Source: Verrucomicrobiales bacterium (GTDB taxonomy: Bacteria > Verrucomicrobiota > Verrucomicrobiia > Verrucomicrobiales > V1-33). Taken from it: 34,688 bases of DNA. The notes beneath the pieces are model-generated. The model did not search any database and was not told where the DNA came from. It worked only from the letters and a program-made list of their open reading frames with translations. The DNA lies in assembly GCA_018003315.1 (NCBI GenBank), contig JAGNEJ010000051.1, forward strand, positions 1 to 34,688. Direction: 5' to 3'. Within the stretch, counting starts at the first letter, position 1. The number at the start of each line of letters is the position of its first letter. Shown here piece after piece: positions 1 through 34,688 of the stretch. Position numbers and translations under genes: made by a program.

Positions 1-341
1 GCGGCCACGAGATACAGGTTTCCGTGCGTTTGGCAGGCGGGCACGCCAGTCGGTGCGCGGTAAACCTCGGTTGGAATCCAGAGCGGGATTCAGAGCTGGC
101 GCTTCAACATCGGGAAGCGCGGGAAGTGGGCGGCAGCATACGGCGCAAGCCGTCTCACCGCAAGATAGCCAGTCCACTTTGCTCCCAATCGGGCGCAACC
201 AGATGCTCCTTAAGGAGGGAGGCTTGAGAGAGCAAGGTCGTGCTACACAGGCGATGATTGCAGGGGATATGTTGAGAATATTTATTCTTTGACCCAGTAG
301 AAGGAGGCCGTTTTTGAGATCCGTCGTTATCTAGCACCATC
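1..341. other. No assignable gene; left margin of the window
   Basis: Plus-strand frame 2 is open from the window edge to a TGA ending at 292 and frame 3 to 227, but both translations are rich in Ser, Gly and Arg and match nothing I recognise, so I do not call a gene; a 3' end of a gene entering from the left cannot be excluded. A perfect 12-bp palindrome CTCCTTAAGGAG lies at 206-217. I see no copy of the tRNA-Ser 3' end here, so the left attachment site of the island is probably outside the window. Confidence 0.4.
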
Positions 342-349
342 TTATGGTG
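335..349 (-). terminator. Small hairpin over the sspA stop codon, possible weak terminator
   Basis: CACCAT-CTT-ATGGTG forms a 6-bp stem with a 3-nt loop overlapping the TAA of sspA (342-344). There is no T-run after it on the minus strand, so it is not a standard intrinsic terminator. It is the only hairpin I see at the end of this long operon. Confidence 0.2.
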
Positions 350-1484
350 TATGAGTCAGAAGAGTTCGAACAAACTCAGCGAAACGAGAAATGTCCTCCT
401 TAGTATTTTCTTCGCTTAGAGAGATTCTCAGCGCTCCCATCGCTGATCCGTAATCCACCCCCATCGCCAGCGTCACATGGGAAGGCCTGTCGCTTCCGGA
501 CGAACAAGCAGATCCGGTGGAAGTGACAAAGCCAGCTTCCAGTAATTGGTGGATAAGCATTTCTGCTTCAATGTCGCGAAATAAAATGAGCGAGGTATTG
601 GGAAGTCTGGGTGCTCCTGCGCCAAGAATAGTTACCCCAAGGTCTGATAGCGAACTTTCCAACAAGTCACGAAGCTTTTCAAGATGGTTAGAATCCCTTG
701 TCGCGAGTGCCATTTCGGCTGCCTTGGCCAACCCTGCAGCGAGAGCTGGATTCTCAGTTCCGGCTCTCGCCGCACCTTGCTGGCCCCCTCCATGTAACAG
801 GGGGGGGAGCGAAACTCCGTTTCTGATAAAGAGCGCCCCAATTCCTTTGGGGCCGTGGAATTTGTGGGAGGACAGGGAGAGACAGTCCACCTCCTTGAGA
901 TCCGTTTGCAAGCTCATTTCAATTCGTGTCACAGCTTGGGTGGCGTCCGTATGAAAAACACACCCAGGACAGATTCGTCTGGCGATTGCCGCAGCATCAG
1001 CAACTGGCTGGATTACGCCAGTTTCATTGTTAGCAAGCATCACCGAAACCACTGCAGTGTCTGCGCGAAGCAGATCCTCAAAAGCGGAGATGTCGAGCAC
1101 TCCGTCAGTCGTAACCGGCGCATGATCCACTTTCACGCCAGGGAAGTTTTCGGCGAGGTAACCGACCACTTCCAGTACTGAGGGATGCTCGATGGCAGAG
1201 ACGACGATGTGACATTTGCCGGTTGCCTGAACTGCGTGCCAAGCTGCCGATTTGATAACCCAATTGTTCGATTCGGTGGCACCGGAAGTGAGTATGATTT
1301 CTTCGGGTGAGCAATTGATCAGTCGAGCAACCCGCTCCCTGGCCTCCCGCAATGCTCTTCCCGAATTCTGTAAAGCCCCGGCCGCAGAAGATGGGTTGAA
1401 ATAGTCGTCGCTGAAAAACGGCAACATTGCCTCCAATACCTGTGGAAGCACCCGAGTGGTAGCGTTGTTATCAAAGTAAACCAT
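342..1484 (-). CDS. sspA: Cysteine desulfurase SspA (IscS/DndA family)
   Basis: PLP-dependent enzyme that takes sulfur from L-cysteine and, by family knowledge, carries it as a persulfide to SspD for DNA backbone phosphorothioation. The 380 residues match the usual IscS/NifS/DndA length. The N-terminus YFDNNATT is typical. The PLP lysine sits in SSHKFHGPKG (Lys208), the cofactor-contact motif is HTDATQAV (near 178-185), and the catalytic cysteine is Cys327 in TGSACSSG. The ATG lies 18 nt after the sspH stop, without a clear Shine-Dalgarno. It is the last gene of a seven-gene minus-strand run. A housekeeping IscS is the alternative, but there are no iscU, iscR or tRNA-thiolation neighbours and it is co-directional with sspD. 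In described systems sspA is often apart from sspBCD; here it closes the operon. Confidence 0.87.
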   Translation of the reverse strand: MVYFDNNATTRVLPQVLEAMLPFFSDDYFNPSSAAGALQNSGRALREARERVARLINCSPEEIILTSGATESNNWVIKSAAWHAVQATGKCHIVVSAIEHPSVLEVVGYLAENFPGVKVDHAPVTTDGVLDISAFEDLLRADTAVVSVMLANNETGVIQPVADAAAIARRICPGCVFHTDATQAVTRIEMSLQTDLKEVDCLSLSSHKFHGPKGIGALFIRNGVSLPPLLHGGGQQGAARAGTENPALAAGLAKAAEMALATRDSNHLEKLRDLLESSLSDLGVTILGAGAPRLPNTSLILFRDIEAEMLIHQLLEAGFVTSTGSACSSGSDRPSHVTLAMGVDYGSAMGALRISLSEENTKEDISRFAEFVRTLLTHTP

Positions 1485-1502
1485 GGGGTGGAGTCACAGA
1501 TC

Positions 1503-4500
1503 TTATGCCTGAGGCGTCGTTGTTTCAGGCTCAGGAACTGGGGAGGAGTAGCGCTTGTTCAGCAAGGAAACGAGCGGCTCCATTTCCTCATCGGTGTCGA
1601 TATAGGGAACTTGGAGGTAGACTTTGACCGAATCGACCTTGGCGAGCATGTGCCCGTGTTTGAGAAGTTGCTCTGCCCTGCTGTTCTTCTCTCCAGTCGC
1701 AATTTCCGCCGTTCCTGGGTCGGAAACCTTGAGCACGAGCCGGTTGGCTAACTGTGAACGAAGTTGCAACGGCATAACGGTATTGTCCGGACGCTGGGCG
1801 CAAAACATCATGAAAATCCCAGCCGCCCGGGATTTCTGACTCAGCCGATTGACAAGGCTATCAACATTGGAGGCGTAGTCATCGTCCTCCATCCATTCGG
1901 CGAATTCGTCGTGAATGACCCAAAGCGTCGGCAAGTAGATGGCAGTCTTTGCCCGATAGTGGTTGATGTTCTTAGCCTCGGCTTCTTTGAAGAGCTGGTA
2001 ACGGCGTTCCATTTCTTCAACCAAGCCGCCAAGGACTTCTATTGAGCCTTCCTTGGTGTCGATGATCGAGCCGCCTCCAGCCTTCACGTGTGGAAGGTGC
2101 CGCAGAGGCATATAATCGATTCCACTTTTCCCGTCAATCAGGTAGATGTGGCTTTGATCAGGACTCCGCGTCAGGGCGATGTGGAGGAGCATGTTCTGGA
2201 TGAGGACCGATTTTCCTGAACCGGTAGCCCCAGCAATAAGCGTGTGAGGATTGGCGAAGGGATCGATGAACATGGGGTCTCCGTCCTCTTCTCGGATACC
2301 GATGAACACTCTTTCTCCATGGCTTACTTGGTCCTTCATGAGGTCAGCGAAAACGTTGACCGTATGGAGAACTTGCCGGTCTGGTCTCTCGACCGAAACT
2401 GAGATCATGCGTTCACCGGGAAACAGGCTGAGAATTTTCAAGCCGTCCGTGGTATAGAGTTCGTCAGCACGTTTTTCGATCTGACTGAGCGTCAGATCAG
2501 GGCCACCCTGAAGCCTGATGAGTGCGGCATTCGGTGTGAGAATGGGAGATTTGCCCTCTACGGGTTTGGCAGACATCCCGTGTCTATGCAGAGCTGACTT
2601 CAGATTGAAGACTGTCTTCATCAGCCATTCCTGGTCGTCTTTAGCGGAAGCCGTGTGCAAGGCGGCCCGGACTCCAAGGAAAGAAAGCACTGGATCCAAT
2701 TCTGTGCTTGGGATTATAGGGGGCTCTTCTGTTGGGGGCTCCTCTGGATTCCCGCTCATGGCGCAAGTCGATTTGTCTTCCAACTCTGGTTCTGGTGCGG
2801 ACTCTGGAGCGGATTGGGTGAAATCCTTCGCTTTCACCGTTTCCGGTGGAAAATGATGGCTGCGTTCCTGTGCCCGGGCTGCCTCTTCATCGGAGGTCAG
2901 GCGCAGGTCAATCGCTTTGAGCGGGGCGAATTTCGGATGTCCAAGCTGGTTGCGAAGAATGAGGGTTTTCGAGGGAGTCTTCTCCAGCATGTGAACGATG
3001 ATGTCCCTGGTAGCTTCGAAATTGAAGACTTCCTGATGGGCCTGAACGTCGTGAATTTTTGTGGCAATACCCTTGTGCTGGGAAACAACCTGCTCGCCCG
3101 GGAGGTGTGCGAAGACGTGCGAATAGCCGGTGATTGAGAAGGTGCATTGCCGGCTTCGGATCAAGGCTCGCCAGTATTCAGGGATCACGGCACCATTCCG
3201 AGAGGATCTGATGGTTCGTGACAACAGCATGTCCGCGAGTCGGGAAAGCCAAAGATCCTGGTCAAGTGGTCTGGGATCTGCGCTAAGAGCCCGGGCCATT
3301 TGCAGAAGAGTATCCAAGAGCTGTGATTCAGAATCCGACTTCTCAAGATTGACGATCTCCGGAGTGACGAATTTCGCCTCAGTCACGACGATCTCCAAGT
3401 GGGGCCTGCCGTCGCGTTCTCCAGGTGAGAGGACGAGCAGGTCTGCAAGCCTGCTTCCGTCGCGTTTGCCTAGCCAATGGCAATAATCGTCAAGCAGGAA
3501 CCAACAATCTTTGCCGTCCGTTCCGATCTGGGATTCGATCAGAAACTTTGAGAGGACCACGCCAATCAACTCCTTCGTATTGTTGGACCGCCGTGCGGCG
3601 CGGAGGATGAGCCTGCCTGAAATAGCATTGGCCTGATGCATGAATTGTTTCACGAATCCGTCGAGTTGCTCCTCTGGAGGATCGCCGATTAGGATGTTGC
3701 GAAGTATCTCTTTGATTGTTGCGACAAGAAGTGTGTCACGCGCAGTGGAGGAGATCACGGTGTTACGTCCAATAGACGTGTTTTGCACGTATCGGATGAC
3801 TCGAATGTCCTTGTCTTCGAGCAGCCTGCGGTCAAGCAGTTGGTCTTGATTGACGACCCATACGCCAAGGTCATGGGTCTCCCTGATAGTGCGAGAAACA
3901 TCCTCACTGTCGAAATTCAGAGATCGCACGGGCAATACCAGCCAGCCGGCTTCCCATCCCTTTTTCACCATCTGCGGCTCACAGGCAAAACCGAGGTTGT
4001 GAATATAGCTCCACCCACTGGCGGTTTGGGCCGGGCAAGTCAGGTAGATCTGGGCAACCCTGTTACCTTCTTTGAAAGGAAGCATGCGTTGCCATTGGTG
4101 CGGGATGAGGTCATCCGCGGGTACAATGCTTCCTTCCTTCCCTGTCCACTCCCAGGCAATTCTCGACTCTTTCGAAAGTAGGTCGCGACAGAATGCGATG
4201 TCGGTCGGTTTGCATCGTTTGGTGCGGCGGCTGGGACCGACTGAACCCACGGCTGAAATGTTAATACGCACTCGGGAGAGAAAATCGTTGTCGCGCTCGT
4301 CGGCTGTAGAATTCGGAGCATCCGCAACAAGTTCCTGATAGACACTCTGAAGCTGCCGTTCGTTCCGATTCGTGAGAAGGATCTCGCAGTTCACCTTGTC
4401 ACATTTGGGATCCCGGTTTCGCTTGTTAAATTCTTCGACAAGCATGGAGGGAAGTTCACTGGATCTGCAATTGTATAAAAGGATGGCGAGATTGTCCCGT

Positions 4501-7010
4501 TCGTGCGGCTGCAAACGGAGGTAATCATCCACCTCCTCTATGATCACCTGCGTCGCCTCCCTGGCGTCCTCTGCAGTGGCTTGGGCTTCGGCATGGATGT
4601 TTTTCCCATCCTCAGCCTGATGGATAGAATAGTTTCCGAAATGGGAACTGTGGGACATCAGTTTGGCGTCCAACTTGCTCCAAGCCAGCGTGAGGTCTGG
4701 AAGGAGCGGGGACTCGCAAAGCTCTTTGACGTCCTTGATGAAAAGACTTCCTTTTCGGTCGTCTGAAAACTGTAGCGCGACCGGTGTCAGGATCTCGGTC
4801 AGGCGGCGAGTGAGTTGAACCACCCGTGCACGGTGCGCTTCCATACGCAATGGATGCCATGGACAGATGATCGAGATCGTGGGCCGTCGGTTGGACTCTT
4901 CAATGGTAACCGAGCCAAAATGCCAGAACTCCTCAAGGAGTCGTTTCCGGAGGAAATCGTTTCCGATAGAAGCTATCTGTTGGTGTACCTCTCGGTAAGC
5001 AGTTGAGTATTCCGGAATGGGGGTAAGATTGAGAGCGCTGCTGCCATAGGCACTGAGCGCTGCTTTTGCGGCTTTCGACAGGTCTGCGAGCGCCAGCTTG
5101 ATGGTCTTCGCTGCTTCAGGAGGAAGCTTGTTGTCACTCTCAGCCTCTGCAAGGAGGGCAAGGATTTTGGCATCGATGGTTTCGATCTTCGAGGGGCTGG
5201 GGATGAAGCGGCCTGAAATATTGCCTCCGGGGCTTGGCGCGAACCCCTGTGTGTCCTCAAGCGAGATATTGTGTGGTACGCCGGTCTTTCCGACGGAAGC
5301 ATAGTTCGCCACGCTCTTAACAAGAGCTGTCCTGTTGGCCATCGAAGCGTGTTTGATAATGGCATCAAGGTCGGAGGATTCCTGGACGGGGACGGAATCT
5401 CCGGGGAATCGCCAGATCAGGGGAATGCTTGCGACAAGAGCCCAATCCTTCTGGTTTGGCGCCCGTTCGTGGATGGTGACGCGAAACTCGAGCGATCTTG
5501 CGGTCTTGGATTTCTTTTTGCCTCCACTGAATTTGAGCTCACTTTTTACCTTCGCTCTAAAGTCGGGGAGGAGCGTACGCTTTTTGCCGGTGCCCTCCCC
5601 GGCGAACGAGACCCGCCCACCCGTGAGTTCTTCCAGCTTTCCATAATGACGCTCGAAATACGTGCAGACATCAGCGTCGAATACTCTGAAATCTGCGATG
5701 GAACTTTGACGGACTCCCTCAATGACTACCTTGCATTGATTGCCGAGGGTGAATCCCTGGAGACGTCGGCGTACGCAATCGAAAAGTCCAGCAATGAAGT
5801 CCGTGCAAGTGGCACTTTTCTCGTAGACGTAGTCCTGCCATTCTGCGGCGAGCTTCGGATTGTGATCGGCAATGACATCCTCGAATGTTTCAAAGAAAAG
5901 CTTCTCATCCTCACTGGAAGATCCAGATTTGCGTGAGGTCTTGGATTCGAGTTCCTCCAGTAAAGCATTCTCCTCTTCAGAGGGTTGGAGGTTCCTGTGG
6001 CTGAGTGCCTTTCTGGTTTCTTCGACAAACTTCCGGATGGATGACTTCGGCGATGCCTTGTCGAAGAACTTCTTAGCGTCGCTCCAATCGTGTTCAAAAA
6101 AGAGGGTCTGGGCGGGCGCTTGATCTGAAGGTTCAGCATTCGCGTATTCGGCGAAAGCCTGCAGCAGTTCGTCAGAGACGGCTATTTCTCCGGAAGCGGC
6201 CTGATCGCGGTACTTATCGAGGGATTTAAGAAGTTCGTCGGGATCCAGAAGCAATCCCGAAGGCTGACGCCGTGCGAGATAGCTGGCATTCTTTTGATGT
6301 TGCTCAAATTTCTCCGCCCATTGACTTTTATATCCTAGTTTCTTGTCGACGAGAGCTTTAAAGCAGTCTTCGTATTTTGGAAGGCCTAGCTTGGGCAGGT
6401 TGAGTCCGGCGGCTTTTGTAATATGAGTGCCGTCATTGACCGTGCTGACGACGCTGAGGATATAGTCAGCGGCGGCCTCGATCCCGAAGTAGCCAACGTC
6501 AAAGACGCCGCGAATCAGGGCGATGATGTGCTTTCGGGTTGTTTCGCTGATGGTCGCTCCCAACTCCGCGCAAACAACTTCGTACCAGTCCTCGGCAGTC
6601 TCGTCGCTGGCTTTAAGTGCGTCGGCAGAGATCGTATCCTTGTGATTGAGAGATGTCCCAACGTCGCCTTCCGAATCGACCGTGAGGATGATCCGCCCGG
6701 TGCGTTCCAGCGAGCGGGTGTGGACTGCAGAGTGATCGACGAGGTAGCTGTCCGCGACCACACCCTGAAAAGTGCCCCGTGGAAGTTCGATGTGGAGCTT
6801 CGCGGCTATGCTGGACACGCCTGAACTTGCCAGGACGAATTCCGCGATCTGATCCGGGGTGAAGCCTGAGAGAATCCAGAAGCAGCCCGGAAACGGATCA
6901 TCCTCAAGAATCGAGACCAGTTTCTTCAGCAGGGTGCGCATCGCAACCTTGCTGATGATTCGAACTTTGGGATCAGTGGCGGGCATAACAGAAGGTAGGG
7001 ATAGGATCAT
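1503..7010 (-). CDS. sspH: SspH/DptH-like restriction protein: putative PD-(D/E)XK nuclease plus FtsK/HerA-type translocase
   Basis: Very large protein (1835 aa), the size class of DptH/DndH, the motor component of phosphorothioation-dependent restriction. Residues 1 to about 1150 are not recognised. Near 1187-1215 the strand pattern RLADLLVLSP followed by IVVTEAKF gives D1190, E1211 and K1213, matching a PD-(D/E)XK nuclease core. A Pro/Glu-rich linker spans about 1397-1440. From about 1440 to the end lies an FtsK/SpoIIIE-like module: an alpha/beta lead-in around 1490-1560, Walker A GATGSGKS at 1594-1601, Walker B in LWVIHDEFAEW near 1703-1713, and an arginine-containing CAQRP motif near 1737. 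The ATG overlaps the sspG stop (ATGA), so translation is probably coupled. It likely uses ATP to move on DNA and cut phage DNA lacking PT marks. Assignment to SspH rather than DndH rests on the adjacent sspBCD genes. Confidence 0.82.
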   Translation of the reverse strand: MILSLPSVMPATDPKVRIISKVAMRTLLKKLVSILEDDPFPGCFWILSGFTPDQIAEFVLASSGVSSIAAKLHIELPRGTFQGVVADSYLVDHSAVHTRSLERTGRIILTVDSEGDVGTSLNHKDTISADALKASDETAEDWYEVVCAELGATISETTRKHIIALIRGVFDVGYFGIEAAADYILSVVSTVNDGTHITKAAGLNLPKLGLPKYEDCFKALVDKKLGYKSQWAEKFEQHQKNASYLARRQPSGLLLDPDELLKSLDKYRDQAASGEIAVSDELLQAFAEYANAEPSDQAPAQTLFFEHDWSDAKKFFDKASPKSSIRKFVEETRKALSHRNLQPSEEENALLEELESKTSRKSGSSSEDEKLFFETFEDVIADHNPKLAAEWQDYVYEKSATCTDFIAGLFDCVRRRLQGFTLGNQCKVVIEGVRQSSIADFRVFDADVCTYFERHYGKLEELTGGRVSFAGEGTGKKRTLLPDFRAKVKSELKFSGGKKKSKTARSLEFRVTIHERAPNQKDWALVASIPLIWRFPGDSVPVQESSDLDAIIKHASMANRTALVKSVANYASVGKTGVPHNISLEDTQGFAPSPGGNISGRFIPSPSKIETIDAKILALLAEAESDNKLPPEAAKTIKLALADLSKAAKAALSAYGSSALNLTPIPEYSTAYREVHQQIASIGNDFLRKRLLEEFWHFGSVTIEESNRRPTISIICPWHPLRMEAHRARVVQLTRRLTEILTPVALQFSDDRKGSLFIKDVKELCESPLLPDLTLAWSKLDAKLMSHSSHFGNYSIHQAEDGKNIHAEAQATAEDAREATQVIIEEVDDYLRLQPHERDNLAILLYNCRSSELPSMLVEEFNKRNRDPKCDKVNCEILLTNRNERQLQSVYQELVADAPNSTADERDNDFLSRVRINISAVGSVGPSRRTKRCKPTDIAFCRDLLSKESRIAWEWTGKEGSIVPADDLIPHQWQRMLPFKEGNRVAQIYLTCPAQTASGWSYIHNLGFACEPQMVKKGWEAGWLVLPVRSLNFDSEDVSRTIRETHDLGVWVVNQDQLLDRRLLEDKDIRVIRYVQNTSIGRNTVISSTARDTLLVATIKEILRNILIGDPPEEQLDGFVKQFMHQANAISGRLILRAARRSNNTKELIGVVLSKFLIESQIGTDGKDCWFLLDDYCHWLGKRDGSRLADLLVLSPGERDGRPHLEIVVTEAKFVTPEIVNLEKSDSESQLLDTLLQMARALSADPRPLDQDLWLSRLADMLLSRTIRSSRNGAVIPEYWRALIRSRQCTFSITGYSHVFAHLPGEQVVSQHKGIATKIHDVQAHQEVFNFEATRDIIVHMLEKTPSKTLILRNQLGHPKFAPLKAIDLRLTSDEEAARAQERSHHFPPETVKAKDFTQSAPESAPEPELEDKSTCAMSGNPEEPPTEEPPIIPSTELDPVLSFLGVRAALHTASAKDDQEWLMKTVFNLKSALHRHGMSAKPVEGKSPILTPNAALIRLQGGPDLTLSQIEKRADELYTTDGLKILSLFPGERMISVSVERPDRQVLHTVNVFADLMKDQVSHGERVFIGIREEDGDPMFIDPFANPHTLIAGATGSGKSVLIQNMLLHIALTRSPDQSHIYLIDGKSGIDYMPLRHLPHVKAGGGSIIDTKEGSIEVLGGLVEEMERRYQLFKEAEAKNINHYRAKTAIYLPTLWVIHDEFAEWMEDDDYASNVDSLVNRLSQKSRAAGIFMMFCAQRPDNTVMPLQLRSQLANRLVLKVSDPGTAEIATGEKNSRAEQLLKHGHMLAKVDSVKVYLQVPYIDTDEEMEPLVSLLNKRYSSPVPEPETTTPQA

Positions 7011-8635
7011 GCTTGACCAGGATGTCCCGCTTGCTGACTTGACGATTGCCGTGGCCGCCCAAGTGGGTTAAGAACGTAGGTGCAAGCATCGCTCATTGTA
7101 TTGCCCAAACCCAAACCGACCAGACGGCGCGACAGTCTGCCCTGGTTCAGTTTGTAATCCGCTTCGTCGTAGTGCTGGGGATTGTGTTTACCAATGGTGA
7201 TCGCGGCTTCACGGGCACCGAAGACAATGCCGTACTTTTTGAGAAGGAGTTCAAGGAAGTCTGCCTCTTCGACAGGAACATCGTCCACGATGTTGGCGAA
7301 GACCAGAGCGCGGAGAAGACTATCGGTAGGAGCATAGCGCTTTTTTACTGTCCCGCGCGAATCGATCAGGCCCGCTTCCCGGCCGAGAGATTCGAGGGCA
7401 GGCATCGTCCCCAATCGATACGCCTTCTCTGCTTCTCGGCGAATTCCGGAGAGAACTTCATCCCGCGTGTCGAACTTTCTCAACGTCTCCATGTGGTCAT
7501 CATTGAGAGCGAACAATCTGGACATTTCATTTGCAAGCTCACCGGCCCTGTCTTTTTCGCTCAGATCGGGTTGAAAGTCTTCGGATAGGATCAGTGCAAC
7601 CTCTTTATCTGCCCCTATGCGCCGGTTCACGTAGCTCCGCATGGCATCCTGCCCCATAGCTTCGTTCTCGTCCTTGTTGCCGATGGATGCGCGTCGGACG
7701 ACATCCATTCGCGGGCCGGGTATCTCACAGATCAGGAAAGGCATCTCAGAAGTGGACTTGCTCCAAGCCGCCGAGGTTTCCACTCCGTAGATGTAGAGAT
7801 GCAGCGGAATAATGAACCGGATGTGTTCGAGTGCGTCCTGATGCGGCAGGCCGAGACGAAGAATGGCGATCAGGTCTTCCGCAAGGCGGTTGAATGCCGG
7901 GTGCTCTTGGTAGGGAAGATAGGTTGCCCCTTTCTTGGAGCCCCTGTCCTTCTTTCCTGGTGGCATTAGGCTGAGGACAAGCCTGTTTCTAGAAGTGTTA
8001 GTGTCCAGAAATTCTTCAAGCAGCCGACGCAGTTCGTCCCGGTGTTGTCTGCTGGCCCTGCTAACCATCAGATAGGTGATTTCACCTGTGCGGGTGAAGG
8101 TGTTGCGATCCCGGATGAAATTCAGTTCGTTTGGTTCGTAGAGTGCGGCGGGACCGATGGGAAATAAAAGTCGGTAGGTATATTTGTTAGTTTTCCCAGT
8201 ATCCAGCACAAGCTTGCGTACGAGCTCAACCCGTTCAACGAGATCGGAAAAAGAGGAGATCGAATTTCGGAGGTACCCGAAGTTGATCGGCTCGTCACCG
8301 ACACGGGCGGCTATATCCTTGAGCCAGTTTTCCCACATGGCATCCTCATTATCCTGATGGTCATTGCGGATCTGCACCATCCGCGGGTTGTTGAAGATCA
8401 AAATACGTAGTTCCTTTGAAACCGGTGCTGTATAAGCGACCTCAACATCAGGCTGTGTCTCGGTCAGAAGACTCGCTCCTTCGATCAGTCCCTCCACCAT
8501 TCCGAGAAATTCCAAGGTCGTTGCCCACCCCCTTTGGGCCTGTAATCGATGTCCCCAAACTGCCTCGTTAAACCAGCCTGCGAAGTTGCTTTTGGAGCCC
8601 TTGTATTCCACAAGGTTGTCGATGATTGTAGGCAT
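7007..8635 (-). CDS. sspG: SspG/DptG-like restriction component
   Basis: A 542-aa soluble protein with no signal peptide, membrane segment, Walker motif or nuclease motif that I can see. It opens with MPTIIDNLVEYKG and contains a helical stretch around 370-450. I identify it by place: it lies between an SspF/DptF-type ATPase (15-nt gap upstream) and the SspH/DptH-type motor (ATGA overlap downstream), the fixed order of these three-gene modules. DptG proteins are of similar size and are needed with DptF and DptH for restriction, but their biochemical role is poorly defined. Sequence alone does not give me the family; an HMM comparison with DptG/SspG would settle it. Confidence 0.68.
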   Translation of the reverse strand: MPTIIDNLVEYKGSKSNFAGWFNEAVWGHRLQAQRGWATTLEFLGMVEGLIEGASLLTETQPDVEVAYTAPVSKELRILIFNNPRMVQIRNDHQDNEDAMWENWLKDIAARVGDEPINFGYLRNSISSFSDLVERVELVRKLVLDTGKTNKYTYRLLFPIGPAALYEPNELNFIRDRNTFTRTGEITYLMVSRASRQHRDELRRLLEEFLDTNTSRNRLVLSLMPPGKKDRGSKKGATYLPYQEHPAFNRLAEDLIAILRLGLPHQDALEHIRFIIPLHLYIYGVETSAAWSKSTSEMPFLICEIPGPRMDVVRRASIGNKDENEAMGQDAMRSYVNRRIGADKEVALILSEDFQPDLSEKDRAGELANEMSRLFALNDDHMETLRKFDTRDEVLSGIRREAEKAYRLGTMPALESLGREAGLIDSRGTVKKRYAPTDSLLRALVFANIVDDVPVEEADFLELLLKKYGIVFGAREAAITIGKHNPQHYDEADYKLNQGRLSRRLVGLGLGNTMSDACTYVLNPLGRPRQSSSQQAGHPGQA

Positions 8636-8650
8636 GTGAGATCGGGAGAT

Positions 8651-10480
8651 TTAGTGCTCTAATTGGATGTGGGTCTTCAGTACCCGACCCGCTTCCCCGA
8701 TCATCAGACGGAAGAGTTCATTGGGACGAGCGCGGACATTCAGATCGCGGAGGGCTTTTTGCTTCAGGGACATCAGATCCTCGCGTGCTTCACGGGAAAA
8801 ACTACCAGGCATCGCACCTTCTGCCGCTCTCTGGATGAATTCGAAGCGCATCAGGGTGATGATCATTTCGAATCGGCGGTTGCCGAGAGTGATGACAAGC
8901 TTCGGAAGTTGTGCAGGCGACGGCTCCAGCTTGATCGAGCTTTTGGAAAGCAGTTCGAGAAGAATGTCGCTAACCGGAGAGGTGGTCATGTCGAGCCCGG
9001 ACGCGAGAACCAGCTCCTGCTCAGTTGAGGCGATATACATGCCTGTCCATATACGGTTTAACCCCGTGATGATAGGATTGAGCTTCACGTTCGGGATAGC
9101 CCGGCCACCGCGCAACGGCACTAGGTAATCGTGGATATAGGTGCCGGCATGATGAAAAGCCGCAATGCGCCAGAGATTGTTGTCTCGCATGCATGTGTCG
9201 TCAGCATGGAAGAATACGCGGCGGCGTTCGTCGGCAAGGTTATCGAGGAACTCATTCAGATCCGTCGAGTCATTGATCTCTCCCCGGATGTAGCGAGAGA
9301 TCCGGTCCTGGAGCCTCCTGCATCGCTGGTGATGAGGATCATGGGCGACGATGGCCGCGTACAAAGCTTTGACTTCGGGTTGATCCCGGTCTCCAAAAAT
9401 AAGCAATTCGTCGATGTCGTTGGTGGTTTCGCTTCCGATCTCGAGAGACGCCAGGAAACGATAGACGTTGTGCTTTCTACGACGGATTGGCCCGAGGTTG
9501 TAGCCGAACAAATTCCGATGAAACGCACCTTCGGCCCGACCTTCGGAGGAGGATTTTAGAAGTTGGCGGGTGGCGGTGTTCGGTTTTAGCAATCCTTCTG
9601 GGGCACCTGGATGCCCCAGAAGGGCATTGGACAGGAGCATGAGAATTGAGCGGATCGGCAGGTGAAATTGGCAAGCATCAGCCAGTCTGGCAATGTCGAA
9701 CAAGCGGTTCTGTGTCGCCTCTGAAGACAGGATTTGAAAATTGGCAGTCAACGGAGACTCCGGTGCAAAAAGTGGGTCCGTCGACTCGTCCTCCAGACAC
9801 TTCCATTCTGGCCGAGAAATGACTGCCGTAATGCAGGCCCGCATGAGAACCTCTGACGTAATCATGGAGAGGTCCACGAGTCTGAAATTGGCCAGGGCTG
9901 GTGATTGGCTGATACCTTTGGCGTGGAGTTGAATCGCCTCTTCAAAAAACTCCCGCAAATCGTGTGAGATGACGTTGGGTAAAGCACGGAAGACCTCATG
10001 GATCTGTCCGTCATTCACGGCGATGATGGTGGGATAGTGGCTGCCAGACTTGGCGTGTGATGCGATTCTTTCGAGAATGTCCACCTGTTCAGGGATGAGC
10101 CTGTTGTTGGAATCGCGCTTTCGCCACCCAGTGAGATCACGGATGAGATCAAGATTACCGCCGCCCGGCAGGGAAAAGGTTTCAATTCCCTCTTTCGACG
10201 CTGGGGCAGGTGCGGTTCCCGTCAGATCCTTGATGATATCGTAGCAGAGTGTCGTTTTGCCATCACCTGCGGTTCCCGTGATGAGGATGGTAGGGCGGGA
10301 TTGCTGGGAGGCATTCAGAAACCACTGGTCCAGTTGTTCGCGGGCGGGGTGCGTAAATACCAAGCGGTCAATCCCGAGAGGCTTCGTGTGAGAATCGACG
10401 TTTTCCGCTTCAGTTGCATTGTTGCCGGGAACGGGACCGTATCCGCGAAGCAGTTTGATCCAGTTTTCGCCTTTGCTCAT
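8651..10480 (-). CDS. sspF: SspF/DptF-like P-loop ATPase
   Basis: A 609-aa protein with a clear Walker A, GTAGDGKT (69-76), and a Walker B-like strand with the DptF-type ending, TIIAVNDGQ (151-159). Residues 160-609 are mostly helical and unrecognised. DptF is the ATP-binding partner in DptFGH restriction modules; SspF is its counterpart in SspABCD-SspFGH systems, where the FGH proteins damage DNA lacking phosphorothioate and block phage replication. The ATG lies 28 nt after the sspD stop with no good Shine-Dalgarno, and the gene ends 15 nt before sspG. The same-strand order F-G-H supports the call. Confidence 0.8.
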   Translation of the reverse strand: MSKGENWIKLLRGYGPVPGNNATEAENVDSHTKPLGIDRLVFTHPAREQLDQWFLNASQQSRPTILITGTAGDGKTTLCYDIIKDLTGTAPAPASKEGIETFSLPGGGNLDLIRDLTGWRKRDSNNRLIPEQVDILERIASHAKSGSHYPTIIAVNDGQIHEVFRALPNVISHDLREFFEEAIQLHAKGISQSPALANFRLVDLSMITSEVLMRACITAVISRPEWKCLEDESTDPLFAPESPLTANFQILSSEATQNRLFDIARLADACQFHLPIRSILMLLSNALLGHPGAPEGLLKPNTATRQLLKSSSEGRAEGAFHRNLFGYNLGPIRRRKHNVYRFLASLEIGSETTNDIDELLIFGDRDQPEVKALYAAIVAHDPHHQRCRRLQDRISRYIRGEINDSTDLNEFLDNLADERRRVFFHADDTCMRDNNLWRIAAFHHAGTYIHDYLVPLRGGRAIPNVKLNPIITGLNRIWTGMYIASTEQELVLASGLDMTTSPVSDILLELLSKSSIKLEPSPAQLPKLVITLGNRRFEMIITLMRFEFIQRAAEGAMPGSFSREAREDLMSLKQKALRDLNVRARPNELFRLMIGEAGRVLKTHIQLEH

Positions 10481-10508
10481 GAGAGGACAAGAAATTGAAG
10501 GTGGGCTA

Positions 10509-11345
10509 TTAAAGGTGGCAGATCAGGCATCCGGCGGATGGCGCTTCCTGCGTCCTGAGACCGGCCAGCGTGGTGACGAGCGGAAGGTTTTTCCGGCTCT
10601 GGGCATTCCGCGCCTGCTGAACCTCCCATTTTTCGAGGATCTCCGCCATCCGTTCAGGACGTTCAAGCTCGGTAAGAGGCTCGTCCTGACACCAATAAAA
10701 GACATTCCCGTTGATGCGGTTGGGTTTCTCGTAGGCCTTCGCGGCCTCGAAGAGCTCGGGATACTGCATCTTCAACCGGACCCATTCGACCTTCTGCTGA
10801 TAGAAACAGAAAAAACACCCCGAGCGGGTGCGCCCCCATTCCGTGTAGGGTGGCATGCCAATGCCTGATTCTTCAAGGATCCGCTGGACGCCTTCGTAAT
10901 CGATTCCGTCTTCGCGGAACGGGAAGACCGCCTGGATATTTGGTTTGTGGCTGACGTATCCAATGCGTGCCTCGTCGGCCCGGATGCCCACGTAGTTGAT
11001 ACAAACGTCCTCGCCAATATAGTCCTCAAACGGCTTTAGCTTCATCATCCGCGTGCACCAGCGCCGGTGGTTGGATGGGAGCATGCCCCCATAACGCCGT
11101 AGGAGATCATCGAACGTGGTGCCAAAAGTCGTCTTGACTATCCGCTTGCCGAGGTAGTCCTCAAGACGGTTCAAGTAGTCGTAAGTATCAGGCAACTCTT
11201 TGTCGGTGTCGTGGAAGATGTATTCCATGTTCTCGACACGGTCGCGCATGTAGATCGCCAGTGCTGCCGAATCCTTGCCGCCGGAAAGGCTGAGGATGTG
11301 GCGGATTGGCTTCCCTTCGGGATTGAATGGCGGCTTAGTCGTCAT
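10509..11345 (-). CDS. sspD: SspD, PAPS-reductase/ATP-pyrophosphatase-like sulfur-insertion enzyme (DndC-like)
   Basis: A 278-aa member of the PAPS-reductase/adenine nucleotide alpha-hydrolase family. The PP-loop SGGKDSA is at 21-27 and the adjoining FHDTDKELPDTYDYL (45-59) is the classical following strand and helix. Cysteines in RRWCTRMMK (C97) and SGCFFC (C177, C180), with further C-terminal cysteines (CLIC), resemble the Fe-S ligands of DndC. The enzyme would use ATP to activate the DNA backbone and transfer sulfur delivered by SspA. I choose the ATG at 11345, whose ATGA overlaps the sspC stop; a longer reading from 11471 adds a low-complexity Arg-rich extension unlike the family. It sits between sspC and sspF, as in known sspBCD-sspFGH cassettes. 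Confidence 0.88.
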   Translation of the reverse strand: MTTKPPFNPEGKPIRHILSLSGGKDSAALAIYMRDRVENMEYIFHDTDKELPDTYDYLNRLEDYLGKRIVKTTFGTTFDDLLRRYGGMLPSNHRRWCTRMMKLKPFEDYIGEDVCINYVGIRADEARIGYVSHKPNIQAVFPFREDGIDYEGVQRILEESGIGMPPYTEWGRTRSGCFFCFYQQKVEWVRLKMQYPELFEAAKAYEKPNRINGNVFYWCQDEPLTELERPERMAEILEKWEVQQARNAQSRKNLPLVTTLAGLRTQEAPSAGCLICHL

Positions 11346-14300
11346 TGGTCTTTGAGGTGCGCCCACAGGGCCTTTGCGGTCGCGCCAAGTCCGGCGCGGC
11401 CATGTTTGCGGATCAAGGCGGTGATTTGTTGTTCTATCTCGGAAACCTTGGCCTCTTCGGCTTCGCTCCAATGGAAAAGCTGCCCGTGCTCGTGACCGTC
11501 AGGTTTGGTGAGCATAACACGGACAACCCGGTCGCCAGAGCCTTCCATCTGAGTCCTTGTGACATCGCCTTGTGCGGCTTCAGCCCTTAGCATCCGTTGG
11601 GTGAATGCGACGAGCCTTTGGTTGAATACCTCCTCATCCGGGTCGCCCCACCGGATCGCTGACTTCTTGCTGAGATGGTTGGCCATCGATTCAAGCCATT
11701 GCCGGAGGTCCAGTCCATCGTCTCCAATGCGAAGGACGAAAGACTTGAGGTCGCTTTCCACCAAATGTTTTGCCGTGGCTTTGGATCGTGCGGAAAGTTC
11801 TTTGCGGAAGTCTCCAATTTTTGTTTTGGTGCCAAACGCTTCGGTGATCGAGGCGGAAAGGCGGCTAAGCAGCGCATCGTAGCTGCTGCTGAGTTCACCG
11901 ACCAAGTGCGCAACCTTGGTCCCTAAAGGCACCTTGTCGCCTTCTCCCTGTAGCGCTTCAGGGAGATCGCGGAAGATCAACTGGACGGGGTCCCGGGCCG
12001 CCAGGAGGATAGTCCGGATACGGACGGCTTCTTTGCTGAGGTTCTTCGTGGAACGACTGTATTCAGGCAAACGTGCAACAAACTCCATCAGCGGGCGGAC
12101 TACGTCGAGAACCTCGGGATCGGAACTCCTCTCGACATTAAAGACCTTGGCGATGGCATCAAAGGTATCCATTCGGTCCCCTTCGATAGCGCAATGCTGT
12201 AGTTGGAAAGCCTCGGGCTCCTTCGTCAGTCGTTGCGCAGTATCACCATCAAGATTGGGAGTGTAGGTCGAGTCTTCAAAGATGGCAGTCTGGCTTCGCC
12301 GTCCAGCGATGTAAAGGGCAAGGATCAGGGGGATGAGTCCGTCTCGGGCACCGATAGGTTCGTCCCGCAAGGCATCGATGATGGAGGAAACTTTGACCCG
12401 CTGGGCATCGTGTTTTTTCAGGATCTTCTCGATCTTCTCAAAAGCAGGGAGCAATCTACAGTGATCATCTGCCTTTGACGGGAAAACGAATTTCCAAATG
12501 CCGTCATCCCCTTCGATGTGGAGATTCCCGGCTCTGAGGACAGAAAGATAGATCGCCATTTCCGGCGGATTCTTCGACTCGTCCATGCCCAGATACTCGA
12601 CGCCAGGCTTCATTGCGATGGCGTCAATGAGAGCAGTTCGCGCACGGGAAGCGGCAGAACTGGTGACTCGGCGGTTGATCAGCTCGTTGGTAATTTTCGG
12701 ACACCGCTTGTAAATCTCCTCGCAGATCTGCGACAGTTTGCTGCTCAGACCATCCGGCTCGAGTTCGTCCGGTTGCCCTTTGCGGAACCACGAGACGAGA
12801 CGCGGGTTATGATTCCATCCGAGAAGCAGGTCGATCTGATAATCGAGACGTTCCTTGGCAATGCGGATTTGGCCCCGGAGTTCGCGCCGGGCGAATTCGT
12901 CGGACGAAAGTTCCTTCAGATTGGTTTGGACGAACTGCCAGGCTTGAAGGTCTTTCGAGATCCCAAGCAGGTCGAGTGGCGGACGTGAAAGCCCTACAAG
13001 CACAGAATCACCTGGATAAACAGTCCCGCTTTTCAGGATATTGAGCATCTGACGATGTTCGCGTTCATTTTCAGGAAGGAAGATGACGACGAATCCGTCC
13101 GCATTCCCATGACTCCCCTTGGGCCCAGCCAAGCAAAAGTGTTCGTAATCTTTGGCAGGAAGAAATTGCAGCTCGAAATGACGGAGGTTGCCGGTTTCGA
13201 TATAATGGCGTCGGGCGACGATTTGGCGACCTTCCAATTTGGAAGCAACCAAGCGCATGGGCTCGGTATGTTCTCCAATTTCCTTCTTCGCGTCGGCGAA
13301 TGCATCATCAAGGTGAACACTGCTGTGCGGCCACAAAGCAAAACCGCGGACAGCACTCCGCTCGAAGAGAAGTTTCTTCTCCTTCAACCTGTCAATCAGC
13401 CTGGATAGGAATGCCTGTTCGCTAGGAGTCTGTGCACCCATCGCCCGGATGAGCATCTGACGTGTCGCAAGCATATCATCGTCATCCAGCAGATTGAGAA
13501 TGCCGATGGACTTCAGACAATTCACTTCTTCCGGATCTTCGACCTTTCTCACGACAGACTCGATGATCCGCCAATGAGTTGCCCTGCCATTTGTCATCGT
13601 GTGCGCTATGTTTTGGCGCACGTAGTTGTATAGATCGGCGAGGCGGAAAAACCTCGCTTTCTCGACCTCCAAGCCGGCGACTTCCTGTAAAGCGGCTGGT
13701 TCGTGACCGGATAGGAAGCTAAACAGGGAACGTTCGTTCTGACTGAACCTGCGAAGGAGGTTCATAAGCGGAGGCAAGGCTACCGGGTGAAGCGGGAAAA
13801 TTTTGGGAGCCACTTCCCTAAGCGTTTGGGCAGGGGCGCTTCCATAAAGACCATCCTCTACAGCCCATTCCATGGTGCGGGAAGCTTCTTCAATGAACTT
13901 TGGAGGCAACCGATCCGTTTCCAGCCCGATAGCCTCCGCGCAAAGCTGAACTGTCTGCTCGAACGGATGTTGAAAAAGTAATTCGTCGAAACGCCCAGCG
14001 ACCTTGTCCCATTCTCTGCGCGTGGTGGAGTCCAAATCGTTGGTATAAGCGCCAATGCCCATGTGGAGGATCGCTATGACGACAAATGGTTTGTCGCTGG
14101 AACGCGAGGACATTTCGGCCAGCCGTTGAAGGACGTAAACATCAGTACTGGCGGGCTCCATTACCGCATGCTCCAAGTTTTTCCCAAGCTCATCCAACAC
14201 AAGGAATATCCCACGGGCACTGTCCTTGTGGGCCTTCTCCAAAAGAGCTATCAACTGTGGGGTATTGGACGGAACATGGCGTTTCGAATAGCCGGGGATC

Positions 14301-14710
14301 TGATTGATCACTGCCTTGCCGATGCTCTCGTGAAGAGGTTCGCGGTCGCCTGTTACAAAAACAGGATGGAGGCCTGTGCTTATTTTGCCCCTCAAAGCGA
14401 CGGGGATTTCACTTTGTTTGCCACAAGCAGCTTTTGCCAAAGCTAGCACAAATGCGGATTTGCCACTGCCATAGTCACCCGTGAGGCGCCATGCACGCTG
14501 GGTGCTTCCCTTGGCGAATGCGGGAAGTATCCAGTTGAAGGTTTGGACAACGAACTCCGTAGCAACGTAGCCAGAAGTCGAATTGCGATCATTGAAGTCC
14601 AGTTCGATCTGGACGGATTTTCTGAAACGCGGGTTGATATGCATCAAGTCGGAGACCCTGATGTTGGCGATGCCGTTGCTGGCCGAAGTTGTCTTGGATT
14701 TGGCGGGCAT
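11342..14710 (-). CDS. sspC: SspC-like large P-loop ATPase
   Basis: A 1122-aa ATPase. Walker A is GDYGSGKS (78-85), preceded by the RAWRLTG strand; Walker B is FLVLDELGKN (169-178). The rest is long, helical and without motifs I know. In the SspABCD pathway SspC is the ATPase that works with the nickase SspB and the sulfur transferase SspD in single-strand phosphorothioation. The ATG at 14710 is preferred; a GTG at 14719 overlaps the sspB stop as GTGA and would add three residues. The 3' end overlaps sspD by ATGA. PglY-type BREX ATPases have a similar size and an LDELGK motif, but no pglX, pglZ or brx genes are present, and the DUF4007 and PAPS-reductase neighbours favour SspC. Confidence 0.83.
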   Translation of the reverse strand: MPAKSKTTSASNGIANIRVSDLMHINPRFRKSVQIELDFNDRNSTSGYVATEFVVQTFNWILPAFAKGSTQRAWRLTGDYGSGKSAFVLALAKAACGKQSEIPVALRGKISTGLHPVFVTGDREPLHESIGKAVINQIPGYSKRHVPSNTPQLIALLEKAHKDSARGIFLVLDELGKNLEHAVMEPASTDVYVLQRLAEMSSRSSDKPFVVIAILHMGIGAYTNDLDSTTRREWDKVAGRFDELLFQHPFEQTVQLCAEAIGLETDRLPPKFIEEASRTMEWAVEDGLYGSAPAQTLREVAPKIFPLHPVALPPLMNLLRRFSQNERSLFSFLSGHEPAALQEVAGLEVEKARFFRLADLYNYVRQNIAHTMTNGRATHWRIIESVVRKVEDPEEVNCLKSIGILNLLDDDDMLATRQMLIRAMGAQTPSEQAFLSRLIDRLKEKKLLFERSAVRGFALWPHSSVHLDDAFADAKKEIGEHTEPMRLVASKLEGRQIVARRHYIETGNLRHFELQFLPAKDYEHFCLAGPKGSHGNADGFVVIFLPENEREHRQMLNILKSGTVYPGDSVLVGLSRPPLDLLGISKDLQAWQFVQTNLKELSSDEFARRELRGQIRIAKERLDYQIDLLLGWNHNPRLVSWFRKGQPDELEPDGLSSKLSQICEEIYKRCPKITNELINRRVTSSAASRARTALIDAIAMKPGVEYLGMDESKNPPEMAIYLSVLRAGNLHIEGDDGIWKFVFPSKADDHCRLLPAFEKIEKILKKHDAQRVKVSSIIDALRDEPIGARDGLIPLILALYIAGRRSQTAIFEDSTYTPNLDGDTAQRLTKEPEAFQLQHCAIEGDRMDTFDAIAKVFNVERSSDPEVLDVVRPLMEFVARLPEYSRSTKNLSKEAVRIRTILLAARDPVQLIFRDLPEALQGEGDKVPLGTKVAHLVGELSSSYDALLSRLSASITEAFGTKTKIGDFRKELSARSKATAKHLVESDLKSFVLRIGDDGLDLRQWLESMANHLSKKSAIRWGDPDEEVFNQRLVAFTQRMLRAEAAQGDVTRTQMEGSGDRVVRVMLTKPDGHEHGQLFHWSEAEEAKVSEIEQQITALIRKHGRAGLGATAKALWAHLKDQ

Positions 14711-14715
14711 CGGTG

Positions 14716-15653
14716 TCACGCGGCGTAGTAAATGGAACTGAGAAGCACGTCGTTGTCTGGACGAAGATTGCGGCTGATGCCGCGCTGACTCCGGGACTCC
14801 GTAAGTTCAAACTCCTTTGGATATTCCCGTGTCAGGTCGACGAGGATCTTGTGGATGGCGGATTCCGGCAAACGAAAGCATCGACCAGGGCTGTCTTCTC
14901 TGTGGGCGATCTGCCTCACCATGAGAGATTTTTCGTCAGCCTGGTTTTGATCCCACCATTCGTGAAGGCAATACCGGAACGTTTTGAAGGAAAGTGAAGG
15001 TTTGCTGCCAGTGGCAAACCGATAGACGGTTTCCCGCTTTCCATTGGGGAGTTTGCGATCTCCGTTTTCTCGGAGCAGACCGATCGTAGTCAGTGGACTG
15101 TCCAGCGTTTCTTCTGGAGTGCTTCGTGGCCCTGCGGGTTGTCCCTGAACGTAGGTGCGGACAAAAACTTCGAAATGCTGCCGCAAAGTAACGGCGGAAA
15201 GGTCCTTTCCTGACGCCACGGGACCACCCGCAAAATCGTCTATTGCCTCGGTGCCGTGATTTCATCGTTAGCCAAGATGTTCATGAAGAAGTGCCACGCA
15301 TAGGGACGCCGACGCTTCTGGCCCTCCAGCCAACCGTGACAGAGGTTCCAATGAAGGAGCCAAAGTGTCTGGGTGTTTTCTAAATAGGGATCAAACCCGG
15401 CTCGCCTTCGACCAAGCACTTTTTGCGCGAACCCGGTCAATCTGAGGCCTTCATCCGTCCTGTCAGCCAAGCCCGTAGCAACGACCCAAAAATAAAGTGA
15501 CTGGATCATGTTTTTACCGAGGCCAAGGGTCGTCATCCCGAACCGAGGGTCCGAAAACGGGTCGTCACCTTTCTCCAAAGCAGCCACGGCCTTCGGTAAC
15601 CAGCTGATTCTCAGGCTAAAGCTCTCATGGCCACTGTATGTAAAGTCGTGCAT
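14716..15653 (-). pseudogene. sspB: SspB-like DUF4007 DNA nickase, split by a -1 frameshift
   Basis: The two halves of one DUF4007 protein lie in different frames. The N-terminal half starts at the ATG at 15653 (MHDFTYSGHESFSLR, then LGKNMIQSLYFW, the family's most conserved blocks) and stops at a TAG at 15240-15242. The C-terminal half, in the -1 frame, is open from a TGA at 15262-15264 and runs through residues EAIDDF to the stop at 14716. The slip must therefore fall between 15240 and 15262; joined, the product is about 312 aa, normal for DUF4007. An AAGG lies 9 nt before the ATG. SspB nicks DNA for PT insertion, so a real mutation would disable modification; recoding or an assembly error are alternatives. 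A GTG at 15219 could start a 167-aa fragment. Confidence 0.8.
15240..15262 (-). other. Frameshift interval inside sspB
   Basis: On the minus strand the upstream frame stops at TAG (15240-15242), and the frame that carries the rest of DUF4007 has its own TGA just upstream (15262-15264). A one-base deletion, a one-base sequencing loss or a -1 ribosomal slip in between restores a continuous protein. There is no A6/T6 run or classical heptameric slip site in the interval (the longest run is AAA), which disfavours programmed slippage. Confidence 0.75.
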
Positions 15654-15663
15654 AGCGAAATAC

Positions 15664-15692
15664 CTTATAGCCTTTCCAGTCCCCCGATGCAA
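15664..15692 (-). promoter_or_regulatory. Candidate promoter of the ssp operon
   Basis: Minus strand TTGCAT (15687-15692), 17-nt spacer, TATAAG (15664-15669). It would start transcription only a few bases before the sspB ATG at 15653, giving a nearly leaderless message, so either this is not the main promoter or translation is unusual. I find no better pair in 15654-15906. Confidence 0.3.
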
Positions 15693-15850
15693 CCACCGAG
15701 TCCGAAGACACTTGTGGAGGAAAATGCCCTCCTTGAAGCGAGAAATACACTCCCCCAAGCTCCATTTTTTGGTCCCGCCTCGGTCATTCCATGGCCAACA
15801 TGTGGCCCGAAAATCACATCGCATTTTGCCATAAAACGCCGAGATGACGA

Positions 15851-15879
15851 TTGCGAACTTGTTCGCTTTCTGCTACTTT
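15851..15879 (+). promoter_or_regulatory. Candidate recombinase promoter with palindromic operator
   Basis: Plus strand TTGCGA (15851-15856), 17-nt spacer, TACTTT (15874-15879), about 28 nt before the recombinase ATG. The perfect dyad GCGAAC-TT-GTTCGC (15853-15866) overlaps the -35 box and spacer, where a bound repressor would block polymerase. It lies in the 253-bp divergent gap between sspB and the recombinase, so it could affect both. Confidence 0.4.
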
Positions 15880-15906
15880 TGACCAAGTAACGAGCCACCC
15901 ACAGCC

Positions 15907-17876
<1,970 letters not shown>

Positions 17877-17880
<4 letters not shown>

Positions 17881-17948
17881 GTGGCGCATGTCGCATCCAA
17901 TCCGCCTTACCCACCTGGCTTCCTGCGCCGGGTGAGCCTCCAAATTGA
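17877..17948 (+). CDS. Possible 23-codon upstream ORF overlapping the selD start and Sec codon
   Basis: ATG at 17877 follows GGAGGG (17864-17869) with ideal 7-nt spacing, better than anything in front of the selD ATG at 17888. It runs in another frame over the Sec codon and ends at TGA 17946-17948. It could be a leader peptide that feeds ribosomes to selD or competes with Sec insertion, or chance. I see no conserved peptide feature. Confidence 0.2.
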
Positions 17949-18937
17949 ACCAGTCGGCGTTGGCGCAGGTTCTGCGTGAATTGCCGACACTTTCTGATGC
18001 CCGTCTCCTGGTCGGATCCGCCACATCCGACGATGCCGCGGTGTATCGTTTGGATGCGGACCGCGCCCTGGTGCAGACGGTCGATTTTTTCACGCCCATC
18101 GTGGACGATCCGTTTCTCTACGGCCGCATCGCGGCGGCCAACAGCCTGTCCGATGTGTATGCCATGGGTGGGCGTCCGCTCACCGCCATGAACATTCTGG
18201 GGTTGCCAGAAGAACTGGATCTGGAAGTCGGTCACGACATTCTCCGTGGCGGAGCGGAAATGGTCCTGCAGGCCGGTTGCGTGCTGGCGGGCGGCCATTC
18301 GATCAAAAACCCCGAACCGATTTACGGGCTGTCGGTCACCGGCCTGGTGCATCCGGCGAAAATCATCTCCAACGCCGAAGCGGCCGCGGGCGATGTGCTG
18401 ATCCTGACAAAACCACTTGGAACGGGGATCGTTTCCACAGCGGTCAAGCGGGACCTGTGCCCGCGGGGACTGGACGATTTGGCGGTCCGCTCCATGACCA
18501 CGCTGAATGTCGCGGGGGCGGTGGTGGCAGAAAATGGCTGGGTGCGTGCAGGGACCGATGTCACCGGCTTCGGCCTGCTGGGACACTTGGGGTCATTGTG
18601 CCGTGCAAGCGGAGTGCGGGCCAGGCTCCAGCCGGAGGCAATTCCGGCGCTGCACGATCAGGTGCTGGAACTGATCCGTTCCGGCTGCGTCCCCGGCGGC
18701 ACCAGGGAAAACCTGCGTCAGGCAGCGGCCTTCACCGCGTTCCACGGAGTGCCGGAAGCGCGGCAACTGCTGCTGGCAGACGCCCAGACCAGTGGCGGTT
18801 TGCTGCTGTGCGTGCCGCAGCGCCATCTTGATGCCGTGCTGTCCTCGCTGGAGGAAAACCAAACTCTGTGCAGGGCGGTCATCGGCCAACTGGCACCCGC
18901 AGACCCTGCGCAGCCGCTCATTGAGGCTCATGCCTAG
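17888..18937 (+). CDS. selD: Selenide, water dikinase SelD, itself a selenoprotein (UGA = Sec16)
   Basis: Makes selenophosphate from selenide and ATP for Sec-tRNA and selenouridine synthesis. Reading from the ATG at 17888 gives MSHPIRLTHLASCAG, then an in-frame TGA (17933-17935), then ASKLNQSALAQV. The TGA is codon 16, and Lys19 follows three residues later, exactly the Cys17-x-x-Lys20 spacing of E. coli SelD. The TGA is therefore selenocysteine and the protein has 349 residues. Later blocks are typical: TSDDAAVYRL, VDFFTPIVDDP, AANSLSDVYAMGG and AGGHSI. A start at the TTG at 17945 would remove the catalytic loop. ATG 17888 is the only start after the in-frame stop at 17855. The 3' end overlaps kdsB by 8 nt. 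The host must also have selA, selB and selC, which are not in this window. Confidence 0.92.
17936..17975 (+). promoter_or_regulatory. Candidate bacterial SECIS hairpin in selD
   Basis: Just after the Sec UGA, GAACC (17947-17951) can pair with GGTTC (17968-17972), with an inner GCG-TTGG-CGC stem-loop (17957-17966). The distance from the UGA to the apical loop (about 25 nt) is within the range reported for bacterial SECIS elements that bind SelB. The fold was judged by eye, and other pairings (CCA/TGG with a GTCGGCGT loop) are possible. Confidence 0.4.
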
Positions 18938-19712
18938 CAAAACAACCGCCGTGTCCACCCTGGCCATCATTCCAGCCCGGTTTGCCTCCACGCGGTTTCC
19001 GGGAAAGCCGCTCCACCGCATCGTCGGCAAGCCATTGGTCCAGCATGTCTGGGAACGATGCCGGGAGTGCTCGCGCCTCGACCGCATCGTCATCGCAACC
19101 GACGACGAACGCATCGCCGCCGCCTGCCGCACGTTTGGAGCAGATGTCCAAATGACTTCCCCGCACCACCCGAGCGGCACCGACCGCATCGCGGAGGTGG
19201 CGGCCCGCTTTCCGGATGCGGACATCCTCATCAATGTGCAGGGCGACGAACCGCTCATTTCACCCGCGCTCATCGACCAGTTGGCGGAAACACTCGCCCG
19301 GGACCAGTCCCTCGACATGATCACCGCCGCAGCGCCGATCCATGATCCGCGGCTCGTGGACGATCCCAACGTAGTGAAAGTGGTGCTCAACACTGCGGGT
19401 CGGGCGCTGTATTTTTCGCGCAGCCCCATTCCATTTCCGCGGCAGGCGGATGCCCGCATCCGCTGGTTTTGGCACAAGGGCATTTACGGTTACCGGCGGG
19501 AGTTCCTGCTGCGCTTCGTTGGATGGCCGCCGTCCATGCTGGAGATGACCGAGAGCCTGGAACAGCTCCGTGCCTTGGAAAACGGCGCCAGCATCCAGGT
19601 GGTCGTCACCTCAGAGGAAAGTCCAGGAGTGGACACGCCAGAGCAGGCAGCCGAAGTGGAACGGTTGATCCTAACTGGAAAAATACCGCCATCCTCCGCA
19701 TCACCGCGCTGA
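18930..19712 (+). CDS. kdsB: 3-deoxy-manno-octulosonate cytidylyltransferase
   Basis: Joins Kdo to CMP in the cytoplasm, activating it for lipid A-core assembly. The 260 residues are normal for KdsB. Motifs: IPARFASTRFPGKPL (nucleotide-binding start), IATDDERI, HPSGTDRIAEVA, NVQGDEPLI (metal/substrate site), ALYFSRSPIPF, HKGIYGYRREFL and ESLEQLRALENG. The ATG at 18930 overlaps the selD stop (ATGCCTAG), suggesting coupled translation; a longer upstream reading from 18792 is only the selD shadow. It implies a Kdo-containing LPS and thus a Gram-negative host. SelD-KdsB pairing has no evident metabolic link. Confidence 0.95.
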   Translation: MPSKTTAVSTLAIIPARFASTRFPGKPLHRIVGKPLVQHVWERCRECSRLDRIVIATDDERIAAACRTFGADVQMTSPHHPSGTDRIAEVAARFPDADILINVQGDEPLISPALIDQLAETLARDQSLDMITAAAPIHDPRLVDDPNVVKVVLNTAGRALYFSRSPIPFPRQADARIRWFWHKGIYGYRREFLLRFVGWPPSMLEMTESLEQLRALENGASIQVVVTSEESPGVDTPEQAAEVERLILTGKIPPSSASPR

Positions 19713-19764
19713 TCCCATTCCGGACGGACCGGGGAGAAATGCACTTGCTGGACCAGCTTTCCGG

Positions 19765-20880
19765 ATGACGCTTGCCGTTGTCATGCACTTCACTCCACTG
19801 CTTCTGATCCTCGGCGCGGCGGCGCTTCCGGCATTCGCAGGACCAACCGCCAGTCATCACGCCGAATGGGTGGACAAAATGCAACGACTGACGCCACGCG
19901 GGCATGTCTGCCAGTTTGCGACGGTGCCCCCAAAAATCGACGGAATCCTGGAGGAGTCTGCCTGGTCTGACGCGGAGTGGACGGAAGATTTTGTGGACAT
20001 CGAAGGGAATGGCAAACCAAAGCCGAAATATCGCACGCGGGCGAAAATGCTCTGGGACCGGGAGTTTTTCTACCTGGCGGCGGACCTGGAGGAACCCGGC
20101 CTCTGGGCAACCCTGACAAAACATGATTCGGTCATTTTTCAAGATCCGGACTTCGAGGTGTTCGTGGATCCGGACGGGGATTCCCACGAATACTGCGAAT
20201 TCGAAATCAATGCGCTGAACACAGGATGGGATCTGTTTTTGCCGAAACCCTACAAGGACGGAGGCAAAGCGCAGGACGAATGGGAAATCCCCGGCCTGCG
20301 CACCGCCGTCCACCTGCGCGGCACCCTCAACAACCCGGCGGACAAGGACGAGGGCTGGTCCGTGGAAATCGCCCTTCCCTGGAAGGCATTCGAGGCTTTT
20401 GCACACCGTCCGACTCCACCGCAGGCGGGAGACCAGTGGCGGGTCGGATTTTCTCGCGTGCAATGGCAGACGGAAATCAAGAACAGCCGCCATGTGAAAC
20501 TCCCCAACACGCCGGAACACAACTGGGTTTGGTCACCGCAGGGCGTCATCGACATGCATCGTCCGGAGCAATGGGGGTTCGTGCAGTTTGCCGGACCGGG
20601 AAGTGCGGCGTCCGTCTTCGTGCCCGACCCTGCCCTCCCCGTGCGCAACCTGCTGCAGGAAGTGTATTACGCCCAGCTAGACCACCACCGCAAACACCAG
20701 CGCTGGGCCGCCGCCCTGGAGGACCTCGCCCTGCAGCCGGTTCGCCCGAAGGGAGTCGGACCACTCACCCTCAAGCCGACTGAGGACGGATACGAGGCCG
20801 CCGCCGACATCACCCTGCCGGACGGGAGAATCCAGCGCTGGCTCATTCGTCAGGACGCCCACATCACACCCGAAAAATGA
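19765..20880 (+). CDS. Secreted CBM9-like carbohydrate-binding protein
   Basis: 371 aa with a signal peptide (hydrophobic LLLILGAAALPAFAG, likely cleavage after AFA). Residues 45-260 carry the CBM9-like fold signature: PPKIDGILEESAW, a YLAADLEEP strand, the FQDPDFEVFVDPDGD block and EGWSVEIALPWKAF. Such domains occur as stand-alone periplasmic or secreted proteins in Verrucomicrobiota, Planctomycetota and Bacteroidota, binding sugars or forming part of outer-membrane proteins. The C-terminal 80 residues are unrecognised. The start may be the ATG at 19765 or at 19783; both keep the signal peptide. The stop overlaps the next gene by ATGA. No catalytic residues are apparent. Confidence 0.8.
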   Translation: MTLAVVMHFTPLLLILGAAALPAFAGPTASHHAEWVDKMQRLTPRGHVCQFATVPPKIDGILEESAWSDAEWTEDFVDIEGNGKPKPKYRTRAKMLWDREFFYLAADLEEPGLWATLTKHDSVIFQDPDFEVFVDPDGDSHEYCEFEINALNTGWDLFLPKPYKDGGKAQDEWEIPGLRTAVHLRGTLNNPADKDEGWSVEIALPWKAFEAFAHRPTPPQAGDQWRVGFSRVQWQTEIKNSRHVKLPNTPEHNWVWSPQGVIDMHRPEQWGFVQFAGPGSAASVFVPDPALPVRNLLQEVYYAQLDHHRKHQRWAAALEDLALQPVRPKGVGPLTLKPTEDGYEAAADITLPDGRIQRWLIRQDAHITPEK

Positions 20881-22049
20881 ATCGCATCCCCTTCATCTTC
20901 ACCGCGCTGTTGATCGCCCTAACGTGCATCGGCGGCAGTCCCGCCGACGAACCAAAATGGTGGCCGGCTGCAACCGATGCCGCGCTGAAAGCTGCGGGTG
21001 CCAATGCGCGGGAATTGGAGCGGGCGCTGCGGGAATGTCCGCCAGCGGAGCGCGAAGACATGCAGTTTCTCATCGACAACATGCCTCCGCCAGACCTCGC
21101 CGCGCTCAAGGCGGATTTCCTGCTTTCGCATGTCGCGCAATCCTGTCAGGATCTCGCAAAGGCTCCTTGGGCGCGCATGATTCCCAAGGAAATTTTCCGC
21201 AACGATGTGCTCGCCTACGCGAGCCTCAACGAATGCCGCGACAGCAGCCGCGCCAGGCTGCGCGGGATCGCCGCACCACTCGTCAAGGACTGCCGGACTC
21301 CGGGTGAGGCGGCGCAGCTGCTCAACCAAAAATTGTTCGGCATCGTGAAGGTGAAATACTCCACCAAACGCCGCAAACCTGACCAGAGTGCGCTGGAAAG
21401 CATGGAAAGCGGCCTGGCGACCTGCAGCGGACTGTCGATTCTGCTGGTGGAGGCCTGCCGGTCGGTGGCCGTGCCGGCGCGGATTGCCGGAACGCCCATG
21501 TGGACGAATCTGCGGGGAAATCACACCTGGGTCGAAGTTTGGGACAACGGGTGGCACTTCGCCGGAGCTGCCGAACCGGACGGAAAGGGACTGGACCACG
21601 GCTGGTTCATCGGGGATGCCGCCAAGGCGGACGACAGCAAGCCGGAACACCGCATCTACGCGAGCAGTTTCAAAAAAACCGGCCTGGCCTTTCCGCTCGT
21701 CTGGGATCCCTCGATTGAGTGGGTCCCCGCGGTCAACGTGACGAGCCGCTACACGGGCAGCGCCGGGGTCGAATCCGGAACGGTGCGGCTTCTTGTCAGG
21801 GTGCTGGACGGTCCAGGCGGAAAACGGGTGGCGGCCAAGGTCACGGTAACCGACGCCGACGACGGAACGAAGACGCATTCGGGAACCAGCAGCGGGGAGC
21901 AGGCGGATCTGAACAACATTCTCCCCTTCCAGATCACGCCAGGGCGGCGCTATCGCGTGGAGGCGACCGGTGGCGGTGCCTCCACCTCCGTCATGGTGAC
22001 GGCTGGAAAGGATGCCGAACAGATCACCACCCTCACGCTCAAAAAGTGA
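20877..22049 (+). CDS. Secreted transglutaminase-like protein
   Basis: 390 aa with an N-terminal signal peptide (IPFIFTALLIALTCIGG). The transglutaminase-like papain fold lies around 110-245: Cys183 in SGLATCSGLS, His216 in GNHTWVEVW, and Asp235 in AAEPDGKG, which fit the Cys-His-Asp triad. These proteins act as extracellular or periplasmic cysteine peptidases or amidases; the substrate is unknown. Residues 285-390 look like a beta-sandwich of carboxypeptidase-regulatory type (GTVRLLVRVLDG, then RRYRVEATGGG). It is coupled to the CBM9-like gene by ATGA and followed 14 nt later by the GSDH-cytochrome gene, so the three are probably one operon. Confidence 0.8.
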   Translation: MNRIPFIFTALLIALTCIGGSPADEPKWWPAATDAALKAAGANARELERALRECPPAEREDMQFLIDNMPPPDLAALKADFLLSHVAQSCQDLAKAPWARMIPKEIFRNDVLAYASLNECRDSSRARLRGIAAPLVKDCRTPGEAAQLLNQKLFGIVKVKYSTKRRKPDQSALESMESGLATCSGLSILLVEACRSVAVPARIAGTPMWTNLRGNHTWVEVWDNGWHFAGAAEPDGKGLDHGWFIGDAAKADDSKPEHRIYASSFKKTGLAFPLVWDPSIEWVPAVNVTSRYTGSAGVESGTVRLLVRVLDGPGGKRVAAKVTVTDADDGTKTHSGTSSGEQADLNNILPFQITPGRRYRVEATGGGASTSVMVTAGKDAEQITTLTLKK

Positions 22050-22063
22050 CGCTGCGGTCTGCG

Positions 22064-24247
22064 ATGCCTTGGACGGCCTTGCTGTTCCAGCTGGGATCGG
22101 TCCCGGCGTCGGATGATGCCCCCACCCGGCCGTGGCGCAACGAACGGCTTCGCGGCACTCCGGAAAATCCGCCGGAAATGACCGCGGTCCGCGCCTACCC
22201 AAATCTTTCCATCAAGCACCCGGTGGCCATCGAGCGTGAACCCGGCACCGACCGAATTCTGGTGCTGGAAAATCATGCGTGGGATGTTTACCGCAGCATC
22301 CTCAAACGCTTCCCTGACCGTCCGGATGCCGGTGAACTCGAAACACTCCTGGAAATCCCCGGTGATTCGGAAGTGGCCTATGGAATCTGTTTTCATCCCT
22401 GCTTTCAGCAGAACGGTTGGCTCTACATCGGGTCGAACGGAATCGGTCCCGGACCCGTTCAGCATTCGCGGATCGTGCGCCACACCATGCAGCGTGCTGC
22501 CCCATGGAAACTGGTGCAAGGCTCCGCACAAACCATTCTCCAGTGGCCTTCCAACGGCCATAACGGAGCGGCGGCGGTTTTTGGAAATGACGGGATGCTT
22601 TACGTGACGACCGGTGACGGCACCGCAAACTCCGACGTTGGCAATTCAGGACAGGACACGGGCTCCCTGCTGGCGAAAGTGCTGCGCATCGACGTGGATG
22701 GCTCCACCGCAGCACAGCCCTACCGGGTGCCGCCGGACAATCCCTTTGTTGGAAACTCCGCCGTGCGTCCGGAAACCTGGGCCTACGGCCTGCGCAATCC
22801 GTGGCGCATCACCTGCGACGCCATGACAGGCCAGATCTGGATCGGGCAGAACGGCCAGGACCTGCGTGAATACGCCCACTTGCTGGAACGCGGCGCCAAC
22901 TACGGCTGGAGCGAATTTGAAGGCTCCAGACCCTTCTTGAAAGGACGGCTGCGCGGTCCCTCCCCATTCACGCCGCCCACCATCGAACATGATCATGCCG
23001 TGTTCCGCTCCCTAACCGGTGGATTCGTCTATCGCGGTGAGAAATTTCCCCACCTGCAAGGAGCCTATCTTTACGGCGACTACGGCACCGGCAGGGTCTG
23101 GGCGGCCCGCCACGACGGCAGGCGACTGCTTTGGAACCGCGAATTAACAGATTCTCCGCTCGCCATTGCCGGGTTTGGAACCAATGCCTCGGGTGACATC
23201 CTGCTGGCGGACCACCTCGGAAATGCCCTCTGGAAATTGGTGCCCACACCACCACCCGCAGCAGGCCAGCGTCCTTTTCCACAACAGTTGAGCGACACGA
23301 ACCTCTTTTCCTCCACGGAACAACTGCTGCCCGCGGAGGGCGTCATCGGGTATGAAATCAACGCTCCGGGGTGGCACGACGGTGCGTTTTCCAACCGGAT
23401 GCTGGCCATGCACGATCTCAGTTCCGCAGAACTCCCGCCGCAGAACGAGCCTGCCTGGCCGTGGAAATCATGGACCTTCCCCGACGGAACGGCCCTGGTG
23501 CAAACCCTAACACTTCCTGCCACGAAAACCCGGCCGACCCGCCGTATCGAAACGCGGATTCTCCTCCGGCAGGATGCCGACTGGTTCGGGTATTCCTATG
23601 TGTGGAACGATGCGCAGACGGATGCCCGCCTGGCTCCCAAGGAAGGACGGCATCTGGTGGTTGCCGGACAGGAATGGAATGTGCCGGCCAGGTCCGACTG
23701 TGTTCTCTGCCATGCCCGGGGAGCCAATTATGCACTCGGCCTGACCACGGCCCAGTTGAACCGGATGGTGAAGCATCGCGGCGGAAACATCCATCAACTG
23801 GAGCTGTTCAGCAGCCGCGCCCTGGTCAGGGCCGCAGCGCCCGCTGCCAGCCCGTGGCCAAAACCGCCCGCGGACCTTCCGCGACTTGCCGATCCTAACG
23901 ATGCAACCGCCTCCCTGGAGGAACGAGTGAGGTCCTACCTCGCGGTCAACTGTTCGCACTGCCACCGGCATGAGGGCGGGGGCAACAGCCGCATGGACCT
24001 TTCGCCGTGGCTGGACACTGGCGCGCAGCATCTGATTGATGCCGCGCCGCAGCACGGAGACTACGGCATGCCTGATGCGCGGATCATTTGTGCAGGTGAT
24101 GCCGGTCGCTCGGTGCTGCCCGTGCGCCTGACCAGCCGCGGTGCCGGACAGATGCCGCCGGTTGGAAGCTCACGCATCGACCCCCAGGGCACGTCGCTGA
24201 TTCTTCAATGGCTGGCCAGCCTCACCCGACCGCAGGAGCGGAAATGA
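22064..24247 (+). CDS. GSDH/PQQ-type sugar dehydrogenase-like beta-propeller fused to a diheme c-type cytochrome
   Basis: 727 aa from the ATG at 22064; the frame is open far upstream only because it shadows the transglutaminase gene. A short hydrophobic N-terminus (MPWTALLFQLGSVPAS) may be an export signal. Residues about 40-400 are a six-bladed soluble glucose/sorbosone dehydrogenase-like propeller: NGHNGAAAVFGNDGMLYVTTGDG, GLRNPWRITCD, ERGANYGWSEFEGSRP and GAYLYGDYGTG. The C-terminal half has two heme sites, CVLCH (546-550) and CSHCH (630-634), in the layout of the SO2930-type diheme cytochromes. It would oxidise a sugar or alcohol in the periplasm and pass electrons directly to heme. PQQ use is a family inference. 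The stop is 27 nt from the convergent AlgX-like gene. Confidence 0.85.
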   Translation: MPWTALLFQLGSVPASDDAPTRPWRNERLRGTPENPPEMTAVRAYPNLSIKHPVAIEREPGTDRILVLENHAWDVYRSILKRFPDRPDAGELETLLEIPGDSEVAYGICFHPCFQQNGWLYIGSNGIGPGPVQHSRIVRHTMQRAAPWKLVQGSAQTILQWPSNGHNGAAAVFGNDGMLYVTTGDGTANSDVGNSGQDTGSLLAKVLRIDVDGSTAAQPYRVPPDNPFVGNSAVRPETWAYGLRNPWRITCDAMTGQIWIGQNGQDLREYAHLLERGANYGWSEFEGSRPFLKGRLRGPSPFTPPTIEHDHAVFRSLTGGFVYRGEKFPHLQGAYLYGDYGTGRVWAARHDGRRLLWNRELTDSPLAIAGFGTNASGDILLADHLGNALWKLVPTPPPAAGQRPFPQQLSDTNLFSSTEQLLPAEGVIGYEINAPGWHDGAFSNRMLAMHDLSSAELPPQNEPAWPWKSWTFPDGTALVQTLTLPATKTRPTRRIETRILLRQDADWFGYSYVWNDAQTDARLAPKEGRHLVVAGQEWNVPARSDCVLCHARGANYALGLTTAQLNRMVKHRGGNIHQLELFSSRALVRAAAPAASPWPKPPADLPRLADPNDATASLEERVRSYLAVNCSHCHRHEGGGNSRMDLSPWLDTGAQHLIDAAPQHGDYGMPDARIICAGDAGRSVLPVRLTSRGAGQMPPVGSSRIDPQGTSLILQWLASLTRPQERK

Positions 24248-24274
24248 TCCGTCACGGAACAGGGCGCGATCCCT

Positions 24275-25288
24275 TCATTTGAGGGGAATATCACGCCATC
24301 TGCCCTCGGTGATCTCGCGAACCGAAAAGCACCAGACGACCAGTCGCAGGCGTTTCCAAATGTCAGGCGAACGGTAGGCCATGCGGGCCAGTTGCTGGCG
24401 CGCGGTGTCCCCTCCGGATCCTGGGCTTGAAACAATGCCCACCGGCACGCCCAACCGCTGCTGCAAATGGTCCGCCAGGCCTGCACCGCGGCAGTGGAAA
24501 TCATTTCCCATGCTGAATACAATGGTGTGACTGTCGCCAAGGAGCAGCACCGGAGAATCGCCCGCTGCGGATGCCGCCGGTTCGATGGTCCCGCCGTTTT
24601 TCGTGCCCGCATAGCGCAGGCGGATCGTTTCCGCCCCCAGCGAGGCGGTGTGGGGTTCGCCGAGCAGGTCACCGCGGATTTCAAGCGTGGCGGGATCGGA
24701 AAGTGCCAGATTGAGTTTTTGCGTCGTCGTCTCCTTCAGCCAGGGTGCGTCCTTCACTGCGGCGGAAACCAGATCGGCTGCGGCTTCCACTCCGCTTGGA
24801 GACCAATGGGCGTCCCGGAGACAATACAGCAGAGAATCTCCGGAAGCCTTGCGCCGCCGGGCGAATTCGGACGCCAGGTCGATGCTCCGGACACCGGCAG
24901 CCTGCAAATCTGCCTGGAGGAGCGACTGGCGGGAGGCCAGCAATTCCGGCGTGAAACCGGACGCCAGTTTGTCAGGATAGATTTCCGCCTTGGCCGGGAC
25001 CAGCAGCAGCAGCAGGTTCGCCCCTTTGGCGGCCAGTGCCTTCTGGAAGGCAGCGATCTGCCGCACGGCGGGGGCGACGGCCTCCTTGGTCAGGGCGCCT
25101 TTGCCCAGGTGTGTCAGTTCGCTGTTGAGAAACAGCCAGCCTTCCTCTCCAGAAACGGCACGCTGTTCGTTTTTGGAGGCCGTGGCCGCTTTCACCGCGA
25201 CCTCCTTGTAAAATGCTTCCTCACTGCGGACAGCGGGCAGGGCGGCAGCGGCAGCGGCCAGGAGATAAATGCTAGGGATTGCTTTCAT
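24275..25288 (-). CDS. AlgX/AlgJ-like SGNH-type acetyl-esterase/transferase
   Basis: 337 aa with a signal peptide (MKAIPSIYLLAAAAAALPAV). Motifs of the AlgX/AlgJ SGNH-like family: GEEGWLFLNSEL (47-58), the Asp-x-His catalytic pair in RDAHWSP (Asp159, His161), and the nucleophile Ser253 in LLLGDSHT. Relatives O-acetylate exopolysaccharides such as alginate in the periplasm, usually with a membrane-bound O-acyltransferase partner; none is in this window, so the polysaccharide substrate is unknown. The start at 25288 is chosen because it begins the signal peptide; the frame upstream is a shadow of the preceding gene. It overlaps the lipoprotein gene by 17 nt, implying co-transcription. Confidence 0.8.
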   Translation of the reverse strand: MKAIPSIYLLAAAAAALPAVRSEEAFYKEVAVKAATASKNEQRAVSGEEGWLFLNSELTHLGKGALTKEAVAPAVRQIAAFQKALAAKGANLLLLLVPAKAEIYPDKLASGFTPELLASRQSLLQADLQAAGVRSIDLASEFARRRKASGDSLLYCLRDAHWSPSGVEAAADLVSAAVKDAPWLKETTTQKLNLALSDPATLEIRGDLLGEPHTASLGAETIRLRYAGTKNGGTIEPAASAAGDSPVLLLGDSHTIVFSMGNDFHCRGAGLADHLQQRLGVPVGIVSSPGSGGDTARQQLARMAYRSPDIWKRLRLVVWCFSVREITEGRWRDIPLK

Positions 25289-27479
25289 GGGAGGCGGGTG
25301 GGAGAACGTCGATGAACCTGGGCGCATGGACACCGGCGACAGCACTCTGGATGCGCTCCGCCTGAAGTTCCGGGTGTCCGGATTCCGGTTCCAGCAGCAT
25401 TTCATAGGTGCGTCCAATTTCGCGGGGCATGCCTGGCACCGGTTTGCGGTCCATGACTGCCCAGTGCAGCACCACCACAGTTTTCTGTTCGCAGATTCCG
25501 TAAAGCACCTTCTCCACCGCATAGGTGGAGGCCAGAAGCAGGCGCGGATAGGGCTGCCCGGCACCCAGCGGCGGAACCGGCGTGGCCTCAAGCAGTTTTC
25601 CGCGGAGTCGCACCCGTGAAATCGGACGACGCAGCGCGGCCTTCTGCCGGGCGGCAGCGTGATTCTTCTGCACTTCGTCCTCCGTCAAACTGCGCGCATA
25701 AACCGCCACTGCTTCCATCACTCCCTGCCATTGATTTCCCCCATAGGGCTGCAGGTCCCCCATCTGCAAGCGTCCGGCAGTCCAGCCTGACAGCGCAGGC
25801 TTTTCCAGGGCGATCTCGCGTGACAGCACTCCTTCGAAAAACACGCGCAGTTTTCCACCGCTCAGGGACAGGGTGAGATGATAGGGCTTTTCGTTGTCGA
25901 TCCGATGGTTTGCGAGCTTGACCGGATGCACCTGTGGCGCTTCATCGGCAGTGCCCATCCGCAGGCGCAGCACCAGGCTGTTGTCCACGCGGTAGAGGCC
26001 GAAAATCTCAAACCCGGCGGCATCCGCATACGAAATCAGCCGGAGGCTCAACGGTTCCAGGCCCTCGCGGCTCTCAGTGATCATGGCCTCCAGCGTCCAG
26101 GCATTCGCCTGCTGGCATGCCGGACCAATGGCCTGCGAAGAAATGGCATCCGCCTCAAAGGCCCCGCCGCTCAGAGCCATGTCAAAGTGCCGCCCAAACG
26201 AGGCAAATCCCCGAGCCTCGACTCGACAGATCCGTTCCCCGTCTGCGCTCGGCAGTTTGTTGTCCCTAGCGGCCGTATCCCAGACAAACAAGGCGCCTTC
26301 ACTGTTCACCGGCCAGGGCTTGGGTTCTTCATCCGGTTTGTCCTCCGGAGCCTGGGGAAAACCTGCCAGCGTTTCCACCGCCGGACCTTCCACCCACACG
26401 TCAGGAAAACCGTCGCTCCGATCATTGGTCGTCACCCTGACAGTACTGAGAATTTCAGAGCCGCCGGGACCGAGCCGACCCAGCCAGATTTCAGCACCGG
26501 CACCATCCGCTTTGTCCGCGTATGCCGGGTCCTCCGGCGACCGGAGATACGGCCCGCTAAAGGCGAAGACGCCGACGTGATTGCTCCAGCGGGGGTGCCA
26601 GAATTGCCCGCCCCCCGGCATGCCAGGAGCAGCAGGCAGCGGGATTTGCCAGGTCTGCCTTTGATTTGGAGCCGCCATGACCAGGGCGGATTGCGCGGCA
26701 TCGAAGGACCAGGCGACGTAGCTGTTGTCCGGGGCCAGGCTGGGCCAGAGCCCTTGGGAAAGCGGATGCATTTCCCGCCCCGATCCGAAGTTCAGCCGGG
26801 CCACGGCAGGCGCTGGCACCTGGGCTGCGGCGCGCCGTCCGTCGCGCGATACCCGGAACGATGCCGCTTCCACCGGACTTTCCACCCAGACAATCTCACG
26901 GTCATCGGGCTGTTTCAAAAGAAAGCGCACCACGCGATGCCCCACCAGGCTGCCGCGGGTTCCGGGCTCGATTTCCTCCAGTGCATAGACCCAGTCATCC
27001 AGCGTGGCCGGATCCTTCCAGACGCACAACGCTGCGCCAGACCCTAACATTATACGGCGGCCATTCTCCCAATCGATCAGGTGGATGACCGGCTCCGCAG
27101 AACGGTCCGTCACCACCACGCGAGCCCCGTCACTGGTGAGCAGAGGCTGGAAAAAATTTCCGGTGTCTGGAGAAATCCGACGGATGCCCCGCTGATCCTG
27201 ACTGTCGAGCCCCAACAGGATCAATTCCGCGGACTTTGCGGCAACATCAGCCGCGCCAGACTGGGCGTGCTGGACCCAGACAATGCGCAGGCGCCGCTGC
27301 TGGGCGACCGGATTCAGTTCGCCGGCGAAATCCCGGACGGTTCCCGCATCCGGAGGAGCCGGGGATGATGGTGCTGCGGGCTGCGCCTCCTTTTTTCCAC
27401 AGCCGGCCAGCAGCCCGACTGCCAGTGCAGAGGCAGTCCGGAGCAGGTGGACAAAGGTTGAGTTTACCAGCAAAACCAT
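25272..27479 (-). CDS. Large lipoprotein with TolB-like propeller and LamG-like domain
   Basis: 735 aa. The N-terminus is a lipoprotein signal with lipobox LLAGC (Cys27), followed by a Pro/Ala-rich linker, so the protein is anchored to a membrane. Residues about 50-400 contain repeated WD40/TolB-like strands (ISPDTGNFFQPLLTSDG, FRVSRDGRRAA, LWPSLAPDNSYVAW, RWSNHVGVFAFSG). Residues about 430-610 resemble a concanavalin A-like LamG domain (WTLEAMITESREG, PYHLTLSLSGGKLRVFFEG, GVMEAVAVYARSLTEDEV, the last being typical of LamG-type laminin domains). The C-terminal 100 residues are unrecognised. It probably binds or senses a surface polymer, perhaps with the AlgX-like protein that it overlaps. The start at 27479 is set by the lipoprotein signal. 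Confidence 0.75.
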   Translation of the reverse strand: MVLLVNSTFVHLLRTASALAVGLLAGCGKKEAQPAAPSSPAPPDAGTVRDFAGELNPVAQQRRLRIVWVQHAQSGAADVAAKSAELILLGLDSQDQRGIRRISPDTGNFFQPLLTSDGARVVVTDRSAEPVIHLIDWENGRRIMLGSGAALCVWKDPATLDDWVYALEEIEPGTRGSLVGHRVVRFLLKQPDDREIVWVESPVEAASFRVSRDGRRAAAQVPAPAVARLNFGSGREMHPLSQGLWPSLAPDNSYVAWSFDAAQSALVMAAPNQRQTWQIPLPAAPGMPGGGQFWHPRWSNHVGVFAFSGPYLRSPEDPAYADKADGAGAEIWLGRLGPGGSEILSTVRVTTNDRSDGFPDVWVEGPAVETLAGFPQAPEDKPDEEPKPWPVNSEGALFVWDTAARDNKLPSADGERICRVEARGFASFGRHFDMALSGGAFEADAISSQAIGPACQQANAWTLEAMITESREGLEPLSLRLISYADAAGFEIFGLYRVDNSLVLRLRMGTADEAPQVHPVKLANHRIDNEKPYHLTLSLSGGKLRVFFEGVLSREIALEKPALSGWTAGRLQMGDLQPYGGNQWQGVMEAVAVYARSLTEDEVQKNHAAARQKAALRRPISRVRLRGKLLEATPVPPLGAGQPYPRLLLASTYAVEKVLYGICEQKTVVVLHWAVMDRKPVPGMPREIGRTYEMLLEPESGHPELQAERIQSAVAGVHAPRFIDVLPPASHESNP

Positions 27480-27597
27480 GCGACACCTCTCCAAGGAACC
27501 GCTTCCATTCGCAAGCACAGAAGCACGGGATGGCGGCGCTCTGGACGCAGTCCGCCGGGATCATTTCCCAATCCTCCGAAAATGGCAGGCACATCCC

Positions 27598-28713
27598 TCA
27601 CGCTTGGCTGGCAGTCCACAAACTGCCGGCAACGCCAGTCTGGGCGCGTTGCCGCAGCAGGTGGTCGCAAACGACCAGCAGGGCCATGGCCTCCACGATG
27701 GGAACAGCACGCGGCAGCACGCAGGCATCGTGCCGACCGCGACCCTGAAGCTCGGTGTCTTTCCCGCTAACGGAAACCGTCGGCTGCGATTTCATGACGG
27801 TGGCTGTCGGCTTGAATGCCACCCGGAAGACAATGTCCGCGCCATTGCTGATGCCGCCCTGAACGCCGCCGGACCGGTTGGTCACGGTGGCCACGGCACC
27901 GTCCTGCATCCGAAAGGCATCGTTGTGCTCCAGACCCGTCAACTGGGTGCCGGCAAATCCGCTGCCAATTTCAAAGCCTTTCGTCGCCGGAAGGCTGAGC
28001 ATCGCCTTGGCCAGGTCCGCCTCCAGTTTGTCGAAGACCGGATCCCCCAGCCCAGCGGGGCAACCGCGGACAGCGCATTCCACCACCCCGCCGACAGAAT
28101 CGCCCGCGGCTCGCACGCATTCGATGAGGTCGATCATCGGCTGAACCATGTCAGGGTCTCCCGTGCGCACCATGTTGTCTTCCACCGCATCAAATGTGAC
28201 GGTCGCCGGATCCACGGTGGCGAGCAGATGCTTGATCGACTTGACGTAGGCGACGACGGTGAACTCTGGCACCAGACTGGCGATGACTTTGCGGGCCACC
28301 GCCGCTGCCGCAACGCGCCCAATGGTTTCGCGGGCGGAGGCCCGTCCGCCTCCCTGCCAGTTCCGAATGCCGTATTTGGCGTCGTAGGTGAAGTCCGCGT
28401 GCGACGGACGGTATTTCACCGCCATTTCCTCATAAGCTGAGGACCTGGCGTCCGCATTGCGCACCAGCACCGCGATGGGGCTGCCCAGCGTTTTTCCCTC
28501 GAAGACCCCGCTGAGAATTTCGCACCGGTCTGCTTCATTGCGCGGGGTCACAATCTTGCTCTGGCCCGGGCGGCGCCGGTCCAGATCGCGCTGGATGTCC
28601 GCCTCACACAATGGAAGCTGCGGCGGGCAGCCGTCGATAACGACGCCAATGCCGCCGCCGTGCGATTCGCCGAACGTGGAGATGCGGAAGTTCTGACCAA
28701 AAATGCTGCCCAT
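27598..28713 (-). CDS. aroC: Chorismate synthase
   Basis: Converts EPSP to chorismate with reduced FMN, the last step of the shikimate pathway. 371 aa, a normal length. Signatures: [10 protein letters not shown] (signature 1), [51 protein letters not shown] (split over signature 2), and [17 protein letters not shown] near the end. I choose the ATG at 28713 ([15 protein letters not shown]) because it aligns with family N-termini; another ATG lies 24 nt upstream at 28737. It stands 118 nt before the lipoprotein gene on the same strand and may be transcribed with it. Confidence 0.96.
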
Positions 28714-28934
28714 GCGGAAAAGGATGGAAAGCGTCATTGGTGGTCAGAATGCGGACATCCACAACCAAATTTCGCAGGTGAACATTCCCCCAGGGCCGTC
28801 GCCCAGCATCAGACACAATCCAACCACCCGCAGTGGTCCGCACAGTCGCCTGGTTTCCGTGCTGGAAGACGGCTGCAACATCAACGGGCTGGTCAATGCC
28901 GCCGCCACACATCTGGCGGCTCTGCAGCACTAGA

Positions 28935-28992
28935 GCTTGTTTACATTTGATAAACAGTTGACAATAAGATAGTTGCACTGCTAATATAGCAG
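28935..28992 (+). promoter_or_regulatory. Strong promoter-like site with two palindromes
   Basis: TTGACA (28958-28963), 18-nt spacer, TAATAT (28982-28987). A perfect palindrome CTGCTA-ATA-TAGCAG (28978-28992) covers the -10 box, and a second, TGTTTA-N7-TAAACA (28938-28956), sits directly upstream of the -35 box. The surroundings are AT-rich against GC-rich flanks. No recognisable gene starts downstream on this strand, so its target is unknown or lost. Confidence 0.45.
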
Positions 28993-29059
28993 CCTGTTCC
29001 TTATGACTGATTACCACACTATTCCGGGAAGAGTCAGCTTTTCGCGGTGCCGTTTTCGA

Positions 29060-29440
29060 ATCATTTTCCAGGAAATTTAATTCCAAGCGCCTGTTTGGGC
29101 ATAGTGGAGTTCCCAACCGAGCCGCGACGAATAGTGAATTCCAAAACATTTCCGGCCTGTTTTCCCGATCTCGCTTTGGAGCGAATTGCGCGAGATAATC
29201 GGAAGCCGCCTGCGAGTCCGCCCGGTTTTCAGTACCAGGCTCCTTTTCGATCCGCTCCTGAAGCTGGCGGAGTGTTTCTGGAATCCCTAACTCTGAATCA
29301 ATGAGTCCAAGGAAATCGCGACCGAACCTGTATTTGAACCCGTCCCGCTCCAAACGGTTCCAGAGCCAGGGGAGAGCTGATTTCCCGTAACTCCGGGTGA
29401 TTTCGTAGAGCGGATAGGTTTCGCTGTTTATCGAACTGCC
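29060..29440 (-). pseudogene. Unrecognised protein remnant left of the decayed transposase
   Basis: Minus-strand frame open from about 29440 reads a protein-like stretch (PLYEITRSYGKSALPWLW, FGRDFLGLIDSELGIPETLRQL) and then loses protein-like character after about 100 residues, although the frame continues to 28604 into aroC. An ATG exists at 29353. I do not recognise the family. It abuts the transposase remnant at about 29460 and may be the flank of that insertion. Confidence 0.25.
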
Positions 29441-29459
29441 GAAAGGTCAGACGACCGCA

Positions 29460-30782
29460 AACATCATTTCAATGGCCACTTGCTCCGGCGGTTCACCAAC
29501 CCGGGCACTAAATTTCTCGACTTCCTTTTTTTGGTTCTTCGGTTTGCGGCGGTGATGGTGGCGAAGGCGAGGCGACTGTTGAAGCGGACCATCTCGGAGT
29601 GAAAGTCCTTCAAGGTCGCTTGGCGCTTGTTTTTCCGCCTGCGCCGCCAGGCGAGGTAGGGGGCCATCGCGGCACGGCGCAGGATGCCGAGAACCAGCAG
29701 GGCGTTGCGGTTGCGCACGCGGCTGGCGTCTTCCGCAGCGCTGACGTCGAGCCGCTGGTGCAGGCCGCCTTCGATCTCCCAGTAGCGGCGGACGCGCACG
29801 AGCAGTTCGTCGGCCCGCACGGGGTCCGGCGGCAAGGTGCAGAGGTAGTGGACGGTTTCCTGGGTGGTTTTGCCCTTTTGTTTGCCGCTGAGGAAGGTGG
29901 TGGTCCCAGGTTGAGCATCAGGAGCTTGCCGTCAAGCGGGCCGAGTTTGGCGAGCAACTCCCGCGCGGCGGGGATTTCGTTGGTTTTTTCTTCGACCGCC
30001 ACGGTGCCGAGCACGCGGCCGGAGGGCAGGTGGCCATGACCACGATGGCGAGAAGGCAGGGCAAGGGATAGTCGCGGCCTTTTTTCGCCCGCCAGTCGGG
30101 CACCTGGCGGCAAAGGACGAGGAGCTTGCGCAGGTCGGCCGCCGGGGTGTGGCAGCGCGGGATGACGGCGTCCTCGACCGGTTGGAACTCAGCGGGCAGG
30201 CACGCAGCGCGCAGGACGGCACAGGCTCCGGGCCGCAGCTCGCGCACCCAGATCTGCTTGGGTTGGCCATGGGCGGTGTAGTAGTCTTGGCGGCTGCGGG
30301 CGCAGCCCTTGGTGCGGCCTAACAGTTCCCAGCCCTGCGCCTTGTAGCAGGTGCCGCGGAAGAGCGGGCTGTCCACGAAGCTCTCGGCGACCAGCACGGG
30401 ATGGCCGTAGGCTTGGTTCCAGTCGTCGGCGAGGCGCCCGCAGCAGAGGGCCAACACGCGGCTGGCGAGATTGGAGCAGTCCTCACCGGGAAGGATGAGG
30501 AAGCGGGCGTTGTTGGCGACCAGCGCGAGACGGCGGCGGCGCTGCGGAATGTCCCAGCCGATCCATTGCTCGCGATCCTTGAGGTGATTGGCCGCCGAGT
30601 TCGGCGACGTAGCGGAGTTGCTCGCCGACGAGCGCGTCGCTTTTGAGGTAGTGGTGTTTTTCGATGCGTTCGCGAATGCGCTCGCGCTCCAGAGTGTCGT
30701 CAGAGGAGATCAGGCGGACGCGGACACGATCGAGGACGTGTTTTTCGGTTGCTTTCGGGACGCGGTAACGAGTGCTGACCAT
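29460..30782 (-). pseudogene. Decayed DUF4338 (DruA-like)-ISAs1-type DDE transposase
   Basis: Pieces of one protein in several frames. From the ATG at 30782: RERIEKHHYLKSDALVGEQLRYVAEL. After a one-base insertion near 30595-30600 the frame shifts to AANHLKDREQWIGWD, ARFLILP, then PVLVAESFVDSPLFRGTCYKAQGW, a DUF4338 signature shared with DruA and many ISAs1-like transposases. YPLPCLLAIVVMA (near 30040) is followed, in another frame, by RVLGTVAVEEKTNEIPAA, where about 150 residues of an ISAs1 transposase are missing. Near 29910 a second deletion joins to TTQETVHYLCTLPPDPVRA and YWEIEGGLHQRLDVSAAEDASRV, the ISAs1 C-terminal block. It is certainly inactive. Terminal inverted repeats were not found. 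Confidence 0.75.
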
Positions 30783-31048
30783 GAGCGCATCCTTTCCGGG
30801 GGGGGGCGCGGGAGGTTTAGCCGGATGATTTCCGGTGCTGAATATCAGGTGATTGGAAGCTTGTAGAGATCCGCTGTGGCGAGGGCGGATCTCGGGGATT
30901 TTGCGCTTGTGCCGGGCGGTTTGATGGCGAGAATGCCGACGATGAGCACGGCGGTGGGGAATAAGCATCATCGGCACGAAGCGCGCGTGGATTTTTGCCC
31001 CGGACATGCTCATGGCCGGGCGGCTGAAATCAAAATTTCCATCCCTTC

Positions 31049-32572
31049 GTGAACGAAGACAGCAAATCCAACCCCGGAGCGTCCGGTCCGGCCAGCGCGG
31101 CGACGGACTGGACCGTGGAGATCGAAGGGAAAGGGCGTTGCGGCTCGGTGCATTACCGGGAGTCGGTCGGCCAGCTCACGTTCTACTGGGAACTGGGAGG
31201 CGGGGACTTCGTCGCGGTCATCAATGTGGGGGACGAGGCCGCCTGGCGCGCGCGGCATCCGTGGGCGGCGGCACGCCGCGCGGAAATCATGCGGCGCGTG
31301 GCCGGGGCGGCGGTCCGGCAGATGTCGCCCGGCGGTCGCGCGGAGATGGATGACAAGATGGGCTGGATCAACCTTCGCGCCGCTGCGACCGTCCCCCCGA
31401 AATCTCGCGCGCGGCCAGACGTATCGTTCGTCACCCGCCTGACGACGTTCAAGTTCATCCTCGGCCTCATCGTGCTGGTCCTGGCCGTCGGCGCGGTCGC
31501 TTTGAGGAAGGTATTTATGATCGCCTCCCCCACCGGTTTTCCCATCGCGCTCTCCGTCCGCACTCCGCAACATGTCGCCACGCTCATCCAGACGCTCGAG
31601 CCTTATGTGCCGAGCCTGCACCGCAATCCAGCCAACGACCGCTATCGCCTCGCGCTGTTTCTCCATCCCGTGGACGGCCGCTCGGCGGGACGGCTGATCC
31701 AGATCGCCAAGGGATTTCGCCCCGGCGAATTGCAGTTGGCGAAGCTGCACGGTTGCGACGGACGCACGGTCTGGTTCGGCGCGAAGGGCCTCGGCGGCGT
31801 GAACCTCGCGACGGGCAAGCTCGTCGGCCCGGCCGAACTGCGCGCCGCCAATCCCTCGCTCGCGGAAGCGTGGGATGATCCGCGCCGCATTTCCTTCGCC
31901 CAACGGCTGCGCGTGACTTCGCCCGATCGGCAGACGGTGCTCGAAGTCGAACCGGACACGCTCCGGGCCGTGCCGGCGCGCGTCGAGCGCGACGCGGCGA
32001 AATCGCCCTTCGAGCTGACGCTCCACGATTTCCTGAGCGTGGGCGCGCGGCCTTCGCCCACCGCGTGGCTGGGGCTGCTTTCGCCGAGGGAGGCGGCCCT
32101 CGAATACCGGCCGAAGTCCTGGCTGCGACCGTTCAACCGCGCCGCCGACGCCAAGGAACTGCGGCGTTTCCATCGAGCCGCACTCGGCCCGGAACTGGAT
32201 CGCGGGAATCGCGAAATTCTTTCCCTCGAGGCCCTGCCCGGCGACGGGTATTTCAACGCCGCGTTCGTGCGGGCGGACGCCAAGGCCGATCCGCTCCGGT
32301 TCTCCGGCCCGGACGGTTTCCTGATGATCTACACCTCCGCGCCGGGCCTGACGGCCACACTCGTCGTGGCGCGCGTGGACACGGCGGGCAAGGTCGTCTG
32401 GAAAACCGACACGGGCATTGACCGCTTCACGCTGAAACAAATCCTGCCGGACGCGCGGTTCGTGGCCTTCGTCGGCACGCGCCCGCCCGTGCCGGAGAAA
32501 GTCTCCGAGCCGATCCTCGTCATCGTGGAAACGTCCACCGGCGCGCTTTCCACCAGTTCCCTTTGGCAATGA
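31049..32572 (+). CDS. PA2928-like membrane-anchored hypothetical protein
   Basis: 507 aa from a GTG at 31049; no Shine-Dalgarno, so the start is uncertain. Residues 1-130 are soluble (a WTVEIEGKGRCGSVHYRE beta block), one transmembrane helix spans about 134-153 (FILGLIVLVLAVGAVAL), and about 350 residues follow on the other side. The C-terminal blocks VVWKTDTGIDRFTLKQILPD, FVAFVGTRPP and a closing SLW recall proteins annotated as PA2928 family, whose function is unknown. It is the first of four genes joined by overlapping stop and start codons. Codon third positions are much richer in G and C than in the ssp genes. Confidence 0.65.
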   Translation: MNEDSKSNPGASGPASAATDWTVEIEGKGRCGSVHYRESVGQLTFYWELGGGDFVAVINVGDEAAWRARHPWAAARRAEIMRRVAGAAVRQMSPGGRAEMDDKMGWINLRAAATVPPKSRARPDVSFVTRLTTFKFILGLIVLVLAVGAVALRKVFMIASPTGFPIALSVRTPQHVATLIQTLEPYVPSLHRNPANDRYRLALFLHPVDGRSAGRLIQIAKGFRPGELQLAKLHGCDGRTVWFGAKGLGGVNLATGKLVGPAELRAANPSLAEAWDDPRRISFAQRLRVTSPDRQTVLEVEPDTLRAVPARVERDAAKSPFELTLHDFLSVGARPSPTAWLGLLSPREAALEYRPKSWLRPFNRAADAKELRRFHRAALGPELDRGNREILSLEALPGDGYFNAAFVRADAKADPLRFSGPDGFLMIYTSAPGLTATLVVARVDTAGKVVWKTDTGIDRFTLKQILPDARFVAFVGTRPPVPEKVSEPILVIVETSTGALSTSSLWQ

Positions 32573-33114
32573 AAACCGCGAAAAGCGACACCGGTCTCGA
32601 CTGCGTGCGCGTCTTGCTCGAAGCGGGTGCAACCGCGCGCGACGCGAAGGATGAAAAGGGGCAGCCGCTGATTCTGGCCGTGCTGCTTTCCCACGACCGC
32701 ATCCCGAACTACCGCGAGGCGATTGCCCTGTTGCTGCAACATGGCGCGCACGCGGACCAGCGCGACCGCGTCACGGGCCGGACCACCCTGCTGCACGCGG
32801 GCGCGCACCTGGACATCGTGCGCCTGCTGGTCGAGCACGGCGCGGACGTGGAGGCGCTCGACGAATACGGCCAGTCCGCCGTGCTGCGTTTCACCGGCGA
32901 GCGGCAATGGGAGGCCGCGCAGTTCCTCGTCGAACGCGGCGTCCGCTTGGACGTGGCGACCGCCAACGGCGTCTCGCTCGATTACTATCTCAAGACCTGG
33001 AAGGACAGCGTCTTCGATGAGCACCCGGAAGGCTGGGAACGCCTCCGCGCCGCCATCGCCAAACGCCGCTCGCCGTCCCAACCCAATCCACCGTCCGCCT
33101 CCCCCGCTCCATGA
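32569..33114 (+). CDS. Ankyrin-repeat protein
   Basis: 181 aa, soluble, no signal peptide. About four ankyrin repeats: CVRVLLEAGATARDAKDEKGQPL, AIALLLQHGAHADQRDRVTG (followed by TTLLHAGAHL), IVRLLVEHGADVEALDEYGQSA, and AAQFLVERGVRLDVATANGVS, each with the helix-GAD-loop pattern. The C-terminus is a Pro/Ser-rich tail. Ankyrin proteins bind other proteins; the partner may be one of the neighbouring membrane proteins. The ATG at 32569 overlaps the preceding stop (ATGA), and its own stop overlaps the next ATG the same way. Confidence 0.85.
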   Translation: MKTAKSDTGLDCVRVLLEAGATARDAKDEKGQPLILAVLLSHDRIPNYREAIALLLQHGAHADQRDRVTGRTTLLHAGAHLDIVRLLVEHGADVEALDEYGQSAVLRFTGERQWEAAQFLVERGVRLDVATANGVSLDYYLKTWKDSVFDEHPEGWERLRAAIAKRRSPSQPNPPSASPAP

Positions 33115-34400
33115 ACTGGCTCAACTCTCTTCTCGTCGCCGCGCTGACCGGCGTCCTAGGCTTGTTCAGCGCGGGTCTCGTCGCCGCCGCATACACGCAA
33201 TGGTATCACGTCACCACCCGCGAAGGCGCGGATGGCTACACGATTGTGGGCCTCGCCGTCCTCGGAGGCATTGCCGGGGGCATCATCGGCCTGGCCACCG
33301 CGCGGTGGCTCGCGGCGGCGGGTTTCTGGAAGGCGGCCGGCTGTTCGCTCGGCCTCGTGCTCGGCGTCGCGGCGCTGGTGGCGCTGGCGCTTTACCTGTT
33401 CGCCGATCTCCCGCCCAAACTCGACGGCCACGAGTTGCGTCTCGAAGTGGAAATCAAATTGCCCGCCGGCCAGCCCAAGCCGGACGGCGAGGCGAAGTTC
33501 ACGCTCGCTTCGGTGGTCAACCAGCGGCAACGCGCCGCGCAGTCCGGGAGCTTGCAGCTCGACCAGGCCCGCCGGGAGAACGGCCGCTGGATTGTGCCGG
33601 CGCAAGCGCCGCTGTTCACCACGCGCGGGCAGCGGATGATCCGGGCGGATGTGGCGGCGACGAACCTCGCCAGTTTCATGCTGCCGTTGCCCGCGCGGCC
33701 CGGCCCGTCGCACGAGCAATGGAGCGAGTGGCTGCCGCAGCCGCGCGCGGGCGAGCCGCCGTGGCCGGAGAGCAAGGCCGCGTATCGTTTCCGCGTGCAA
33801 CGCATCCTGCCACCGCCGCCCGAGCCGACCGAGGCGGAAGCCAAAGCGGAGAAGGCGACCGAGGAAGAAAAGAAGTTCGCCGCCATTCCCTTGGATTCGC
33901 CGGTGCAAACCTGGTTTCCCTACGTCGCCTCCGAGCAGCCGCAAACACCGCGCGCGTTGCAGCTCATCGCGAGTCGCACTAACCTCGTCGCCGAACTGGG
34001 CGGCCTGGTCTTGAGCGAAGACCCGAAGCTCGCGCACGATGCCCTGCACTGCCTCGGCCTGCTGCCCGCGCCGCCGAAGGAACTCGTGCCCGCCGTGCAA
34101 GCGGCGGGGCGGGACATTGCCGCGCGCATCACGAAGTTCAACCACACGCCCAAGGAGGCCGACCCGTCCTTCGAGACCGCCGCGGACGCGTCCACGCGCT
34201 TTTACGGCTGGTTGACCGCGGTGAAGGCGCTGCGGGAAAAATGCGGTGGCGATTTCACGCCCGAGCTGAAATCGATTCTCGAGTTGTCCCGCGTGCGACC
34301 GGAGAGCCAGTGCATGAGGCAGGACATCTGCCGCGTGGCGAGCTTCTATCTGCACAAATGGGCCGGCATCGCCCCGCTGCCGACCGACCCGAAACCATAG
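33111..34400 (+). CDS. Polytopic membrane protein of unknown function
   Basis: 429 aa with three predicted transmembrane helices near 5-27, 43-60 and 72-97 (SLLVAALTGVLGLFSAG, IVGLAVLGGIAGGIIGL, AGCSLGLVLGVAALVALALYLF), then a 330-residue soluble domain. That domain has an EIKLPAGQPKPDGEAKF-type beta region, a charged Glu/Lys/Ala stretch (about 242-260) and a helical C-terminus with three cysteines. I recognise no family. The start ATG overlaps the ankyrin stop by ATGA and the stop TAG overlaps a GTG of the next small gene. Cotranslation suggests the four proteins work together, perhaps as a membrane complex. Confidence 0.75.
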   Translation: MNWLNSLLVAALTGVLGLFSAGLVAAAYTQWYHVTTREGADGYTIVGLAVLGGIAGGIIGLATARWLAAAGFWKAAGCSLGLVLGVAALVALALYLFADLPPKLDGHELRLEVEIKLPAGQPKPDGEAKFTLASVVNQRQRAAQSGSLQLDQARRENGRWIVPAQAPLFTTRGQRMIRADVAATNLASFMLPLPARPGPSHEQWSEWLPQPRAGEPPWPESKAAYRFRVQRILPPPPEPTEAEAKAEKATEEEKKFAAIPLDSPVQTWFPYVASEQPQTPRALQLIASRTNLVAELGGLVLSEDPKLAHDALHCLGLLPAPPKELVPAVQAAGRDIAARITKFNHTPKEADPSFETAADASTRFYGWLTAVKALREKCGGDFTPELKSILELSRVRPESQCMRQDICRVASFYLHKWAGIAPLPTDPKP

Positions 34401-34537
34401 TGAATCTCACCCCGGAACAGCAAAACGAACTGGCCCAATTTCCGGCGGCGCTGAAGGCGCTCGTCGCAGCGGAATTGGCGGCCGGGAACTCCATCGTCGA
34501 AATCGGCGGCGGTCAAAACCAATTGCTAGGAGAATAA
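34400..34537 (+). CDS. Small protein, probably cut short at its 3' end
   Basis: 45 aa from a GTG that overlaps the previous stop (TAGTG). NLTPEQQNELAQFPAALKAL and VAAELAAGNSIVEIG read like the conserved helical core of small bacterial proteins that normally continue with a Pro-rich C-terminal section. Here GQNQLLGE and a stop follow, and base composition drops abruptly to AT-rich at about 34511, just before the ISL3-type transposase. The gene is probably truncated by that insertion. Confidence 0.5.
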   Translation: MNLTPEQQNELAQFPAALKALVAAELAAGNSIVEIGGGQNQLLGE

Positions 34538-34688
34538 TAAAAAAACTGGCCAAACTCAAGCCGTCTGGTAAGCCGTGAGGCATGAACGCATTAACGATCG
34601 AAGATTTTTACAGTCAGTCCATTGGGGTCAAGGCGCCGTGGAAAGTGGTCGGGGTGGCGATCCACGCGGAGTTGAAGGAAGTTCACGT
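34511..34688 (+). mobile_element. Probable left end of an ISL3-type insertion sequence
   Basis: Sudden fall in GC content at about 34511, an interrupted small gene to the left and an ISL3-like transposase start to the right. The exact inverted repeat cannot be set without the right end. Confidence 0.4.
34582..34688 (+). CDS. ISL3-family transposase, 5' part only
   Basis: ATG at 34582 after GTGAGG; 35 codons run to the window edge. The segment FYSQSIGVKAPWKVVGVAI matches the N-terminal start of ISL3-type transposases (loop length, the PW pair and the following beta strand). The AT-rich stretch before it (34511-34560) probably includes the left end of the element. Too short for certainty. Confidence 0.55.
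   Translation, partial: MNALTIEDFYSQSIGVKAPWKVVGVAIHAELKEVH

What the first reader, a model, noticed from the sequence alone, without database searches (positions are those of the whole stretch)
342..15653. Complete sspBCD-sspFGH phosphorothioation defence cassette with its own sspA in one operon
The order B-C-D-F-G-H-A on one strand, with three stop/start overlaps (B/C, C/D, G/H) and short gaps, joins the PT-writing and PT-sensing modules with a linked desulfurase. Known: SspABCD writes single-strand PT marks and SspFGH damages unmarked DNA. Seen here: all motifs except for SspG. Unusual: sspA lies at the 3' end after sspH, making the island self-sufficient in sulfur supply. The combination with a serine recombinase makes it a transferable unit.
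Basis: partly seen in the sequence, partly recalled or inferred. Interest (0 to 1): 0.7.

Follow-up and report, generated by a model that had tools for sequence, protein, structure and literature searches.

The report
Phage-defence cassette with broken marking gene
This is a known kind of bacterial anti-phage island that tags its own DNA with sulfur and attacks untagged DNA, in an ordinary gene order, but one tagging gene (sspB) is interrupted by a one-letter frameshift in this assembly, and the island seems to sit at a transfer-RNA gene beside an unusual tRNA-targeting recombinase.

Summary
Profiles confirm a SspBCD-SspFGH phosphorothioation cassette with linked sspA on the minus strand (342-15653). 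SspC, SspF, SspG and SspH match Ssp models far better than any other family, and the claimed gene overlaps are real.

(1) The cassette is not complete as written: sspB is split by a single-base frameshift near 15249-15257. sspB is one open frame in all 52 relatives where both halves were found and in the nearest relative in the order; the genome holds no second copy. (2) sspA after sspH is not unusual: it is the commonest placement seen (24 of 62 relatives) and the rule in this clade (12 of 12 assessable, plus the nearest locus).

Whether the frameshift is a real mutation or an assembly error cannot be settled without reads. If real, SspFGH would be left without its protecting mark.

The 'transferable unit' idea gains support. 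The serine recombinase ORF runs into a tRNA-Ser, with an attL-like inverted repeat centred on the tRNA 3' end. The element-side arm occurs beside 11 of 11 recombinase-linked tRNAs and 0 of 39 others. That tRNA-targeting serine recombinase family is the most novel part.

The parts
342..1484 (-). sspA, cysteine desulfurase (380 aa), catalytic-type Cys in GSACSSGS
   Evidence: PADLOC SspA 3.7e-114, DndA 4.7e-112; Aminotran_5; Cys327; PDB SspA 6m4j match
1503..7010 (-). sspH (1835 aa) with C-terminal FtsK/HerA-like translocase, Walker A GATGSGKS
   Evidence: PADLOC SspH 1423 bits; FtsK_SpoIIIE; motif
7007..8635 (-). sspG (542 aa)
   Evidence: PADLOC SspG 7.1e-121; 4-bp overlap with sspH
8651..10480 (-). 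sspF (609 aa), P-loop GTAGDGKT
   Evidence: PADLOC SspF 1.9e-172; motif
10509..11345 (-). sspD (278 aa), PP-loop SGGKD, CxxC pairs
   Evidence: PADLOC SspD 5.6e-111; PAPS_reduct; motif
11342..14719 (-). sspC (1125 aa, GTG start), P-loop GDYGSGKS
   Evidence: PADLOC SspC 1121 bits against BrxC 376
15240..15653 (-). sspB, N-terminal part in the starting frame, stops at TAG 15240-15242
   Evidence: PADLOC SspB profile 1-123; DUF4007; translation
14716..15261 (-). sspB, C-terminal part in the -1 frame (first possible start GTG at 15219)
   Evidence: PADLOC SspB profile 138-282; DUF4007; translation
15249..15257 (-). place of the single-base frameshift in sspB
   Evidence: alignment with intact homologs; sequence
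15907..17880 (+). large serine recombinase ORF (657 aa as open frame; about the last 90 codons are antisense tRNA and DNA beyond it)
   Evidence: Resolvase, Recombinase and Zn_ribbon_recom domains; translation; homologs in the phylum
17604..17693 (-). tRNA-Ser (TGA), inferred integration target, at the step from low to high GC
   Evidence: ARAGORN; composition
17584..17627 (+). attL-like inverted repeat: AGTTCG 17584-17589, TGG (encoded CCA end) 17604-17606, CGAAC 17623-17627
   Evidence: sequence; same element-side arm in 11 of 11 recombinase-linked tRNAs, 0 of 39 other tRNAs

Best explanation
A horizontally acquired single-strand phosphorothioation restriction-modification cassette of the known SspABCD-SspFGH type, on an element that a large serine recombinase probably placed at a tRNA-Ser gene of a Verrucomicrobiota genome. 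By homology, SspA takes sulfur from cysteine, SspD (PP-loop) activates it, SspB (DNA-binding nickase) and SspC (ATPase) install it in one DNA strand, and SspF/G/H damage DNA that lacks the mark. In this assembly sspB carries a single-base frameshift that separates its first ~130 residues from the remaining ~180, so as written the marking module is broken while the attacking module is intact. Shown here: family membership of each gene, the frameshift, intactness in relatives, gene order, and the tRNA/recombinase junction. Inferred: the biochemical steps, the mobility, and that the frameshift disables marking.
For: Near full-length PADLOC matches for all seven proteins with expected P-loop, PP-loop and Cys motifs; same gene order in the close clade and in L153; sspB halves in two frames, one ORF in 52 of 52 relatives with both halves found and in L153, no other copy in the genome; GC step at the tRNA; SspG in only 2 of 289 genomes of the order; literature on SspABCD-SspFGH (PMC8092258).
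Against: No biochemical evidence in this organism. SspFGH without PT impaired growth of E. coli JM109 (PMC8092258), so loss of sspB beside intact sspFGH would be unexpected if stable, and hints that the frameshift could be an error. The other end of the island is not on the contig.
Confidence: 0.85

Rival explanations
1. The frameshift is a real mutation (fixed, or a strain variant in the sampled population): marking is lost, and SspFGH is silent, tolerated or restrained in some other way.
For: The genome is not broadly frameshifted: 53 full-length ABC domains and 19 full-length sulfatase domains show none. The site has no long homopolymer. All other cassette genes are open.
Against: SspFGH alone is harmful in E. 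coli (PMC8092258), so intact sspFGH without sspB should be selected against. Both sspB halves keep nearly all conserved positions, so the event would have to be recent.
Confidence: 0.55
2. The frameshift is a sequencing or assembly error, and the real cassette is complete.
For: Draft multi-contig assembly; 24 of 25 and 10 of 12 conserved positions are kept in the two halves; everything else in the operon is intact; an unmarked genome with SspFGH should be unfit (PMC8092258).
Against: No frameshift in about 40 kb of sampled ABC and sulfatase domains; no error-prone homopolymer at the site.
Confidence: 0.37
3. sspB works as two polypeptides or through recoding (frameshifting or re-initiation at GTG 15219).
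For: Both halves are open and conserved; a GTG lies at 15219 in the downstream frame.
Against: No relative has the split. No slippery heptamer in the frame overlap (by eye). The cut falls at the start of a helix inside a compact predicted fold.
Confidence: 0.08
4. The cassette is a BREX, MADS or Dnd system rather than Ssp.
For: SspC resembles BrxC/PglY (376 bits); SspH and SspG weakly match mad8 and MAD7.
Against: Every gene scores much higher against Ssp models, and no methylase, PglZ, DndB, DndD or DndE match appears in the cassette.
Confidence: 0.01

Closest known systems
SspABCD-SspFGH of Vibrio anguillarum FF-93 (PMC8092258)
   Same: sspBCD next to a three-gene sspFGH with P-loop SspF and FtsK-like SspH C-terminus; linked or unlinked cysteine desulfurase
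   Different: Here sspA follows sspH in the same operon and sspB is frameshifted; the FF-93 work used iscS as desulfurase
Verrucomicrobiota and other loci of the same clade (L040, L043, L044 = IMCC26134, L045, L047, L095, L153)
   Same: B-C-D-F-G-H-A in the same order
   Different: sspB intact; no homolog of this serine recombinase found at those loci
SspABCD-SspE (PMC9646914)
   Same: Same marking module
   Different: No SspE; attacking module is SspFGH
DndABCDE-DndFGH
   Same: Phosphorothioation with a three-gene attacking module
   Different: No DndB, DndD or DndE match; SspB and SspC in their place; F/G/H score as SspF/G/H
Large serine integrases of phages such as Bxb1 (PMC9262239)
   Same: Resolvase plus Recombinase domains; inverted arms around a short core
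   Different: Target inferred here is the 3' end of tRNA genes, which that review says mycobacteriophage serine integrases do not use

Membership tests
SspABCD-SspFGH defence system | sspB, sspC and sspD together (marking module) | tested here: inconclusive
   sspC and sspD intact; sspB present but frameshifted in this assembly
SspABCD-SspFGH defence system | sspF, sspG and sspH together (attacking module) | tested here: met
   PADLOC SspF 573, SspG 403, SspH 1423 bits, near full length
SspABCD-SspFGH defence system | cysteine desulfurase, linked or elsewhere | tested here: met
   sspA at 342-1484; others in the genome
SspABCD-SspFGH defence system | single-strand PT marks and PT-dependent protection from SspFGH | not testable with these tools
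   needs LC-MS/MS and phage assays
SspABCD-SspE | SspE (GmrSD_N-type domain) | tested here: not met
   no PF03235 match in the genome
BREX | BrxC/PglY as best match of the large ATPase, with PglZ and a methylase | tested here: not met
   SspC 1121 bits against BrxC 376; no PglZ or methylase match in the cassette
DndABCDE-DndFGH | DndB, DndD and DndE in the marking module | tested here: not met
   no match in the cassette; DndC only at 18 bits to SspD
Large serine integrase element | recombinase beside an att site at the element edge | tested here: met
   domains; tRNA junction and shared motif in 11 of 11
Large serine integrase element | second att site and empty site | tested here: inconclusive
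   contig ends at position 1; no second tRNA-end copy apart from two other tRNA-like sites; no syntenic empty site among relatives

The most novel reading that the evidence does not exclude
The cassette rides on an element of a large-serine-recombinase family in Verrucomicrobiota that targets the 3' ends of different tRNA genes (Ser, Pro, Asn). It would recognise a pseudo-palindromic site made of an element arm (RGTTCG at -20) and the tRNA T-arm (CGAAC at +20 to +24), with the crossover at the encoded CCA end. In the nearest members the recombinase ORF runs through that site, so its C-terminal end could change on integration.
Probability: 0.6. Interest if true: 0.5.

Novelty: new member of a known kind. 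Interest (0 to 1): 0.33.

Why it matters
As a defence cassette it adds a member to a described system and shows that sspA at the 3' end is normal. The frameshifted sspB beside intact sspFGH would be a natural test of whether SspFGH is harmful without its mark, if reads confirm it. The tRNA-targeting serine recombinases may matter more widely: a review says that mycobacteriophage serine integrases do not use tRNA genes (PMC9262239), and recombinases with a site built on the conserved tRNA T-arm could be useful insertion tools across hosts.

Tried and rejected
Rejected: 'complete cassette' (frameshift); 'sspA position unusual' (survey); BREX, Dnd and SspE readings (profile scores); programmed frameshifting (not conserved, no slippery site). 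Led nowhere: SspF has no match in phage records or viral contigs, the recombinase none in viral contigs by exact peptide patterns, and an exact sspB stretch no match in viral contigs, so no independent copy of the frameshift site was found. No syntenic empty tRNA site in relatives. Promoter and terminator scans did not stand out from shuffles. A repeat search for a second att gave only chance-like repeats. The SspF tree has a long window branch, so its exact place is unsure.

Full report
What is there. The window is contig 124 of a 5.09-Mb, 155-contig draft assembly (96.5% complete). On the minus strand from 15653 to 342 lie sspB, sspC, sspD, sspF, sspG, sspH and sspA. PADLOC models match SspC (1121 bits), SspD (369), SspF (573), SspG (403), SspH (1423) and SspA (380) over nearly their whole lengths.

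The break in sspB. DUF4007/SspB is found in two frames. The frame that starts at ATG 15653 matches profile positions 1-123 and ends at TAG 15240. A frame shifted by -1 matches from position 138 and is open back to about position 124. Alignment with homologs places a single-base frameshift at about 15249-15257. All 52 relatives in which both halves were found have them in one ORF; 7 more have one long ORF without a detected C-terminal hit; and the nearest cassette in the same order, L153, is intact. The genome has no other DUF4007. Both halves keep almost all highly conserved positions (24 of 25 and 10 of 12), so any loss is recent. The predicted fold of an intact relative (L040, pLDDT 91.5) is compact, and the cut falls at the start of a helix about 43% along. 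The solved SspB structures 6juf/6lb9 match the family profile.

Real or error? Reads are not available. The genome is not broadly frameshifted: 53 full-length ABC domains and 19 full-length sulfatase domains show none. The site has no homopolymer beyond two or three bases and no slippery heptamer in the overlap of the frames (by eye). I put a real mutation or strain variant at 0.55, an error at 0.37 and a working split or recoded SspB at 0.08. PMC8092258 reports that SspB nicking is essential for PT and that SspFGH alone impaired E. coli JM109 until sspBCD was supplied. A stable loss of sspB with intact sspFGH would therefore be unexpected, which keeps the error hypothesis alive.

sspA position. 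In 80 loci fetched with SspF, the 3' end of sspH and the DNA beyond it are visible in 62. sspA follows sspH on the same strand in 24, precedes sspB in 11, lies beyond sspH on the opposite strand in 1, and is not seen in 26. In the window's SspF clade all 12 assessable relatives have it after sspH, as does L153. The arrangement is the clade's norm. The genome has other class-V aminotransferase-family genes; the one at C101 is 41% identical to SspA. PMC8092258 already notes that sspA may be adjacent or elsewhere and can be replaced by IscS.

Horizontal origin. The cassette is 52-56% GC, and the DNA right of 18000 is mostly 61-69%. SspG occurs in 2 of 289 genomes of the order and in no other searched member of the genus or family. 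SspF has relatives on 34 plasmid records, 17 of them predicted conjugative. No SspE-type domain occurs in the genome.

The vehicle. A large serine recombinase (15907-17880) diverges from sspB. Its ORF runs antisense into tRNA-Ser (17604-17693), at the GC step. Its best homologs in the phylum lie next to tRNA-Ser, tRNA-Pro or tRNA-Asn genes. At all 11 such tRNAs, the window's included, [AG]GTTCG starts exactly 20 nt before the tRNA 3' end, mirrored by CGAAC at +20 to +24 in the T-arm. In 39 other tRNAs of the fetched loci (two further hits are copies of the window's own tRNA) it never does. CGAAC at that place is a general tRNA feature; the element-side arm is the informative part. Where it overlaps the recombinase the motif is read in two different frames, and in L128-L132 it lies outside the gene, so it looks conserved as DNA rather than as protein. 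I read this as attL of a serine integrase with its crossover at the encoded CCA end. None of the 80 Ssp loci matched this recombinase, so the link with Ssp is particular to this genome. The other end is off the contig, and no empty site was found.

Mechanism. From the literature: SspA and SspD mobilise sulfur, SspB and SspC install it in one strand, and SspFGH damages DNA without it (PMC8092258, PMC7188994, PMC10853773). What is shown here is sequence membership and anatomy only.

Verdict. A new member of a known system, in a common gene order, with a frameshifted marking gene in this assembly. The recombinase family is the part worth following.

Noticed in passing
window 17584-17627; L123-L132, L152: RGTTCG exactly 20 nt before the tRNA 3' end and CGAAC at +20 to +24 form an attL-like inverted repeat at all 11 tRNAs (Ser, Pro, Asn) beside this family of large serine recombinases, and the RGTTCG arm is absent at 39 other tRNAs.
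   Followed up: partly
window 15907-17880; L124-L127, L152: In the nearest homologs the recombinase ORF overlaps the antisense tRNA 3' end, so its last codons are supplied by the tRNA and the DNA beyond it; the C-terminus could change between integrated and excised states.
   Followed up: partly
L102, L153, L040: The marking and attacking modules differ in divergence: L102 has SspD 77% but SspF 31% identical to the window; L153 has SspC 62% and SspD 83% but SspF/G/H 38-42%, suggesting module exchange or faster change of FGH.
   Followed up: no
L096, L101, L106, L107, L111, L112, L118: In these loci sspD (and sspC where seen) lies on the opposite strand to sspFGH, a different cassette layout.
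   Followed up: no
L047, L073, L083: A gap of about 0.8-0.9 kb separates sspH and sspA, room for an extra gene that was not examined.
   Followed up: no
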